A program made the translations under genes and the position numbers. This document shows, in pieces, positions 1-64,000 of a DNA stretch of 64,000 bases. Position 1 is the first letter of the stretch. The number at the start of each line of letters is the position of its first letter. The stretch is from Niabella agricola (GTDB taxonomy: Bacteria > Bacteroidota > Bacteroidia > Chitinophagales > Chitinophagaceae), in the NCBI RefSeq assembly GCF_021538615.1, contig NZ_JAJHIZ010000003.1, positions 3,968,001 through 4,032,000 on the forward strand, written 5' to 3'. The notes below the pieces were generated by a model. It saw only the letters and a program-made list of their open reading frames with translations. It had not been told where the DNA came from and made no database searches.

Positions 1-95
1 GCCGCATCAATTGCTGGGAACGCTGCATCTGCAAAAACACCGTTAAAACATATATAACGCGTCATCATATAAAAAACCGGAGTATGGATTGTATA

Positions 96-512
96 TTATC
101 TGGGAGTGGAAGCGCTTCGCGAGCCTGGTTCCGATGCCGGAGATTGGGTGCGGGCGGTATCAGTGGCAGGAAGTGTTTCTGCCTGTTTGGCCCGTTTTTG
201 CTGCGCATTGATTGAGTCTAGCATCGCCACAAATACATCGGGCTTACGTTGGTAATATTCGAGACTTTTCTCAAACTCTTTTTTGGTAATCTTATGCAAA
301 GAGAAGATTTGTTTCAACACCTGCTGATTTACCACGGCGCGGTTCAGATCCGGGTGGCGGTAATATACATAACCGTTTACAAATTCGCCGCCCTGGGCAA
401 TATCCCATAATACAGCCTGCATTTTATCCTGCGGTAAAACGTCTTTTGGCCGTCCCAATCCGCAGGCGGCAAACATCAAGCACCAGAGCAGTAAGGGTAA
501 TAATTTGTTCAT
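96..512 (-). CDS. DUF4296 domain lipoprotein
   Basis: A 138-residue protein with a lipoprotein signal: a hydrophobic N-terminus ends in a lipobox (FAAC, Cys about residue 17). Residues 25-105 fit the Bacteroidota DUF4296 pattern: K-D-V-L-P-x-D-K-M near the start and the K-E-F-x-x-S-L-x-Y-Y signature near residue 80. The tail is low in complexity (Ala, Thr, Ser, Pro). The start codon overlaps the coaBC stop in an ATGA, so the two are translationally coupled. The function of the family is unknown; it is expected to be a lipid-anchored envelope protein. Confidence 0.8.
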   Translation of the reverse strand: MNKLLPLLLWCLMFAACGLGRPKDVLPQDKMQAVLWDIAQGGEFVNGYVYYRHPDLNRAVVNQQVLKQIFSLHKITKKEFEKSLEYYQRKPDVFVAMLDSINAQQKRAKQAETLPATDTARTQSPASEPGSRSASTPR

Positions 513-1720
513 ATCGTTGTTGTGCCCGTTTTTAGAATCGTATCGATGATATCCTTTGCCACGGCCTGTTTTGACTTGGATGCAAAGCCGGTTTTTTCAC
601 CTGTTTTTGAATAGATGGTTATTTTATTCGTATCTGCGCCAAAGGCGGCGCCGTCGTTTAGCGAATTCAGCACGATATAGTCCGCATTTTTTTTATGCAG
701 CTTTTCAAGCGCATGCACTTCCTCGTTATTCGTTTCGAGGGCAAAGCCCAGGAGTACCTGGCGACTGTTTTTTACAGCGCCCAGAGCGGCCAGGATATCC
801 CGGGTTTTTACCAGGGTGAGCTCCAGGTCATTTTCCTGTTTTTTTATCTTGGTATCACTTACCGTTGCAGGCCGGTAATCCGCAACTGCTGCAGCCATCA
901 GGGCTATATCGGCCGAAGGAAAATGATCCATGCAGGCCCGGTACATTTCTTCTGCAGACACCACTTTAATAAGGGTAATTCCCGAAAGATCCTGCTGCAT
1001 AACAGCAGGGGCCGGGCCCAGTACCAGTACCACATGGGCACCACGCTGCCGGCATTCCTTTGCCAGGGCATAGCCCATTTTTCCTGAAGAGTGATTGCCG
1101 ATAAAGCGCACCGGATCGAGTGCCTCCTGTGTAGGCCCTGCTGTTACCAGCACTTTTTTGCCTTTCAGGTCTTTGCCGGGCATATTTTCAAAAAAAGCTT
1201 CTATTTGCCGGAGGATGGTTTCCGGCTCTTCCATGCGCCCGTCTCCGATCAGTCCACTGGCCAATTCGCCGTAGCCAGGAGTGAGCACAATATGTCCGAA
1301 CGCTTTCAACTGTTCGATGTTTTTCTGAGTTGCAGGGTGATGCCACATATCCTCGTCCATTGCAGGAGATACCATTACCGGGCAGGTGGCCGACAGGTAT
1401 ACGGAAAGCAACAGGTTGTCGCAGTGTCCCTGTGCCATTTTTGCCAGCGTATTGCAACTCAGCGGTGCTATCAGCAAAAGGTCGGCCCATCGCCCCAGCT
1501 CCACATGGTTGGCCCAGGTATTGCCGGATGCTATGTCGATGAGTACCTCGTTTTTTGAAAGGGTAGAAAGCGTAAGCGGAGATACGAAATCGCGGGCGGC
1601 GGGCGTCATCATCACTTTTACAACAGCCTTTTGTTTTACCAGCAGGCGCACCAGGTGAACGATCTTGTATGCAGCAATGCTGCCGCTGACCCCGATGGCT
1701 ATTTTCTTCCCTTCTAACAT
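509..1720 (-). CDS. coaBC: Bifunctional phosphopantothenoylcysteine decarboxylase / phosphopantothenate-cysteine ligase
   Basis: Two steps of coenzyme A synthesis in one 403-residue protein. The N-terminal flavoprotein half (about 1-185) has G-S-I-A-A-Y-K near residue 14, the catalytic histidine in NHVELGRWAD (H72) and PAMDEDMW near 119. The C-terminal ligase half opens with VTAGPTQEALDPVR and carries NHSSGKMG. The decarboxylase lid, which in E. coli CoaBC contains an essential Cys (ACGD), reads SGLIGDGRM with no Cys. From memory this variant is common in Bacteroidota. Cytoplasmic. The downstream DUF4296 gene overlaps its stop by 4 bp. A terminator separates it from the upstream omega gene, so it should have its own promoter. 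Confidence 0.95.
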   Translation of the reverse strand: MLEGKKIAIGVSGSIAAYKIVHLVRLLVKQKAVVKVMMTPAARDFVSPLTLSTLSKNEVLIDIASGNTWANHVELGRWADLLLIAPLSCNTLAKMAQGHCDNLLLSVYLSATCPVMVSPAMDEDMWHHPATQKNIEQLKAFGHIVLTPGYGELASGLIGDGRMEEPETILRQIEAFFENMPGKDLKGKKVLVTAGPTQEALDPVRFIGNHSSGKMGYALAKECRQRGAHVVLVLGPAPAVMQQDLSGITLIKVVSAEEMYRACMDHFPSADIALMAAAVADYRPATVSDTKIKKQENDLELTLVKTRDILAALGAVKNSRQVLLGFALETNNEEVHALEKLHKKNADYIVLNSLNDGAAFGADTNKITIYSKTGEKTGFASKSKQAVAKDIIDTILKTGTTTI

Positions 1721-1824
1721 GTATCAAAAATAAGTCATCGGCTTGGAATACAGATGTAATAAAATGATAAGAGTGATTTTTGCATTCAAAGGTTGAGCAG
1801 GTTGGCAGATGCCGGTACAGCGGG

Positions 1825-1863
1825 CAAAAAAAAGCCACAACCGACTTCTCGTCAGCTGTGGCT
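1825..1863 (-). terminator. Intrinsic terminator after the omega gene
   Basis: Arms AGCCACA (1833-1839) and TGTGGCT (1857-1863) form a hairpin. On the minus strand it is followed by a T run (the A run at 1826-1832). It lies just downstream of the omega gene stop. Confidence 0.7.
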
Positions 1864-1883
1864 GGTATTAAAAACATGCAGGC

Positions 1884-2225
1884 CTAGCTGAACAATTCGT
1901 CTTCAGCCTTGCGGTAATAAATTTTATCATCAAGAAACTCCTGTGTAGCCAGCAGGGCAGGGTTCGGCATTCTTTCATATGCCTTTGAGATCTCGATCTG
2001 CTCTTTATTTTCATGAATCTCTTCCAGCGTATCAGTATGGCTGGCAAATTCATCCAGTTTGTTGTGCAGTTCTTCCTTTATAGAAATATTGATCTGGTTG
2101 GCTCTTTTGCTAACAATGGCAATAGATTCATAAATATTGCCGGTTTTATTTTTTATCTCCTGCAGGCTTTTGGTTTCTACGCTACTGGGAGTACCAACAC
2201 TAAGATGCCTTCTTAATTTGCTCAT
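1884..2225 (-). CDS. rpoZ: RNA polymerase omega subunit (Bacteroidota type)
   Basis: A 113-residue protein starting MSKLRRHLSVG. It matches the Bacteroidota omega/Rpb6-like family by length, the N-terminal arginine-rich start, the ETKSLQEIKNKTGNIYESIAIVSKRANQI segment (read in two parts around residues 18-46, equivalent to the Rpb6/omega fold) and its position after bamD. Omega helps assemble and stabilise the beta-prime subunit. ATG at 2225 is preferred over upstream in-frame starts because it begins the conserved sequence. It overlaps the end of bamD by 26 bp, which implies coupling. The product name rests on remembered family features. Confidence 0.8.
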   Translation of the reverse strand: MSKLRRHLSVGTPSSVETKSLQEIKNKTGNIYESIAIVSKRANQINISIKEELHNKLDEFASHTDTLEEIHENKEQIEISKAYERMPNPALLATQEFLDDKIYYRKAEDELFS

Positions 2226-3018
2226 TATTACTAAATTTTTGAATTTGAGATTGTGACATCGCCATATATTTTTCAATATCGGCTTTATATTTACTTTCCG
2301 GAAAACGATCGATAAACTCCTTGCATTCACCCATCACTTCTCTGAAACGTTCAGGTTTCTTATCAATGATGCTGTTTTCGGCAAAAAGATAATAGGATTT
2401 TACCGACATCATCTTATACTCATCCGCAAGCTGGGACTCTGGAAAATTCTCCAGCAGAGCGGCAAAGCTTACACCCGCGGCCCGGTAAAAGCCCATATCA
2501 TAGTATAGCTTTGCGCTTTTATAGTCCTTGATCTCGAGCTTGCTTCTCAGCTCATCCAGAATCCGGTTGGCCTCGGGCAGCCGTACAGAACTGGGATGGG
2601 TATTGATAAAGGTCTGCATGGCGCCAATGGCCTTAAAGGTATTACTTTGATCCAGCTCGGGTTTGGGCGATTGCTTATAAAAGTTATAAGCCCGCATATA
2701 TTCCATTTCCTCAAATTTGGGGCTGTTGGGAAAACTTTCCATGAATGTTTTAAAGTAGTTTTCAGCCATGGCATAATCCCGCTGGTAATAAGCTGTATAT
2801 GCGTATTTATAGTAAATATCCTGGAATTGAGGCGTTGTTTTATAATAAGGCAGAATGTCCTCATAGATCAATTGCGCCTTATTATACTTCTTTTTGGCGT
2901 AAAACGCATCTGCCATTTTCAATTTATAGGCAGCATCCTTGCTTTTTAAAATCTTATTCATGCCCGGCCCGCAGGACGACATTAAAAACAAGGCGGAAAT
3001 GATGACGAAAAACCTCAT
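2200..3018 (-). CDS. bamD: Outer membrane assembly lipoprotein BamD
   Basis: BamD is the lipoprotein partner of BamA in outer membrane protein insertion. The 272-residue product has a lipoprotein signal (MRFFVIISALFLMSSC, Cys 16) and a series of TPR-like helical repeats: K-Y-N-K-A-Q-L-I-Y-E-D-I, D-Y-A-M-A-E-N-Y-F near residues 60-110, and S-F-P-N-S-P and R-F-P-E-S-K turns. The start at 3018 puts the lipobox at the usual distance; an ORF extension of 13 residues upstream adds nothing to the signal. It forms an operon with the omega gene, which begins inside its 3' end. Confidence 0.88.
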   Translation of the reverse strand: MRFFVIISALFLMSSCGPGMNKILKSKDAAYKLKMADAFYAKKKYNKAQLIYEDILPYYKTTPQFQDIYYKYAYTAYYQRDYAMAENYFKTFMESFPNSPKFEEMEYMRAYNFYKQSPKPELDQSNTFKAIGAMQTFINTHPSSVRLPEANRILDELRSKLEIKDYKSAKLYYDMGFYRAAGVSFAALLENFPESQLADEYKMMSVKSYYLFAENSIIDKKPERFREVMGECKEFIDRFPESKYKADIEKYMAMSQSQIQKFSNNEQIKKAS

Positions 3019-3118
3019 AAAGTTTGCAAAGTTAACTATAACCATGCAAATATTCATAAAAACCTTAGCTACCCAAAAAATGAGTCGTTAAGTTTTTGAT
3101 AAAGAGAAGTTTGTTGGC

Positions 3119-3922
3119 TTATTTGCCATTAGACCCGGCTAAAAACTGATCCAGGGCTGTGATCATGCTGGGTGTTTTGGGTAAAGGAGCCACAATTTGC
3201 GGTTTTAAACCCGCCTTGATGGCTGCTTCCCGGGTGTTGTCGCCAAAAGTACCAATCACGGTATTGTTTTGCCGGAAGTCTGGAAAATTGTCAAACCAAC
3301 TCTTCACACCACTGGGAGTAAAGAAACAGAGTACATCAAATTTCTTGTTCCCCAGCGATTTTTTTACATCATTGCTCTTGGTGCGGTACATAAAAGCCAG
3401 GTCAAAAGAACAATCGTGCTGCTTAAGCCAGCTGATAATTTCATTATCCTGCTGATTTTCAGAGCATACATACAAAAAGTTGAGATTTTCTTTATGTTTA
3501 TTGATCACATCCAGCAGGCTTTTGTTACTGCCGTCCGTGCCATAAAATACCTTTCTTTTACGGTAGAGGATGAATTTTTGCAGGTAGAGCGCTACCGCCT
3601 CTGTAATACAGAAATATTTAGTGTCCTGCGATACATTGATCTTCATTTCCTCACAGGTTCTGAAAAAGTGATCAATGGCATTGCGGCTGGTAAAGATAAC
3701 TCCCGAATAGGTAGGGATGCTGATCTTTTGACGTCTGAAATCTTTCCCTGAAATGGGCTCCAGCATGATCAGTGTCTCAAAATCCAGGGTAACACCATGT
3801 TTTTTTTCAAGGTCGAAATAGGGGGATTTTTCGCTCTTTGGTCTTGGCTGGCTGATGAGTATATGCTGCACTTTTCCAGCTTCAGGCTTCGCCATGGGTT
3901 TTGTTGCTACGTTACTTGACAT
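3119..3922 (-). CDS. hemD: Uroporphyrinogen-III synthase
   Basis: A 267-residue HemD-family protein that would close hydroxymethylbilane to uroporphyrinogen III in haem synthesis. Two Rossmann-like lobes are suggested by VQHILISQPRP near residue 20, the Y-S-G-V-I-F-T-S-R-N-A-I motif near 90, FLYVCSENQQD near 150 and VLCFFTPSGVKSWF near 200. The last is the usual HemD F-x-S-P/T-x-x-x-V signature. The N-terminal 15 residues are low in complexity. Bacteroidota versions are divergent, which fits this one. It is followed after about 100 bp by bamD on the same strand. Confidence 0.88.
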   Translation of the reverse strand: MSSNVATKPMAKPEAGKVQHILISQPRPKSEKSPYFDLEKKHGVTLDFETLIMLEPISGKDFRRQKISIPTYSGVIFTSRNAIDHFFRTCEEMKINVSQDTKYFCITEAVALYLQKFILYRKRKVFYGTDGSNKSLLDVINKHKENLNFLYVCSENQQDNEIISWLKQHDCSFDLAFMYRTKSNDVKKSLGNKKFDVLCFFTPSGVKSWFDNFPDFRQNNTVIGTFGDNTREAAIKAGLKPQIVAPLPKTPSMITALDQFLAGSNGK

Positions 3923-3932
3923 TAAAATTCAC

Positions 3933-5300
3933 CTAAATTGGGTGCAAAGGTACGCTATTCCCCGTTAAAAAATGTAAAATAAACTTATAGATTACAAAGG
4001 CCGGTAACAGCTCAAACGCAATAATATAGATGAAGAAATGAAAGAGACTGACCTTATTGCTTTTCTGTACCAATTGCAGTGCGACTGTAAAACGGTAGAG
4101 GAAAAGTGCACCAATGATCAGCCAGCTAAGCGTCCAGATAATGGTTTTGATTCCTGTACCTCCCAGGGATGTGATAACGATTACAGGAAGCAGGAACAAT
4201 ACCAGGATCTTGCTCACCAGGAATATGAGGAAGATGTAGGCGTCAGTAAGATGCTGCAACTTAAATAGCCAGCCAAATAGTTTCAGCAGGAAAAATTTAG
4301 CAAGATATGCGACCGATACAACAACCACCGCAAAGGCAAACAACTGCCAAAAAGGATAGGGTATTTTACCTGCAGTAAGTTGGGTTGCCATCAGTGCCAG
4401 GTAGTATCCCGCAACGAATACAAACAAAATGTTAAAAAGAAAAGAAGGGAGCGTGTTCTGACTAAGTTGTTGTTGCAGCTGGCGCTGTTTTAGTGTACGC
4501 CGGAAAAATAAGGTGGTCAGATCGTCAAAATATTTGGAAAATGCGGTCTTAAACCCGGCAAATAGCAGCATAATCCCGGCCAGGGTGTAAAAATAAATTT
4601 CTTCTCCCGGTTGTTTAACCCGTTTGCTGTAAGGACTGATTACCGGTGCTTTGGAGTAGGCGTAATACGGGTGCCCGTCAAGGATTTGGCGGGTAAGACG
4701 AAACATCCGGTCCTTGGCGGCAAATTGCGCTTCTTTTTTAAGACTATCTGCAAGGGCTGCTTTCTGCCGGGTTGAATCGATAGCTGCCGGAGGCGGAAGA
4801 GGTAAGGCGGTAGCCGTCTTCGCGGTATCTTTTTTTGCCGGCACAGCAACCGCTACCTTTCGTACAGAATCGCGCTGCACACCCGTTTGAAGGCGGTGTA
4901 CTGTTTTTTTTGCCGTTGCGGTATCTTTTTTGACAACCGTTTGAACCGGCGCTTTTGCCGTAGTATTTTTTTTGCTGCTGGTATCTTTTCGAACGGTGGT
5001 TTTACGGTTCGCGGAAAGCGGGGCAGGTTGCGTTATTTTGGTTTGATTAACGGAATTTTTTTGCGTCGGACGGCCTGTTGCTGTTTTTTTTCCTGTAACT
5101 ACGGGCTGTGCCGCCGGCTGTACAGGTTTTGTAACGGCTGGTTTTTTAGGCGTCGTCCGGCTGGTAGTTGTTTTGCGGGCGCCCGGCTTCGCCGCGGGCT
5201 TTGTTGCCTGTGGCGGTTCTTTTATACTGTCTTTTTTTTGAGCTGCCAGATGGCTCAAACAAAAAACAGTCAGAAAAAATATGATGAATATGCGGATCAA
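3933..5300 (-). CDS. DUF4271 membrane protein with a Lys/Pro/Ala/Thr-rich N-terminal region
   Basis: About 455 residues. A signal peptide or first membrane segment (IRIFIIFFLTVFCLSHLAAQ) is followed by about 185 residues dominated by Lys, Thr, Pro, Ala and Val with repeated K-K-D-T and T-A-K-K-T units. The rest has several transmembrane helices (AGIMLLFAGF; LFNILFVFVAGYYLALM; LFAFAVVVVSVAYLA; ILVLFLLPVIVI; TLSWLIIGALFLY; FFIYIIAFELLPAFV), the arrangement of the DUF4271 family. No in-frame ATG precedes the signal sequence, so a TTG start is inferred; 5300 gives the best signal peptide, 5333 is the alternative. It lies 10 bp upstream of hemD and is probably co-transcribed. Function unknown. Confidence 0.72.
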   Translation of the reverse strand: MIRIFIIFFLTVFCLSHLAAQKKDSIKEPPQATKPAAKPGARKTTTSRTTPKKPAVTKPVQPAAQPVVTGKKTATGRPTQKNSVNQTKITQPAPLSANRKTTVRKDTSSKKNTTAKAPVQTVVKKDTATAKKTVHRLQTGVQRDSVRKVAVAVPAKKDTAKTATALPLPPPAAIDSTRQKAALADSLKKEAQFAAKDRMFRLTRQILDGHPYYAYSKAPVISPYSKRVKQPGEEIYFYTLAGIMLLFAGFKTAFSKYFDDLTTLFFRRTLKQRQLQQQLSQNTLPSFLFNILFVFVAGYYLALMATQLTAGKIPYPFWQLFAFAVVVVSVAYLAKFFLLKLFGWLFKLQHLTDAYIFLIFLVSKILVLFLLPVIVITSLGGTGIKTIIWTLSWLIIGALFLYRFTVALQLVQKSNKVSLFHFFIYIIAFELLPAFVIYKFILHFLTGNSVPLHPI

Positions 5301-5539
5301 AATAAAGGCTTCTTTGAAACGCAAAAATAACAAGCTGCCCTCAATATTATGGAAAAAGATGAATGTCGGCGTTGGTGCTGTAATGCGGTGCCGTTCGGTC
5401 TTTTAAAGCGACGCGTAAGCCAAAAGCATATGGATTTGCTCAATTAACGGAATTTTAATATTTTTCTGGTTCAATGCCGGTCTGCCCGGTCGGTTTTATA
5501 TCGGTTTCCAGTGATGGGCAGGCGTATTAAAGATCGTTT

Positions 5540-6235
5540 ATGAAATACTGGTTATTATTAGCGGGAATTTTTATCGGAAGCCATTCTAATGCATCGGCTA
5601 TCAGCCCTGGCGATTCAGCCTTTAATTATGGAAGCAGCCGCTTTGAAAAAGGAGGGTTTGTATTGTATTTTACATCGAATGAAACCAATTTTAATGAAGC
5701 TGTTAAAAAAAAGATGGTAGACGCTTTTTTTACGGTGTATCCGATATTGGTGAAGGATTTTAACAGCGGTGCGGCAAAGGAAGTCTATTTTAAGGTAGAT
5801 ACCGCCTATCATGGTGTGGCTGCCACCGGTGGTGGAAAAGTGGTCTATGACCCCGTTTGGTTTGCGAAACATCCCGGCGATGTTGATGTGGTGACCCACG
5901 AAGTCATGCATATTGTGCAGGATTACGGCAATAGTGTTGGCCCCTGGTGGATCACCGAAGGGATTGCTGATTATGTACGGTTCAAATATGGTGTTGATAA
6001 TAATGGTGCCGGCTGGAAGCTTCCAGCGTATTCGGAGCGTCAGAAATATTCGGATGGATACAGGGTAACGGCGCGGTTCCTGGCCTGGATCGACGCCCGG
6101 GTAAAAAGCGGTACTGTAAAAGCACTGGACAAGGCCCTACGCAATCACACGTATACGGCAGACAGCTGGAAAGAGATAACCGGTAACACCCTGGATGATT
6201 TATGGAAGGCGTATTCAAAAGATCCTGTTTTGTAA
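5540..6235 (+). CDS. Secreted basic-secretory-protein-type zinc peptidase
   Basis: A 231-residue protein with an N-terminal signal peptide (residues 1-20, MKYWLLLAGIFIGSHSNASA). The core matches the basic secretory protein family: H-E-V-M-H near residue 121, the zinc-binding HExxH-type motif, followed by PWWITEGIADYVRFKYG near 145, the usual W-x-x-E-G-x-A-D-Y signature. Expected to be a secreted metallopeptidase; substrate unknown. It stands alone between the DUF4271 gene and a convergent GNAT gene. The family is best known from plants and occurs in Bacteroidota. Confidence 0.85.
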   Translation: MKYWLLLAGIFIGSHSNASAISPGDSAFNYGSSRFEKGGFVLYFTSNETNFNEAVKKKMVDAFFTVYPILVKDFNSGAAKEVYFKVDTAYHGVAATGGGKVVYDPVWFAKHPGDVDVVTHEVMHIVQDYGNSVGPWWITEGIADYVRFKYGVDNNGAGWKLPAYSERQKYSDGYRVTARFLAWIDARVKSGTVKALDKALRNHTYTADSWKEITGNTLDDLWKAYSKDPVL

Positions 6236-6298
6236 GCCGCTGAAATAATCGTCCGGGACATCCGTTGCCGGCTACAGACTTGCTGCAGCAAATACTTT

Positions 6299-6838
6299 TT
6301 ACTGCTTGTGGATCCTGTAAACAAAATTAAGCCGGTCTGGTTCTCCGTGATAAGCCACCCATTCTTCTTTTAATTTAACTGCTCCCAGCTTTTCGATGGC
6401 GGTTTGTGAGCGGTAGTTTTCGGCGCCTATGTGGAAATAAACGGTGTTTACAAACCGGAAAATATAGTGGAGCATGAGTTGCTTTGCGTGTGTATTAAGA
6501 CCGGTGCCCCAGAACCTGGTTGCGTAAAAGGTATAACCGATGAAGATGCTGTGCTCCTGCGGATCATAATTGTAGAAGCGTGTGCTTCCTGCCAGTTCCC
6601 CCGAGGGCATGGCCAGGCAAAGAAAAGCACCTCCGCTTTGTAAAGCGCCCTCAAAGAAGGTGCTGAACACCTCCCGCTGATACCGGTTCTTATTGGGATG
6701 CATCTGCCAGATGGCGGGATCGGATGCCACAACAAATAACTTTTCGAAATCTTCCGCTTTTAGCGGAACAAGGCGTATGCGCTCATCTTCCAGCTCAGGC
6801 TGCAGGGAAAACGGGGCAATTGAAGACAGAGCGTTCAT
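6299..6838 (-). CDS. GNAT N-acetyltransferase, RimJ/RimL-like
   Basis: A 179-residue GNAT-fold protein. It contains RIRLVPLKAEDFEKLF near the N-terminus, the IFIGYTFYATRFWGTGLNTHAKQ segment (split around residues 110-132) that forms the acetyl-CoA loop, and FHIGAENYRSQTAIEKLG near 150, typical of RimJ/RimL-type protein acetyltransferases. The pyrophosphate loop has G-T-G-L-N in place of the usual R-G-x-G-x-A/G, a weakened but recognisable version. Substrate not predictable. It converges on the upstream peptidase gene with a 63 bp gap. Confidence 0.82.
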   Translation of the reverse strand: MNALSSIAPFSLQPELEDERIRLVPLKAEDFEKLFVVASDPAIWQMHPNKNRYQREVFSTFFEGALQSGGAFLCLAMPSGELAGSTRFYNYDPQEHSIFIGYTFYATRFWGTGLNTHAKQLMLHYIFRFVNTVYFHIGAENYRSQTAIEKLGAVKLKEEWVAYHGEPDRLNFVYRIHKQ

Positions 6839-6960
6839 GATGCGGATGTTTTAAAGGTGAAGATAAATAAAATGACCTGACTTTGGTATTTCAGAGATGC
6901 GCTTATGCGCAACCCTTTTTGAATGGATCGTCCGGTAATGGTGCATGATCGGGTTAAAGA

Positions 6961-6990
6961 CAAAGGCCGTTCTGAAACGAACGGCCTTTG
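6961..6990. terminator. Strong hairpin downstream of the SusD gene
   Basis: A perfect inverted repeat: arms CAAAGGCCGTTC and GAACGGCCTTTG (12 bp each) around a 6-nt loop. It lies between the end of susD (7048) and the start of the GNAT gene. It probably ends the SusC/SusD transcript on the minus strand, although the following T run is short. Confidence 0.6.
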
Positions 6991-7047
6991 ATACCCAAAG
7001 TAAATGTGCCTGTAATTAATGCTCCATTATTGTATAGATGAGAACAT

Positions 7048-8916
7048 TTATTCGACCGGTAATGGTTTTACATTCCTTTCCGCACCGGGATAGCCGATAT
7101 TTTGGTTAATGATCCCCTTTAAGTTGGTATTAATAACATTGGCGGGTACGGGCCACAATATATGGTGTACGCTTACTTTGTACTCTGCCCATTTGTGCTT
7201 TACCCCCTTGTTATAGAAATTACTCCTGGATACCACGCGGTCGTACCAGAAATTAATGCCCATTTGCTTTACATTGGAATTAACACCGCCGGGACCGCTG
7301 ATATTCTCCAGTTTGTAAACATGTCCGCCAAATATTTCGCAGGGCTTTCCGGTTTTTGCATACGTGTAGGCGATCCGCACCAGCTCGATATGCCGGTTCT
7401 CTTCATAATAAAGTTCGCGGGCTCGTTCGTCCAGGATCTCACCGATATTGATATCGGCGGCTGTTAAAGGGGTAGCGCCAGCCCGGGTACGCACTGCATT
7501 CATTGCTGTGGCAGCGGACCCCGGATCATTTTTCCAGTAATAACATTCTGCCAGCATCAAATACACTTCTGCGGAGCGGTAAATATACCAGGGGGTTTCG
7601 CCACCGGCCCAGGTCGTTTGGAGTGGGTCGGGAACAAATACCTTGTAATGCGGCCAGGGGAACCACAGACGGATCGTATCTTCAACGCTCATGGCAGCAG
7701 GTTTTACGAAATTCTTACCGTACCAGGGATTATTACTGCTTTTAAGCTTGGGCTCGTTGTATCGGAGGTCTTCCATCCGCTTCCAGCTGTTGTGATTATA
7801 AATGCCTCTTGTATCATTGGCTTCTTTGTCGGCGCGCCATATTTCATTGGTATAGTACCAGGTGGGGCGCAAACGCCCAATTCCCCTTCCGTACAGCTCG
7901 TTCAGGTCAAGGCTGTCCGGCGTATCTGCAGGAGAAGGGGAGATGGTTCCTGTTTTTCCATCGGGTGTTTTTATATTGCCGCTGTTCCAGTATGGAACGG
8001 CATTGCGCATTGTTTGAATACGGTCTGAACCGTCTACTTCGGGATAAGAAACCACATACATCAGACCTTCTGTATTGGTCATGTCCAGTTTGGCTTCTAC
8101 GCTGTGAAGATCCGTCATCAGGTTGCCATTTTCGTTTTTTTTATTGGAGGTAAACCGCTCTTTCATCAACGGGTGGGCGGCTACAATTTCCTTACCCACT
8201 TCTATGGCACGGTCAAAATCCGTAAGTGCCATGCATACTTTCATCAGGAGCACACCACAGGCCGATTTTGAAGTGCGCCCGCGGTCTACATTGTCCGGAA
8301 CCCATTGATAAGCAAATTCCAGATCCTTTTTTATGCGTTCCAGTATGCTCCATCTGTCGGATGAATAAAAGTCATATTTGGGCTCAATGATTTCGTGATC
8401 GATAAAGGGAACATCGCCAAACTGGTGCACCAGCTTAAAATAGCGGTAGGCGCGTTGAAAATATGCGGCGCCCAGGATGGCATTTTTTTCGTTGTCATCC
8501 TTAAACGTAGCTTTATCGATCCAGGATACAACCGTGTTGGCATATTTAACACCTTTATACCCTTCATACCAGTACCATCCAACTTTTGTTGTGTTCGTGT
8601 TGTTTAAGTCGGCGTCGGGCATTAATGCAATATCCATGTCCATCTGCGGTCCGGCCTTATCGGTAGTGCCCTCTACAGCTACCTCAGATTGGATGATCTC
8701 CGTAAGGATGGGCGCTGCATCTCCAAAATATTCATGCCGCATATTCCGTTCACATGCCGTTAATGTGGAGTACAAACCCCTTGCGTCAGAGAGGGCCACA
8801 CCCGGCTCATAAAAAGAGAGGGGTTTCGGCTTCAACCAGTCTTTTTTACAGGCCATCAGCGAAATTGCCATTAGCGAAATGGGCAATATGCCTTTATATA
8901 TGATGATTCGATTCAT
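7048..8916 (-). CDS. SusD/RagB-family outer membrane nutrient-binding lipoprotein
   Basis: A 622-residue surface lipoprotein. The signal ends in a lipobox (LMAC, Cys about 23). The layout is SusD-like: an N-terminal helix-rich TPR region with AAYFQRAYRYFKLVHQFGDVPF around residue 150, and a C-terminal segment EVYLMLAECYYW and ARELYYEENRHIELVRI near residue 515, both typical of SusD/RagB. It caps the SusC channel and binds the substrate before import. It lies 10 bp downstream of susC. No glycoside hydrolase or peptidase of an obvious utilisation locus adjoins, so the nutrient cannot be named. Confidence 0.92.
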   Translation of the reverse strand: MNRIIIYKGILPISLMAISLMACKKDWLKPKPLSFYEPGVALSDARGLYSTLTACERNMRHEYFGDAAPILTEIIQSEVAVEGTTDKAGPQMDMDIALMPDADLNNTNTTKVGWYWYEGYKGVKYANTVVSWIDKATFKDDNEKNAILGAAYFQRAYRYFKLVHQFGDVPFIDHEIIEPKYDFYSSDRWSILERIKKDLEFAYQWVPDNVDRGRTSKSACGVLLMKVCMALTDFDRAIEVGKEIVAAHPLMKERFTSNKKNENGNLMTDLHSVEAKLDMTNTEGLMYVVSYPEVDGSDRIQTMRNAVPYWNSGNIKTPDGKTGTISPSPADTPDSLDLNELYGRGIGRLRPTWYYTNEIWRADKEANDTRGIYNHNSWKRMEDLRYNEPKLKSSNNPWYGKNFVKPAAMSVEDTIRLWFPWPHYKVFVPDPLQTTWAGGETPWYIYRSAEVYLMLAECYYWKNDPGSAATAMNAVRTRAGATPLTAADINIGEILDERARELYYEENRHIELVRIAYTYAKTGKPCEIFGGHVYKLENISGPGGVNSNVKQMGINFWYDRVVSRSNFYNKGVKHKWAEYKVSVHHILWPVPANVINTNLKGIINQNIGYPGAERNVKPLPVE

Positions 8917-8926
8917 GGTCTAAAAT

Positions 8927-11900
8927 TTAAAGTGTCAGATTAAGGCTTAAATTATAAGTACGGGGCGTGGGCTGACCCGGCGTGTATTCATTTCCATCGC
9001 TGTTCCGGGTTCTATATCCGCCAGACTCTGGATCGCCAAACTTCCAGTGGGGGGCCCAGAATGCTACATTTCTTACTGCAGCAGAAATGCGTAAGCTTTG
9101 CGCCTTTATAACGTTCAACCAAGTTTGGGGAACGGCATAGGATAAGGAGAGATTATCGAGCCTTATGAAAGATCGCTCCACATAGTTGGTTCCAATATTC
9201 TTGGAGCCGATGCGGGCGTAATCATTGATCGGATTTTCGGGAGTCCATCTTGGCTGCACATAATCGGTGGCTCTGTCGGGAAAACTATTGCTGTTGGCTG
9301 CCCGGTTAAACTGTTCTTTCTGGCCCCAGCTGGAATAGATAAAAACAGAAAGGCTAAAGCGTTTATAGTTGAAATCGTTTCTCCAGGTCCATCTGAACCG
9401 CGGACTTTTATATCCCTGAAAGATCCGGTCTGCATCCGTCATTACACTGTCGCCATTCTGGTCCTTGTATTTAAAATCCCCCGGCTGGTTTCCGTATTTT
9501 TTAGCAGCGGCCAACTCATCGGTTTGCCATACACCTACACGTTCATAAGCCCAGTACCGATCCGGATCCTGGCCAATGAACCAACGGTTCTTTATATCAT
9601 CAGCCTCTTTTTGGCCGATCACATTTCCATTGGCATCCTTGACATCGATCATATCTCCATACAAATGCACGATCTTCCTGCGGTTCAGCATAAAGATAAA
9701 GCCACTGTTCCAGTCGAAGTCTTTCTTCCGGACGATGATGCCATTCAGGCTTACTTCAAAGCCCTTATTGTTCAGCTGGCCCAGGTTTGCCGCCACGCTG
9801 TTGAAGCCGATGATCTCTGGCAGGGCACGATCTACCAGCAGGTCATTTGTTGTAGCGGTATAAACATCAAAGGTTCCGCTCAACCTGCTCTTAAACATTG
9901 AGAAGTCGAGACCGAAGTTGTAGGAAGCTTTACTTTCCCACCGCAGGTTTACGCTGGGCATGCGATTTACATAAAGCTGGGATCCTACATATACGTTTCC
10001 TTTCTGATCAATATACGGATGGAGTCCGGAGGTCATATCCGAAAGGGCGTCATACTGCCCGATGTCCCGGTTGCCGTTCTTTCCCCATGAAAGCCGCAGT
10101 TTGGCAAAGTCCAGCCAGGAGGAAGTCTTTTTCATGAAATTTTCCTCGGAAAGATCCCAGGCAAGGGCCAGGGCCGGGAAGGTTGCCCTTGGGTTTTGTA
10201 CACTAAATGCAGAATAACCGTCTCTGCGTACCGAAGCCGTCAGCATATACCGGTCTTTTAACGAATAGAACAGGCGGGCCATCAAGGCGTCTCCGGTTCT
10301 ATAAGTATCATTGCTTTCATTGAGTGGCACGGTTCCTGCCTGTATGCGGTGATAGCCAAGAATATCGCTGGGGCTGTAACCGGATGCCGTTGCCTTGGTC
10401 ATCCAGTATTGGCCCTTTTCCGCATTTTGCAGTAACGTTACCTCAAAATTATGGATATCAAAACGTCGCTTCCATCGCAGTACATTATCGATCTGCCAGT
10501 TGAAGGTTTTTTCAAAGCGACGTTCACTTTCCCCTCCCTTTGCATTCCATTGCTGGCTTAATGAGGATTCATGATTGTAATATTCATCCCAGGAAAAGGA
10601 AGGTGTATAGTTGGATTGGAATTCAAAACCAAAGGGGAGAGTCACAATGCCATAGATGCTCGAGTTCAGGGTGCTGGACACATCTCTCCGATCCCGGAAT
10701 TGGTTGTCATAAAACGGGTTTACCGGGGTGGCATCTCCCGTAGGCAGTCGCTGGTAAATACTTGTGGGATCGTCTATATTATTAGAGCCATAAGGGGAGA
10801 TTACGGCCGACTGTCCCCAGTCTGCCTGCAGAAAGCCTTCGTTTCGCACGGCAAAATTGGTGTTGGCGCCAACCTTTAAGAAAGAAGTGATTTTTGATTC
10901 CAGGTTCAGGCGGGTTCTGAAGTTCTTGAACCGGTTTCCTACCACTATTCCTTCGCGGTCTACATAGTTGAGCGAAAAATAGTAGCTGGAACCTTCATTT
11001 TTATTGGAGACGGCTGCGGTATAGTCCTGCTGAAAACCTTTCTGGAAAACCAGGTCCTGCCAGTTGGTGATTTTATTAGCTATATAGTTGTCAATTTCGG
11101 GAGACTTTAATTCAAGCCGTGATAGCCAGGCCCGGATCAGTTGCTCTTCGGTTACGGATGCTACCGGTGTTTTCTGATCGTAGTTGTACCAGTCAAGCTG
11201 TGTTACATTGGTTAGCTTACGTGGATCTACAAACATTTCAGGGTATTTTTGAAGGTCGGCATCCGTACGTCTTCCTACTTCGTAATCATAGCGCCATTTC
11301 AGAAATTCTTCGCCATTCATCACGCGGGGCATACCAGCCGTTTCTACAAATCCGATATTGGCATTGAAGGTGATCCGGGGCTTTCCGGAGGTTCCTTTTT
11401 TTGTTGTGATAAGAATGACGCCGTTGGCCGCCTTTGCCCCGTACACCGCTGTGGCACTAGCATCTTTCAGGATGTCGATCGACTGGATGTCATTGGGGTT
11501 GATGTCGGAAAAGGATCCGTCAAAAATGACCCCGTCTACTACGTTTAACGGGTTACTTCCGGCCTTTAACGTGCCTGATCCCCGCACCAGGATATCGGCA
11601 TCGCCCCGGGCGGTATTTCCCGGGTTGCTCTGCCCGATAATAATACCAGCGGCGTTACCCCTCAACAGATCCTGAACAGAGCGCGGGGCCTCCTTCTCCA
11701 GTTTGGTGGCTTGTACAGAAGCTACGGCGCCGGTAAGGTCTTTCCGTTTGGCGGTGCCATATCCTACGACCACTACTTCATCCAAACCCAGGGTCTCGGT
11801 TTCCAATACGATGTTGATCTCTTTGTCGCCGTTGACCGTTTGTTCCTGAGCCCGGTAGCCGGTGGCTGTAAACTCCAGTTTGATGCCGCGGTTGCCGGGA

Positions 11901-12109
11901 ACCGACAACGTAAATTTACCATCCTGGTCTGTTGTGGTTCCGGTTGTAGTGGCTTTAATAAGCACGGTAACACCCGGCACGGGAGTGCCACTCTGATTTT
12001 TAACCGTTCCGGAGATTTTCCATCTGCCGGTTTGGGCAAAGGAAGCGCCCGCATTCCATACCCCGATAAATGTCATAAAGACAATTATCCAATTCCTACA
12101 ACTGTACAT
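8927..12109 (-). CDS. SusC/RagA-family TonB-linked outer membrane transporter
   Basis: A 1060-residue TonB-dependent importer. In order: signal peptide (to about residue 26), a carboxypeptidase-regulatory-like domain (GRWKISGTVKNQSGTPVPGV, residues 28-110), the TonB-box region with LGLDEVVVVGYGTAKRKDLTG near 112, a plug with VRGSGTL, NPNDIQSIDILKDASATAVYG near 210 and NGVILITTKKG, then a long beta barrel to the C-terminal aromatic-rich end (YNLSLNLTL). It pairs with the SusD gene downstream. Several repeats lie upstream (see separate entries). Substrate unknown. Confidence 0.95.
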   Translation of the reverse strand: MYSCRNWIIVFMTFIGVWNAGASFAQTGRWKISGTVKNQSGTPVPGVTVLIKATTTGTTTDQDGKFTLSVPGNRGIKLEFTATGYRAQEQTVNGDKEINIVLETETLGLDEVVVVGYGTAKRKDLTGAVASVQATKLEKEAPRSVQDLLRGNAAGIIIGQSNPGNTARGDADILVRGSGTLKAGSNPLNVVDGVIFDGSFSDINPNDIQSIDILKDASATAVYGAKAANGVILITTKKGTSGKPRITFNANIGFVETAGMPRVMNGEEFLKWRYDYEVGRRTDADLQKYPEMFVDPRKLTNVTQLDWYNYDQKTPVASVTEEQLIRAWLSRLELKSPEIDNYIANKITNWQDLVFQKGFQQDYTAAVSNKNEGSSYYFSLNYVDREGIVVGNRFKNFRTRLNLESKITSFLKVGANTNFAVRNEGFLQADWGQSAVISPYGSNNIDDPTSIYQRLPTGDATPVNPFYDNQFRDRRDVSSTLNSSIYGIVTLPFGFEFQSNYTPSFSWDEYYNHESSLSQQWNAKGGESERRFEKTFNWQIDNVLRWKRRFDIHNFEVTLLQNAEKGQYWMTKATASGYSPSDILGYHRIQAGTVPLNESNDTYRTGDALMARLFYSLKDRYMLTASVRRDGYSAFSVQNPRATFPALALAWDLSEENFMKKTSSWLDFAKLRLSWGKNGNRDIGQYDALSDMTSGLHPYIDQKGNVYVGSQLYVNRMPSVNLRWESKASYNFGLDFSMFKSRLSGTFDVYTATTNDLLVDRALPEIIGFNSVAANLGQLNNKGFEVSLNGIIVRKKDFDWNSGFIFMLNRRKIVHLYGDMIDVKDANGNVIGQKEADDIKNRWFIGQDPDRYWAYERVGVWQTDELAAAKKYGNQPGDFKYKDQNGDSVMTDADRIFQGYKSPRFRWTWRNDFNYKRFSLSVFIYSSWGQKEQFNRAANSNSFPDRATDYVQPRWTPENPINDYARIGSKNIGTNYVERSFIRLDNLSLSYAVPQTWLNVIKAQSLRISAAVRNVAFWAPHWKFGDPESGGYRTRNSDGNEYTPGQPTPRTYNLSLNLTL

Positions 12110-12276
12110 GATTTTAATTTGGTTTAGTTAATACCTGGAGAACCGTTTTATGAATTCAATTGCATGATGATCCCTATACCCCGGGGGGCATGCCATCTAC
12201 GTCCAATAAATCATTTTTTAAAAAAATACAATCGTTATTCCGATTTTACATTTCGCATGATCAAGCATTACAAATC

Positions 12277-12298
12277 TAACGAATAAATAACGAATAAA
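12277..12298. repeat. Perfect tandem 11-mer upstream of susC
   Basis: TAACGAATAAA occurs twice in direct succession at 12277-12287 and 12288-12298, about 170 bp upstream of the susC start. CAAATCTA at 12271-12278 on the plus strand reads TAGATTTG on the minus strand, a match to the Bacteroidota -7 consensus TAnnTTTG, so the repeats may lie at the -33 to -10 side of a promoter for susC. Confidence 0.5.
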
Positions 12299-12314
12299 AA
12301 GCACCAAACCATAT

Positions 12315-12345
12315 AAACGATTTACGAAAACGTTGTAAATCGTTT
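12315..12345. promoter_or_regulatory. Operator-like inverted repeat upstream of susC
   Basis: Perfect 11-bp arms AAACGATTTAC (12315-12325) and GTAAATCGTTT (12335-12345) around a 9-nt spacer. The AT-rich arms and lack of a T run argue against a terminator. The position upstream of the tandem repeats and the likely -7 element suggests a binding site for a dimeric regulator of the SusC/SusD pair. No regulator gene lies next to it. Confidence 0.5.
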
Positions 12346-12460
12346 GCACCGCCGGTATCTTTTTTATAGATGAGGAACGAAGAATATATGTTTGCCGATA
12401 GCAGGCATAGGAAGCCATGGACGCGATGGCGTTTGTGGATGGCGGGGCACTCCCAAACAC

Positions 12461-12495
12461 AATAAAGCCGGGGGCTTATGTCCCCGGCTTTATTT
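12461..12495. terminator. Terminator downstream of the S9 peptidase gene region
   Basis: A GC-rich hairpin (arms AATAAAGCCGGGG and CCCCGGCTTTATT) with A and T runs on both sides, so it can act in either direction. It lies 40 bp beyond the stop of the minus-strand S9 peptidase gene. The remaining 12110-12460 interval holds the susC regulatory repeats and no gene. Confidence 0.75.
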
Positions 12496-12534
12496 TTATG
12501 ACGGATGGATTTGTTAGCATTGAATCCCGCGCTG

Positions 12535-14442
12535 TTACAGCGTTTCCTTCAGCCATCCGAAGAATTCGCGCTGCCATACAAGAGCATTCTGGGGTTTTAA
12601 TACCCAATGGTTCTCATCGGGGAAGAACAGGAATTTACTTTTAATGCCTCTGAGCTGGGCTGCCTGAAAAGCACCCTGACCCTGCTCAATGGGTACGCGG
12701 TAATCCTTTCCACCCTGAACGATCAGGATGGGCGTATTCCAATTGGCCACCGCATGCAGCGGAGAAGCTGCATAAGAGCGTTGTGCCGTCTTATTCTCTT
12801 TCTCCCAGTAATAACCGCCTTTTTCCCATTGCTCAAACCAAAGTTCATCCGTGGTGCCGGTCATGGCGGTAAAGTCAAAAACACCGTCGTGTGCAATAAA
12901 TGTTTTAAACCGCTTTTGATGACGGCCCGCCAGCGCAAAAACAGAGTACCCTCCAAAACTTGCACCTACCGCTGCCCGGCGGTCTTTGTCTACATAAGGT
13001 TCTTTTGAAATATCATCAATGGCATCTAAATAGTCTTGTATTACTTTTCCGCCCCAATCCTTACTTACTTCTGCATTCCACTGTGTGCCAAAGCCAGGCA
13101 TCCCGCGGCGGCAGGGAATCACCACGATATATCCCTGTGAAGCCATCAGGTGAAAGTTCCAGCGATAGGAGTAGAATTGAGTGGTGGCAGACTGCGGACC
13201 GCCCTGGCAATACAGGAGCGTCGGATATTTTTTGGAAGGGTCAAAATTGGGCGGGTAAACGACCCATTCCATCATTTTCCGCTGATCGGAGGTCGTGATC
13301 CAGCGTCGTTCAGTTTTAACCGGGGCAATCTGCTGATAGGCTTCATCATTTACATGCGTCAGTTGTGTAAGGGCACCGGTTTTGATATGAAGTTTATAAA
13401 TCTCTGAAGCCCGCGAAATATCTTCCCTTGCAACAATAAGTTCATCACCGGTTTGAGCCACGATGGCCGTAATGTCAAAATCACCCTTGGTGATTTGCTG
13501 GATACGGGGAAGCATGCGGGTAAGGCCAATATCGTTTACCGTAAACAACTGTTCTGTTCCGTTTACAGGGGCGATAAAGAACAGGTTTTTACCATCGTTG
13601 CTCCAGATAAAAGAAGAAACATTGATCTGGTCGTTGTGGCCGGTCAGGTTTACTGTAGTCCCGTTGGTCATTACCACCAGGTCATTTTTGTCGGCTTCAT
13701 AACCGTCGGTCTTCATCTGCAACCAGGCCATTTTTCCCTGTTTGTTAAATGCCGGAGCTACATCATATCCCTTATTGGCTTCTGTAAGATTCTTTGTGGT
13801 TCCGGAGGCGATATCGTATGCATAGATATCGGTATTGGTACTCACGGCATACTCGGTGCCAAATTTTTTCTTGGTTACATAGATGATCTGCTTGCTATCG
13901 GGCGACCAGATAAAATCTTCATCACCTCCAAAGGGTTGCTGTGGACAAAAATAGGGTTCATTGGGCATGATGTCCTTTTTTTCGCCGGCCTTCCCGTTGG
14001 TATAAGGCGCAAAAAACACATGGCTGAAGCTGCCGTCAAACCACTTGTCCCAGTGACGGTAATTGAGAGCGGTATATACCTGTGCGGATGTTTGATCCAG
14101 TTCGGGGTAAAGATCACTGCCCATCACTTTTTTTAATTTTACCGCTTCGCTGCTAAGAATGTATGTTCCGTCGGGTGATATTCGGTTGTTGTCAATCACG
14201 TCTTCAGAACTGGTCAGTTCAGTTGGCTGCCCTCCGGCAAGGGGAATCGAAAATTCTTTTGAATCCATTTTATTGGCGGAGAGATTCGGGGTCGATACTT
14301 TATAGATCAGGGACTGTTTGTCTTTAGAGATCCCTATTGCGCTGACCCTGCCTAATTTTAGCAGCGTTTCGGGGCTGAGAGATGGTTGTGCATTGGCTTT
14401 CAGCATAGATAATGCGGATAGAATGAAGAATAATTTTCTCAT
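12535..14442 (-). CDS. S9-family serine peptidase (prolyl oligopeptidase / acylaminoacyl peptidase type)
   Basis: About 635 residues from the chosen start, with a signal peptide (MRKLFFILSALSMLKANAQ). The N-terminal two thirds form a beta-propeller of TolB/DPP-IV type (repeated W-S-P-D/N-D-G/S-K blades such as FIWSPDSKQIIYV). The C-terminal alpha/beta hydrolase domain has the nucleophile motif GASFGGYS, the catalytic Asp in GGKDYRVP and the His in ENHW. It would cleave short peptides in the periplasm. The start at 14442 was chosen because the ORF extension upstream (to 14532) lies before the signal peptide. Confidence 0.93.
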   Translation of the reverse strand: MRKLFFILSALSMLKANAQPSLSPETLLKLGRVSAIGISKDKQSLIYKVSTPNLSANKMDSKEFSIPLAGGQPTELTSSEDVIDNNRISPDGTYILSSEAVKLKKVMGSDLYPELDQTSAQVYTALNYRHWDKWFDGSFSHVFFAPYTNGKAGEKKDIMPNEPYFCPQQPFGGDEDFIWSPDSKQIIYVTKKKFGTEYAVSTNTDIYAYDIASGTTKNLTEANKGYDVAPAFNKQGKMAWLQMKTDGYEADKNDLVVMTNGTTVNLTGHNDQINVSSFIWSNDGKNLFFIAPVNGTEQLFTVNDIGLTRMLPRIQQITKGDFDITAIVAQTGDELIVAREDISRASEIYKLHIKTGALTQLTHVNDEAYQQIAPVKTERRWITTSDQRKMMEWVVYPPNFDPSKKYPTLLYCQGGPQSATTQFYSYRWNFHLMASQGYIVVIPCRRGMPGFGTQWNAEVSKDWGGKVIQDYLDAIDDISKEPYVDKDRRAAVGASFGGYSVFALAGRHQKRFKTFIAHDGVFDFTAMTGTTDELWFEQWEKGGYYWEKENKTAQRSYAASPLHAVANWNTPILIVQGGKDYRVPIEQGQGAFQAAQLRGIKSKFLFFPDENHWVLKPQNALVWQREFFGWLKETL

Positions 14443-14587
14443 GTGAAAAAATTTTGTGCAAAGGTACTTTCTTTCTTTCAGAATGAGCATTGAGAATCCA
14501 GAATCGAAAGTCCAGCACCTGAAAACGGGCACCTGATGGCTGCCTGCTTATTGTGCACTGCTAATGGCTGAAAACTGACCGCATATC

Positions 14588-16393
14588 CTAAAAATAACTG
14601 ATGAACCCGAAGTGGATCTTCGACTGTCGCAGGTTAAAACTGGTGTCATTGCGTTTACCAACAGCCCAGGCAAGATTGAATACACCGGCCTTTGTTTCGA
14701 ATGCCAGGCCGATGCCTACTCCAAGAAAGTTGTAGTTTTTGCGAACACCCCGGCTTCCGTCGTATCCCCAGCCGCCGTCGGCAAAGGCGTTAAGATAGGA
14801 ATTCTCCCCAACGAGATAACGATATTCCAGTGTGCCAATAGCATACTGCGAAAGGAACTGACTTTGCTCGTCAAACCCCCGCAACAGCCGGTATCCGCCG
14901 ATCTGGAATAACTCGTTGCGGAAAATATTTTCGCCGGCCAGATATCCGCCCTGTATCGCAGCTTTGATGGTGCTGACACCACGCGCAGACAATGGTATAT
15001 AGCGGGAAGCTGACAATACCGTACGAACCTGCACCGACCGGAGTTTTACAGTGTCGTACAGGCTGCCAAAATTAAATCCGGGATCCTCCGGGTCTTCCAG
15101 TTCCAGCACCTGGTTGTTTTTCTTGATTTTCTTGATGCCGCCGGTTCCCGTAAACTTTATATCAAAACCCGTAACCGGGTTGAATATATAATTGGTGGTA
15201 TTGAGCTGGTACTCGATGCCAACATTCGAAATTTTTACATCAGCTTCCCTGGGCAGCTGCCGGGTTTGCAGCAGTTCGTTTTTATTGATGACGCTGATAA
15301 TGGTGGAGAACTGGTTATAGAAAAGTTTAATATTTTGCCGGGTGTTGATGGTATATTGTGTACCGGCCCGGTATTCAAAATTGAGGTAGCTGGAGTCTCG
15401 TTTCAGCATATTAAATGCAAAATCAAGCCCGAAGCGCGACCGGAACAGATAGGGCTGCAAAAACGCAAGATCCAGCTGTTGAGAGGCGGCTGCCAGCTTT
15501 TGCCATACCAGCCCAATGGTTTCCCCACCACCCAGCGCATTTTTCAGGTTGAGCAGACCTTCCCCGGTGATCTGCAATTTTTTCGCCGCCGCAACATCGC
15601 TGTTGGGCAAAAAGCCAACAATAAAATTAACCTGGTTGCTTTTCTTCTGCTGCAGGAAAACTTCAACCATTCCCCCCATGCTTCCCCAATAAAAACGGGG
15701 CGGGAAGGTTTCCTCTACATAGTTAAGCTTTTTGAGCTCCGCAGAGATGCGCTGCAGTTTTTCCTTATTATAGATGGAGCCGTTCCGGATGTCCAGGTAA
15801 TTCTGAAGATAGTCGTTGCTGAGTTTTGCGTTGCCGGTGATCCGGATACTGTCAACTTTATAGAGGGGCCCCGGGTGTACCTGCAGTTGCCCGGATACTT
15901 TTTCACCATGGATGTTTAACGCATCTACGTATACTTTTGCAAAAGGATGACCGTGGTTCTCAAAATAGTTTAGCATACGTTGCTGAATGCTGCCCAACAG
16001 ATCGTAATCCAGCGGGCGGTCTTCAAATAGATGCGGGTCATAGCCTACCTGCGCCAGCCATTTACGGCTTTCTTCGGTGGTGGAAAGCGCTTCCCAGGTA
16101 TATCGCATGCCTGTAAAGAGCCGCATATAGGCGGAGGCGGAATCCAGCCGGAGGGTATCAACTGATGCGGTGATATAGCCTTTTGCCTGTAACAGCGGCA
16201 GCAATTGACGGGTATACTGGCGGCAATCTTCCTGGTTGATGAAATCTGTTTTAATACCAAGGGTGTCGGTGATGAAAGCAGGCGCCCGGTCAACAGCCTC
16301 AATGATCAGGGCATACCGGTTCTGGGAGGCGGCCTGGAAGCCCATCCATAAAAATAACAGGAGCAGCGTTAACCGGTGTTGTACCTTTGTCAT
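14588..16393 (-). CDS. BamA/TamA-family outer membrane protein (POTRA plus barrel)
   Basis: About 601 residues. A signal peptide (LTLLLLFLWMGFQAASQ) is followed by a periplasmic part with at least one clear POTRA-like segment (YKVDSIRITGNAKLSNDYLQNYL, around residue 190, described in parts) and then a surface-antigen-type barrel. The C-terminal region contains the G-G-Y-R-L-L-R-G-F-D-E turn near residue 505, equivalent to the conserved lid-lock VRGF motif of BamA. It ends in an aromatic residue (F-I-S-Y-F). It is shorter than BamA and may be a TamA-like or specialised insertase. The start at 16393 follows the signal peptide. It is divergent from hemW. Confidence 0.85.
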   Translation of the reverse strand: MTKVQHRLTLLLLFLWMGFQAASQNRYALIIEAVDRAPAFITDTLGIKTDFINQEDCRQYTRQLLPLLQAKGYITASVDTLRLDSASAYMRLFTGMRYTWEALSTTEESRKWLAQVGYDPHLFEDRPLDYDLLGSIQQRMLNYFENHGHPFAKVYVDALNIHGEKVSGQLQVHPGPLYKVDSIRITGNAKLSNDYLQNYLDIRNGSIYNKEKLQRISAELKKLNYVEETFPPRFYWGSMGGMVEVFLQQKKSNQVNFIVGFLPNSDVAAAKKLQITGEGLLNLKNALGGGETIGLVWQKLAAASQQLDLAFLQPYLFRSRFGLDFAFNMLKRDSSYLNFEYRAGTQYTINTRQNIKLFYNQFSTIISVINKNELLQTRQLPREADVKISNVGIEYQLNTTNYIFNPVTGFDIKFTGTGGIKKIKKNNQVLELEDPEDPGFNFGSLYDTVKLRSVQVRTVLSASRYIPLSARGVSTIKAAIQGGYLAGENIFRNELFQIGGYRLLRGFDEQSQFLSQYAIGTLEYRYLVGENSYLNAFADGGWGYDGSRGVRKNYNFLGVGIGLAFETKAGVFNLAWAVGKRNDTSFNLRQSKIHFGFISYF

Positions 16394-16485
16394 TCGGAAA
16401 CACAAATAAACGCCATTTTACTGAACGAAGCATCGTTTGGGCGCTGTGTTCGAATTAAAAATAGTAAACAAATAAATCCTCCTCA

Positions 16486-17607
16486 TTGTCTGGCATCTAT
16501 ATTCATATCCCGTTCTGTAAACAAGCCTGTCATTATTGTAATTTTCATTTTTCCACTTCCTTGCATTACCGGGAAGAGTTGGTGCAGGCCATCGCAGGAG
16601 AAATGGCAATGGCCGCAACCTCGGATTTTATAGAACGGGCACCGGTGCAAACCGTGTACTTTGGTGGAGGTACACCGAGCCTGCTGCCTGCAGCGGATAT
16701 TGATTTCCTGTTAAAAAAGGTAAGAGAATGCTACCCGCTTGCAACCGATGCTGAAATTACCCTGGAGGCAAACCCGGATGACCTGAACTCCGAAAAACTG
16801 GAAGCATGGAAGCTCTCCGGAATTAACCGGCTGAGTATTGGCGTGCAGTCTTTTTTTGAATCAGATCTTTTATGGATGAACCGTGCTCACAATGCGGCTC
16901 AGGCCAGGAGCGGACTGGAATTGGCCCTGCAGTACTTTAATAATATCACCATGGATCTGATTTATGGGGTTCCGGGACTGAACAATGAACGCTGGAAGCA
17001 AAATGTGGTTACTGCTTTAGAGGCCGGAGTCCCGCATTTATCCTGCTATGCCCTTACAGTAGAGCCCCGAACCCCGCTGGACAAAATGGTACGAAAACAT
17101 ATAAAGGAGGATGTCAGCGGGGAGGTGCAATCGGAGCAATTTTTGCTGTTGATGGACTGGTTGCAGGCCGCAGGTTATGAACATTATGAGATCTCCAATT
17201 TTGCGAAGCCCGGATTCCGGAGCCGGCATAACAGTGCTTACTGGAAGGGCACGCCTTATTATGGATTCGGGCCGGCAGCGCATTCTTATAATCAGGTAAT
17301 CCGCCGCTGGAATGTTGCCAATAACCAGCAGTATATCCGAGCTATCAATTCCGGACATATTCCCTATGAAGAAGAAGTGCTTACGCCGGCGCAGCAACAA
17401 AACGAATATGTGATGATTGCACTTCGTACAAGCGAAGGCATAAAACTGAAACAGCTGGATGGGCCTGCAAAACAACGGATCCTGGAGCAGGCCGGAATAT
17501 ATGCAGAGCGCGGACTGCTGATTATTGATGAAACCGGCATCCGGCTCACCCGTGAAGGAAAGTTGTTCGCCGACGGTATTGCTGCGGACCTGTTTGTTAC
17601 TGCATGA
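16486..17607 (+). CDS. hemW: HemW-type radical SAM haem chaperone
   Basis: A 373-residue radical SAM protein of the HemN/HemW group. The cluster motif CKQACHYC (residues 11-18) binds the 4Fe-4S cluster, followed by YFGGGTPS near 65 and the C-terminal HemN domain. The family was long annotated as oxygen-independent coproporphyrinogen oxidase; HemW proteins lack that activity and deliver haem. The start must be TTG: an in-frame stop lies at 16465-16467 and no ATG occurs before the cysteine motif. It converges on tssF with a 37 bp gap that lacks a hairpin. Confidence 0.93.
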   Translation: MSGIYIHIPFCKQACHYCNFHFSTSLHYREELVQAIAGEMAMAATSDFIERAPVQTVYFGGGTPSLLPAADIDFLLKKVRECYPLATDAEITLEANPDDLNSEKLEAWKLSGINRLSIGVQSFFESDLLWMNRAHNAAQARSGLELALQYFNNITMDLIYGVPGLNNERWKQNVVTALEAGVPHLSCYALTVEPRTPLDKMVRKHIKEDVSGEVQSEQFLLLMDWLQAAGYEHYEISNFAKPGFRSRHNSAYWKGTPYYGFGPAAHSYNQVIRRWNVANNQQYIRAINSGHIPYEEEVLTPAQQQNEYVMIALRTSEGIKLKQLDGPAKQRILEQAGIYAERGLLIIDETGIRLTREGKLFADGIAADLFVTA

Positions 17608-17644
17608 CCCTGTTTGCGGTTATCACATGTTCTATAAAGAATGG

Positions 17645-19477
17645 TTAGTCGCTGTATACCATGTTTATCTCAAAGGGGAATGAAAAGGAAGCGTTGGTCT
17701 CCAGCTGGTAACGCAACTGCTTTTGCAGGTAGGCTAACTCGTCTTCTGTATAATCGGTTTCTTTCAGATAAAGATCGATTCCAATGGTTCGGGTAATGCC
17801 CGTTTTTGGACCCTGGAGTACGTTCATGGTTTTATTAATGATCACTTTTTGAAGCCGGTTGCCAAAAAGCTCGTGACATAAGAGCCGGATATCTTCCTTG
17901 CTGATAACCTTGCCTCTTGAAGAGAGCTGGCGTATCAACATTTGCTGCTGGGCATAATCGCTGTATGTTTCCACACCGCCGCTAACGGCGGTAAGTGCGA
18001 TGCAGGGGCTTCCCGTTAACGTATGCATTAACGGTTTAAACACGGCTGCCGCCTTTACAGCTGCCGCTGCGGCAGGGGTGGTGGACCAGTATTCTACAAA
18101 TACGGTTTCCTGCTCTTTCTTTGATCTTAGCAGCACATAATTAAAGGCCGGTTTTTCGTCCTTGGAAACGGCCAGACGCTCCTGCAAGCGTGTCAGCAGT
18201 TTGGAAATCTCGTGAAGCTGGGAGGCAATCAGGTCGTTGCTGGTTCTGCTAAAATAGGCGCTTTCATCCCGGATGCTTTCCAGCAGGCTGTTAATGGTAT
18301 TGCGCACATCGCGGCTGCTTTCTTTTCCAACTTTCGCAGATCTTACGATAGCCTGCCCTTCATGGATCGGGTCTTCGCCGGCATCGGGCCGTAGTTGATA
18401 CCGGGTACCATTTGCGCCTTCGATGCTTTTAATATCGAGGTAAGACCCTTTTACCGGCAAGGGAATGATATTGATCCATTTTTCAGTTTTAAAGTGGATT
18501 TTTTCCGGTTTCCGGTTTAATGCGGGGAATGCGTTTACGCCCACCAGCATCCGCTCCAGCGCTTCCTGTTGGAAGTGCCGGCTCAATTTAAGAGTGATAT
18601 AGATCACCTCCTTTGCGCGGATTTCTTCCTGCAGCTTATCCGGCAGATTTTGTAAGATGGAAGCATCCTGTGGAACGGAGACAAGGGATTCCTGCTGTAC
18701 GGTGATGAATTGTTGTTCATAAATACCGGCGACTTCTCTCCGGATTTTCCGGCTATAATCGCCTTCCATTTCAAGGCTGTCTTTCAGGCTGGTTTCGTAT
18801 TGCTGCTGTTGATAATATCCTTTTGTAAAACGGGTCTCCTGTTCATTGATAAACAACCGGGCATGTTGCAGCGCAAAATAAAAGTTCGCAGCCTCAGAGT
18901 GTCCTTTAAGATCGAAAAAGAGCTGCAATCCCTGCAAGCTTTCAAACAGGTCTTTTGTGTGCAGTGTAAAATGAATCTCATTAACAGGCGCTTTATCCTG
19001 CGGGGCTTCATATACCAGTGATTTACGCCCGGCGTCTCCCAGTTTATATACCCTGCTACCTGTTCTTAAGAACAAGGTATGTAGCCGGAATAGTTTTACC
19101 GAGCCGTTTGGGGTAAAGCAAAGCTCGGTTTCAGAAGATGGAGATCCGGCTGTTTGCGAGGCAGCTACCGTTGTAAAGCAATGTTCCTGTTCCAGTACCG
19201 CAGTTTGTTCCGCGGGTGTTGCTGTAATAACGCAGGAGGCCGGTTTTGCCCTTAATAAAGCATGAGGAAGCATGATGGTAGACAGCTCATTAAGCAAGCG
19301 GCTTTTTACGTCATTGATCTGATAGCCGATATGTTCTACTTCTCCGGCCAATACGTCAAAAATCAACATTAGCAGCGGATCAAAATTGGCTTCGATTTCG
19401 TTTTCAGGAACCTGCCAGTGCGCTGCTGCCAGGCGAATCATCCGGTCGCGGATCTGTTCTTTTTTTAAGAGTTCCAT
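17645..19477 (-). CDS. tssF: Type VI secretion baseplate protein TssF
   Basis: A 610-residue baseplate subunit. The opening MELLKKEQIRDRMIRLAAAHWQVPENEIEANFDPL region and the N-terminal L-L-N-E-L-S-T-I-M-L-P motif (around residue 65) match the TssF/VasA family, where the protein forms the wedge with TssG and TssE. Later recognisable blocks are F-K-T-E-K-W-I-N-I-I-P-L (near 335) and the C-terminal G-N-R-L-Q-K-V-I segment. Cytoplasmic, docked on the membrane complex. It is the last gene of the left T6SS unit, 36 bp after tssE. Confidence 0.85.
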   Translation of the reverse strand: MELLKKEQIRDRMIRLAAAHWQVPENEIEANFDPLLMLIFDVLAGEVEHIGYQINDVKSRLLNELSTIMLPHALLRAKPASCVITATPAEQTAVLEQEHCFTTVAASQTAGSPSSETELCFTPNGSVKLFRLHTLFLRTGSRVYKLGDAGRKSLVYEAPQDKAPVNEIHFTLHTKDLFESLQGLQLFFDLKGHSEAANFYFALQHARLFINEQETRFTKGYYQQQQYETSLKDSLEMEGDYSRKIRREVAGIYEQQFITVQQESLVSVPQDASILQNLPDKLQEEIRAKEVIYITLKLSRHFQQEALERMLVGVNAFPALNRKPEKIHFKTEKWINIIPLPVKGSYLDIKSIEGANGTRYQLRPDAGEDPIHEGQAIVRSAKVGKESSRDVRNTINSLLESIRDESAYFSRTSNDLIASQLHEISKLLTRLQERLAVSKDEKPAFNYVLLRSKKEQETVFVEYWSTTPAAAAAVKAAAVFKPLMHTLTGSPCIALTAVSGGVETYSDYAQQQMLIRQLSSRGKVISKEDIRLLCHELFGNRLQKVIINKTMNVLQGPKTGITRTIGIDLYLKETDYTEDELAYLQKQLRYQLETNASFSFPFEINMVYSD

Positions 19478-19513
19478 AATTGAATCAGATTGGATGGATA
19501 CAGTAAATAGCTA

Positions 19514-19948
19514 TTAATCCAATGTGAGCGGTCCGATGAATAAACCGGTTTGAAACCGGAACGGCTCCAAGGTCTTCTGGATCTGGCCGCTGATCGTAAT
19601 CTCGATCTTTCTTCTTGGCAGATCGGCACTTGGTGTTTTAAGCACGGTAAGTGTTACGTCTACATGCACTTCCACATGGGCAAGCCTTTTTTCATAAAGG
19701 GCGATCTGCTTTTTTAAATTATTCACGATTAATTCTTTCCGGGAATCATTATCGAGATGGATGTCGTAGTCTGTTTCCCAGAATGAAGCGCCGTATGCGG
19801 TATCTGTTTTATTCTCGCCCCGTCCTGTTGTTATGATCAGGTGCAGGTTGCGATAGATCGAATCCACCAGACCGCAGGAGGGAAGCTTTTTTCGATCGAA
19901 AAATTGGTCGAATCGCAGCGGCAATTTTAAATACTCTTTCACTTGCAT
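19514..19948 (-). CDS. tssE: Type VI secretion baseplate protein TssE (gp25-like)
   Basis: A 144-residue protein of the gp25/TssE lysozyme-like baseplate fold. It shows the family block YGASFWETDYDIHLDND (around residue 50), the equivalent of the G-x-x-x-W-x-x-x-F segment, then KELIVNNLKKQIALYEKRL and the beta-strand region KIEITISGQI. ATG at 19948 is preferred; the ORF can start three bases earlier at TTG 19951. It follows the tssP-like gene by 4 bp and precedes tssF. Confidence 0.85.
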   Translation of the reverse strand: MQVKEYLKLPLRFDQFFDRKKLPSCGLVDSIYRNLHLIITTGRGENKTDTAYGASFWETDYDIHLDNDSRKELIVNNLKKQIALYEKRLAHVEVHVDVTLTVLKTPSADLPRRKIEITISGQIQKTLEPFRFQTGLFIGPLTLD

Positions 19949-19952
19949 CAAT

Positions 19953-21044
19953 TTACTTATATGTAATGTATGTGATTTTTACACAGTTGCCGTTTGCCGG
20001 GTCTCTTACTACCTTAAAGGACTGGATCCTTTTTTTCCTTTTTAGCAACGGTAATCCTTTTTTTTCCTTCAGCTCGTTGCAGAGCGCTGCAAAGGTGGTA
20101 GACTGATTGTTGGCCATTACCTTGGTGCCTGCACCATTGCAAAGGATGTTATTAAAGTCGGCAATACTTTTTTTACCTTCTGTAACCTCTTCAAGCATTG
20201 CTTGTATGGCAGGCTCCGGTAGCTGATCGTATACTTTTGCTGTAGCGGGCTCCGGTTCCTGGGTTGCGGGTTTGGGTGCTTCCTGTTTGGGCTCCTCCTC
20301 TTTTTTTTCAGGAGCTGCTGCAGGAAGTGGGGGCGGGCCAACTTCAGCGGGGCCAGGGGGCAATGGCAGGCTGGATGTGGTATTGGGAGCAGGCCCCAAC
20401 GGATCGGTAACCTGGATGGTTTTTTGATAGGAAGCTCCCTGGTCCAGCTTGAGGGTCACCGTGAAAGTGCCGGCCTTTGAAAAAATAAATTTTGCGGTTT
20501 TAGTAATCTGTTGCCCCATTTCCGGTAGTTCCTGTATACTCCAGTTGTATGTAGCTGATTCGGCAGTGGTATTGAATACGGTTTCATTGCCGGTGGCCAC
20601 CACATCATCCGAGACAATGCGGTTAATCTGGGGGCTGCTGTTGGTACTGACCAGCGTACTGTTTTGAATGACCCGGATATTTATGGATTCCGCACAACGA
20701 CCGTTGATAATGGCGGTAACAAGATAGTTGCCTTCTTTGATAAAGCTGTGTGTTACCGATGCGCCGATCTGTGTGGCGGATTTATCACCAAAATTCCAGG
20801 TAACCATCAGGCTTGCATCATTGTGTGTAGCAAAAAAGCGAACCTGCTCATTTACAAAGTACGTGTGCGGGCCATCCGAAATATGATTGATATTGCTCGT
20901 GGTCTTTAACTGGAATTCTGGACAGGAAACATTGGTTACCACCTTATAGCTAAGCAGCGCCAGTGCTGTTACCGCAACGATGATCAGGGTGAACCATACC
21001 CTGAAATCCAGCCGGCCCCATTGTTTGGTATATACAAAATGCAT
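19953..21044 (-). CDS. TssP-like PKD-domain inner membrane protein of the T6SS
   Basis: A 363-residue protein with one N-terminal membrane segment (about residues 16-36) and a large periplasmic part. Residues 50-120 form a PKD-like domain (VTWNFGDKSATQIGASVTHSF region: the D-x-G-x-x-S/T PKD signature), with a second PKD-like unit around 135-215. A Pro/Glu/Lys/Ala-rich linker (about 220-275) leads to a C-terminal domain with two Cys. In Bacteroidota T6SS the accessory proteins TssN-TssR replace TssJ, TssL and TssM. From its layout, size and place between tssO and tssE this is most likely TssP. The assignment rests on context and recall of the family. Confidence 0.6.
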   Translation of the reverse strand: MHFVYTKQWGRLDFRVWFTLIIVAVTALALLSYKVVTNVSCPEFQLKTTSNINHISDGPHTYFVNEQVRFFATHNDASLMVTWNFGDKSATQIGASVTHSFIKEGNYLVTAIINGRCAESINIRVIQNSTLVSTNSSPQINRIVSDDVVATGNETVFNTTAESATYNWSIQELPEMGQQITKTAKFIFSKAGTFTVTLKLDQGASYQKTIQVTDPLGPAPNTTSSLPLPPGPAEVGPPPLPAAAPEKKEEEPKQEAPKPATQEPEPATAKVYDQLPEPAIQAMLEEVTEGKKSIADFNNILCNGAGTKVMANNQSTTFAALCNELKEKKGLPLLKRKKRIQSFKVVRDPANGNCVKITYITYK

Positions 21045-21070
21045 ACGGTAAAAGATTTAAGATCATCTGT

Positions 21071-21592
21071 TTATTTTTGGCGCAGGAGCAGGTTCTGCAT
21101 TTCCAGTTGTTTATAGGAGTCCTGCCATTTTGTAAGCGAATTTTTTAGTTCCTGGATCTGTGCATTGTACATTGCAACTACCGAATCCTTGCTGCTGGCG
21201 GCCCGCAACCCTTTTTTATCGGTTTGCGTATTATTCAGTGCTTTGATGATCTGCGCGTAAATTTCTTTTGAACTGGTTTCATTTTTGTTCAATTGTGCAT
21301 CCATCTCCTGGATTTTTTGAGTAATGCGTCCATCGATGAGTCCTGATTTTGCAGGGTCCATATTAACGGTGTCCAGGAGCGACTGTGTTTGTAACATGTC
21401 ATTTGCAAAATGATCCCGGAACTGGTTTTCTTTTTCAATAATGGCCAATTGTTCGCGGAGCTTTTCGTTTTCTGCATAGGGAATCCGGATGCCGAAGAAG
21501 ATGGTGGTAATAATAAGCGCAATGGTCAGAAAAAAGAAAAGGAGGAACCTTGCAAAGGCACTGCTTCTTTCGTTGGTATTGTTGGGTTTCAT
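21071..21592 (-). CDS. tssO: TssO-like coiled-coil inner membrane protein
   Basis: A 173-residue protein: a short basic N-terminus, one transmembrane helix (about 14-36), then a long alpha-helical, heptad-rich periplasmic region with many Gln, Lys, Asn and Leu to the C-terminus. This is the layout of TssO, one of the accessory proteins of subtype iii T6SS. It lies between tssK and the tssP-like gene on the minus strand. It probably contributes to the trans-envelope complex. The name relies mainly on topology and position. Confidence 0.65.
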   Translation of the reverse strand: MKPNNTNERSSAFARFLLFFFLTIALIITTIFFGIRIPYAENEKLREQLAIIEKENQFRDHFANDMLQTQSLLDTVNMDPAKSGLIDGRITQKIQEMDAQLNKNETSSKEIYAQIIKALNNTQTDKKGLRAASSKDSVVAMYNAQIQELKNSLTKWQDSYKQLEMQNLLLRQK

Positions 21593-21639
21593 GAATGCTC
21601 TTTTTTTTATTGAATATATGGTCAGTAAGCACCGTGGCC

Positions 21640-22791
21640 TTAACCGAAAAACCGGCGCTTGGGTTTGGGAGCGTTGGTATCATTAACCGGGAAAGATTGC
21701 TCTTCCTTTACGAATAGGCCCGAATCCTTCCGTTTGCCAATGAATTCCAGGTTGCTCAGTGTATTGAAGAGTTTCCCGATTACCTTGGCAAATTGTATGA
21801 TTTGCCGGATATTTTCATTGATATCATTGTGGTTGTATCGGAGCAGGGCCATTTCATTCAGCAATCCTTCCAGTTCGCCTTGGTTCAGTTCGCACCATTC
21901 ACACAGGTAACTCATCAACTCATCTTTTCCGGACCCGATACGCAGATCGATCGTGTTTTTTATGACTCTGGACAAGGCTGCAATGTAGCTGAGCATTTTC
22001 GCCGGTGATTCGTAAATAATGCTCCACCGGTACTCGGTGATCGCCTGTCCCAGGAAAAGCATCATCCGGTCGCAAAGGAATCGTGCCAGTTCCGATAATG
22101 CGTTCTGCTGGCTTTTTTTATAGATTTTCTGAACGATTATGGAGCAGGATTGTTCCAGCCCGGCCAGGAACTGGTCTAGCTCAGCATGCAACCCGGTCAG
22201 GTCCGGCGATGCAGCCGTGGCGATGCAGGGAGGAATATATTCTTCTTCAATATGTGCTCCATTTCCATTTATAATTACCTTGCCGATAATGATGGCCAGA
22301 GGGTGCTGGCTATATTGCTGGATATTGTGCGCATCTGCAATATGGACGCTGAATCCTGATTTCACATAGGGAAAACGGGCGGGCGTTTCATCGGGATCGA
22401 TAGCTCCTGCGGGATTTCTTTCAAAGGGTTTTGCTAGCAATACAACCCAGCCGGTGGTTGGCTGGTTACTGTTGATCTCCAGTGATATTGCAGGAACACC
22501 ATCTGTTGCTGCCGCATCCGTGAATGCATCGATAATGACCGGTACCCCCGACCGTGTAAGTGCTTTCAACGCCAGCACCGATACCCGGATGGTGTTCTGG
22601 TTGTCGACGGAAAGGCGCACATTGAAATTTTTTTCATCCGGGATCAGCCCATACCGGATGGGTGAAAGCGTGGTTGCCGTAAGCTGGTGGGCCGTGGCGG
22701 CAGCGGCATTGTCCTGGGCAATAAAAAGTTCTTTATTCAGCTTCATGCCATCTGACCAGTTTACACGCAAAAAATGAAATCCGTTGTCCAT
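21640..22791 (-). CDS. tssK: Type VI secretion baseplate-membrane linker TssK
   Basis: A 383-residue TssK-family protein that joins the baseplate to the membrane complex. It begins with the family motif V-N-W-S-D-G-M-K-L (around residue 10; TssK commonly has W-x-x-G-x-x-L). The middle is a beta shoulder domain, followed by a helical region (LARFLCDRMMLFLGQAITEYRW near 240) and a C-terminal head rich in I-R-Q-I-I. The tail is P-K-P-K-R-R-F-F-G, and a similar tail ends the DUF4123 adaptor of the same locus. Lies 21 bp downstream of tssN. Confidence 0.85.
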   Translation of the reverse strand: MDNGFHFLRVNWSDGMKLNKELFIAQDNAAAATAHQLTATTLSPIRYGLIPDEKNFNVRLSVDNQNTIRVSVLALKALTRSGVPVIIDAFTDAAATDGVPAISLEINSNQPTTGWVVLLAKPFERNPAGAIDPDETPARFPYVKSGFSVHIADAHNIQQYSQHPLAIIIGKVIINGNGAHIEEEYIPPCIATAASPDLTGLHAELDQFLAGLEQSCSIIVQKIYKKSQQNALSELARFLCDRMMLFLGQAITEYRWSIIYESPAKMLSYIAALSRVIKNTIDLRIGSGKDELMSYLCEWCELNQGELEGLLNEMALLRYNHNDINENIRQIIQFAKVIGKLFNTLSNLEFIGKRKDSGLFVKEEQSFPVNDTNAPKPKRRFFG

Positions 22792-22812
22792 GTTTTAGCT
22801 TTTGAAAAATGA

Positions 22813-23664
22813 TTAAACGCGTTCACAAATAATAATGGTATTTTCTTTGATACGATTCTGAGCTACGGTCGTGGTTGCATTCAGCACCCTGGAAAAACGA
22901 TACCATTTCGGACGGGTACGGAACAACCATTCTGCGACCTTTCCCTGGCTGGTATATTCGATGGGTGTTTCGCTGTGGTCTTCATTGTATTCATTAATAA
23001 AATGATAGAACAGATCCCCCAGCAGCATATCTTCCGGGGCTTTCCCTCTGAAAAAAGTACGTTGCTGATCACCGGTAATCTTTTTTGCAATTTCAAACCA
23101 GATCACATACAGGTGCTCGCCCTCTTTTTCATCCGGCATTTCGATCTCCTGCTGCGGGTAGGTCCAGGAGGTATAATCCGGTGGCGGGATACTGATGGCG
23201 GCATCGAACGTGTGAAGCAGCAAAATGGGAATAAAAAAGAACAGCATACACAGCAATACGGGGAAGTACATGAAGTTCCGGTCTTTCAGGAAATATTGCA
23301 GTGAAGAAAAGATCGACACACAGAGGAAGAGAATGGAAAACCCAAATAGAAGCTCGGCAAATAATTGTTTGTTCCGGTTATCGCGCCGGGCTCGAAAATA
23401 TTTTTTATGAATGAGTAATAAAAACAGCAGGCCAAGCAGGAGAAATACCCCGCTCAGCAACCAAAAAGTAGTAAACAGGTTTTGAGTAATATAGGTGATG
23501 GCAAATGCAGTACCGGAAGAAATTGCTGCTGTTATAAAACTAAAAATCCAGGGCTTTTTACCCATGTTGCTGAAAGTGCTGCTCATTTGCCGGATAAAGG
23601 GTATCAAGGCCAGTGAAGAGAAAAGGAAGATCCCTGCGTAGAGTATAAAAAACTTTAACGCCAT
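22813..23664 (-). CDS. tssN: TssN-like polytopic membrane protein
   Basis: A 283-residue protein with about five transmembrane helices in residues 1-160 (for example FFILYAGIFLFSSLALI, FITAAISSGTAFAITYI, WLLSGVFLLLGLLFLLL, LLFGFSILFLCVSIF, FPVLLCMLFFFIPILLL) and a soluble C-terminal domain of about 110 residues. TssN, the multi-pass inner membrane component of Bacteroidota T6SS, has this layout. It sits between tssG and tssK, as in other subtype iii loci as I recall them. The soluble part contains a conserved-looking YHFINEYNEDHSETPIEY segment (around 215-235, read in parts). Confidence 0.75.
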   Translation of the reverse strand: MALKFFILYAGIFLFSSLALIPFIRQMSSTFSNMGKKPWIFSFITAAISSGTAFAITYITQNLFTTFWLLSGVFLLLGLLFLLLIHKKYFRARRDNRNKQLFAELLFGFSILFLCVSIFSSLQYFLKDRNFMYFPVLLCMLFFFIPILLLHTFDAAISIPPPDYTSWTYPQQEIEMPDEKEGEHLYVIWFEIAKKITGDQQRTFFRGKAPEDMLLGDLFYHFINEYNEDHSETPIEYTSQGKVAEWLFRTRPKWYRFSRVLNATTTVAQNRIKENTIIICERV

Positions 23665-23704
23665 AGTGCTGAAGTTTTGAAATAAATGTTTATAAAGTCC
23701 CGGG

Positions 23705-24598
23705 CTAAATATGAGCTCCGTAGCCTAATACTGCGCCAAGGTCTTTGCCGGCCGCTTCTTCCCGGATCTCGAATTCGAACTGCACGTCCATTTCAAAAGG
23801 GATAAAGAGGTCCTCAAATTTTTGAAGAATCGTCATTTTGTTGGGCTGTTTGACAAATGGCTGCATTTCTTCATTCGATGTTCCCTCGATGGTAAAAATC
23901 CAGCAAGGGAAAAACTCAAGGGTGTTGTGCCCCAGCACACTGTCCATTCCCATATGCGTTTCCGTAAGTATTGCGGGGTGTTGCATAGCCACGGTATTCC
24001 TGCGTTCTTCCTGCCGCAGCACTACTTTTTTACTGAGGATATGGCCAAGCGCCGCTTCTGTGGAAGCCGCATCCCCCTTAATAAAATGGAGATAAGGCAT
24101 TAGCTGCAGCATCCGGCCGGCTTCTTCCTCCGGAAGTGATTCATTAAAATTCCAGAAACGGAACCACGCCGGGTCCCGCCTTCCGCTTTGCAGTGTAAAC
24201 AGCGCCTCCCGTTCTTCCGCTTCCACAAAAACCTGATACCGGAACAATAATTGTTCAAGGGGGGCAAAAAAACTCCGGGCCTGCCGCTCTTCCTCCCTGA
24301 ATCGTTTGTGCTCATCCACGGCATCCTGAACGGTGCGCACGCGGCTGTTGCCCTTTGTTTGATGAAAAAGTCCCTCGGGCAGCTTATCATAGATACCATC
24401 CCGGTTCAACATCATCTCAAAAATGCCTTCGGTTTCGGTTGCGACCATTTCGGATACATCCATGCTAAAGCTTTTTTTGAAACCACCTTTTGCATGGACG
24501 ATAATTTTTTCCAACTCCACTCCTGACTCAATTAATCCCGCGCATATGGCTTCTGCGCGAAACGGAGGTTTCATAATATGGTGACCCCGGGAGCTCAT
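23705..24598 (-). CDS. tssG: Type VI secretion baseplate protein TssG-like
   Basis: A 297-residue protein, first gene of the left unit. The segment GIYDKLPEGLFHQ near residue 68, in which a glycine-rich turn precedes the LPEGLFH motif, is characteristic of the Bacteroidota TssG-like baseplate protein. The C-terminal half is beta-rich and ends G-Y-G-A-H-I. TssG forms a heterotrimer wedge with two TssF. Identity is supported by context with TssF, TssE and TssK, and by the family segment; overall divergence from proteobacterial TssG is high. The start at 24598 is assumed; ATG at residue 9 is an alternative. Confidence 0.68.
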   Translation of the reverse strand: MSSRGHHIMKPPFRAEAICAGLIESGVELEKIIVHAKGGFKKSFSMDVSEMVATETEGIFEMMLNRDGIYDKLPEGLFHQTKGNSRVRTVQDAVDEHKRFREEERQARSFFAPLEQLLFRYQVFVEAEEREALFTLQSGRRDPAWFRFWNFNESLPEEEAGRMLQLMPYLHFIKGDAASTEAALGHILSKKVVLRQEERRNTVAMQHPAILTETHMGMDSVLGHNTLEFFPCWIFTIEGTSNEEMQPFVKQPNKMTILQKFEDLFIPFEMDVQFEFEIREEAAGKDLGAVLGYGAHI

Positions 24599-24646
24599 GT
24601 TGTTTTAATTATGACATCATGACCAGACCGATATAATCTGGATAAC

Positions 24647-24654
24647 CAAAAGTA
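24647..24654 (-). promoter_or_regulatory. Candidate -7 element for the tssG unit
   Basis: The plus strand reads CAAAAGTA, giving TACTTTTG on the minus strand, a match to the Bacteroidota -7 consensus TAnnTTTG. It lies 49 bp upstream of the tssG start. No good -33 TTTG is found at the usual spacing, so confidence is limited. Confidence 0.3.
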
Positions 24655-24685
24655 AAAAAAAAGGCGGCGGCCCGCTATACCTAAT

Positions 24686-24763
24686 AATAGCGATGGTTTG
24701 TAGTGGGGCAATGATCTATTTTTACGAAGAATAAAACCTATTCTGTAAACTAGGCAATAGCGA
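24686..24763. repeat. Direct repeat in the divergent T6SS promoter region
   Basis: The octamer AATAGCGA occurs at 24686-24693 and 24756-24763 in the 281-bp gap between tssG and vgrG. The spacing is 70 bp start to start, about 6.5 helical turns. A shared regulator could use both. The gap holds no gene. Confidence 0.35.
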
Positions 24764-24879
24764 GCTGTGTAATCTAGGAAAGGACAACAGGTATGCATCG
24801 GGTATCAGTTCCGTTGATTTACCTTATATACAGTGAATGGTTCATTTCATCTGTTAAAAGCCGGCTTAAATCACAACAC

Positions 24880-26793
24880 ATGTCGAACGACGCCATTTTG
24901 AGTAAAACTGAAATTATCATCCAGGGATATCAAAACAGCCAGCCTGTTTTATTTTCGAATCTGTTGCTGGATGAAGCGCTTGTAAAAGTGAATTACTTCT
25001 CTTTTTCCATGCGTGCAGATGATGATCATGCCACCCTCGATGCGATCATCAATTTTAAAAAATCGGTCCTGGGAAAGGAACTTCAGATCGAGTTCAAGGA
25101 CAGCAGCGATGCTTCGCGCCACCGGTTTAAGGGCGTTATCGAAGCAGTAAACTCATCGTTGATCGATGAACACTATTACGAATTTCAGATCAGCGGCTCG
25201 GGGCTGTTTTGTAAAATCAACAAGATACCGGAATATCATTCTTTTTATAAACAGACGCTTTCGGATATCATTGATAAGGCCTATAAGGATTCGGAACTCA
25301 AATCGCTGGTGAAAAAAGCCCCCGGGTATACCCGCCCGCTCCACTACACCGTTCAATACAATCAGACCTTATTTGATTTTACTACATCGCTGGCGCTGCG
25401 ATTCGGAGAATGGGCTTACTATGATGGAGAATATTTTTTGTTTGGAAAAAAGCCCGATGGTCAAGCCATAGAATTGTTTGCCCCGGATGATGTGTTTAAC
25501 CTGAATATTCATGCGCATGTACTGCGAAATGCGCGTGCCATGGTGGGCACGGACAGTTTTAAAGGAGAAACGCTTCGTTCTTCGAAAGAAGAAGCTGTTC
25601 CAGAGAATGCAATGTTGAAAGCTGCACAGGACGCCGGCAAAAAAGCACTGGAAACGCGGGGCGATGACTTCGTGGCCTCAGGTTTTGACCAGGAAATGAT
25701 GGATCATATTTTCCGTATCGACCAGCAGTCCAGCTATACAGCCTCGGCAGCTATAACCGGTAGCACGCGGAACAACCAGCTGGCGATCGGCCGGATCATC
25801 CAGATCAAGGACCAGGATGATTCCGGGGGAAAGCGGTTTATCATCACCCAGATCCATCACAGCGCTATGCGGGCAGATCATTACAGCAACCATTTTACGG
25901 CGGTGCCTTTTGAATCGGAGATCCCCCCTTATGCCAATGCTGCTGTTTTTCCAAGAGCTGTTTCCCAGGTCGGTATTGTAACCGACAATGAAGATGATGC
26001 CGGGATGGCGCGGGTAAAGGTGAAATTTCCCTGGATGACGGACGATGAAAAAAGTCCCTGGATCCCACTGGTTGTGCCCCATGCGGGTGACCGAAAAGGA
26101 TTCCGGTTCCTTCCGGAAATTGAGGATGAAGTAATGGTGCATTTTACAGACAATAATGCGGAGCGGCCCTACGTGGTTGGCGCATTGTATACAGAAAAAC
26201 ATAAACCCCAAATACCGGAAAAAGGTAATCATATAAAACGGATTGGTACCAAGACAGGAAGGCGGCTGGAAATGGATGACGAGAAAGGTGAAATGATGCT
26301 GGCAGATGATTTTGACAACGATATCGGTAACCGGCTTTATTTATTAAAGAATAAGGAGCAAAAACTAATAAAGCTTACCAGCGGTAACGACGACGATAAT
26401 TTTTCGGTGGTTTTTCTCGATGGTGATAAGGGGCGTGCGACCGTTGGCGTGAAAAGTGGCGGCAATGTAATTCTTAAAATCGATATGCAACGGGATGGTA
26501 CAGTTATGGACATTACTTCGGAGGGTACGATCAATATTAAAGCGAAGCAGTCCCTTAACCTGGCCGCAGATGAGATCAACATTAACGCGACGAACGTAAG
26601 TATAAAAGCAGACGATACGCTTTCGCTGAAAAGTAAGATGTCGGCGGAGCTTTCGGCGGCAGATATAAAAGTAGATGCCAGCGCTTCACTTGATCTTAAC
26701 GGATCGGGCCAGGCAAAACTGGCCGGTGCTATGCTGGATCTGAAAGGCGATGGTATCGCATCGTTGACCGGGGCCCTTGTTAAAATCAACTGA
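24880..26793 (+). CDS. vgrG: Type VI secretion spike protein VgrG (TssI)
   Basis: A 637-residue spike protein. It has the gp27-like base domain (about 1-370; IIDKAYKDSELKSLVKK, FDFTTSLALRFGEW near 175), the gp5 OB-fold (about 370-460; VGIVTDNEDDAGMARVKVKFPW motif) and a C-terminal triple-stranded beta helix with repeated I/V-x-I/L-x-A patterns (INIKAKQSLNLAADEININATN, described in parts) ending in KLAGAMLDLKGD and VKIN. It caps the Hcp tube and carries the PAAR tip. ATG 24880 begins the conserved sequence; an ORF extension to 24793 is unlikely to be translated. First gene of the right T6SS unit. Confidence 0.93.
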   Translation: MSNDAILSKTEIIIQGYQNSQPVLFSNLLLDEALVKVNYFSFSMRADDDHATLDAIINFKKSVLGKELQIEFKDSSDASRHRFKGVIEAVNSSLIDEHYYEFQISGSGLFCKINKIPEYHSFYKQTLSDIIDKAYKDSELKSLVKKAPGYTRPLHYTVQYNQTLFDFTTSLALRFGEWAYYDGEYFLFGKKPDGQAIELFAPDDVFNLNIHAHVLRNARAMVGTDSFKGETLRSSKEEAVPENAMLKAAQDAGKKALETRGDDFVASGFDQEMMDHIFRIDQQSSYTASAAITGSTRNNQLAIGRIIQIKDQDDSGGKRFIITQIHHSAMRADHYSNHFTAVPFESEIPPYANAAVFPRAVSQVGIVTDNEDDAGMARVKVKFPWMTDDEKSPWIPLVVPHAGDRKGFRFLPEIEDEVMVHFTDNNAERPYVVGALYTEKHKPQIPEKGNHIKRIGTKTGRRLEMDDEKGEMMLADDFDNDIGNRLYLLKNKEQKLIKLTSGNDDDNFSVVFLDGDKGRATVGVKSGGNVILKIDMQRDGTVMDITSEGTINIKAKQSLNLAADEININATNVSIKADDTLSLKSKMSAELSAADIKVDASASLDLNGSGQAKLAGAMLDLKGDGIASLTGALVKIN

Positions 26794-26796
26794 CCT

Positions 26797-27402
26797 GTGC
26801 GGTTCCTATGTTACGATACGGCTTTGAATGAGGAGTATACGCTGATCCGGCTCCTGCAACAGTACCCGCGTTATGGTTCGCTGTTTACCGGTACGGACGA
26901 TGAACAGATCTGGGATGCGGCGCCCTATCTTTTTGAGGTAGATTCTAATTTTTACGAGTTAAGAGGAGACAGTTCGCTGATCCGGCTGGATCATTGTATG
27001 CTGCTGGAAACGGGTGAGTGTATGGAGGCTGTAGTACAGTTCCTGCAGCAGTTTATATACCGGAATGGTCAAACCGGGTTGGTTTATTTCCGGATATGGG
27101 ATCCCCGGGTGTTGTTAAGGGAGTTTGCAGAATGGAGTGAAAAGGACCGGGTCATGTTTTTTGAGTTTTTTGATTGTTTTTATACGGAGGCAGCCGATGA
27201 AGCCTTGTTGGATCAGTGGAAACCAGACAGACGGTATGAGCTCACAAGGATGCCGGTACGGAGAGCGGCCATACTTCCGGATCGTGAGGCGCCGGAAATG
27301 GAGCCACAGGGAGAAACGGCGGAGGAGCCACAAGCATTTAATGAAGAGACTGCTCCTGTTAAGGATGTGCCTTCCAAACGCAGAAGATTCTTTATCGAGT
27401 AA
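26797..27402 (+). CDS. DUF4123-type T6SS effector adaptor
   Basis: A 201-residue protein, three bases after vgrG, with a GTG start (26797). Family features of DUF4123 are seen: W-D-A-A-P-Y-L near residue 40, the V-Y-F-R-I-W-D-P-R-V-L motif near 95 and the following aromatic-rich F-F-E-F-F. DUF4123 proteins are chaperones that load effectors onto VgrG or PAAR proteins. Beyond residue 140 lies an acidic, Glu/Pro-rich linker and a terminal S-K-R-R-R-F-F-I-E, resembling the tail of TssK. It is likely the chaperone for a cargo encoded downstream. Confidence 0.8.
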   Translation: MRFLCYDTALNEEYTLIRLLQQYPRYGSLFTGTDDEQIWDAAPYLFEVDSNFYELRGDSSLIRLDHCMLLETGECMEAVVQFLQQFIYRNGQTGLVYFRIWDPRVLLREFAEWSEKDRVMFFEFFDCFYTEAADEALLDQWKPDRRYELTRMPVRRAAILPDREAPEMEPQGETAEEPQAFNEETAPVKDVPSKRRRFFIE

Positions 27403-27412
27403 AAAAGTATAA

Positions 27413-28039
27413 ATGGGAAAACCTGCAGCAAGGATTGGAGATATGCATGTATGCCCGCTGATCAACGGGCTGGTGCCCCATGTGGGCGGGCCAGTGCTGC
27501 CGGCGGGTGTGCCTAACGTATTAATTGGCGGTATGCCCGCAGCAACAATGGGTGATCTCTGTGTTTGCACAGGTCCCCCCGATGTAATTGTGCTGGGCAG
27601 CGCCGGTGTACTCATCGGGGGGCGACCGGCAGCGCGAATGGGTGATACCACTGCTCATGGCGGAAGTATTATACTCGGATGCTTCACCGTTCTGATCGGC
27701 GAAACCGGCGGTGGCGGGGCAGGAGGAGGAGCTGGTATAGGGGGCAATTTAATAGGAAGCGGAACGATAGGCGCGGCCCAGGCGAAAGACATAGCCAATA
27801 TAGGGGCTTTAAAAGAAGCGGCACAAAAAGGCGGCGCCGTTGCTGAGAAAACGACCCGTGAAGATTTTACTGCCAGCTTTACGTTAAAGGATGAAGCGCA
27901 GAAAGCAGTTGCCGGGAAGCGTTATGAAATCCGGACCAGCGATGGTAAAATTCATGAGGGCAAAACCTCTGCCGGCGGAAGCACAGAACCGTTGCAAGGA
28001 TATACAACCGCCGACTGTACCGTGGCTTTTCTCAAATAA
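27413..28039 (+). CDS. PAAR-domain tip protein with a C-terminal extension
   Basis: A 208-residue protein. Residues 1-100 are a PAAR domain: three A-A-R/T-x-G-D repeats, each with a nearby Cys or His (MHVCP, LCVC, TTAHGG) for metal binding at the sharp tip. A Gly-rich linker (about 100-125) leads to residues 150-208, a small beta domain (F-T-L-K-D-E, V-A-G-K-R-Y-E-I, G-K-I-H-E-G-K-T-S-A-G-G) resembling transthyretin-like spike extensions that recruit cargo. The PAAR protein sits on the VgrG tip. It follows the adaptor gene by 10 bp. Confidence 0.85.
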   Translation: MGKPAARIGDMHVCPLINGLVPHVGGPVLPAGVPNVLIGGMPAATMGDLCVCTGPPDVIVLGSAGVLIGGRPAARMGDTTAHGGSIILGCFTVLIGETGGGGAGGGAGIGGNLIGSGTIGAAQAKDIANIGALKEAAQKGGAVAEKTTREDFTASFTLKDEAQKAVAGKRYEIRTSDGKIHEGKTSAGGSTEPLQGYTTADCTVAFLK

Positions 28040-28053
28040 AATAAACGGAAGAT

Positions 28054-30033
28054 ATGCCGGGAAAAGGAGCCGATACCAAACAGGATTTTGAATTGAACGA
28101 TATCCGGCAACTGCTGGTACTGGTGCGGTACCGGCCTGCAGGCGCGGTAGCTGCAGATAGCATGTTGGGCGGCATGGCCGATACCTTGCAAGGAGCGGTT
28201 GATAAACTGGAATCAGCTGCAGCCGCAATCCCCGGCCTTAACCTGTTTTTTAAAGAAGAAACCGAACCGGAAAAAAAATGCGACAAAGAATACACTTATT
28301 ATAAAGATTATAAAGACTGGGATGCGTATATCAGGAAAATGAAAAACGAGCTTTCCAATAAACTGCATATCGATAATGAGGCGCTGATTTTTGATTTCGA
28401 TGCCTCCGATGCTGAAGGCCGGAAAAAAGAAGGGCAGAAGCTCTGTACACAAATAAAGGCAAAAACGGCCTCCTGGAAGGGATACAGTTCCTGCTTTCAT
28501 TTTGTGGGATTGGGGCAGGGCGGTAACGTAGCCAATGAATGCATCCGGGAATTAAGCCAGGATGAGGGATTTAAAAATAAATGGTGGGTGCAGTCGGTGG
28601 TCTATGTGGCTACACCCTTCTACCGTTATCAGCATACCTTCGATGAGCCGGCAGCTTTTAAAGGGAAGGGCCGGAAATATGCCTTTGGTAACCGTTTTGA
28701 TTTGACCGCGCAGGTGATCGAATATTTTGAACCCAACGATACGTTGCGCCGGGTGATCGCCGAATGCAATGCCAATCCGCTTTCAGTGTTTACAGGCAAA
28801 ATTAAAATGCGGCTGGTAGCGGCACTGGCCAACCTGCTAAGTATTGACGGGTTTGGAACCGGCAAGGATAACGAAGGGCATTTGAACCGGTTGAAACAAA
28901 CAAAGGAAGAGGTACGCGGGCTGATAGAGGAATGTGTGCATGCGGTTAAAAACCTGGTGAACGTGATTCCGAACCTGGTGAAACCAGCTGATCTTCCAAA
29001 GTTCGATCAATTATTGAAGGACCTTGATGCGATACCGGGGCAATCAGTGAGCCGGCTGGAAAAATTTCTTGACGAAATTAAGCATGCCGCACAGGGCACG
29101 AGCCTGGATACCAGCCGGATCAAAAAGGAAAAGGTTTTAAACTTTCTGTGCCCGCTGGTAGATAAGCTTACAGATATGCTCCGGATGTTTTCCGTGGACT
29201 CTGAAACCTCCAATGCAGTGGTAGACCGGTTGATGAAGCAGGCGGAAGTAAAAAAGATCCGGGCACCGAAAAACGAAGCCGTTACACAGCTGGGTGTGGA
29301 CCCATACCTGGAGAAGGTAGCGAAGATGGCCGCGGAAGCACAGGTGAAGGAAGCACAGCAAAAAAAAGAAGGAAAGGAACCCGGCCCTCAATCGGCGAAT
29401 GCGATTGTATATGATCAGTCTGTGGCCATGATCAATACCTGCAGGGAATGCATTGTTGCAATAACCGAAAAGCAGGACCTGGATCTTGCAAATCCCAATA
29501 TCTCGGGGGAGGACAGAGCGCGTATGGCAACGGCGGTTACAGCTCTTTTGTTGCCGATGATGCCTTCAAAGAAAAAATTTTATGCGAAATTATTGCAATA
29601 CCTCCCGCTTGGAGGTTTAAACGGTTTTCTTTCGAAACTAACGGGTGATGCGGCTTTCGCGCCGTTGAAGCAACTGACAGGCACATTCCTGGGTGATTTT
29701 GATGAAGGTACTCCGGAGGAACCCGGCTTAAAGACATCTATAAAAAATTTTGATGCAGAACTCAAACGGGTAAAGGGGTTTTTGAACCGGAACAATTATC
29801 CCGTGCACAAGGATGCAAACAGTTTGTACTTTATTTATAACAGTCATAACCAGATGTTGAAAAAAGCGTATGGCCCTGTATTGCAGGTCATAGACAAGGA
29901 AACCGGATACCTGGATTACATGGTTAATACAGGGGCAGCGCATTTTTTTAACCTGGAAAAGAATGAATATACGCAGGGTGCTTCAGGGGGGGCGCAGGAT
30001 GCGGTGCCGGCCATAAAGAAGCAGGCGTCTTAA
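28054..30033 (+). CDS. T6SS-linked lipase-fold protein lacking the catalytic serine
   Basis: A 659-residue protein. After about 60 residues with low similarity to anything known, residues 85-245 resemble an alpha/beta hydrolase: Y-Y-K-D-Y-K-D-W, then FHFVGLGQGGNVANE (around 150) and VVYVATPFYRYQH (around 190). The nucleophile elbow G-x-S-x-G is G-L-G-Q-G, so the serine is replaced by glycine. The rest is mostly helical (about 250-600), ending in a Gly-rich tail. It may be an inactive scaffold or a component of effector loading. It lies 14 bp after the PAAR gene. Not assigned to a named family. Confidence 0.55.
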   Translation: MPGKGADTKQDFELNDIRQLLVLVRYRPAGAVAADSMLGGMADTLQGAVDKLESAAAAIPGLNLFFKEETEPEKKCDKEYTYYKDYKDWDAYIRKMKNELSNKLHIDNEALIFDFDASDAEGRKKEGQKLCTQIKAKTASWKGYSSCFHFVGLGQGGNVANECIRELSQDEGFKNKWWVQSVVYVATPFYRYQHTFDEPAAFKGKGRKYAFGNRFDLTAQVIEYFEPNDTLRRVIAECNANPLSVFTGKIKMRLVAALANLLSIDGFGTGKDNEGHLNRLKQTKEEVRGLIEECVHAVKNLVNVIPNLVKPADLPKFDQLLKDLDAIPGQSVSRLEKFLDEIKHAAQGTSLDTSRIKKEKVLNFLCPLVDKLTDMLRMFSVDSETSNAVVDRLMKQAEVKKIRAPKNEAVTQLGVDPYLEKVAKMAAEAQVKEAQQKKEGKEPGPQSANAIVYDQSVAMINTCRECIVAITEKQDLDLANPNISGEDRARMATAVTALLLPMMPSKKKFYAKLLQYLPLGGLNGFLSKLTGDAAFAPLKQLTGTFLGDFDEGTPEEPGLKTSIKNFDAELKRVKGFLNRNNYPVHKDANSLYFIYNSHNQMLKKAYGPVLQVIDKETGYLDYMVNTGAAHFFNLEKNEYTQGASGGAQDAVPAIKKQAS

Positions 30034-30045
30034 AAAAACAGAAAA

Positions 30046-30702
30046 ATGTTCGACGGGTTGGGAGATTACTTGAGGGCCCAGGCTATTTGCACGGGGGCGA
30101 CAGACGAGCAGGTGTATAATTCGATTATGAATTACTGGACCTGGATCTCACCGCAGCCCAATGCCCGGGCGCACCTGTGGCACTACCGGCGCGGTGGGGG
30201 CAGCGAATATGCTGAACCGCAGCTGGGCGATCTGTTTAATGCGAACCCGAGAATCCGGTCGAAAATATTTGACGCCATTGGGAGACAATTGCAGGTCCAT
30301 CCTCATGATGACTCGGGAAGTATTATCGGGCGTGGGGTAGATGACGGGCACCCGCCTCCCATCAGCCAGGGAGATTATGATTCGGAAGACTGGCTGAATG
30401 CTAACGGCAATATCGATGAAGTGCATTGGCGTTTGGAAGGGGATTACAATCCCTACGATAACCGCGAAACCGACGAGCGGGCTTACCTGCTCCGTGCGCT
30501 TCGCAGAGGCACTGTTTTCCTGATGCGGGTACAGGTATCGATCCGGGATCCGTATACCTGGCATCCGAACGAACAACGTCCAACCCAATGCATTCATCAG
30601 GCAATGGAACGGCTGAAAGCTTCAGGTGCGGCCGACTATATTACAACAGGGACTACCGTGCTTTCCATGCCGTCTGTGTACCTGCCGGGTTGGGTGCGAT
30701 AG
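30046..30702 (+). CDS. Candidate T6SS effector (unknown domain)
   Basis: A 218-residue protein of unknown function. It is rich in Asp, His, Trp and Tyr with charged clusters, as expected of a toxin domain. Its C-terminal part reads D-P-Y-T-W-H-P (around 165) then R-P-T-Q-C-I-H-Q-A (around 175) and K-A-S-G-A-A-D-Y. This combination recalls polymorphic-toxin-type domains (DUF6402-like) of proteobacterial secretion loci, a resemblance from memory only. It lacks a signal peptide and is encoded in the spike-adaptor-PAAR cluster, which suggests a secreted cargo. No separate gene for an immunity protein fits between it and tssB. Confidence 0.5.
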   Translation: MFDGLGDYLRAQAICTGATDEQVYNSIMNYWTWISPQPNARAHLWHYRRGGGSEYAEPQLGDLFNANPRIRSKIFDAIGRQLQVHPHDDSGSIIGRGVDDGHPPPISQGDYDSEDWLNANGNIDEVHWRLEGDYNPYDNRETDERAYLLRALRRGTVFLMRVQVSIRDPYTWHPNEQRPTQCIHQAMERLKASGAADYITTGTTVLSMPSVYLPGWVR

Positions 30703-30737
30703 GAAAGAAGGGTTTTTATCGAATAAAACAAAAGATC

Positions 30738-31187
30738 ATGACAGATGACATAGCAGGAGAGGATTTTAACCGCAGGCAACAGCTTGCGGAAACGGTGGCG
30801 GAGATCGCGCCGAACCGGACGCTGATTGCCGGATTGTTAACGGCCCAAGCACCATTAAAGCCGGAGGCAGTGTACGGGTTGCAAAACCTGGAAATGGTGT
30901 TTGCGCATTATCAGCCGGAACTTGCGGTAGCGCTGGAAGCGGCAACAGGCGGCATCGTAAAGGAAACCCTTCGGTTTTGTGGCCTGGAAGACTTTGCTCC
31001 CAGTCAGATCGGCATCAGAAGCGGAGTGCTCCGGGAAAGCCGGTTTCAGTCAACAGTCTATCTGAATGCCGTCCGTATGTTGAGATCAAATGCTTCTTTA
31101 AGACAGGTACTTGTATCCAAAGAAAAGAGATCAGATATGCATACCGCCATTAAAAAAATAATGGTACTGCTGGAACAATATTTATAA
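30738..31187 (+). CDS. tssB: Type VI secretion sheath small subunit TssB
   Basis: A 149-residue protein. I-A-P-N-R-T-L-I-A-G-L-L-T near residue 20, A-P-L-K-P-E-A-V-Y-G-L near 40 and E-T-L-R-F-C-G-L-E-D-F near 80 match the Bacteroidota TssB family, including the length of about 140 residues. It interlocks with TssC to build the contractile sheath. The ORF continues upstream to 30588 over the previous gene; ATG 30738, 35 bp after the previous stop, is the natural start. Followed by the tube gene and tssC. Confidence 0.85.
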   Translation: MTDDIAGEDFNRRQQLAETVAEIAPNRTLIAGLLTAQAPLKPEAVYGLQNLEMVFAHYQPELAVALEAATGGIVKETLRFCGLEDFAPSQIGIRSGVLRESRFQSTVYLNAVRMLRSNASLRQVLVSKEKRSDMHTAIKKIMVLLEQYL

Positions 31188-31206
31188 ATGAAATAAAAAG
31201 TCTTGT

Positions 31207-31689
31207 ATGTCATTTTATGCGATACTAAAAATTTCCGGGAAGACCTACAATGTACTGAGCGTTGCATATGATTTTAAAAAATCAACCGATCAGTATGGTA
31301 AGCCCAGGGTTGGAACAGATGGCGGAATGATCAGCCTGATGGTTGAGTCTTCCCTGGATACCTTGTTTATAAAATGGATGCTGTCTCCTACGATGACGCA
31401 GGATGGCGAAATCATTTTTATGAAACGAGATACCAAGGCAGCCATGCGGCGGGTGAAGTTTTCCAACGGGTACTGCCTTAACTATTCAGAAACTTTTACC
31501 GGGTCGGGCGAAAACCCAATGACCATCGGGCTACTCATCTCATGCAGCAAAATGGAAATTGACGGTGAAGTGTTTGATAAATCCAAATTCTGGGGTGGCG
31601 CCGGCTCGGGTGGAACAAAGTCGGGTGAAACAGCCGGCACCAGCAACAATACTTCCGGTGGTGGGGTTAGCTCCTTTATACCCGATTAA
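31207..31689 (+). CDS. tssD: Type VI secretion tube protein Hcp (TssD, Bacteroidota type)
   Basis: A 160-residue protein with the Bacteroidota TssD pattern: S-F-Y-A-I-L-K-I-S-G-K-T-Y-N near the start, D-Q-Y-G-K-P-R near 35, and C-L-N-Y-S-E-T-F-T-G-S-G near 95. It stacks as hexamers to form the inner tube. Residues after about 127 form a Gly/Ser/Thr-rich tail (GGAGSGGTKSGE start) that the core fold does not need; family members usually stop near 130. The tail could lie on the ring edge or in the lumen. Operon position: between tssB and tssC. Confidence 0.88.
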   Translation: MSFYAILKISGKTYNVLSVAYDFKKSTDQYGKPRVGTDGGMISLMVESSLDTLFIKWMLSPTMTQDGEIIFMKRDTKAAMRRVKFSNGYCLNYSETFTGSGENPMTIGLLISCSKMEIDGEVFDKSKFWGGAGSGGTKSGETAGTSNNTSGGGVSSFIPD

Positions 31690-31710
31690 CAGGCATTGAA
31701 CCTGGGAACA

Positions 31711-33048
31711 ATGACAACACATACCGACCATATAACAGCAGTTTCTTTAGCACCAGATATTGAGGCGGTGCAATCGATCCCGGAGGATAGTTTCGAACTC
31801 CTTGTATCCCTTATGGAAGCGATACAATACCTGAACCCGGACCGGAGGGCGCAAATGGATCTGTTTCTAAGTGAAGCCGGCTTCCGGGAAGAGCGTGCTG
31901 GTTTACTGGCCCGGCTTCGCATCTGGAACGCCTTGCTGGACACAGGACTGGATGCAGATGCCCTGGCAAACCATTGCGAAGACATCGCAACTGAAGAACA
32001 AGGCCGTTATCAGCAAAATCTGAAGGCGGTTCTGCAGTGCAGCAAAAATCTGGAATGCATGTACCGCTGTGTTCATGCCTTTTTTGAAAATACAGAAAAA
32101 GACCGCGTTCCTAATGTAACCTTTTTGAACGCTGGTCTGGAACAGCTAAAAGATACAGATGCACCGGTTTTTATCAATTTTGTACGGGAAGAGTTTAAAA
32201 AGAACTATGACCGGCTGGATCTCAGGGATCATTATAGCCTATTGGTTATTCCGGGCTATCTCGGCGGTAGAGCGATGGTGGAAGTTTGGGGAAAGTTGGC
32301 GCATGAGCATAAGGTAATGCTGATCACAGATTTTGAACACCTGGATGCGCCGGATGATGTGATGGAACTATTTGAGCGTGTGCAACACGCAGGGGGCGAA
32401 AAGTTTTTATCCAGCGTAATGATGACCTGTAACTGGCTGGTGGCCAGAGGTGGTTATGCGGTGGCCGGAGAAGAGGAAGACCTGTTTATGCCACCTGCTC
32501 CGGCACTGGCCGGAAAACTGTATACAACAATGATGAGCCAGGTGGCCGCAGGTAAAAAATTCGGAGTGCTCCGGGGAGTGAATGGGGTGGCTTTCGAATT
32601 AAAGAAAAGTGAGATTGCACACCTGGAAAAAATGAGCCTGATCCCGATGGTAAAGGAACAGGGCTATGTAATGGCTTTTTCTGCAAAAACCTTGTTTAAT
32701 GGAGATAATATGGGTTTACAGACCTATTCTGTGGTCCGGGTATTTGATTATGTAACCAAGGTGCTGATCGACTTCCTGAATCGCAGGGCCTTTGAAAACT
32801 TTAATGCTAATACAAGGAGAGAGCTCATGACACAGATGGTGCTGTTCCTGGACAATATTTCAGGGCCGCGGAAACTGGTTGAGAATTTTACAATCCGGCG
32901 TTTCGAACAGGATGCCGTAAAAAAAGACAATATTCACCTGGATATTTTTATGAAGCCCTATTTCCCTGCCAAAAACTTTCTGATCAAGATGGAAGGGCAG
33001 AAGAATGATGAGGGAAAAATTTGGGACACCGACTATGACGATTCCTAA
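31711..33048 (+). CDS. tssC: Type VI secretion sheath large subunit TssC
   Basis: A 445-residue sheath subunit. The opening is followed by a helical region, then F-L-N-A-G-L-E-Q-L near residue 140 and L-L-V-I-P-G-Y-L-G-G-R-A near 180. The C-terminal part has G-P-R-K-L-V-E-N-F-T-I near 390 and ends in D-T-D-Y-D-D-S. It forms the sheath with TssB and contracts on firing. TTG at 31696 would extend it by five residues; ATG 31711 is preferred. Twenty-one bases separate it from the Hcp gene. Confidence 0.88.
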   Translation: MTTHTDHITAVSLAPDIEAVQSIPEDSFELLVSLMEAIQYLNPDRRAQMDLFLSEAGFREERAGLLARLRIWNALLDTGLDADALANHCEDIATEEQGRYQQNLKAVLQCSKNLECMYRCVHAFFENTEKDRVPNVTFLNAGLEQLKDTDAPVFINFVREEFKKNYDRLDLRDHYSLLVIPGYLGGRAMVEVWGKLAHEHKVMLITDFEHLDAPDDVMELFERVQHAGGEKFLSSVMMTCNWLVARGGYAVAGEEEDLFMPPAPALAGKLYTTMMSQVAAGKKFGVLRGVNGVAFELKKSEIAHLEKMSLIPMVKEQGYVMAFSAKTLFNGDNMGLQTYSVVRVFDYVTKVLIDFLNRRAFENFNANTRRELMTQMVLFLDNISGPRKLVENFTIRRFEQDAVKKDNIHLDIFMKPYFPAKNFLIKMEGQKNDEGKIWDTDYDDS

Positions 33049-33087
33049 GGCTTATTACTAAAAGCGGATAGCGTGAAACAGGCACCC

Positions 33088-33108
33088 AAATCTCAAATCT
33101 CAAATCTC
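33088..33108 (+). repeat. Three tandem AAATCTC heptamers before the coiled-coil gene
   Basis: Three exact copies of AAATCTC (33088-33094, 33095-33101, 33102-33108) end four bases before the start codon at 33113. They fill the translation initiation region. The unit length is not a multiple of three, and copy number changes would alter leader spacing, so slipped-strand variation is conceivable. Confidence 0.6.
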
Positions 33109-33112
33109 GAAT

Positions 33113-34747
33113 ATGTATACATCCGGTTATTTAAAAAAATGTTTATTGATCGCACTGTGTTGTTCGTTTTATTACGCGCAGGCCAGGTCCCAGAATATCA
33201 ACGGGGAAAAGATCATTGTAGGACGTGAAAGCATTACAATTATCAATTTTCCGGATAAGGTGGTGAACATCAATTTTTCGGATGAGGCGGCATACGACTA
33301 CTATATTCCCAAGCGGAGAGAGGAACGGTCCATCTCTATCCAGTTCAATAAAGAGAAAGCCAGCGGACCGGTTACCGGACTGCTGGTAAATGAAGGCGGG
33401 CGCAGCCATATGTTCCGGTTGTTGTTTGATTCTACCTATGATATCAATGATGACAGCCGCCCGCCCCTCTGGTACGATCATTCCAATTTAAAAGAATTGA
33501 AAGCCTTTGTAAAGAATCAGAAGGATCCGTCTGAAACAAGCACAGGCGATGAACTGGCAAAAGAAAAAGAGCGGCAAAAAAAGGAAGCTGCGGAACGCCG
33601 GGAAGAGGCATTGGCTGCGCAGAAAAAATCTGAGGAGTCGGCAGTAACAAAGGCACCAGCAGCTGCGGCGGAAGAAAGTGGATCGGAACGCAGGCAGAGG
33701 GAAGCGGCGTTGGAGCTTGCGCGCAAGGAAGCAAAGGAAAAAGAACGGCAACTGCAGCTGGCCGCTGAAAAGGAAGCGGCTGCCCAAAAAGCTGCGGAGG
33801 AGCAGTCCCGCAAAGAGGCGGCTCAACTGGCTTTACAAAAGGAACAGGATGAAAAGAAACAGAAAGCATTAAGAGAGCAGCAAAATGCAGAAGCGTTAGC
33901 CCAGGCACAAAAAGAGGCGGCTGAAAAAGAAAAACGGCAGCAGGAACAATGGGCCCAGAAGAAAAAGCAGGAAGAAGAACAACGGAAAAGGGCTGCCGAA
34001 GAGCTGGCCCGCAAAGAAGCAGCACGAAAGGAGGCACAGGAGCGGCTGGCGAAGCTTGAGGCGGAGCGTCAAAAGAAAGAAGCTGAAAAGGCGTATTCGG
34101 AAGCGGGTATCTGGCAGCGGTATGGAAAAAAAGGAATAGACCTCTATAATTTTCCAAGGAACCAGGTGCCAACGGTAAATTCGGATTTTTACGTGGTACG
34201 CGATACGCTCAGGAATTTCCGGATCTCCGATTCCCTGCTCCATACTGATATCCCGGATAAACTCAATATCGTTGCCGATAAACCCATCAATAAAGGAGTA
34301 GTGATCTCACTGGAAAATATTGTGTTTAAGGACGTACATACTTATTATAAACTCAAAATTGAAAATAATACTGATGAAGACTTTCTTATGGGAAGAACCT
34401 ATATGTACTGGTACGACGGCGCCGACCGGGCGAAGATGATGGTAAAGGGCAGTTATCTTACCTATATCGGTTTTTTTCCGCTGGTACGGCCCAAGACCAC
34501 GCAACATGTGGTATTTGTAACGCGCTCTCCCAATATGGTAAACGATGAGAGCCTGGTATTGTTTGTAGACGAACGTAGAAAAGAAAAGGGTACGGCCAGT
34601 ATTGTAATCCCGGGAAGCAATTATAACAAGGTATTGGAAAGTGTACAGGTAAGAGTGGGAACTTCTACCCCAGGTAAAACCGCCGCACCCGCAACAGGCG
34701 GTGACTCCCGCACAAAGAAACGGGCAAAAAATAACAGGCAATTATAA
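33113..34747 (+). CDS. Periplasmic TraN-like protein with a large coiled-coil insert
   Basis: A 544-residue protein that does not match a known T6SS part. A signal peptide (1-27) is followed by a beta-rich domain (about 28-115: I-I-V-G-R-E-S-I-T-I-I-N-F, Y-D-Y-Y-I-P-K-R-R, H-M-F-R-L-L-F-D) resembling the N-terminal part of VirB9/TraN-type periplasmic proteins of Bacteroidota conjugation machines. Residues about 140-345 are a long Glu/Lys/Ala/Gln-rich coiled coil. Residues 345-520 form a second beta domain (F-Y-V-V-R-D-T-L-R-N, Y-Y-K-L-K-I-E-N-N-T, F-P-L-V-R-P-K-T-T) also TraN-like. It lies between tssC and a transglycosylase, so it may be an envelope-spanning component of this T6SS. Confidence 0.6.
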   Translation: MYTSGYLKKCLLIALCCSFYYAQARSQNINGEKIIVGRESITIINFPDKVVNINFSDEAAYDYYIPKRREERSISIQFNKEKASGPVTGLLVNEGGRSHMFRLLFDSTYDINDDSRPPLWYDHSNLKELKAFVKNQKDPSETSTGDELAKEKERQKKEAAERREEALAAQKKSEESAVTKAPAAAAEESGSERRQREAALELARKEAKEKERQLQLAAEKEAAAQKAAEEQSRKEAAQLALQKEQDEKKQKALREQQNAEALAQAQKEAAEKEKRQQEQWAQKKKQEEEQRKRAAEELARKEAARKEAQERLAKLEAERQKKEAEKAYSEAGIWQRYGKKGIDLYNFPRNQVPTVNSDFYVVRDTLRNFRISDSLLHTDIPDKLNIVADKPINKGVVISLENIVFKDVHTYYKLKIENNTDEDFLMGRTYMYWYDGADRAKMMVKGSYLTYIGFFPLVRPKTTQHVVFVTRSPNMVNDESLVLFVDERRKEKGTASIVIPGSNYNKVLESVQVRVGTSTPGKTAAPATGGDSRTKKRAKNNRQL

Positions 34748-34775
34748 AAGCGTGCTCCGGGCGCTACAACAGAAT

Positions 34776-35900
34776 ATGAAAGGCCCTTATACAAGCAAAC
34801 TCAGACCTTTGAATACATGTAAAAAATATCGGATTATAGGACTCTTCCTGGTTTTTGTATCCATTCCCGGGAGTGCGCAGCATTTGGTTTCTTTTTGCGG
34901 GGAGCCAGTTCCCATGGATCAGCAGTTTATACAGGACAAACTGATCAATACCATTCGTAAACAGGTAAACGTGGTGAATTTTCCGGCGCTCCGGAGAAGA
35001 GCGTTTGCCTACTTTCCGCTGGTAGAACGTTACCTGGCCGCATATGGCCTTCACCGGGATCTGAAATACCTGCCGATTGTTGAAAGTGGCTTTCTTACAG
35101 AGGAGGAATCGGCCGTAGGCGCAAAAGGCATCTGGCAGATCATGCCCGCAACGGCCCGCAGCTACGGGCTGGTGATCGATGAAACCCGGGATGAACGGGA
35201 GAACTTTGATAAGGCTACCCGCCTGGCCTGTACCCTGATAAAAGATAATTACAATATGCTGATCCGTTTTGTAGGCCGAACCAACTGGCCGCTGACCATC
35301 GCTGCGTATAATTTTGGCATTGGTAATATCGTAAAGGCGGTAAAAGCACAGGGATATAATTATTTTACCATGAAACTGAATCCTGAAACGGCCCTGTATG
35401 TATATAAGATCATTGCAGTAAAGGAATTGTTTGAATACCCGGAGCTGTATAATGCCAAGTTTGGGTACAATATTTTTAATCCTAGATCAGGACCGAAAAA
35501 TATGCCGGCCTCCAGGGATCTGAAAGTGGTGAATGACCCGGATGTATTACAGGAAATTGAAAAGGAGGTAGCAAAAAATGCCGACAAAAAAGAAACAGTA
35601 GTGCGGGAAGAATATGTGATGGCGCATGTGCTGGGGCGGATCCGGAATTTCCAGGATGGAGATATTGTAGATATCGTGCTGGACGAAGACCTGCAAACGG
35701 CCCGAAAGGGGCTTTCGTATAAAGGATATAAATTTGGAGTACAGGGTTGGATCATCGACGATCGTGTTTACTTTAAGTTGGGATACGACCATGACGTGAC
35801 CCTGTTGGATACCAATAAGGAAAAAGGGATCTTGCTGACCGACCTGCTTTCCAGCAAACGGATCGATGTGCTGCTCAAGAACCTGCTCTATGAAAAATAA
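34776..35900 (+). CDS. Lytic transglycosylase of the T6SS locus
   Basis: A 374-residue protein with a signal sequence (YRIIGLFLVFVSIPGSAQ). The SLT domain shows the catalytic Glu in I-V-E-S-G-F near residue 105, G-A-K-G-I-W-Q-I-M-P-A-T-A near 120 and A-A-Y-N-F-G-I-G-N near 180. It would cut peptidoglycan in the periplasm, making room for an envelope-spanning apparatus. Residues beyond 260 contain a domain of unknown type. ATG 34776 gives the best signal peptide; the ORF extension to 34701 lies inside the previous gene. Its stop abuts the stop of the convergent LytTR gene. Last gene of the right unit. Confidence 0.83.
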   Translation: MKGPYTSKLRPLNTCKKYRIIGLFLVFVSIPGSAQHLVSFCGEPVPMDQQFIQDKLINTIRKQVNVVNFPALRRRAFAYFPLVERYLAAYGLHRDLKYLPIVESGFLTEEESAVGAKGIWQIMPATARSYGLVIDETRDERENFDKATRLACTLIKDNYNMLIRFVGRTNWPLTIAAYNFGIGNIVKAVKAQGYNYFTMKLNPETALYVYKIIAVKELFEYPELYNAKFGYNIFNPRSGPKNMPASRDLKVVNDPDVLQEIEKEVAKNADKKETVVREEYVMAHVLGRIRNFQDGDIVDIVLDEDLQTARKGLSYKGYKFGVQGWIIDDRVYFKLGYDHDVTLLDTNKEKGILLTDLLSSKRIDVLLKNLLYEK

Positions 35901-36665
35901 TTATTTCCCCATCCAGACTTTAAAATCTGTTACGCGTTCCCGGCTTACCAGGGCGTCTTTATCGATGGGAGGGTTTAGTTGTAAAATAAGCCGGTTCCCG
36001 AAATAATCATCAATCTTTTCGATGCACCCGATCGATATAAAAAAGGAGCGGCTGATCCGGAAGAATTGCTCCGGATTAAGCATGCTTTCCAGGTCTTCCA
36101 TTGTATAGTCTACAATAAATTTCCGCTGGTCCTTTGTTTTGAAAAAGATCAGCCGGCCGTCACTGTAGAAATATGCGATCTCATCAATGTCTACGCTCAC
36201 CAGGCGGCTGCCGCTTTTTACGAGAAAGCGCTTGCGGTATTCTTTAAGTTGCAGTTTTTGTTGCAGTTCTTTTACGAGGTGTTCAAACCCCAATGGTTCC
36301 CGCTGTTTTGAAAAATTCTGCCGGAACTTTTCCAGTGCTTTTTTCAACTCGTCTTTTTGAACCGGCTTCAACAGGTAGTCAACGCTGTTTACCTTAAAGG
36401 CCTTGAGCGCAAATTCATCATAGGAAGTGGTGAAGATCACCGGGACCTTTATGGCGGTAAGATTAAATATTTCGAAGCTTTGGCCATCACTGAGCTCAAT
36501 ATCCATCAGTATCAGATCGGGGTCGGGATTGCTTTCCAGCCAGTCCACAGCACTTTTAATGCTGTCTGCTACGCCCATCACTTCAATTGAAGGATCTACC
36601 GCTATCAGGGTTTTCTCTAGTTTTTTAACCGCCAATTCTTCATCTTCGATGATCAGCACTTTCAT
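35901..36665 (-). CDS. LytTR-family response regulator
   Basis: A 254-residue LytR/AlgR-type regulator. The receiver domain (1-120) has the phosphorylation site in L-I-L-M-D-I-E-L-S-D (Asp about 56) and F-T-T-S-Y-D and K-P-V-Q later. The C-terminal LytTR DNA-binding domain (about 150-250) includes R-F-L-V-K-S-G-S-R-L-V-S-V and D-I-D-E-I-A-Y-F-Y-S near 160, and F-F-R-I-S-R-S-F near 210. It is the output of the kinase cluster on the same strand upstream. The stop codons of this and the transglycosylase gene are directly adjacent. Confidence 0.9.
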   Translation of the reverse strand: MKVLIIEDEELAVKKLEKTLIAVDPSIEVMGVADSIKSAVDWLESNPDPDLILMDIELSDGQSFEIFNLTAIKVPVIFTTSYDEFALKAFKVNSVDYLLKPVQKDELKKALEKFRQNFSKQREPLGFEHLVKELQQKLQLKEYRKRFLVKSGSRLVSVDIDEIAYFYSDGRLIFFKTKDQRKFIVDYTMEDLESMLNPEQFFRISRSFFISIGCIEKIDDYFGNRLILQLNPPIDKDALVSRERVTDFKVWMGK

Positions 36666-36738
36666 AAAAAAATATTTGACGGATAAAATTAAATAAATGC
36701 GTGGTAAAGCGGTTCTATATCTGTATTAACTGTTTTAT

Positions 36739-36765
36739 ATGCGTATGAATTGCTCTTATACGCAT
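36739..36765. promoter_or_regulatory. Inverted repeat between kinase and regulator
   Basis: Arms ATGCGTAT (36739-36746) and ATACGCAT (36758-36765) around an 11-nt spacer in the 110-bp gap between the intact LytS-like gene and the LytTR gene. It is too AT-rich for a strong terminator and could be a regulator site or a processing hairpin. Confidence 0.35.
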
Positions 36766-36775
36766 CCTCCCGGTG

Positions 36776-37813
36776 CTATACACGCCAAAGCAGCGGCAGC
36801 ACCACGGTAAAATTCTTATGTCCTTCCATCACCTGGAAACCGGGCTGTTGAAGCAGCTGGTACTTGGTCCGGATATTCTGGAGCCCAATGCCGTTGGTGG
36901 GTACCAATGTTGTTCTTCGCTGAAGATTATTGTTTACCACCAGTTTGTTTTCTCCCGCGGTAAAGATCTCAATGATCAGTGGACTGCTTTTGGAAATGGT
37001 ATTGTGTTTTACGGCGTTTTCTACGGCTAACTGTAGTGTAAGGGAAGGAATGAAGTAGTTGTAATACTGACTGTCGATGCTGATATGCAGTTCGATGGCA
37101 TTTTCGTAGCGGGTTTGCAGGAGTTTAAAATAGGACCGGATAAACTGAAGTTCATCCGTAAGGGTGCTGAGGGTTTCCCGGTTGTTTTTTAAAAGATACC
37201 GGTACACTTTGCTCAACTCATCCAGGAACCGGATGGCGCGTTCTTTTTCAAGACTGATCAGGGACGACAGGGTATTAAAGCAATTGAAGAGAAAATGCGG
37301 GTTTACCTGGTCTTTTAGCGCACTAAACTCCTGTTTCAGCGAAAGCTGGTGAAGCATTTCCTTCCCTGTGGCACTTTCCTTATATTTCCTGAAAATATAA
37401 TCGGTTTCGTAGAGGGGTTCAAAAACCAGGTTTACGCAAAGGCCCACCAATGCACCCTGCCAGAGATGTGATGTCTGGAGCCGGTAGTTGAAAATATGCA
37501 GTCCATGGTAGAGGAGAAAAATGATGTAAACGGAAGGCGTCATTACAAAAAGTGTTACCAGCGCTTTCCCCATGATGCGCTGCCGCGTTTGACTAAGTGC
37601 AGGATATTTTTTTTCGATGAAAAGGTCGTAGCGGGTATGCGCATCCATCGACAGTATTCCGAAACCGAAGATCAGCGGGGCGGAAAACAGCCAGATGAGC
37701 GGTTCGTTCCAGATGCGGTCTTCAAACATAATGAGGTGTAGCATGGCCGTAATAAACGGCATCGAAAACAAAAATGAATATAGCCGCAGTTTGGGCCATT
37801 TGAGTCGCTTCAT
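36776..37813 (-). CDS. LytS-type sensor histidine kinase (intact)
   Basis: A 345-residue membrane kinase: about four transmembrane helices (residues 10-135), then the His-kinase motif Q-V-N-P-H-F-L-F-N-C-F-N near residue 190 with the phosphorylated His. The ATP-binding part keeps its N box (A-V-E-N-A-V-K-H-N near 280) and a glycine box (N-G-I-G-L-Q-N-I-R). It is the only one of three adjacent kinases with these intact. It shares a 4-bp ATGA overlap with the upstream kinase gene. It likely phosphorylates the LytTR regulator encoded 110 bp downstream. Confidence 0.9.
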   Translation of the reverse strand: MKRLKWPKLRLYSFLFSMPFITAMLHLIMFEDRIWNEPLIWLFSAPLIFGFGILSMDAHTRYDLFIEKKYPALSQTRQRIMGKALVTLFVMTPSVYIIFLLYHGLHIFNYRLQTSHLWQGALVGLCVNLVFEPLYETDYIFRKYKESATGKEMLHQLSLKQEFSALKDQVNPHFLFNCFNTLSSLISLEKERAIRFLDELSKVYRYLLKNNRETLSTLTDELQFIRSYFKLLQTRYENAIELHISIDSQYYNYFIPSLTLQLAVENAVKHNTISKSSPLIIEIFTAGENKLVVNNNLQRRTTLVPTNGIGLQNIRTKYQLLQQPGFQVMEGHKNFTVVLPLLWRV

Positions 37814-38871
37814 TGTACCACCTCCTTTTTTTCGGATATCAGGGGAATCAGGATCAGCTGCTGTCCGTTCCGGTCTTTTGTAATGATTAGTTCAAGTCCC
37901 AGCAGCTTGTACTTTTTGATCATGGCATCCAGGGAATTGTCATGATCCAGGTCTTTCGAAAATGTTTTGGGCTGCAGGTTGTAAGCAGCACGCAGTACAT
38001 GGTACCCAGTAGAGGTAATATGAATCCTGAGTGGCTGTTGTTTGCTGATGATGTTTTGGGCACAGGTATGCTCAATAAGTGCCTGTAAGAGCAGGGGTGG
38101 TAATAATTTCCCCTGGTCGTTTTCATCTATTGCAAGATGCACCTGCAGGCCTTCACCAAAACGTTCCCGGAGTAAATGGGTGTAGGCTTTCAAAAAATCA
38201 ATCTCTGTATGCAATGTTACGAGCTGCTCATGATCATTTCGCAGCAGGTAGCGGTATACCCGGGTAAGTTCATTTAAAAAGTTTTCCGCTTTTTCTTCAT
38301 CTTCTTCGATCAGGCTGCTGAGTGAATTCAAACAGTTGAACAGGAAGTGCGGGTTTACCTGGCTTTTTAACGCATTCAGCTGACTTTGTTTATACGAAGT
38401 ATTCAACTGTTCAGTCTCCTGCAGTGTCAATTTCCATTCCCGGAAGCGGTGGATGCTCTCCATCAGGAAGGTAAGAAAAATGGTAATGATGGATACGGAA
38501 AGGCAGATCCAGGCAAGCCGGTGCTCATTGAATTCTGTTTTAAACAAAGGAATGGCTGCGTAGACTTTAAAAAGCAGGTATTTAAAAAAAACACTTACCA
38601 GGATAAAGGTGATGACCATCAGGCTCAACTTTTTGATCACCTCCTCTTCTTTGGGAAACCGTTTCCTGAGCAGCAAGGAAATAAAAGTACAGACAAAGGA
38701 TACGAGCATCAACTCTGTAAACGTAACGCTGGTGGCGGCCACAAAAAAGGAACCGCTGCTGTAATAAGACCGGTCGAAGTAAATGCTATTGACCACCAAT
38801 GCGGTTGGGATGCAGATCAGTGCAATCGTTTTAAAACGCTTCCAGGTATATGTAGAAAAATACAGTTTCAT
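37810..38871 (-). CDS. LytS-type kinase homologue with degenerate ATP site
   Basis: A 353-residue protein with about four transmembrane helices, then Q-V-N-P-H-F-L-F-N-C-L-N (phospho-acceptor His) near residue 180. The nucleotide site is eroded: where the N box should be E-N-A-x-K-H, it reads E-H-T-C-A-Q-N; the glycine box is lost too (L-D-H-D-N-S-L-D-A-M). It may accept phosphate or act as a regulator of the intact kinase. ATG 38871 is preferred over the ORF start at 38946. Ten bases separate it from the propeller sensor stop. Confidence 0.82.
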   Translation of the reverse strand: MKLYFSTYTWKRFKTIALICIPTALVVNSIYFDRSYYSSGSFFVAATSVTFTELMLVSFVCTFISLLLRKRFPKEEEVIKKLSLMVITFILVSVFFKYLLFKVYAAIPLFKTEFNEHRLAWICLSVSIITIFLTFLMESIHRFREWKLTLQETEQLNTSYKQSQLNALKSQVNPHFLFNCLNSLSSLIEEDEEKAENFLNELTRVYRYLLRNDHEQLVTLHTEIDFLKAYTHLLRERFGEGLQVHLAIDENDQGKLLPPLLLQALIEHTCAQNIISKQQPLRIHITSTGYHVLRAAYNLQPKTFSKDLDHDNSLDAMIKKYKLLGLELIITKDRNGQQLILIPLISEKKEVVQ

Positions 38872-38881
38872 AAACGGATGG

Positions 38882-41800
38882 CTATAATTGAATGCGGCAC
38901 TCAATTTCGGCCTGGTTGGTATGTATCGAAGAATAGATCCAGCCATTAATGTTCTTTACCCTGCTCACAAATTCGCGGTTCGTTAAGAAATGCTGCAACT
39001 GCTCTTTGTTACAGTGCTGGTGCGAAAACTGCAGGGTATACAACAGCCGGTTTTTATCAGCACCGAAATGAATACAGATGTTTTCGGCTCCTGCATTCAG
39101 TAGCGCTTTAATGCTGCGCTTAAATAACAAAAGAATTTCGTACCGCAACTGTACATTCATTTTAAGCAGGTGCACTTTGGGGTCATGAGCCAGGTCGATA
39201 TGCGTGCGGTACCGGTTGTTCAGAATGCCTACATATTTGTGAAGGCGTCGTAACAATTGTTCTGTATTGTCGTTCTCGGGGGATATGGCCCAGAGCATGT
39301 CCTGCATCGCTGATATCATTTCAGAACTTCTGAACCGGATTTGCTCCACAAACTCCTGCGATTTCTTTGGATCCGAACGGTGTTTCAATACGGCCATTTC
39401 ACTTAGGATATTGATGTTTTCGAGGGTAGTGCTCACATCATTGTGGAGCCTGCTGCCGATATTGGTACGTAATTTTTCCATTTCTTCGCGCCGCTTCATT
39501 CGGTATTGGTCAAACACATACAACAAAAGCAGTGTTAGTAAGGCTAGCAAAATATAAAACCAAAGCGTTTTGTAGAAGGGCGCTTCAATTACAACGGGAA
39601 TAGTGAGGATGCCCGTCAGGATATGGCCTTCATCCAGGAAGGCGGTGCTTAGGGTGTATTTGCCGGAGGGCAGGTAATTGAGTAGGACCTCACCGGTAGC
39701 AGTGGCCGCCTTCCAGTTTTTGTCCATTCCTTCAAACTTAAAATAAACCGGGTAGGTCGTGTGAAATGTGTTGGTCGTAAACCGCGCCTTAAGTGCGATC
39801 CGTCCGGGGCCCAGCCGGAGTTTCTTTAAAGCCAGGATTGAGTCCACCGGAACGGGCACATCATTGATATAGAACTCTGCGAGTTGTATCCGGGGAGCAG
39901 CATGTCCCTTGATCCGGCCCATGATCACTTCAGGGTTAAAAATTACCATTCCGTGATTGGTGCCAAAAACGATGCGCCCATCTTTAAGGGTTGTTTCAGC
40001 TGCATAATTGTAACTGATGTCATCCAATCCGTGACGTTCATCAAACGCATACGTTCCGGTTTTTTGATCCGGCCATTGGGCTGTAATGCCGGTGGGACTG
40101 CTGGTCCAGATGGCTCCATTATTATCGATGGCCAGGTTGGCAACGGGTGCCTGTTTTTTCTGGTATCGAAAGGTTTCGGTTTTTTTATCCAGTATATTCA
40201 GCCCGTCTGAACTAAATACCAGGGTGCCATCGGCAGCTTCTGCTATATCCGAAACGGCAATGCCCATTATCCGTTTTCCTTCGGGTTGATTGGGCATATA
40301 ATGCCCGGTTCTTAATTCTTTTTGCACATTGATCCGGTACAGGCCGTCCCAGATGGTACCAGCCCACAATTCATCTTGTTTGCTGATGTGCAGCCGGCAG
40401 ACTGGTGAATTTGTTTTTTCGATCAGTTTCCAAGCTTGCTCGGCGGGGTGGTATTTTACGATATGGCCGCCCTGTGTTCCGAACCAAAGATTGCCGTTTT
40501 TATCTTCTGCTACCTGTCGTACAGTGGTCTGCTGGAAGACAGGTGGATAAATCCGGGTGATTTTCTTTGTTAACCTGTTGTAAAACCCTACGCCGCCGTT
40601 TTGAATACCCCATACGATATCGCCCTTGTGAGTTTCCTCCAGGCACCAGACCATTCCTTCCTGTAACCCGGCATTACCTGGAAAAAAGCCGGGAACCAAT
40701 GGTTGAAATTGTTGGTTATAGGCAAAGATTCCATGTCCCCATGTGCTCACAAGAATTTCTCCCGTACGGGTTTCCAGGATGTCCGTTACGTCCTGTTTAA
40801 AGGGAGCATCGTTGTTTGAGACACGGTTATAAATAAAGTTAAAAAGATGCTGTGGTGGGTTAAAATGATACACCCCCTTATTTGTAGCCAGCCAGATGTT
40901 TTTTTCGCGGTCCTGTAAAAGGTGGTGCACAATATCATATCGCAGGCTGTAGATACCCGGGGCATTTTTTTCGATTAGCTCCACCTTATGTTGCGAAGGG
41001 TTTAGTTTGGCAAAAAGGTTATCGCCGGCGATCCATGTAGCGCCTCCTTCGGTTTCGAAAATGCCATATGCTGTAAAATATTCACTTTTTAGCACCTGCA
41101 GAATCTTATCATCCCATCGCTTGATATGTCCGGACGGATCCATACTTTGTAGGATCAGTCCCGTTTCGGGCCAAGCTCCGATCCACTTTCTTTTATCTGC
41201 ATCCACATAAAAAAAGTTCACCATTGTCAAATTGCCGAAAGCCTCAATGGAAGGATCATTCCCTGCATTTGAACCTGCATAAGAAAGCTGATGACGGAAG
41301 GAATGGTATTTTACCAATCCCTTTGAAGTGCCGATCCAGTAGTTCCGATCCGCATCCTGGTAAAACTGCGTGGGAAGCCATCCGTTCGGTAGCCGAAACC
41401 AATTATAACGTTCGCTTACCTCTGTTCCGGCTGCGTTCAGGGTCATAAATCCCTGCAACCGGTATACGACTACGATGCGTTCATCCTGGTCTACAAATAA
41501 ACTGGCGTTCCTGGGCCGGATATGTGCAGGTCGAATTAACTTCACAGGGTGCCATTTGAAATCGGTTGTATTGAGATAGCCCAATACCGAGTCGGCAATG
41601 ATCATCCAGACACGGCTCCCGCGGTCAACATAAAGATCGTTCAGCGCACCCTGGGGAAGTTGCCTGCCATCCGTGCGAAAGTTCAGGAAACGGTATCCGT
41701 CATAACGTTGCAGGCAATTGGGCGTTGCCATCCAAATATAACCCTTTGTATCCTGCTGTACTTTGCTTACCGTATTGCTGGCCAACCCATCGCGCAGGCC

Positions 41801-41884
41801 AAGGTGCGCAAACAGGTAGTTTTGCTGCGCATTGGCTATAAAGCACCTCACCAGTAAAATGAAACACAACAGTTGTTTGATCAA
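38882..41884 (-). CDS. Two-component propeller sensor with degenerate kinase domain
   Basis: A 1000-residue membrane sensor. The signal peptide is followed by two periplasmic beta propellers made of repeats such as G-Y-I-W-M-A-T and G-N-L-W-F-G-T-Q (residues 30-660), a Y_Y_Y domain (about 670-760) and a transmembrane helix (WFYILLALLTLLLLYVF, near 775). The cytoplasmic part has the HisKA_3-like motif S-R-L-H-N-D-V-S-T-T-L-E-N-I with His near 817. The ATP-binding part lacks the K-E-x-x-x-N and D-N-G-x-G-F motifs (it reads F-K-R-S-I-K-A-L-L). It starts the kinase cluster. Confidence 0.85.
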   Translation of the reverse strand: MIKQLLCFILLVRCFIANAQQNYLFAHLGLRDGLASNTVSKVQQDTKGYIWMATPNCLQRYDGYRFLNFRTDGRQLPQGALNDLYVDRGSRVWMIIADSVLGYLNTTDFKWHPVKLIRPAHIRPRNASLFVDQDERIVVVYRLQGFMTLNAAGTEVSERYNWFRLPNGWLPTQFYQDADRNYWIGTSKGLVKYHSFRHQLSYAGSNAGNDPSIEAFGNLTMVNFFYVDADKRKWIGAWPETGLILQSMDPSGHIKRWDDKILQVLKSEYFTAYGIFETEGGATWIAGDNLFAKLNPSQHKVELIEKNAPGIYSLRYDIVHHLLQDREKNIWLATNKGVYHFNPPQHLFNFIYNRVSNNDAPFKQDVTDILETRTGEILVSTWGHGIFAYNQQFQPLVPGFFPGNAGLQEGMVWCLEETHKGDIVWGIQNGGVGFYNRLTKKITRIYPPVFQQTTVRQVAEDKNGNLWFGTQGGHIVKYHPAEQAWKLIEKTNSPVCRLHISKQDELWAGTIWDGLYRINVQKELRTGHYMPNQPEGKRIMGIAVSDIAEAADGTLVFSSDGLNILDKKTETFRYQKKQAPVANLAIDNNGAIWTSSPTGITAQWPDQKTGTYAFDERHGLDDISYNYAAETTLKDGRIVFGTNHGMVIFNPEVIMGRIKGHAAPRIQLAEFYINDVPVPVDSILALKKLRLGPGRIALKARFTTNTFHTTYPVYFKFEGMDKNWKAATATGEVLLNYLPSGKYTLSTAFLDEGHILTGILTIPVVIEAPFYKTLWFYILLALLTLLLLYVFDQYRMKRREEMEKLRTNIGSRLHNDVSTTLENINILSEMAVLKHRSDPKKSQEFVEQIRFRSSEMISAMQDMLWAISPENDNTEQLLRRLHKYVGILNNRYRTHIDLAHDPKVHLLKMNVQLRYEILLLFKRSIKALLNAGAENICIHFGADKNRLLYTLQFSHQHCNKEQLQHFLTNREFVSRVKNINGWIYSSIHTNQAEIECRIQL

Positions 41885-41903
41885 AAAAAATGGTTTGTAA
41901 AAA

Positions 41904-41911
41904 CAAATCTA
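41904..41911 (-). promoter_or_regulatory. Candidate -7 element for the propeller sensor operon
   Basis: CAAATCTA on the plus strand reads TAGATTTG on the minus strand, matching TAnnTTTG. It lies 20 bp upstream of the sensor start. A CAA (TTG on the minus strand) stands 24 bp further on, slightly beyond the typical spacing. Confidence 0.35.
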
Positions 41912-42131
41912 CCGTAAAAAAATGAGAGCAGTATACAACCGGTTGAACAAATTGAGCGATTCATGCTACCACTTTTGCAGTTGATTTGGTATTCGTTTCA
42001 GGGGGGCTTTATGTCGGGGTATTTGGATACAGCTGTTCAAACAATTCGTGCAGATAATTTGGCATTTCGTTCGTCATATGCTTTTCCCCGAAATCATCCG
42101 GAAGCACCTTCGCACTCTAAAAACAATAGCT

Positions 42132-42917
42132 ATGAAGAAATTTGTTATGTTAAGTTTGGGTGCGGCACTGTTGTCGGCATCCTGTACCAGAAACGGGGTA
42201 CAACTGCGTGAAAAAAGATATCAGGGACCTGAAGTGATGTTTCACGAAGGGAAGGCAAGCACCTGGTATGAAACCGATGTGGATGACAAGCCCTTGCGTT
42301 TGGCAATTTGGATGGACGATGCTGCATGGAACAGTTTGCCTACAGAGGCAGATGTACAGGCTGGTGGCGGGCATCACCATACAAACAACACGGTGTTGGC
42401 ATTTCATCCAAAAGTGGACCAGCGCATCTTTAATCATGTAGGGTTAGACTGGAACCCGCAAGGGCACGAGCCTGCGCCGGTTTACGGATTACCGCATTTT
42501 GACTTCCATTTTTATAGCATGAGTCCAAATGAAGTTGCGGCAATCCCGGCATATGAAGCAGATAGTTCCGGATTTAAAAACTGGCCTGAAGCAGCTTATT
42601 TCCCGGTGAATTATATAAATCCGGGTGGAGGTGTGCCCAAAATGGGGTGCCATTGGATGGATGTTACATCTCCTGAATTAAATGGAGCTGTTTTTGGGCA
42701 AACGTTTCTTTACGGTTCCTACAATGGTAAGGTGACCTTTATGGAGCCCATGATCACCAAGGCATTTATCGAAGCTAATCCCGAATTCAGCAGGGCCATT
42801 CCCCAGCCGGCGAAGGTACAGCTGTCCGGATATTATCCAACCACTATGCGGTTGCATCGTTCCGGAAATGCACGGGAAGTTATCCTGGAGCATTTTATAT
42901 ATCGAACTGCCCAGTAA
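42132..42917 (+). CDS. TTHB210-like (DUF5602) lipoprotein
   Basis: A 261-residue lipoprotein: signal sequence MKKFVMLSLGAALLSASC with the lipobox Cys at 18. The mature part has H-V-G-L-D-W-N-P-Q-G-H-E-P near residue 115 and L-P-H-F-D-F-H-F-Y near 130. These His-rich blocks are the ones I associate with the TTHB210-like family, which is regulated by extracytoplasmic sigma factors in Thermus. The function is not known. A C-G-C-H pair of His clusters might bind a metal. ATG 42132 is chosen by the lipobox; the ORF opens at 42048. Confidence 0.62.
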   Translation: MKKFVMLSLGAALLSASCTRNGVQLREKRYQGPEVMFHEGKASTWYETDVDDKPLRLAIWMDDAAWNSLPTEADVQAGGGHHHTNNTVLAFHPKVDQRIFNHVGLDWNPQGHEPAPVYGLPHFDFHFYSMSPNEVAAIPAYEADSSGFKNWPEAAYFPVNYINPGGGVPKMGCHWMDVTSPELNGAVFGQTFLYGSYNGKVTFMEPMITKAFIEANPEFSRAIPQPAKVQLSGYYPTTMRLHRSGNAREVILEHFIYRTAQ

Positions 42918-42933
42918 GGATCATGATTTCGGT

Positions 42934-42972
42934 AAAAAGCGGTTGTCTCAAGTGATGCGGCAACCGCTTTTT
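42934..42972 (+). terminator. Terminator after the TTHB210-like gene
   Basis: Arms AAAAAGCGGTTG and CAACCGCTTTTT (12 bp each) around a 15-nt loop, followed by T residues, 17 bp after the stop. The next 500 bases (to 43478) hold no gene on either strand that I can support. They include a second hairpin at about 43336-43377 and a third at 43402-43436. Confidence 0.7.
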
Positions 42973-43401
42973 AGTGGGTAAGAAGATGATGGCGCGCTCG
43001 AATTAAAATATGCGATCCCGGCGTACTCCATCCCTTTTTATCAGCTGTATGTAGTCTCGGGTTATTGTGCTTAAACAGCAATTTAAAGGAAATAAAAATG
43101 TAGCCATAACCGAGGAGAGATAATCCAGACGCAGCGTTATGTGTGTGAGGAACTGTATATGCCGGGAGGCTGCCCTTCGGCTTTAAAAAATGTTGAAGGC
43201 CTCGCTTGTTGTATACCTTAGGAAGAACCAGACCTTCGCGTTATCATTAGCAATCTTTACCGGCTTATTTTAATTATTGAAATGGGCTATACTTGCGCGT
43301 TTATATTATGACGTTAGTAAATGCCTTTAACAAAACACCCGCTTTGTTCCTGTTTTTCAGAGAACAAAACGGGAGGGTGCTTTGAATTTTTTTATTGTAA
43401 A

Positions 43402-43436
43402 CATTAAAGCCGGTAGTTTTTTACTGCCGGCTTTAA
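43402..43436. terminator. Terminator downstream of the cytochrome c gene
   Basis: Arms CATTAAAGCCGGTAG and CTGCCGGCTTTAATG around a T-rich loop, with one G-T pair, 42 bp beyond the stop of the minus-strand cytochrome c gene. It may end that transcript. Confidence 0.6.
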
Positions 43437-43478
43437 TGGGGTGCTGTTTTTATGGTAACTGGAGCGATGACCGCGGCA

Positions 43479-44078
43479 CTATAGTTTTCTGGGAATGTCT
43501 TTAAACTGCGCAGGAGCGGGAGCTACGTTTTTAACAGGCCTGGTGGTTTTAAGATAGGCATGAATGGCCTGTATATCTTCGTCGGTAAGTTTAGCTAAGT
43601 TAAACCAGGGCATAGGCGGCAGCAAGGACCGAGCAGCGTCCATCCCTTTAAATTTCCCGTGTCGCAGCGCATTTTTAAAGTTTTCGAGCGGCCAGCTTCC
43701 CGCGCCGCTGTCATCGCTGGTAAGATTGGATGCAAAACTAATTCCCCATGGGCCGGCAGCGGCCGTCATGTCTTCGTTAAACTGAGCAATGCCTCTTTGA
43801 GCCAGGGCACTGTCGAACTGGCTGATGGGCCGGTTGGCCGGATATCCTGAAAGCATGGTTTCCGGAATCACTTCGGGGCCGTTTGGTCCCATTTTTTTGG
43901 GAGAGTGACAATCGTTACACCCGGAGATGGTTACCAGGTATTCACCACGTGTTACCATTGTGGCAGCATCCGTGGTTGTGGGTTGAGCGGTTGCAGGCTT
44001 GCCGGAGCTACCCGCCTGGTCGCATGAAAAACATAGAGTGGCCGTTGCATAAGCAGCCAGTAGGATGAATGTACGCAT
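43479..44078 (-). CDS. Monohaem cytochrome c lipoprotein
   Basis: A 199-residue protein with a signal peptide and a lipobox (LCFSC, Cys about 19). The haem site is C-N-D-C-H (CxxCH, near residue 57) in I-S-G-C-N-D-C-H-S-P-K-K. A distal Met is likely (P-P-M-P-W-F near 156). A spacer of Pro, Thr and Ala follows the signal. It would be anchored to a membrane in the periplasm and transfer electrons. The protein resembles the small dihaem or monohaem c-type cytochromes fused to dehydrogenases, but no such partner lies next to it. Confidence 0.83.
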   Translation of the reverse strand: MRTFILLAAYATATLCFSCDQAGSSGKPATAQPTTTDAATMVTRGEYLVTISGCNDCHSPKKMGPNGPEVIPETMLSGYPANRPISQFDSALAQRGIAQFNEDMTAAAGPWGISFASNLTSDDSGAGSWPLENFKNALRHGKFKGMDAARSLLPPMPWFNLAKLTDEDIQAIHAYLKTTRPVKNVAPAPAQFKDIPRKL

Positions 44079-44284
44079 GTTGTTCTTTTTATGGTTGTTG
44101 AAAAACTTCTGGTTTGCCGTAAAAGTACTAGTATAAATGTGGTAGCTGGAAGCAGGATGTATGAACTGCGCTTTTTCGTAGATAAATTGAAGGAAGAGCT
44201 GGTAAAGGGGGGTAAATGTGTTGTGAAAGAATTGGGCTTCGGGTGCACTTGTTGAAACAGGAGGAGCAGTCGGAACGGCATAAT

Positions 44285-44307
44285 AAAAAACCCCGGCAAA
44301 GCCGGGG
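44285..44307 (-). terminator. Terminator downstream of accC
   Basis: Hairpin CCCCGGC-AAA-GCCGGGG at 44291-44307. On the minus strand it is followed by a run of T (the A run 44285-44290). It lies 23 bp beyond the accC stop. Confidence 0.8.
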
Positions 44308-44329
44308 TCGTATCAGCAAGATTCAATTG

Positions 44330-45670
44330 CTATTTTTTCATCACGAAACTATCCATGAACTTGGTGTTAAAGTTTCCGGAACGGAAATCTTCATTTTGCA
44401 TCAATTGTAAATGAAAAGGAATCGTGGTTTTAATACCTTCGATCACATATTCGCTTAACGCACGATACATGGTATTGATGGCCTCATCCCGGGTGCGTGC
44501 TACAGTAATGAGCTTTCCGATCATTGAATCGTAGTAGGGGGGGATGGTATAACCTGCGTATACATGACTATCTACCCGTACCCCGTGGCCCCCCGGTACA
44601 TGAAGATTGGTAATCTTTCCCGGTGAGGGACGAAAATCATTGTAGGGGTCTTCTGCGTTGATGCGGCACTCAATAGCATGCATTTGCGGGAAATAATCGG
44701 CTCCGGAAACTTTTTCACCCATAGCGATTTTGATCTGTTCCTTGATCAGGTCAAAATTGATGACTTCTTCCGTTACACAATGTTCGACCTGAATGCGGGT
44801 GTTCATCTCCATAAAATAGAAGTTCCGGTGCTTATCTACCAGGAACTCGATAGTGCCCACACTTTCGTAACCAATAGCACCTGCTGCTTTTTTTGCTGCT
44901 TCGCCCATTGCATGACGCAGCTCGTCGGTCATGAAGGGGGAAGGCGATTCTTCCACCAGCTTTTGATGCCGGCGTTGAATAGAACAATCGCGCTCACTCA
45001 GGTGGCATACGGTGCCATACTGGTCGCCGGCTACCTGAATTTCGATATGGCGGGGTTCTTCTACGAACTTTTCCATATAGATCCCGTCATTTTTAAAGGC
45101 CGCGGCTGCTTCCGCCTTTGCCGTATCATAAGCCCGCTCCATTTCTGCTTCTTCCCAAACAATACGCATTCCTTTACCACCTCCGCCGGCCGTTGCTTTT
45201 AAAATAACCGGATATCCGATCTCCTTCGCAACGCCCTTGGCCTGGTTGAGGTTTTGCAGTAATCCTTCACCTCCCGGAACAACAGGAACCCCTGCTTTGA
45301 TCATCGTTTCTTTTGCAGTAACTTTATCGCCCATCTTGTTGATCATTTCAGCAGTGGGGCCAATAAATTTGATTCCGTTCTCATTGCAGATATTGGCAAA
45401 CTTGGCATTTTCGGCAAGGAAACCATAGCCTGGGTGTACGGCATCCGCATTGGTGATTTCCACTGCCGCCATAATATTGGGCACATTTAAATAGGAATCT
45501 ACACTGGCCGGCCTTCCGATACAAACGGCCTCGTCTGCAAATTTTACGTGCAGGCTTTCGCTATCTGCGGTAGAATAAACAGCTACCGTTTGGATGCCCA
45601 TCTCTCTGCAGGTCCTGATCACACGCAGGGCAATTTCACCTCTGTTCGCGATTAATATTTTTTTAAACAT
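44330..45670 (-). CDS. accC: Acetyl-CoA carboxylase biotin carboxylase subunit
   Basis: A 446-residue ATP-grasp enzyme that carboxylates biotin on AccB in the first step of fatty acid synthesis. The start [14 protein letters not shown] is the family N-terminus. The glycine-rich ATP loop A-G-G-G-G-K-G-M-R lies near residue 164, [13 protein letters not shown] near 225 and the active-site segment M-N-T-R-I-Q-V-E-H near 285. ATG 45670 is chosen over an ORF extension to 45799. It lies 150 bp downstream of accB on the same strand. Confidence 0.96.
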
Positions 45671-45820
45671 GTTGCTAATTTGATAATTTGAAAATATGCC
45701 AATTTGAAAAATAAAAAACCAATCAAAGTATTGAAAACAGGTTACAATTTTCAAATCTTCTCCAAGATGCAAGGCCTTTTTGGAGAGTCCCTCGGACAAA
45801 TTGGTTAATTATCAAATTAA

Positions 45821-46297
45821 TTAGGGTTCTACCAAGAACAGCGGCTGATCAAACTCTACAGGAGAGGCATCGTCTACCAGCACTTTAACGATTTTACCGC
45901 TTACTTCGCTTTCGATTTCGTTAAAGAGTTTCATTGCTTCAATTACACAGATCACTTTGCCGGGACTTACTACATCTCCCTCCTCCACAAAATTTGGTTT
46001 ATCAGGAGCCGGTTTCCGGTAAAAGGTACCGATCATCGGGCTTTTGATGGTAATGGTATTAGAAGGAATTTCTGCTGGTTTGGGCGTTGTTGCAGGAGCT
46101 GCAGGAGCCGTTTGTGTAGGCAGTGCAGCTGGTACCTGGGCTTGCTGAAGTTGTACGGGTGCGGCTGTAACCACCTGGGTTACCTGCTCTTCTTTTTGGC
46201 GGATCGTGATCTTGAAATCATTTTGTTCAATACTCAGCTCACCAATATTAGATTTGTTGATCATTTTGATCAACTCCTGGATTTGTTTAAAGTCCAT
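45821..46297 (-). CDS. accB: Biotin carboxyl carrier protein of acetyl-CoA carboxylase
   Basis: A 158-residue protein. The N-terminal helix region (M-D-F-K-Q-I-Q-E-L-I-K) is followed by a Pro/Ala/Thr/Gln-rich linker (about 45-85) and the biotinyl domain, whose E-A-M-K-L motif near residue 120 contains the lysine that is biotinylated by BirA. It carries the carboxyl group between AccC and the transferase. The annotated start is ATG 46297; the ORF opens three codons earlier at TTG. It is in the efp-accB-accC order usual in Bacteroidota. Confidence 0.93.
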   Translation of the reverse strand: MDFKQIQELIKMINKSNIGELSIEQNDFKITIRQKEEQVTQVVTAAPVQLQQAQVPAALPTQTAPAAPATTPKPAEIPSNTITIKSPMIGTFYRKPAPDKPNFVEEGDVVSPGKVICVIEAMKLFNEIESEVSGKIVKVLVDDASPVEFDQPLFLVEP

Positions 46298-46436
46298 ATT
46301 GTTCAAGATTTAAAATAGTTTGGGTCAGTTTTTTGCAACTGTTAACGGAAAAAACAACAAAAAATGTGAAAAGCTAAGGTAAACATTTCATTAGCAATTC
46401 TGTGATATTTTAAGGAAAAATGCCACGATTTATATG

Positions 46437-46473
46437 AAAAATGGCTTAAAATCGGGTGATTTAAGCCATTTTT
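46437..46473. terminator. Hairpin between accB and efp
   Basis: The repeat AAAAATGGCTTAAA and TTTAAGCCATTTTT (loop about 9 nt) lies 16 bp downstream of the efp stop, with A and T runs on the sides. It can end efp transcripts and so separate or attenuate expression of accB and accC. Confidence 0.7.
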
Positions 46474-46488
46474 CAGGAATATCTTGTC

Positions 46489-47055
46489 TTACTCTTTTAC
46501 ACGTTCCACGTACTCACCCGTTTTTGTATTTACACGGATAAGTTCTCCTTCATTTACAAATAGAGGAACGCTTACAGTAGCACCGGTTTCAACAGTGGCC
46601 GGTTTCAGCGTGCGGGTTGCGGTATCGCCCTTCAGTCCGGGTTCGGTGTAGGTAACCAGCATTACTATTTTATCGGGAAGCTCTACACTAACCGGAAGTT
46701 CGGTTTCGGTATTGATTGCGATCGCAACCTCCTGTCCTTCTTTCAGAAATTGTGGCGCATCGATCAGGTTTTCGGCAACGCTCATCTGTTCGAATGTTTC
46801 ATTATCCATGAAATTATAACCGGTTTCATCCTGATACAGGTACTGGTAGGCGCGCTTTTCAACACGAACAGGATAGATCGTATCGCCGGAATTCCATGTT
46901 TTCTCAATTGTACGGGTATTATCTACACCTTTTAATTTGGCCCAAACCTTTGCTGCAGCGCGTGCAGTTTTGTTTTCACCAAATTCAACTACTGAGTAAA
47001 GGTTGCCATCGAGCTTTAAGATCATGCCGCGGCTGATGTCTGCTGTATTTGCCAT
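46489..47055 (-). CDS. efp: Translation elongation factor P (arginine-tip type)
   Basis: A 188-residue EF-P that rescues ribosomes stalled at polyproline. Three domains: KOW-like (1-65), the OB domains in the middle (70-128) and the C-terminal one (130-186). The family end motif V-P-L-F-V-N-E-G-E and G-E-Y-V-E-R-V-K-E is present. The tip loop reads E-N-K-T-A-R-A-A-A-K; aligned on the following K-L-K, the tip residue is Arg32, where E. coli has Lys34. EF-P with Arg is rhamnosylated by EarP in some Proteobacteria. No modification enzyme lies in the window. Confidence 0.95.
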   Translation of the reverse strand: MANTADISRGMILKLDGNLYSVVEFGENKTARAAAKVWAKLKGVDNTRTIEKTWNSGDTIYPVRVEKRAYQYLYQDETGYNFMDNETFEQMSVAENLIDAPQFLKEGQEVAIAINTETELPVSVELPDKIVMLVTYTEPGLKGDTATRTLKPATVETGATVSVPLFVNEGELIRVNTKTGEYVERVKE

Positions 47056-47423
47056 GTAATTTTTTTTGAGGCGGCAAAGATAGCAGTTGAGAATAAGTTC
47101 ACAAATAGCCTTTCTGAAAAATATGCTGCAAATCCTTATGAATAAAATATAGAATTATATATTATTATTAAATATATATAATAAATATTTAGTTAAAGTC
47201 GTTTGATTTTGTATTTTTATCAGGTAAATATTAACATAAAGACGTAGTTAATATAATTTATCGGTTATTTGATGGAAAATTTAAACATTGTTAAAATAAT
47301 ATATATTAATATCAAAGTCCTGCCTGAACAACTTCTTTCCATGAAAAAGCCTGAAAATCACCGGAACATGCCTGCTTTGAAAAACTATAAAACACACTTT
47401 AAAACAAATTAAAATTTTATTGA
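47056..47423 (+). other. AT-rich gap upstream of the porin-like gene
   Basis: This 368-bp interval between efp and the plus-strand porin has a strongly AT-rich tract around 47140-47320 with runs of TATATA. It contains no supported gene. It should hold the divergent promoters of efp and the porin-like gene. No clear TAnnTTTG match with a -33 element was found. Confidence 0.5.
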
Positions 47424-48497
47424 ATGAGGAAAATGCTATTGCTCACAAAAACAATTTTTATTTCGGGCGCATTGCTGGCACAAGATACTACTGCACCGGA
47501 AACAGAAGAAAAAGGCGCATTACAGATCAATGGATCTGTTGACGCCTATTATCGGTTTAACTTTAACCATGCTAAATCTGTTCAGCAGGCGAATAATTTT
47601 ACCAGTTTCACCAACTCCCACAATTCGTTTGAACTGGGCATGGCATCATTAAAGGCAAGTTACACCAAAGGGAAAGCCGGGGTAGTGGTAGATCTGGGCT
47701 TTGGAACAAGGGCAAGGGAGTTCTCCTATAATGAAACCGGGGTTACACAAGCAATCAAACAGGCTTACATTACCTATGCACCGTCGGAGCATGTTAAATT
47801 ATCTGCGGGAAAATGGGGTACGCATGTGGGGTACGAGTTGCTTGATCCGCAGCTGAACCGGAATTACAGTATGAGCTATATGTTCTCCTACGGACCTTTT
47901 TCCCATACGGGGCTGAAAGCCGATTTTACAGTAGGTGACGGTTTTGGTATTATGGCCGGCGTTACCAATCCTACCGATTATCTGTCGGCTCCATGGAACA
48001 AGAAATTTATTATCGGACAGTTCAGCAAAACTTCTGAAAAGGTGAATCTTTATTTAAACTATGTGGGCGGTAAGGATACGGCTGAGGTTGCATCCAATCA
48101 GCTGGGGCTGACTGCTACAGCAAAAATCACCGACAAATTTTCGCTGGGATATGACGGTACTGTAAAATTTGTAAAATCTCCTGATGTTTCTTCACAGTCC
48201 TGGTGGGGTTCTGCATTATATGTGAATGTTGATCCTTCCGAAAAATTCGGAATCACGCTGCGCGGGGAATATTTCGATGATAAAAAAGGCGTGATCACCA
48301 ACGCCGACGGTAGTGCCTTGCTGGGTACTTCCGTAATCCAGGGGACTTTGTCCTTTAACATAAAGCCGGTAAGCGGATTGATGATCATACCAGAATTCCG
48401 GCTTGACAGTGCAAAGGATCCCATCTTTACAAAAAATTCCGGCGACGGAACTAAAAGCACCGGCACCTTCTTACTTGCTGCCGTATATTCTTTCTGA
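47424..48497 (+). CDS. Porin-like outer membrane beta-barrel protein
   Basis: A 357-residue protein with a signal peptide (FISGALLAQ) and a beta-barrel pattern of alternating residues. The opening strand region is S-V-D-A-Y-Y-R-F-N near residue 38, followed by N-S-F-E-L-G-M-A-S-L-K near 70, and it ends with aromatic F-L-L-A-A-V-Y-S-F. This resembles the Bacteroidota putative-porin/OmpL-type family of anion or sugar channels. It stands alone and is followed by a terminator. Substrate cannot be predicted. Confidence 0.82.
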   Translation: MRKMLLLTKTIFISGALLAQDTTAPETEEKGALQINGSVDAYYRFNFNHAKSVQQANNFTSFTNSHNSFELGMASLKASYTKGKAGVVVDLGFGTRAREFSYNETGVTQAIKQAYITYAPSEHVKLSAGKWGTHVGYELLDPQLNRNYSMSYMFSYGPFSHTGLKADFTVGDGFGIMAGVTNPTDYLSAPWNKKFIIGQFSKTSEKVNLYLNYVGGKDTAEVASNQLGLTATAKITDKFSLGYDGTVKFVKSPDVSSQSWWGSALYVNVDPSEKFGITLRGEYFDDKKGVITNADGSALLGTSVIQGTLSFNIKPVSGLMIIPEFRLDSAKDPIFTKNSGDGTKSTGTFLLAAVYSF

Positions 48498-48522
48498 TAG
48501 GGACCATTACTGCTGGTTATCC

Positions 48523-48549
48523 AAGCCCCGTTTTGCAACGGGGCTTTTG
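48523..48549 (+). terminator. Terminator of the porin-like gene
   Basis: Hairpin AAGCCCCGTT (48523-48532) with AACGGGGCTT (48537-48546), four-base loop, followed by T residues, 25 bp after the stop. Confidence 0.85.
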
Positions 48550-48627
48550 TTACAAAATACAGTTACATAAGGCCCGCCTTTTTATGTAACCCTAAAGGAT
48601 GATAATAACCGATAGGAGCAGACCGGA

Positions 48628-49077
48628 TTAAATATCTACCGAGCAGTTGATCCATGCGCCGTCGAACTGTGCATGGTATTTTTTGTAAAAATTAATGGCC
48701 GGTTCGTTCCAGTCGAGTACCTGCCAGCAAACGCGTTTCAATCCCTTTTTCTTTGCTTCTTCAAATAACTGGTCAAATAACCGGGCGCCTATTCCATGGC
48801 CACGCATGGATTCGGTTACCAGCAGGTCTTCCAGGTACATGGCCTGCCCTTTCCAGGTGGAAAAGCGGATGTAATACAACGCAAAGGCTACGATACCTGC
48901 TTCGTTTTCTGCTACAAATGCCCACCAAACCGGGCTGGGCCCAAAACCGCTTTCCCTGAAATGCTCCAGGGTAACAGTTACCTCCTGTGGGGCTTTTTCA
49001 TAATCGGCCAGTTCCTGCACCAGTTCCAGTATCCGCTCGCAGTCGGCCGCTACTGCCCTCCGAATCTTAATTTCCAT
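48628..49077 (-). CDS. GNAT N-acetyltransferase, diamine acetyltransferase-like
   Basis: A 149-residue GNAT protein. The opening region I-R-R-A-V-A-A-D-C-E-R-I-L-E-L and the A-CoA motif M-R-G-H-G-I-G-A-R-L (near residue 92) are intact, with L-E-D-L-L-V before and V-L-D-W-N-E-P-A-I-N-F-Y-K-K near 120. The pattern, including F-S-T-W-K-G-Q-A-M-Y-L-E-D-L, is that of spermidine/spermine (SAT-like) acetyltransferases. The substrate is probably a polyamine or thialysine-type amine, inferred from family resemblance. Confidence 0.85.
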   Translation of the reverse strand: MEIKIRRAVAADCERILELVQELADYEKAPQEVTVTLEHFRESGFGPSPVWWAFVAENEAGIVAFALYYIRFSTWKGQAMYLEDLLVTESMRGHGIGARLFDQLFEEAKKKGLKRVCWQVLDWNEPAINFYKKYHAQFDGAWINCSVDI

Positions 49078-49279
49078 GAATGCAAATTAGGAGTTTTTTG
49101 TGTTGGTTCATCCGCGAACGGAAAGGTTGCCTCCATTCTTAAACTATAACCTGTCTGGTGGCGGGCAATGCGATGCGAAATTCAAACTGTGCATGATTGC
49201 ATATGCGGTCCCTCCGGGTTGGCTGATGTGGGGGATTCATGCTCCGCTTTACATGATAATGTTAATTCCTGTACGATCA

Positions 49280-49311
49280 TTTGTATGTCATAATCGGTTC
49301 GGTTATCTTTG
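49280..49311 (+). promoter_or_regulatory. Bacteroidota-type promoter
   Basis: TTTG at 49280-49283 and TATCTTTG at 49304-49311 are 20 bp apart, matching the -33 TTTG and -7 TAnnTTTG consensus for Bacteroidota. Transcription would begin near 49317, only a few bases from ATG 49320, so the small ORF there may be leaderless or nearly so. Confidence 0.5.
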
Positions 49312-49319
49312 CAATATTC

Positions 49320-49646
49320 ATGTATGGTCTGATACGATATGGTATTGCCGGTTTTTTATGGCTGGTGGTTTTATTTGCCGCTTTTTCGCCCTGCATAGCA
49401 TGGATGCATGAAAAGCATGTAAACAAGGAAGATATTTCCCTTGCGACCGATGCCGGAATGGAAAAAAAAACCAGCGAATTAAAAGAGTTGCTGCCCCAGG
49501 AGGCATTTATCAATAATAATGGATTCCAGTTACAGCAACCCGGAATTTCTTTCGTAAAGGCATTTGCTGCTTTCCGGCAGCCTCATATTCAGGCCCTGTA
49601 TGCCCGTATCCCCACGCCGCCGCCCCGGATAACTGCGTACAAATAA
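49320..49646 (+). CDS. Small membrane-anchored or secreted hypothetical protein
   Basis: A 108-residue ORF with an N-terminal hydrophobic segment (about residues 7-22) that could be a membrane anchor or signal peptide, followed by a basic and polar region, and a C-terminal Tyr/Arg/Pro-rich end (I-P-T-P-P-P-R). An ORF extension to TTG 49281 overlaps the promoter, so ATG 49320 is preferred. The only evidence for translation is the intact reading frame, the strong promoter and the membrane segment. No family recognised. Confidence 0.45.
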   Translation: MYGLIRYGIAGFLWLVVLFAAFSPCIAWMHEKHVNKEDISLATDAGMEKKTSELKELLPQEAFINNNGFQLQQPGISFVKAFAAFRQPHIQALYARIPTPPPRITAYK

Positions 49647-49706
49647 CCGATGTACAACGGGATGCCGGTCCCGGATCTGTTTTTATTCCTTTATTTAATA
49701 TAATTG

Positions 49707-50156
49707 ATGATAATGATGAACAGCAAAATTGTTGTAACAGTACTGACTGCGTTTGTTTGCTCCTCTGCGGCACTGGTTGCCGGAGCGCAAACCTTAACCG
49801 ATAATGAACTTAAAACAAAGGTGATTGCAATTGAAAATCCGTTGCAAAAAATTGTACAGTTGGAGCCCAAACAGTTTGAATACAAGGCAAAGGTTTATAA
49901 ATATCTGAAACTGGATGAAGGCGCCCAATATGGTTTTATGGCAGAGAACGTGAAAGCGGTTTTTCCGCATCTTGTAAAAGAGAAGAAAGTGGCGTATATG
50001 TTTGGTAAAAACGCTTACCGGGATGCGCGCGTAAGCACCGTCGATGAATCCGGCCTCATACCGGTATTGGTAGCTTCGATCAAACAGCAGCAGGAGGAGA
50101 TCGAACGGTTGAAAGTTGAGTTGATGAAGCTGAAAAAAGAAACGGCCGGCAAATAG
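49707..50156 (+). CDS. Secreted protein with an S74/endosialidase-chaperone-like domain
   Basis: About 149 residues with several in-frame Met at the start (49707, 49713, 49716); the first ATG is listed. A signal peptide (to A-G-A-Q near residue 27) is followed by a short protein resembling the intramolecular chaperone of tail-fibre proteins: L-E-P-K-Q-F-E-Y near 50, A-Q-Y-G-F-M-A-E-N-V near 75, F-P-H-L-V-K near 90 and S-G-L-I-P-V-L-V-A-S-I-K-Q-Q-Q-E-E-I at 118-135. The usual large upstream fibre domain is absent. The C-terminus is a coiled coil. Confidence 0.75.
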   Translation: MIMMNSKIVVTVLTAFVCSSAALVAGAQTLTDNELKTKVIAIENPLQKIVQLEPKQFEYKAKVYKYLKLDEGAQYGFMAENVKAVFPHLVKEKKVAYMFGKNAYRDARVSTVDESGLIPVLVASIKQQQEEIERLKVELMKLKKETAGK

Positions 50157-50227
50157 GCGGCGGCCGAAAGGCAGAGGGGCGCTCTGAGTGGCTGAACGAC
50201 CACCAGTGTCCCTTCTTCCGTTTAATA

Positions 50228-50872
50228 TTAAATAAAGCGATATTCCTTTGCGCGGTTCACCAGCGACACAATATTGTTTACTCCGAACTTTTGTAGAAGC
50301 GTCGCCCGGTGGGTTTTTACCGTAAGCGGGCTGATAAAAAGCTCGGCTGCAATTTCTGCCGATTTTTTTCCACTGGCCAGTAGTAACAGTATCTGTTTTT
50401 CCCGCTTGGTAAGATCGGGCAGTGCAGGAAGGGTGTCGGGCTCTGGTTTTGCCATGATCTCGCCGATTTCCGCGCTGAAAACGGGAATTTCATCATTAAG
50501 AGCTTTGTGCATGCAGTCCAGTATGTCTTTCGCGGCGGCTGTTTTAAGCAGGTATCCGGAGGCGCCATTTTGCATCATTTGGGTAATAATGCTGCGTTCA
50601 CCGAGGTTACTGATGGCTATTATTTTTATTGCCGGATATTTTTTCCTGATCTCCCTGCAAAAAAGAATGCCGCTTCCATCGGGTAAACTAATGTCCAGGA
50701 GCAGGAGGTCTACGGTATGTTGTTCCAGGTAATTGAGCAGGCGGCCTCCAGTGGTAAACGTGCCTGTTACCAAAAAACAGGGCATACCTTCCAGCAGATT
50801 TTTGAGACCTTGGATCACGATCGGATGATCGTCTGCAATGGCGATATGAACAACGGGGTCAGGCTGCCACAT
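50228..50872 (-). CDS. NarL/FixJ-family response regulator
   Basis: A 214-residue regulator. The receiver domain has A-D-D-H-P-I near residue 13 and the phosphorylation site in L-L-L-L-D-I-S-L-P-D (Asp about 57). The C-terminal LuxR-type helix-turn-helix begins L-T-K-R-E-K-Q-I-L-L-L-L near residue 150 and continues to T-V-K-T-H-R. The gene starts inside the end of the kinase gene (14-bp overlap; ATG 50872). The kinase and regulator would form one two-component system. Confidence 0.93.
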   Translation of the reverse strand: MWQPDPVVHIAIADDHPIVIQGLKNLLEGMPCFLVTGTFTTGGRLLNYLEQHTVDLLLLDISLPDGSGILFCREIRKKYPAIKIIAISNLGERSIITQMMQNGASGYLLKTAAAKDILDCMHKALNDEIPVFSAEIGEIMAKPEPDTLPALPDLTKREKQILLLLASGKKSAEIAAELFISPLTVKTHRATLLQKFGVNNIVSLVNRAKEYRFI

Positions 50873-52796
50873 TGAGTTCAATATTTATAATGGTACCTTC
50901 CGGCGATGAATCGATATGGATGGATCCCTTCAGAAATTGTACTCGGCTGTAAATATTATTGAGGCCCATGCCCTCCAGGTCCTCACGCTGTGGATCAAAG
51001 CCGGTACCATTGTCCTCAACGGTAATAAAGAAAGTGGTATCAGCCTGGCTGCATTGCACAATAATTTTGCTGGCCTGGGCATGTTTTACGGCGTTGCCAA
51101 CAATTTCCTGAATCAGCCGATAAATCATCAGCTGTGCTTGCTGGGGAATATGGGGTTGGATATGGAAGGCATTTAAAACAATGATGGTGCCGGGATGCGC
51201 GAGATTTTCGCAAAGATCTTTTAGTGCTGACTGCAAACCCGATCGCAATAAGGATTCCGGCATCATATTGCGGGCAATCCGTCTTAGTTCTTTCACCGAA
51301 TTGTCGAGCTGATCAATAATTGGGTGAAGTTCGAGGCTGCCACGATGCTGCTCATAGTGATACACCATCCCGGACAGGTTGAGCTTTACGCCCGCCAGCA
51401 TTCCGCCCAACCCGTCGTGCAGATCGCGGGCTAACCTGCTGCGTTCTCGTTCCTCGCCGATCAGCAGGGCATTAGATACCTGAAGCTGCTGCGTCTGTTC
51501 CAGAGATTTTAATTGCTGTGCCGTCTGTATTTTTTTTTGTTTGCTTCTGTAAATAAAAAACAGGATGGTAAGCGTGAGTAATAACATTGTGCTCCACAAC
51601 AGAAGCTTTTGCATGTTGGCTCTGGTTTTTAGCTCTAATATCTGGCGTTCCTTTTGTGAAGACCGGTACCGTAACTCCAGCTCATTCATTTTAAGCGCTG
51701 TTTGTTGTTTATCGATACTGTCCTTCAGTTGAGTATATTGTGCAAGGTAGTGGAACGCAGTTTTCATGTCGCCTGCCTGCTTTGAAAATTCCGCAATGTC
51801 TTTTAAAGAAGAAAGCATATAAGTGGAAACTGAATCTTCATTTGCCATCTTATTGATCGTATATGCGGCTTCTCTTGCCTGAAGAAAATCTCCCCGCGCG
51901 GCGGCCAGTGTTTTGCGCGCATCATAGGCGTCATACAGATTTTCCCTGCCGGGATACAGCTTCAGTTGCTCAAACGCCTTTTTGCTGGCTACGGCTGCAA
52001 GATCGTATTGCTTTTTTCCCGTATAGTAAAACGACAGGTAACTGTAATAGCGACCCCAAAGCTTTGTTGGACCGGTGACGTTCAACTGTATCCATACCTG
52101 ATCAAGATATTGTTTTGAGGTTTCAAGACTGTCCATCAGATACATCAGCAGTGCGCCGCTCAGATATACGGTCGCTAACTCGTCCGGTTGTCCCCGCTGT
52201 ATCCTGAGTGATAGATCTTTGCGGAAGTAGGGGTATGCTTTTTGGTACTGCTGCATGGTAGTCAACCCTGCAGATACATTGTGCAGGGCTACGGCATACA
52301 GGACCGTATCTTTTACTGCTTCGATCATTGGCAGCACCGCAATGATCAGTTCAAGCGCCTTTTCGGAGTAGCCTTTGTTATCATAGGCAAAGGCAAGATT
52401 GTTGGTACTCCGGATATACAACTTTTTGGATAACAGGTTGACTGTATCTGCCGTCAGTAATTGCCGCGACTGGTTGAATTGTTCGATCGCGCTGTCGTTC
52501 TGAGCCGACATAAGGTATACATAACCCAGCCGGTGGTATGCCATGGCTTTATAATAATTGCCGGGGATCTGCCGGCTTAAGGTGAGGGCCTGTGCGGCCA
52601 GCGCGCGGGCGGTTGGCGAGGCACCCAGATTGATATAGGTGTTGGATAATTCTCCCAGCAGCGATATGCGGTTTGTATCACTGGATGCTTTTCTCAGTAA
52701 GGACTGCAAACTGTCTGCCCGGCGCTGGTACAATTGCGCTGTGGCAGCCTGGAAAGCCAGCGTACATGCAATAATGATGTATACATAACGGTTCAC
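50859..52796 (-). CDS. TPR-containing sensor histidine kinase (HisKA_3)
   Basis: About 645 residues. After a signal or membrane segment (I-I-I-A-C-T-L-A-F-Q-A-A-T-A-Q), a periplasmic region of TPR repeats (to about residue 390) is followed by a membrane helix (LLLWSTMLLLTLTILFFIY), a HisKA_3 site (S-R-L-A-R-D-L-H-D-G-L-G with the His) and an intact HATPase domain (N-A-V-K-H-A, E-D-N-G-T-G-F-D). No ATG precedes the signal sequence closely; GTG 52796 is the most likely start, and the ORF opens at 52988. It signals to the NarL-type regulator. Confidence 0.85.
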   Translation of the reverse strand: MNRYVYIIIACTLAFQAATAQLYQRRADSLQSLLRKASSDTNRISLLGELSNTYINLGASPTARALAAQALTLSRQIPGNYYKAMAYHRLGYVYLMSAQNDSAIEQFNQSRQLLTADTVNLLSKKLYIRSTNNLAFAYDNKGYSEKALELIIAVLPMIEAVKDTVLYAVALHNVSAGLTTMQQYQKAYPYFRKDLSLRIQRGQPDELATVYLSGALLMYLMDSLETSKQYLDQVWIQLNVTGPTKLWGRYYSYLSFYYTGKKQYDLAAVASKKAFEQLKLYPGRENLYDAYDARKTLAAARGDFLQAREAAYTINKMANEDSVSTYMLSSLKDIAEFSKQAGDMKTAFHYLAQYTQLKDSIDKQQTALKMNELELRYRSSQKERQILELKTRANMQKLLLWSTMLLLTLTILFFIYRSKQKKIQTAQQLKSLEQTQQLQVSNALLIGEERERSRLARDLHDGLGGMLAGVKLNLSGMVYHYEQHRGSLELHPIIDQLDNSVKELRRIARNMMPESLLRSGLQSALKDLCENLAHPGTIIVLNAFHIQPHIPQQAQLMIYRLIQEIVGNAVKHAQASKIIVQCSQADTTFFITVEDNGTGFDPQREDLEGMGLNNIYSRVQFLKGSIHIDSSPEGTIINIELNVAA

Positions 52797-52860
52797 GCAA
52801 ACTGCAAAATTGAAGAGTAATGTTACATATTTTTTTTGATAAGCATAGCATTGGCTAAAA

Positions 52861-52880
52861 AATACTCCCTTGGGAGTATT
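52861..52880. promoter_or_regulatory. Operator-like palindrome between kinase and secreted-protein genes
   Basis: Arms AATACTCCC and GGGAGTATT (9 bp each) around TT. It lies 65 bp upstream of the kinase start and 120 bp upstream of the outer membrane gene at 53003. There is no T run, so it does not look like a terminator. Regulators with a LuxR-type helix-turn-helix bind such short dyads. Confidence 0.45.
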
Positions 52881-53002
52881 GCCGGAGCTGAGAATGCAGC
52901 GCATCTTTGAACTGCGGAACCGAGAAAGCTTAAAACAGCTTTTGAGTTGAATGCCATTGTGTAGCGCTGTTAAAAATCTCTTAACCATTTAAAAACATAC
53001 AA

Positions 53003-53614
53003 ATGAAATTAAACAGCAGTATACCTAAACAGGTAATGGCCGTCATTCTGCTATTTATCACTTTAACGGTACATGGACAAACGGAAAAAGGCAGGATTAC
53101 GATTGGGGGAAGCTCTGAATTAAGCTTCACCAACGGTAAGCAAAATTACACGATGGCCGGGGAACCCAGTGGCGATATACGTTTCAGGGAGTTCAATTTT
53201 AGTCCTTATGGCGGCTATTTTATAATGAAAGATCTGTTGTTGAGTTTCCAGGTGATGCTCAAGGCGTCCAAGACGACTACGGTGTACAGTAATGGTAATA
53301 CGGCGGAATCACGTACATCCGCTATGTCGCTTGGTCCAAACATCTGTTATTATTTGCCGGTTGGTACACAGCTAAGACCTTATGTGCAGGCTGGAGTTGT
53401 ATACGCATGGAGTGGTACAGGCGATGATACTAATAAGTTTTCCGGTTTTACGATGGGAGGCATTCTCGGCGGGGCCTATTTTATTAATAAACAGGCGGCT
53501 GTTGAACTGGGCCTGCGCTATGCGCACAGTGCTCTGAAAAATAAAGCAAATAAAGATCTGCGGTATAAAGAAAATTTGTTCGCGCCGATCATTGGGTTGA
53601 GTTTTTATTTTTAA
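53003..53614 (+). CDS. Outer membrane beta-barrel protein
   Basis: A 203-residue protein: signal peptide (A-V-I-L-L-F-I-T-L-T-V-H-G-Q) and an eight-strand-like barrel of OmpA/Ail type, with aromatic girdles and the C-terminal strand G-L-S-F-Y-F. No periplasmic OmpA domain. It is the first of four secreted proteins downstream of the NarL-type two-component system. The divergent position suggests regulation by that system. Confidence 0.8.
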   Translation: MKLNSSIPKQVMAVILLFITLTVHGQTEKGRITIGGSSELSFTNGKQNYTMAGEPSGDIRFREFNFSPYGGYFIMKDLLLSFQVMLKASKTTTVYSNGNTAESRTSAMSLGPNICYYLPVGTQLRPYVQAGVVYAWSGTGDDTNKFSGFTMGGILGGAYFINKQAAVELGLRYAHSALKNKANKDLRYKENLFAPIIGLSFYF

Positions 53615-53624
53615 AAATATAAAC

Positions 53625-54287
53625 ATGAAAAAACACAAATGGATCTGGATTCTGCTTTTGACCCTGGTTGTTCTTGCTGGCTGTAAGAAAAAAGAGGTTT
53701 CAAAAAAAGAAATACCGTTGTATGAAACAGATTTTAGTACAGATGACGGGCATTGGACTACTGGAAACCTGGGCACTGCCGGGGCATCCGCAGCCGTCAG
53801 CAATGGCTATTATGTCCTCAAAGGCGGCAGTGGGGGACGGGAGGTGTGGACGGGAAAGATCTTCTCCGGAACAACGGGGGGAGCAGCGCTTGAAGCCAGC
53901 GTGAAACTGAGTACCAATGGAGGGGCCAATGACGGTGCAGGAGGGTTGATCTGGGGATTGAAAAAAAAGGATGATAATGACCTGTATACCAGCTTTTACT
54001 TTGAGATAAGTTATGACGGTTATTACACCGTATGGGGATATCCTAATGGTTCCGAAAAACCGTATGTGATATACAGGGACTGGGTGTTGAATGGCGTGAT
54101 TCGCGAGAACGAGTTGAACAAGCTTCGTATTACACTGGTGAATAATGAGCTCCGGTTTTATATCAACGACCGGGAGCTGTTTGCGATGCCTTCACCAGGG
54201 AACAGTACACTTGATCAGCCGGGCTTTAAGATCCGGAAATACTCAACCATGCAGGTTGATTATTTTAAAGCGCTGCAGTTGCCCTGA
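53625..54287 (+). CDS. Lipoprotein with a lectin-like (concanavalin-type) fold
   Basis: A 220-residue lipoprotein with lipobox L-A-G-C (Cys about 21). The mature part is beta-rich and shows the pattern of a jelly-roll: T-D-D-G-H-W-T-T-G-N-L near residue 40, I-S-Y-D-G-Y-Y near 130, K-L-R-I-T-L-V-N-N-E-L-R-F-Y near 168 and G-F-K-I-R-K-Y near 205. This is the layout of LamG/DUF1080-like carbohydrate-binding domains; the identity is not certain. It lies 10 bp after the barrel gene. Confidence 0.65.
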   Translation: MKKHKWIWILLLTLVVLAGCKKKEVSKKEIPLYETDFSTDDGHWTTGNLGTAGASAAVSNGYYVLKGGSGGREVWTGKIFSGTTGGAALEASVKLSTNGGANDGAGGLIWGLKKKDDNDLYTSFYFEISYDGYYTVWGYPNGSEKPYVIYRDWVLNGVIRENELNKLRITLVNNELRFYINDRELFAMPSPGNSTLDQPGFKIRKYSTMQVDYFKALQLP

Positions 54288-54337
54288 TATCCCGGAAACC
54301 GGAGCGCATATGCCTAAACCTGATAAAATCAGCATCA

Positions 54338-55063
54338 ATGAAAAAGGTATTCTTATTGTGCGGCCTGTTATGCCTGCATTCTCTAAACACCCACGGACAG
54401 GATATGCTTACCGCAACGATCGCCAATATTGCTATTCATGATTTTCAGCGGGAGCGGATCCGTAGTGAATACGAACAGGGGAAAATCCTGCGGAAGAGTA
54501 GCCAAAACAGCAACGAAGTGCTAAAGGCGATCCGCCCGGGTCGTTCATTTTTATTTGAGCCGGATGCTGCTGTATCGGCTATCGTAAAGCGCTCTATTAT
54601 TGATGATCTCAAAAAGAAGAACCCGGGATCAGGTAATAACCTTGAAGTAGTGCTGAAGCGAAACAACCCTTTGCCGGCCTATGCCGGGTATCTAAAAAAT
54701 ATCGGGTTGGATGTGCAGCATAATTATGCAGATGCCTTTAGTGCGTATTTGTTGGGGATGTGGCGCATTGCCAACGGGCAGCATATTGATCCTTCTGCAA
54801 TGCAGATTAATGCCGTGCGGAATCAGGTTGCATGCATTATCGATGTTGCCGGTTGGTCGCACCGGAAAAAACAGGAAGCTGCGGAGTACCTGCTCTATGA
54901 TCTCGTCTTTGCAAATGAACCATATGAAGGTGCGCGCAGGGCCGGAAATAAAATGCAGCAGCTGCAGGATTCGGATATGGTATATTACCGGTTCTTAAGG
55001 CAACATAAAATGGATTTGAGAAAAATGACGGTTACCAGGAATGGTCTGGTTTCAACAAATTAA
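54338..55063 (+). CDS. Secreted protein of unknown function (DUF6683-like)
   Basis: A 241-residue protein with a signal peptide (M-K-K-V-F-L-L-C-G-L-L-C-L-H-S-L-N-T-H-G-Q). It is helix-rich, and contains N-Y-A-D-A-F-S-A-Y near residue 135 and A-E-Y-L-L-Y-D-L near 190. I associate this with the DUF6683 family, with low certainty. No catalytic motif. The next gene starts 40 bp downstream and the preceding gene ends 50 bp upstream, on the same strand. Confidence 0.55.
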   Translation: MKKVFLLCGLLCLHSLNTHGQDMLTATIANIAIHDFQRERIRSEYEQGKILRKSSQNSNEVLKAIRPGRSFLFEPDAAVSAIVKRSIIDDLKKKNPGSGNNLEVVLKRNNPLPAYAGYLKNIGLDVQHNYADAFSAYLLGMWRIANGQHIDPSAMQINAVRNQVACIIDVAGWSHRKKQEAAEYLLYDLVFANEPYEGARRAGNKMQQLQDSDMVYYRFLRQHKMDLRKMTVTRNGLVSTN

Positions 55064-55103
55064 TGCTTCGTCGGATACAAGAAGTGAGTATAAAACGGGA
55101 AAG

Positions 55104-55409
55104 ATGCGTATAACAAAAATACTGCTGTGTCTGTTGCTGTCAGGTGCCGGCCTGCGGGTGGAGGCACAGGACCTGGCACGGAAACAACGAAGTCTGGAAG
55201 CAGCGGTTAAAGCCGCCTTCAGGAAAAAGCAGGTAACCCCCAAAGAGTATTATAAATTGCTGGAAGAGCAGGACGTGATCCGCAAAACGATTGAGCGGTC
55301 AAAGGCCGATGATTATTTGAGCCCGAAAGAGCAAAATGATATTTACGGGAAACTGCAGCGCGCTGAAAAACGGTTGCGTAAATATAAAACCAACCGGGAA
55401 GTGTATTAA
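55104..55409 (+). CDS. Small secreted helical hypothetical protein
   Basis: A 101-residue protein with a signal peptide (I-L-L-C-L-L-L-S-G-A-G-L-R-V-E-A-Q). The rest is strongly charged and helical (R-K-Q-R-S-L-E-A-A-V-K-A-A-F-R-K-K), with a repeated E-x-x-D-V/I-x-x-K-I pattern. ATG 55104 is preferred over an ORF opening at 55041 inside the previous gene. It is the last gene of the group and no family is recognised. Confidence 0.6.
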   Translation: MRITKILLCLLLSGAGLRVEAQDLARKQRSLEAAVKAAFRKKQVTPKEYYKLLEEQDVIRKTIERSKADDYLSPKEQNDIYGKLQRAEKRLRKYKTNREVY

Positions 55410-55545
55410 CCTGCATTTGCCAGTCGGAATCCTCCTTCTATGCATCTTTATGCAGTTGCTGCGCCGGCTGACTGAATCAGAAAAATCTTCGGTGTTTCGG
55501 CGCCTCTGTGGCATAAATGAGCATAAAATGCACTAACTTCATTTA

Positions 55546-57093
55546 ATGTTGGTGAAGATCAATGGCAGTGCTGTTTATGGAGTGGAGGCCATACCCATCA
55601 TTATAGAAGTTAACTGGATGCCTTCTGGTAAAGATCCTATGATTGTTGGCCTTCCGGACAGTGCTGTAAAAGAAAGCTGGCAACGGGTGGAAAGCACCAT
55701 TAAGACCAATGGCTATGAGATGCCCCGGACCAAGGTTGTAGTAAACCTTGCACCTGCTGATATCAAAAAGAGTGGGGCGGCATTTGATTTGCCAATTGCC
55801 ATCGGCTTGTTGGCTGCAACAGAACAACTGAAGGCCAGGGAGGCATTAGCGGACTATGTAATTATGGGCGAGCTCAGCCTTGATGGCGCCCTCCGTTCCG
55901 TAAAAGGGGCGTTACCGATTGCCATCCAGGCACGTAAACAGGGCTTTAAAGGATTGATCGTACCGGAAGTAAATGCCCGTGAGGCCGGCATGGTTAATAA
56001 TCTGAATGTATATGGAGCGGCGCATATACAGGAAGTCTTGAATTTTTTTGAAAACGGAGAGCAGGGCTTAAGCCCGGTGGTGGTTAACACCCGGGATGAG
56101 TTTTTTAATTCGCAATATGATTTTGATATTGATTTCTCAGATGTAAAGGGCCAGGAAAACATCAAACGGGCGTTAGAGATTGCAGCTGCAGGCGGGCACA
56201 ACGCGCTGCTGATCGGCCCTCCCGGAGCGGGAAAGACGATGCTGGCCAAACGGCTACCCACAATCCTTCCACCGCTTACGCTGCAGGAAGCGCTGGAGAC
56301 AACAAAAATTCATTCCGTAGCCGGGAAGCTCCCGGAGAATGCCACACTGATCTCAAAACGGCCATTCCGGTCGCCTCATCATACCATTTCTGATGTAGCC
56401 CTGGTAGGCGGTGGTAGTACGCCACAGCCGGGCGAGATTTCGCTGGCACACAACGGGGTATTGTTTCTGGATGAGCTTCCGGAGTTTAAGCGATCCGTTT
56501 TAGAAGTAATGCGTCAGCCTATGGAAGAGCGGAAGGTAACGATATCCCGCGCCCGGATCGCGGTTGACTTCCCTGCAAGTTTTATGCTGATGGCTTCGAT
56601 GAACCCCTGTCCCTGCGGGTTTCATAATCACCCGGAGCGAGCCTGTACCTGTCCTCCGGGAGCGGTTCAAAAATACCTCAACCGAATTTCCGGTCCTTTG
56701 CTGGACCGCATCGATCTGCATGTGGAGGTAACGCCGGTTCCATTCAGTGAATTATCCTCAGCACGTGGCGAAAAAACTTCCGGGGTAATCCGGGAAGCGG
56801 TAATCCGTGCCCGGGAAATCCAGCTGGTCCGATTTGAGGAAACGCCCGGCATTTACTGCAATGCGCAAATGAACAGCAAGCAGTTAAAAGAGATCTGTGT
56901 TATTGACAATGTTGGGCAAGTGTTGCTGAAACGGGCAATGGAAAAACTGGGTCTTTCGGCCCGGGCTTATGACCGCATTTTAAAAGTGGCGCGCACGATA
57001 GCCGATCTTGAAGGTGTGCCGGAGATCCGTCCGGAGTTTCTCGCCGAGGCGATTCAATACCGCAGCCTTGACCGGGAAAGCTGGGCGGGGTAA
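55546..57093 (+). CDS. comM: YifB/ComM-family magnesium-chelatase-like AAA+ ATPase
   Basis: A 515-residue AAA+ protein. An N-terminal ChlI-like domain (residues 20-150) precedes the ATPase core: Walker A G-P-P-G-A-G-K-T near residue 222, the Walker B region V-L-F-L-D-E-L-P near 305, and a C-terminal domain with C-P-C-G-F and C-T-C-P near 350 (zinc site). In Haemophilus and Vibrio, ComM is a helicase-like protein that extends heteroduplex in natural transformation. Whether it is so here is not known. Confidence 0.92.
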   Translation: MLVKINGSAVYGVEAIPIIIEVNWMPSGKDPMIVGLPDSAVKESWQRVESTIKTNGYEMPRTKVVVNLAPADIKKSGAAFDLPIAIGLLAATEQLKAREALADYVIMGELSLDGALRSVKGALPIAIQARKQGFKGLIVPEVNAREAGMVNNLNVYGAAHIQEVLNFFENGEQGLSPVVVNTRDEFFNSQYDFDIDFSDVKGQENIKRALEIAAAGGHNALLIGPPGAGKTMLAKRLPTILPPLTLQEALETTKIHSVAGKLPENATLISKRPFRSPHHTISDVALVGGGSTPQPGEISLAHNGVLFLDELPEFKRSVLEVMRQPMEERKVTISRARIAVDFPASFMLMASMNPCPCGFHNHPERACTCPPGAVQKYLNRISGPLLDRIDLHVEVTPVPFSELSSARGEKTSGVIREAVIRAREIQLVRFEETPGIYCNAQMNSKQLKEICVIDNVGQVLLKRAMEKLGLSARAYDRILKVARTIADLEGVPEIRPEFLAEAIQYRSLDRESWAG

Positions 57094-57251
57094 GGATCGG
57101 CGCTTAGATCAGCGTTACGGTTTTGATATTAAAATTTGTAAAGTACAAATAACCGGCCAACACTATACCCGCCTCTTAAAACTGCCCGGAAACCTGTCAT
57201 TGATTTTTGAGGCCTGTATCAGGGTTGATTATATTTCGTGGCAGGATGCAT

Positions 57252-57596
57252 TTATTGCCCGTCTGCCGGTTCGGCTGTGCCGGAGAGCTGCTCTGCATTG
57301 CCGACGGCATCGTTGCGGATGAGTTTGGTGATCTTTTTTTGAAGATCCCGGATCTTTTTGTATAAAACAATAATGGTAAGGAATAAAAAAAGAAACGTAA
57401 AATAAAAGAGCAGGTCCACCCCCCGGTTTACCCCCACCAGGTGGGCAATCGCCGTCAGCTCGTCCGGGAACACGATGATGAATACGCACGCAAGAAAAAG
57501 TAATAGGATGAGTAATTTGTTGGGCTTGAAAATACTGGTGATATACAGGGTCATCAGCGAAACGCAAACGATCAATATGATTTGAATACTGTTCAT
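57252..57596 (-). CDS. DUF2304 membrane protein
   Basis: A 114-residue protein with three membrane segments (I-I-L-I-V-C-V-S-L-M-T-L-Y-I, L-L-I-L-L-L-F-L-A-C-V-F-I-I, L-L-F-Y-F-T-F-L-F-L-F-L-T-I-I) followed by a basic tail. The G-V-N-R-G-x-D-L-L-F-Y motif near residue 60 is the DUF2304 signature. Such proteins lie next to GT2 genes, probably as membrane partners. The start overlaps the GT2 stop (TAATG). Confidence 0.85.
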   Translation of the reverse strand: MNSIQIILIVCVSLMTLYITSIFKPNKLLILLLFLACVFIIVFPDELTAIAHLVGVNRGVDLLFYFTFLFLFLTIIVLYKKIRDLQKKITKLIRNDAVGNAEQLSGTAEPADGQ

Positions 57597-58285
57597 TATT
57601 TAAAAAATTTATTGATCAATATCTGCCGCAGGATTTTAACACTGTCCAGGTTTTGCTGTCCTTTTTGAAGCGAATAACTGGTGTATGCGATCACTACGGG
57701 GAATTCGGCATAGGCCAGTTTGCACGCTTTAATCTGTATTAAGATTTCCGTGGCATGGGCCATGCCGTTTTCATTAAGATGAATCGCAGCGGCTGCTTTC
57801 CGGTTCATCACGCGAAATCCGTTGTGCGCATCGGTAAGAAAAAGTCCGGAAAAACAATAATTAACGACCCTTGCTATTTTTAGAAGCATGCCGCGGGTCC
57901 TGCTCATATTAAGCGCCTTTGTACCCAGGAACCGCGAACCCAGCACAATATCCAGGTTACCGGCTATAAGAAACTCAGTCATGGGTGTAATTTTTTCCGC
58001 AGGGTGTTGTCCGTCCGCGTCAAAAGTTACAAAATAGTTGCACCCCGGGAGCGTCTTTGCAAAATTTAGCCCGGTTTGAATGGCGGCTCCCTGGCCCAGG
58101 TTTACTGCATGGCGGAGATAATAAATGGGCAGGTCCCATACAACTTCCCTTGTGTTGTCTGAAGATCCATCATCCACAAGCACAATTACATATCGATAAG
58201 CCAACAGCTCATTGAGCGTTTCTCTGATGACCCCCGCTTCGTTAAATGTGGGAATCACCACGCAGATAGAACTGTTTAAAGACAT
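57596..58285 (-). CDS. GT2 glycosyltransferase (dolichyl/polyprenyl-phosphate mannose synthase type)
   Basis: A 229-residue GT-A enzyme. V-I-P-T-F-N-E-A-G near residue 10, the nucleotide site V-D-D-G-S-S-D near 37, and the metal-binding F-D-A-D-G-Q-H-P near 88 are complete, with S-R-F-L-G near 117. It probably transfers a hexose to a polyprenyl-phosphate at the membrane. Coupled to DUF2304 by overlapping TAATG, so the two form a transcription unit. Confidence 0.9.
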   Translation of the reverse strand: MSLNSSICVVIPTFNEAGVIRETLNELLAYRYVIVLVDDGSSDNTREVVWDLPIYYLRHAVNLGQGAAIQTGLNFAKTLPGCNYFVTFDADGQHPAEKITPMTEFLIAGNLDIVLGSRFLGTKALNMSRTRGMLLKIARVVNYCFSGLFLTDAHNGFRVMNRKAAAAIHLNENGMAHATEILIQIKACKLAYAEFPVVIAYTSYSLQKGQQNLDSVKILRQILINKFFK

Positions 58286-58348
58286 TCGCTATTAGTTTTA
58301 TTTTATATACAAAATTAGGCGATCTGTACAAGATTGTACCATTTGGGT

Positions 58349-58356
58349 TAATTTTG
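58349..58356 (+). promoter_or_regulatory. Candidate -7 element upstream of the TPR membrane protein
   Basis: TAATTTTG matches TAnnTTTG 74 bp upstream of ATG 58430. No good TTTG at the -33 position. Weak. Confidence 0.3.
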
Positions 58357-58429
58357 CCGCCATTAATTGCAGTCCACCAATCCATTAACCCGGCACCGGC
58401 AGCGTAAACCGGCAGGAAAGAAGGCTACT

Positions 58430-60499
58430 ATGACCAAAATAATTGAAGATCCGTTAAAAATGAAGAAACCTAAAAGTTTGATAATAGCCGGTGCGGCGTT
58501 GCTGGTTCTTTTAGTTCTTGCGTATGCCAACCATTTCGACAATGATTTTCATTTTGACGACAGTCATACCATCCAGGAGAATGTAGCCATCCGTAAACTT
58601 GGTAATATTCCTGAGTTCTTTACTAACCCCGATATGTTTAGCGCCAGTAGCAACCACAGAGGCCTGCGCCCGTTGGTAACCACCTCGTTGGCCATTGATT
58701 ACTGGTTGGGTGGCGGTTTGCACCCGTTCATGTTTCAGCTTTCCACATTCCTTTGGCATATCGGGTTGTGTATTATGTTGTTTTTTATGTACCGGAGGTT
58801 GATCGGGAAGGTCAACACCCATAAGTGGGTGCCATTTATCGCTTTGATGGGTGCGGGCTGGTTTGGCCTGCATACGGTTGTTGCAGAAACCATCAATTAT
58901 ATCATTTCCAGGTCGGATGTGCAATCTACATTCTTTATTGTAGCTTCCTTTTTGACGTATGTGGCCTACCCTGAGAAAAGAAAGTATGGATTATATATCC
59001 TGCTGGCAGTATTGGGTGTCTTTGCCAAAGAAACGGTTCCGGTATTGCCTATCCTTTTGTTCTTCTATTTACTGCTTTTCGAAAACGGGTTTTCGTTGTA
59101 TGATCTCTTCAGGCGCTCAAACATCAAAAAGGTGCTGGCTTGCATCTGGTCTTTGCTGCCGCTGATTGTGGTTGTAGCGGGGGTTCAGCTATATACGCTT
59201 TCCCGGATGTCACAGGCTTCTGCATCACATGGAATGTCGAATCCCCTGGGGTATAACCTGCTTACGCAGACCTATGTTTGGTTGCATTATTTCCGGTCAT
59301 TCTTTTTACCGTTTGATCTCAGCGCGGATACGGATCTGGGAGTGATTACCAATCCGCTCGATTGGCGTATTATTGCAGGGATATTGTTTGTTACCACGTT
59401 AATCGTTACCATTTTTAAAACATCCCGCAGAAGTGAAACCCGGCCCATAGCCTTCGGACTGATCTGGTTTGCTGCATCGTTACTGCCTACTTCCCTTGTG
59501 CCTTTTGCAGAGGTGATGAATGACCACCGGATGTATTTCGCCTTTGTGGGACTTACCTTAAGTGTCGTTACTACCCTGGGACTTTTGGTTATTAAGCGGG
59601 AGGCATACTTTACCAGGAATAAGCATTACCGGTTCCTCATCGTTGCGGCGTTTTTGGTGATTGCTGTGAATGCATTTGGCGTGTATAAACGCAACCAGGT
59701 ATGGGATAATGAAGAAACTCTCTGGAAAGATGTAACAGAAAAAAGTCCCAATAACGGAAGAGGATGGATGAACTACGGACTAACACTGATGGCAAAAGGC
59801 GATTACAAGCGAGCTGTGGCGATCTTTACTAAAGCAAGAGATCTCAATTCCGGGTATAGCACTGTATACGTCAATCTTGGCATTGCGTATGGAGGATTGA
59901 AGTTGCACAACAAGGCGATAGAAAATTTTTCAACAGCCCTGCTACTGGCACCCGGCGACGATGTGGGCTACAGCTATTTTGCCCGCTATTTCCTGGAGCA
60001 GAACCGTTTTGAAGATGCCAAAAACATGGCAGAAAGGGCTTTGGCAATCAACAGTCGTTCATATATGGCCTACGAGGTATTGATGGGAGCCTTACAGGGG
60101 CTGAGCAGGTGGGATCAGTTAAAGCAGACGGCAGCGGCAGCGCTTCAGTTAAATCCGGAGGATCCGAAGGCCCTGCAATACCTGCAGGCAGCTCAACAGC
60201 GTAAAACAGTTACGCCACTCCCTAAAGATGTCACAAATGCCGTTTCGGTAATCAATTATATCAATATCAGCCTGGAGCAGTATAACGAGGGCGAGTATGA
60301 AGCGTGTATCAATACCTGTAAACAAGCGCTGTCTCTGGACCCGAACAATGCCGACGCGTATAACAATATCTGTGCAGCTTACAATATGCTAAAGCAATGG
60401 GATAAGGCACGTGAAGCCTGTACAAAGGCCCTGCAGCTGAATCCCGGGCACCCCAATGCCCCGGCTAATTTGAAATGGGCGATTGAGCAAAAATTGTAG
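58430..60499 (+). CDS. Multi-pass membrane protein with TPR repeats (TMTC/PMT-like)
   Basis: A 689-residue protein. The N-terminal half has about ten membrane helices with F-D-D-S-H-T-I-Q near residue 40; this D-D motif on the first extracytoplasmic loop is typical of GT-C lipid-dependent glycosyltransferases such as TMTC and PMT. The C-terminal part (from about 450) holds several TPR repeats (N-N-G-R-G-W-M-N-Y-G, N-L-G-I-A-Y, N-A-D-A-Y-N-N-I-C-A-A-Y). The ORF opens at TTG 58367; ATG 58430 is preferred. It may transfer a sugar from a polyprenyl carrier, perhaps the one made by the adjacent GT2 enzyme. Confidence 0.8.
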   Translation: MTKIIEDPLKMKKPKSLIIAGAALLVLLVLAYANHFDNDFHFDDSHTIQENVAIRKLGNIPEFFTNPDMFSASSNHRGLRPLVTTSLAIDYWLGGGLHPFMFQLSTFLWHIGLCIMLFFMYRRLIGKVNTHKWVPFIALMGAGWFGLHTVVAETINYIISRSDVQSTFFIVASFLTYVAYPEKRKYGLYILLAVLGVFAKETVPVLPILLFFYLLLFENGFSLYDLFRRSNIKKVLACIWSLLPLIVVVAGVQLYTLSRMSQASASHGMSNPLGYNLLTQTYVWLHYFRSFFLPFDLSADTDLGVITNPLDWRIIAGILFVTTLIVTIFKTSRRSETRPIAFGLIWFAASLLPTSLVPFAEVMNDHRMYFAFVGLTLSVVTTLGLLVIKREAYFTRNKHYRFLIVAAFLVIAVNAFGVYKRNQVWDNEETLWKDVTEKSPNNGRGWMNYGLTLMAKGDYKRAVAIFTKARDLNSGYSTVYVNLGIAYGGLKLHNKAIENFSTALLLAPGDDVGYSYFARYFLEQNRFEDAKNMAERALAINSRSYMAYEVLMGALQGLSRWDQLKQTAAAALQLNPEDPKALQYLQAAQQRKTVTPLPKDVTNAVSVINYINISLEQYNEGEYEACINTCKQALSLDPNNADAYNNICAAYNMLKQWDKAREACTKALQLNPGHPNAPANLKWAIEQKL

Positions 60500-60502
60500 T
60501 GC

Positions 60503-61303
60503 CTAAACCTTATTGTCGCTCAGTCCTCTGCTGTAAAGCTTTGCAATCAGCCCCCCCAATGTCTGGCCCCAAACGGATTGTAATACCGCCTGTTCTTCTT
60601 GCTGGCGCTTTCCTATTTTAATCTGGTTAGTGGTTTCAGAATCGATATGGATCCGGTGCTGAACCAGCCTTTTATTGATAAAAATAAAAGCGCCTTCCTG
60701 TTTAGCAAGGGTGAGCCAGGCCACCCAGTCCAAAACGCAGGTATACTGCGGCGAGAACTGCATTCCGTTAATGTGCTGCCGGTCGAGCGTTACAGAAGGG
60801 CAGCAAATGGAATTACCCAGTGCCAGAACCGACTTTTTAACGAATGGACTCCGGATGGCCTGTTTCAAATGGAACGGGAGCAACAGTGCGTCTTTTACAA
60901 CCGCATTGAGTGAGTTTTTTCGCTTTTGGCCGTTGACAAGGTCATCGTAATCCGTAAACACCATCAGCGGTTTTTTGTTTTGAAACCGCTCTAGTTTAAT
61001 AAGCACTTCTTTTGCAAAATCCCGGTTGTAGATATCATCCTGGTGCGCGATGGTCACATACCGGGTGGTGGCCTGGTTCATCGCAAAGTTCCAGTCGCCT
61101 GCAATGGAACTGGCTGCATCCGAAACAAAATAGGGAACCTGGTACCGGGCAGCGGTGGTTTTTATGTAATCAGAAGGGGTGGATGTCGCAATCAGGATAT
61201 GGGTTGGAACGGTTTGCTCTAACAAGCTTTCGATGCATCTGGTCAGGTGCGGTGAATCTTTGTATGCCGGTACTACAAATGTGTGCTCTTTAGCTGAAAT
61301 CAT
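60503..61303 (-). CDS. GT2 glycosyltransferase
   Basis: A 266-residue GT-A enzyme. V-P-A-Y-K-D-S-P near residue 12 begins the fold and A-H-Q-D-D-I-Y-N (metal-binding D-x-D equivalent) lies near 87; C-V-L-D-W-V-A-W-L follows near 197. Convergent with the TPR membrane protein gene, three bases apart. Likely a cell-surface polysaccharide or glycoprotein enzyme. Confidence 0.87.
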   Translation of the reverse strand: MISAKEHTFVVPAYKDSPHLTRCIESLLEQTVPTHILIATSTPSDYIKTTAARYQVPYFVSDAASSIAGDWNFAMNQATTRYVTIAHQDDIYNRDFAKEVLIKLERFQNKKPLMVFTDYDDLVNGQKRKNSLNAVVKDALLLPFHLKQAIRSPFVKKSVLALGNSICCPSVTLDRQHINGMQFSPQYTCVLDWVAWLTLAKQEGAFIFINKRLVQHRIHIDSETTNQIKIGKRQQEEQAVLQSVWGQTLGGLIAKLYSRGLSDNKV

Positions 61304-61536
61304 ATTAATTATACAACGTTATCGAAATCGCAGTAGATCGCGTTTTTCTTTGCTGACTAGTCGGTATTATCAGATCAAAAATAAGCTCTCTGTAGTAAAT
61401 TGATCTGTTTTTTAATGCGGAAGAAAGGCGGTCAGGGCGTTGATGCTATAATTGAAGGGATGCGGAGTTTGTAGAATGCTTTTTACGATAAGGCATTATT
61501 AGCCAACTATTGGTGTTTTTTATTGTTTGTGTAAAT

Positions 61537-61565
61537 AAAAATTTCCCGGAATAAAGGAAATTTTT
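61537..61565. promoter_or_regulatory. Inverted repeat upstream of the ABC transporter
   Basis: Perfect 10-bp arms AAAAATTTCC (61537-61546) and GGAAATTTTT (61556-61565) around a 9-nt spacer. It ends 37 bp before the transporter start and adjoins TACTTTG, a near match to the -7 element, so it may be an operator. The gap 61304-61602 holds no gene. Confidence 0.45.
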
Positions 61566-61602
61566 ACTTTGGGATTATTTTTATAAAAATATACTTAGTC
61601 AT

Positions 61603-63414
61603 ATGCGTATTCTTCTTCAATATATCAAGCCCTATCGCTGGTTGGTAGTGTTTGCGCTGTTCCTGGCGGCCGTAAACCAGATTTTTTCACTTTTTGCCCC
61701 GCTGATCAGCGGAAAGTTGCTGGATCTTTTTGCCACGCATCCGCATCATTTTGATCATGCCAAAACCCTGCCGCGTTCGGAACACCAGTACCTGTTTGGC
61801 AGCAACGGGTATCACGGATTATTGTTCTTTTTAATACTACTGATTGGCACGGCGATGGTGAGCCGCATTGCCAAAGCCTTCCAGGATTATTTTGTCAATG
61901 TGATCATTCAAAAGTTTGGCGCAACTATTTTTACGGATGGGCTGAAGCATTCCATGCGATTGCCTTATCAGGATTTTGAGGATCAGCGCAGCGGGGAAAC
62001 CCTTTCGATCCTCACCAAGGTCCGGACGGATACCGAAAAATTCATCACCAGTTTTATCAATGTGTTTTTTGTCATTATTGTCAGTATTGTCTTTGTATCC
62101 ATCTATGCTTTCCAGTTGCATTGGTCTATTATGCCGGTATACGCTGTTGGCATTTTTGCCATTGCCTTCGTTACCAGCCTGCTCAGCAGGCGCATCAAGG
62201 TGATACAAAAAAATATTGTAAAAGAAACAACCGCGCTGGCGGGTACTACTACCGAAAGCCTGCGGAATATTGAAATCGTGAAAAGTCTGGGGCTGACAGA
62301 ACAGGAGGTACAGCGACTCAATAACAATACGTTTAAGATTCTTGGGCTGGAGCTTAAAAAGGTAAAGAGCATCCGGGCGCTCAGTTTTATACAAGGTACA
62401 ATGGTGAATTTTTTACAACAGGTGATTGCGTTTACATTGTTGTGGCTGATCTTTAAAGACGCCATTTCCCCCGGTCAGTATCTTTCCCTTTCGTTTTATG
62501 GATTTTTCATTTTTGGTCCCATGCAGGAAATTGGCAATATTATTATTTCTTACCGGGAGGCCGAAGCTTCGCTGAATAATTTTCATAAGCTCATGCAGCG
62601 AAAGGCAGAGCCGCGTCCGGCCAATCCCCGGCAGATCGGGATGATTGAATTGCTGGAGTTCCGGAATATTGTTTTCCGTCATCAAACGGCCCATTTTAAT
62701 GCGCTGAATGATATTTCCTTTACGGTTAAAAAAGGCGAAACGATCGCGTTTGTAGGACCCAGTGGTTCCGGAAAAAGTACACTGGTGAAATTGCTGGTAG
62801 GTCTTTACCGCCCGGCAAAAGGAACGATTTATTATGACGGTGTAGACGGCGAAGCAATCGACTTTGACCAACTGCGGGTTCAGATTGGTTTTGTAACACA
62901 GGACACCCAGCTCTTCGCGGGTACGATAAAGGAGAACCTGTTATTTGTAAATCCCGGAGCTACCGATAACGATCTGAAGGATGCGCTGGAAAAAGCCAGT
63001 TGTACGGGTTTGCTGGCGCGTGCCGAGAACGGCCTGGATACGGTGATCGGTGAAGGAGGATTAAAACTAAGCGGCGGCGAGAAGCAGCGTATCGCCATTG
63101 CACGGGCATTGCTACGACATCCGCATCTGCTGATTTTTGATGAAGCAACGTCTGCATTGGATTCGATTACAGAAGAAGAAATTACCAAAACGATTAAGCT
63201 GGTGTCTTCAAAGAAAAACCAGATTACGGTACTGATTGCGCACCGGTTGAGTACCATACTGCATGCAGACCGGATCTATGTATTGGAGCGGGGGGAAATT
63301 GTCGAGACCGGCGATCATCATGCATTGCTACAGCAAAAAGGCCTGTATTATGCTATGTGGCGTCAGCAGATCGGCGAACGCAAAAAAGAAGCCTACGATA
63401 CGGTGTCGGCCTAG
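61603..63414 (+). CDS. MsbA-like ABC exporter (fused permease and ATPase)
   Basis: A 603-residue half-transporter. The permease domain has about six membrane helices (residues 10-310), including an inserted soluble segment near 45-70. The ATPase has Walker A G-P-S-G-S-G-K-S-T near residue 385, the signature L-S-G-G-E-K-Q-R near 490, Walker B L-L-I-F-D-E-A-T near 513 and the H-loop A-H-R-L-S-T near 546. It would act as a homodimer, exporting lipid-linked molecules or drugs. Alone in its transcription unit. Confidence 0.92.
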   Translation: MRILLQYIKPYRWLVVFALFLAAVNQIFSLFAPLISGKLLDLFATHPHHFDHAKTLPRSEHQYLFGSNGYHGLLFFLILLIGTAMVSRIAKAFQDYFVNVIIQKFGATIFTDGLKHSMRLPYQDFEDQRSGETLSILTKVRTDTEKFITSFINVFFVIIVSIVFVSIYAFQLHWSIMPVYAVGIFAIAFVTSLLSRRIKVIQKNIVKETTALAGTTTESLRNIEIVKSLGLTEQEVQRLNNNTFKILGLELKKVKSIRALSFIQGTMVNFLQQVIAFTLLWLIFKDAISPGQYLSLSFYGFFIFGPMQEIGNIIISYREAEASLNNFHKLMQRKAEPRPANPRQIGMIELLEFRNIVFRHQTAHFNALNDISFTVKKGETIAFVGPSGSGKSTLVKLLVGLYRPAKGTIYYDGVDGEAIDFDQLRVQIGFVTQDTQLFAGTIKENLLFVNPGATDNDLKDALEKASCTGLLARAENGLDTVIGEGGLKLSGGEKQRIAIARALLRHPHLLIFDEATSALDSITEEEITKTIKLVSSKKNQITVLIAHRLSTILHADRIYVLERGEIVETGDHHALLQQKGLYYAMWRQQIGERKKEAYDTVSA

Positions 63415-63707
63415 AAGACGCTTTTATTGTCAGTATATCGTTTTTTCCGGATGGTAGTTTTGCCGCTTTGGGAAGAACCATTGTAAAATTATTTTTCTAT
63501 TAAATAGTTTGTGTAACTGTATGATTATTACACTATTGAAATGTATTGTGGAAAAAAATAATGAAAAAAAGTTAATATTTTTTTAAAAGTTAATATATAT
63601 TGCACCTACCAATACGTTTTTTTCGGTATGAGAGGCTGGCGGTATTGACGTGTCATTTGTAAAACATAACTGCGAAAAACTAACAATTAAACAAGCTGTA
63701 ATTATCT

Positions 63708-64000
63708 ATGAGTTTTAAAATTCAGATTGTTGATGAGGACAAGGTATCATGGAATTTGCTGAAGTTTAAAATAGAGAGTGTAACCGATAACCAATTGCAA
63801 TTCCTGGATTACTGCTCCACTATGGAACAAGCCATCGGTGCTATTTTCATGCACCGGCCCGATATCCTGATATTCGACCTGAAGCTATTGAAGAATAAAG
63901 AATTTGAGATCATCGAAAGCCTCATCAATCAGAAGGTTTTCAGGGTAAAGATCATTGTTGTAGCCTCTTCCAATCAATTAAGTCAGTTGCAGAATATTAT
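63708..64000 (+). CDS. Truncated response regulator (receiver domain), right edge
   Basis: A partial gene. Translated from ATG 63708, it begins M-S-F-K-I-Q-I-V-D-E-D, followed by I-L-I-F-D-L-K-L with the phospho-acceptor Asp near residue 57 and K-I-I-V-V-A-S-S near 84, as in CheY-like receivers. The window ends after about 97 residues, so the output domain cannot be seen. A histidine kinase may follow or precede it outside the window. Confidence 0.8.
   Translation, partial: MSFKIQIVDEDKVSWNLLKFKIESVTDNQLQFLDYCSTMEQAIGAIFMHRPDILIFDLKLLKNKEFEIIESLINQKVFRVKIIVVASSNQLSQLQNI

Follow-up and report, generated by a model that had tools for sequence, protein, structure and literature searches.

A secreted VirB9/TraN-like rod protein encoded with a lytic transglycosylase as a candidate envelope component of a TssR-less type VI secretion subtype in Chitinophagaceae

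Introduction

The membrane complex of the Bacteroidota kind of type VI secretion system (T6SS), T6SSiii, was defined in B. fragilis, in which a TssNQOPR complex is needed for secretion and TssR is a possible outer-membrane lipoprotein (PMC10781749). According to the same source, TssO was missing or could not be identified in 27% of systems, TssQ in 23% and TssR in 31%, and its authors raise the possibility that such systems co-opted other genes (PMC10781749). They also mention MltE as a housekeeping wall enzyme that serves the T6SS of enteroaggregative E. coli, with TssM/TagL (PMC10781749).

Another envelope machine enters the comparison made below, the type IV secretion system (T4SS). There the N-domain of VirB9 builds a periplasmic ring; TraK and DotH are chains of the VirB9 family, whose members belong to the outer-membrane core complex. 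The inner layer of that core is dominated by VirB9 N-domains (PMC12857230). The present work concerns a stretch of 64,000 nucleotides of the Niabella agricola genome (hereafter the window), in which one gene, here called X, lies within a T6SS locus and codes for a protein with affinities to both VirB9 and the conjugation protein TraN.

The T6SS locus of the window

Upstream of X, on the forward strand, the gene order is tssB-tssD-tssC. The sheath protein TssC (31696..33048) matches PF17541 with an E-value of 9.2e-188 and TssD, the Hcp protein (31207..31689), matches PF17642, while the sheath protein TssB (30588..31187, start uncertain) was assigned by a profile family that stands beside tssC or tssD across loci, one member of which has sub-threshold similarity to VipA. 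VgrG (TssI; 24793..26793, PF04717 and PF05954) is on the same strand. The rest of the system is found on the reverse strand and comprises a TssG-like protein (23705..24598; its profile family has a member with sub-threshold similarity to PF06996), TssN (22813..23664, PF17555), TssK (21640..22791, from sub-threshold similarity to PF05936 and gene order), TssO (21071..21592, PF17561), a TssP-like PKD protein 27 nt from tssO (19953..21044, PKD matches), the gp25-like TssE (19514..19951, PF04965) and TssF (17645..19477, by a profile family with a member that matches PF05947). The known membrane-complex genes of Bacteroidota, i.e., those for TssN, TssO and the TssP-like PKD protein, are thus present.

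The window also codes, at positions 28054-30033, for a protein of 659 aa without a Pfam family above cut-off. Its relatives occur at 8 of the 50 TssC loci described below (its own included), all of them X systems, in the vicinity of VgrG, DUF4123 and PAAR genes, and it is possibly a T6SS cargo. A second T6SS of another kind exists in the same genome (C3:3.878-3.898 Mb); there an NlpC/P60 lipoprotein-like gene (L135 4194-4841), which is read from the opposite strand, separates tssO from tssP.

Anatomy of the X protein

X (33113..34747, forward strand) starts with ATG, is located between tssC and a lytic transglycosylase (SLT) gene and codes for 544 aa in which scans of Pfam and NCBIfam gave no family above cut-off. 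Counting X itself, 49 proteins with lengths of 331-623 aa were found with its residues 336-544; one of them carries the name TolA, and 26 homologues were aligned with X (alignment A1). Since homologues were found and could be aligned, the ORF is not a chance one, and the gene pointed out by the sequence-only reading is real and conserved. Residues 1-26 (33113..33190) form a signal peptide, its type judged by eye, that looks cleavable: by eye we saw no lipobox in the signal region and no transmembrane segment after it. Q27 is invariant across the 27 aligned rows.

An AlphaFold2 model made with A1 as input (mean pLDDT 68.8) shows two beta domains with helices between them, as had been proposed. 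The N-terminal beta domain (residues 27-124, 33191..33484) has a VirB9 N-domain-like fold, and the C-terminal one (residues about 362-511, 34196..34645) is Ig-like; ten-residue blocks of the beta domains have pLDDT values mostly of 72-91, with loops near 62. The C-terminal domain is preceded by a conserved linker (residues 328-361, 34094..34195) with the motif IW/LWxRYGxxGI, and followed by a disordered, basic tail. The modelled helices cover residues 147-177 and 196-326, with good confidence from about 251 to 340 and poor confidence from about 112 to 250.

The part between the domains had been described as a charged coiled coil of 205 residues. The charge was confirmed (48% charged residues, with 22% Ala), whereas the rod measures 196 residues (132-327, 33506..34093) and gives no heptad signal: the content of A/F/I/L/M/V at the a and d positions of the best frame was 0.34, lower than the mean of shuffled sequences (0.38 +/- 0.03). 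Acid-base pairs at i,i+4 numbered 21 in each order, against 11.4 +/- 2.6 in shuffles. With an excess of such pairs and no heptad signal, a single charged alpha helix fits the sequence of the rod better than a coiled coil does. TolA domain II is a rod of this type. Taken at 0.15 nm per residue, the 131 residues of helix 196-326 would by themselves extend over about 20 nm. The spacing between the motifs of the two domains was 155-348 residues in 46 of the 49 proteins (median 276), and among more distant relatives the connection is still more variable. Four have TPR repeats, recognized by Pfam, as the inter-domain part (G007, 948 aa; G172, 616 aa; G004 and G055b). Two others, G006 (297 aa) and G177 (287 aa), are nearly rod-less and have a size close to that of TraN; their genes (L138 10697-11590 and L163 10657-11520) are located between tssC and SLT.

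Relationship to VirB9 and TraN

The best matches of the X N-domain among solved structures were the N-domains of T4SS VirB9 proteins. For the C-domain the affinity was with TraN, the DUF4138 (PF13595) protein of Bacteroidota conjugative elements: its profile matched that of TraN/DUF4138 with a probability of 96 and an E-value of 4.7e-9, and further profile matches support the relation. The VirB9/TraN likeness that had been suggested for the two ends of the protein therefore stood for the fold of the N-domain and for the profile of the C-domain; it did not extend to the N-domain of TraN, against which the X N-domain gave no significant profile match. When the profiles of both X domains were concatenated and compared with TraN, the C part alone was aligned, and a reversed control did no better. 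X also showed no significant similarity to a TraN sequence taken singly, and PF13595 did not match X at E-values up to 1; in a search of the whole genome it matched another gene only.

The fold of the C-domain is a common one, and the structure search with it returned a generic list of Ig-like domains. The VirB9 C-domain was not among the matches listed for the single-domain searches, an absence that does not exclude that fold. Core chains of the F plasmid aligned over both X domains, but with an rmsd of 13-14, and neither domain alignment yielded a usable result in profile searches of the PDB. X shares its N-domain fold with the VirB9 family (TrwF, CagX), from which it differs by the 196-residue rod between the domains, by a C-domain without VirB9 counterparts among the matches listed and by its T6SS context. 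TraN, in turn, resembles X in the C-domain profile, but has no rod, and the N-domains of the two are unmatched by sequence.

X across genomes

We searched 244 Chitinophagaceae genomes with a profile of the X C-domain (A2; two homologues with frameshifts, L008 and L009, were left out of the domain alignments, and L010 entered A2 with its open part only), taking as strong the matches with E under 1e-15. Matches were found in 18 genomes, 15 strong and three weak; the latter, counted as not X, were DUF4138 proteins in G030 and G225 and a match of 254 aa in G116. TssC above cut-off was detected in 40 of the 244 genomes, a background of 16%. All 15 genomes with strong matches, from nine genera, have TssC (p 1.3e-13, a value that disregards the relatedness of the genomes), so that every strong X match comes from a genome with T6SSiii. 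In genus g21, both genomes with TssC have X, and G020, without TssC, lacks it. A spread of X in T6SS-free genomes, considered for loci L011-L014, was rejected as all four genomes have TssC elsewhere; adding that of L007, five of five do.

Linkage to tssC is less constant. X adjoins tssC in seven of the 15 genomes and is on another contig in six; in G157 it is 20 kb from tssC, within the T6SS operon, and in G236 about 30 kb away. Homologues do accompany T6SS genomes, but in seven of 15 the pair formed by X and SLT is far from tssC. The case of G157 (L083) is one in which X, and then SLT, come directly after tssG-N-K-O-P-E-F on one strand.

A wider profile, A3, matched 28 of the 244 genomes: the 15 strong ones, G172 (with TssC about 5 kb off), G098, G223 and ten with TraN-size matches only. 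G098 and G223, genomes without TssC, contain TPR-like proteins (repeats recognized by eye; L078 7450-9771 and L079 9466-11466) with an X-like C-domain and no N-domain, and the 19 kb read around them had no SLT. In 345 Bacteroidia genomes we found, besides X of N. agricola itself, only five matches of TraN size (276-282 aa), of which the two checked were DUF4138 proteins beside TraM. The 15 TssC genomes outside Chitinophagaceae in this class sample gave no X, nor did the regions of 20 kb to either side of TssC that were read in six of them.

X and TssR at TssC loci

About 20 kb were read around 50 of the 53 TssC places of the family (less at contig ends; two fragments and one below cut-off were dropped), and L083 was added for G157. 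X was linked at 13 of these loci, TssR at another 13 (12 in the stretch read and G055a by coordinates), both at none and neither at 24. Seven of the latter belong to systems with X elsewhere in the genome, leaving 17 with neither. The mutual exclusion is statistically weak (P 0.01), and the loci are related. By Pfam, TssR was present in 21 of 55 T6SS genomes. It was found in two of the 16 X genomes (G001 and G101) vs. 10 of the 24 other genomes of the family (Fisher p 0.08), or in three of 20 vs. nine of 20 when the divergent X of G004, G006, G055 and G177 were counted (p 0.08). In the two-system genomes G001, G101 and G055, TssR is beside one system and the other falls in an X clade of the TssC tree.

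This tree contains 48 of the 50 rows (G001b and G065, in which no TssC ORF over 250 aa was called in the stretch read, were left out), 20 of them labelled X, including the seven unlinked systems labelled by genome; in G001 and G101 the label was assigned by excluding the TssR-linked system. Changes of state numbered three for X, three for TssR and four for neither, vs. 15.6, 10.1 and 14.2 in shuffles. The X loci form two clades, in which 14 of 14 and six of seven members have X, the exception being G227, where X was not detected. Long branches (G003b, G172b, G000b, G022b, G177 and others) make the details of the tree unsure. In G004, G006, G055b and G177 X was assigned on low scores (17-57 bits), the C-domain going undetected in G004, G055b and G177.

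The two kinds of locus differ also between tssO and tssP. The gap is 3-33 nt in eight X systems (three labelled by genome) vs. 515-702 nt in six TssR loci, where a gene for 155-174 aa is found inside. In the TssR locus of G225 (L148 4399-5367) two adjacent genes both match PF17561 (TssO), and G026a has two profile matches; one of the paired TssO-like genes in TssR loci may be TssQ. In G004 the X-like protein (30 bits, N-domain only) is encoded between TssP and SLT, the place of TssR in G225. A separate peculiarity is found in L158 (G149), with three consecutive TssR-like genes in one T6SS locus.

TssR, also of split architecture, was considered as a possible relative of X and rejected. Its profile matches neither X domain nor TraN (hhalign probabilities of 0.5 and 0.3 with the two X domains), and a TssR of the family matches PF17643, PF20780, PF20782 and PF20781, none of which matches X. 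Both proteins are exported, a locus has one or the other, and both are often near a wall enzyme. The barrel, second, VWA and C domains seen in that TssR are all lacking in X.

The transglycosylase and other wall enzymes

The gene that follows X codes for an MltD-like lytic transglycosylase of 374 aa (34776..35900, forward strand; PF01464, E 2.4e-16). Its start was corrected: ATG 34776, 28 nt after X, is more likely than GTG 34701, which overlaps X. Residues E103, S104, Y178 and N179 are invariant in all 13 aligned rows, and we take them to be the conserved Glu-Ser and AYN-type motifs of MltD-like lytic transglycosylases; the score with the NCBIfam MltD model was 83.5, under the cut-off of 508. 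SLT was downstream of X at the 13 loci of our first set and at all 15 of the survey. In the first set tssC was directly upstream of X at nine, and the other four had no match to a T6SS protein of the window within 10 kb.

The wall enzymes found differ with the kind of TssC locus. SLT of the X type was present at 11 of the 13 linked X loci (the stretches read at G055b and G172a have none) and at 0 of the 37 other TssC stretches; a shorter SLT at 10 of the 13 loci with TssR and at none of the 37 others; and an NlpC/P60-like protein at 11 of the 17 loci with neither X nor TssR and 0 of 33 others, the last two kinds being confirmed by Pfam on two proteins each. In all eight stretches that show both tssO and tssP, the NlpC/P60 gene separates the two, and in 10 of 11 it is on the strand opposite to its neighbors. 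Overall, many systems within each kind seem to be equipped with a wall hydrolase of their own.

Discussion

The proposal that X is a trans-envelope component of the T6SS gains support, within what sequence comparison can give, from its domains, its pairing with SLT and its co-occurrence with T6SS; the comparative evidence for a role in the T6SS is good. We consider it somewhat probable that X is an exported periplasmic component of the envelope in a TssR-less subtype of T6SSiii, standing in for TssR and having its own SLT for passage through the wall. Since a long charged helix joins a VirB9-like domain to a TraN-like one, X probably builds a ring or cage round the T6SS channel, or caps one, and would span the peptidoglycan layer. 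Local opening of the wall by SLT would allow insertion of the TssN-O-P membrane complex, with X positioning or regulating the enzyme. Having no lipobox that could be seen by eye, X would be soluble or held by partners, while taking the periplasmic or outer role of TssR. Some systems may do without such a protein, as 17 of 50 loci have neither X nor TssR. An elongated helix reaching into the periplasm is also a property of TssO and TssQ, but these are helical proteins with one transmembrane segment, in contrast to the beta domains and cleavable-looking signal of X. As a wall hydrolase for T6SS assembly SLT would resemble MltE, which differs in being a housekeeping enzyme in E. coli, while here the SLT gene is paired with X.

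The pairing with SLT is the most constant feature of X, more so than linkage to tssC, and could also be taken to mean that X and SLT are only an accessory module of the T6SS, with X as an adaptor or regulator that holds SLT at the assembly site and is no part of a channel or cage. The wall enzymes of the other loci (10 of 13 with TssR, 11 of 17 with neither), which make wall opening seem a general need, and the precedent of MltE and TagL (PMC10781749) agree with this; we nonetheless find it rather unlikely, as an adaptor alone leaves the exclusion of TssR and the VirB9-like domain unexplained, and TssR loci keep TssR despite having an SLT. An envelope module of general use, only incidentally serving the T6SS and co-occurring with it through shared ancestry, would fit the seven of 20 X systems away from tssC, the TolA-like rod (and the homologue named TolA) and the relatives of the C-domain found in TPR proteins of G098 and G223, which lack TssC. 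Against the 15 of 15 co-occurrence over a 16% background, and the distribution in genus g21, where only the genome without TssC lacks X, it appears improbable.

That X is a relic of a T4SS, a TraN of conjugative origin that was caught next to a T6SS island and has no role in the T6SS, would account for the relation of the C-domain, and yet seems very improbable to us: X has been kept together with the SLT gene over nine genera, the 30 window ORFs scanned with Pfam contain no T4SS family (VirB7, VirB10, etc.), and TraN genes exist separately, in this genome and in G101, as well as at four checked loci of other genomes, where they match PF13595 and adjoin TraM (PF12508). We give equally little credit to X being a secreted effector or immunity protein, in spite of sharing a strand with vgrG, PAAR and the gene of the 659 aa protein, for it has an export signal and no toxin family, and X and SLT are kept also where these genes are not adjacent (e.g., L083, L084 and L167).

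Returning to X as an envelope component in place of TssR, a wider version can be put forward tentatively, and we regard it as possible although on balance doubtful. Two lineages of T6SSiii would have adopted an envelope protein of T4SS origin (VirB9/TraN), together with a dedicated wall-cutting enzyme, replacing TssR, and would have placed a charged helix, a TPR array or no rod at all between its domains. T6SSiii would then have a modular envelope complex that was rebuilt more than once.

In a search weighted towards open-access literature we found nothing that relates DUF4138 to type VI secretion. Among the papers listed on Bacteroidota T6SS, TssN/TssQ/TssR, transglycosylases and NlpC, a set with few subscription papers or preprints, none showed a description of X or of its module with SLT. 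X and SLT are a testable candidate for a co-opted part of the Bacteroidota T6SS membrane complex. If the proposal is true, the lack of TssR in one set of systems would be accounted for by X, which would also connect the outer-membrane ring of T4SS with a contractile injection machine.
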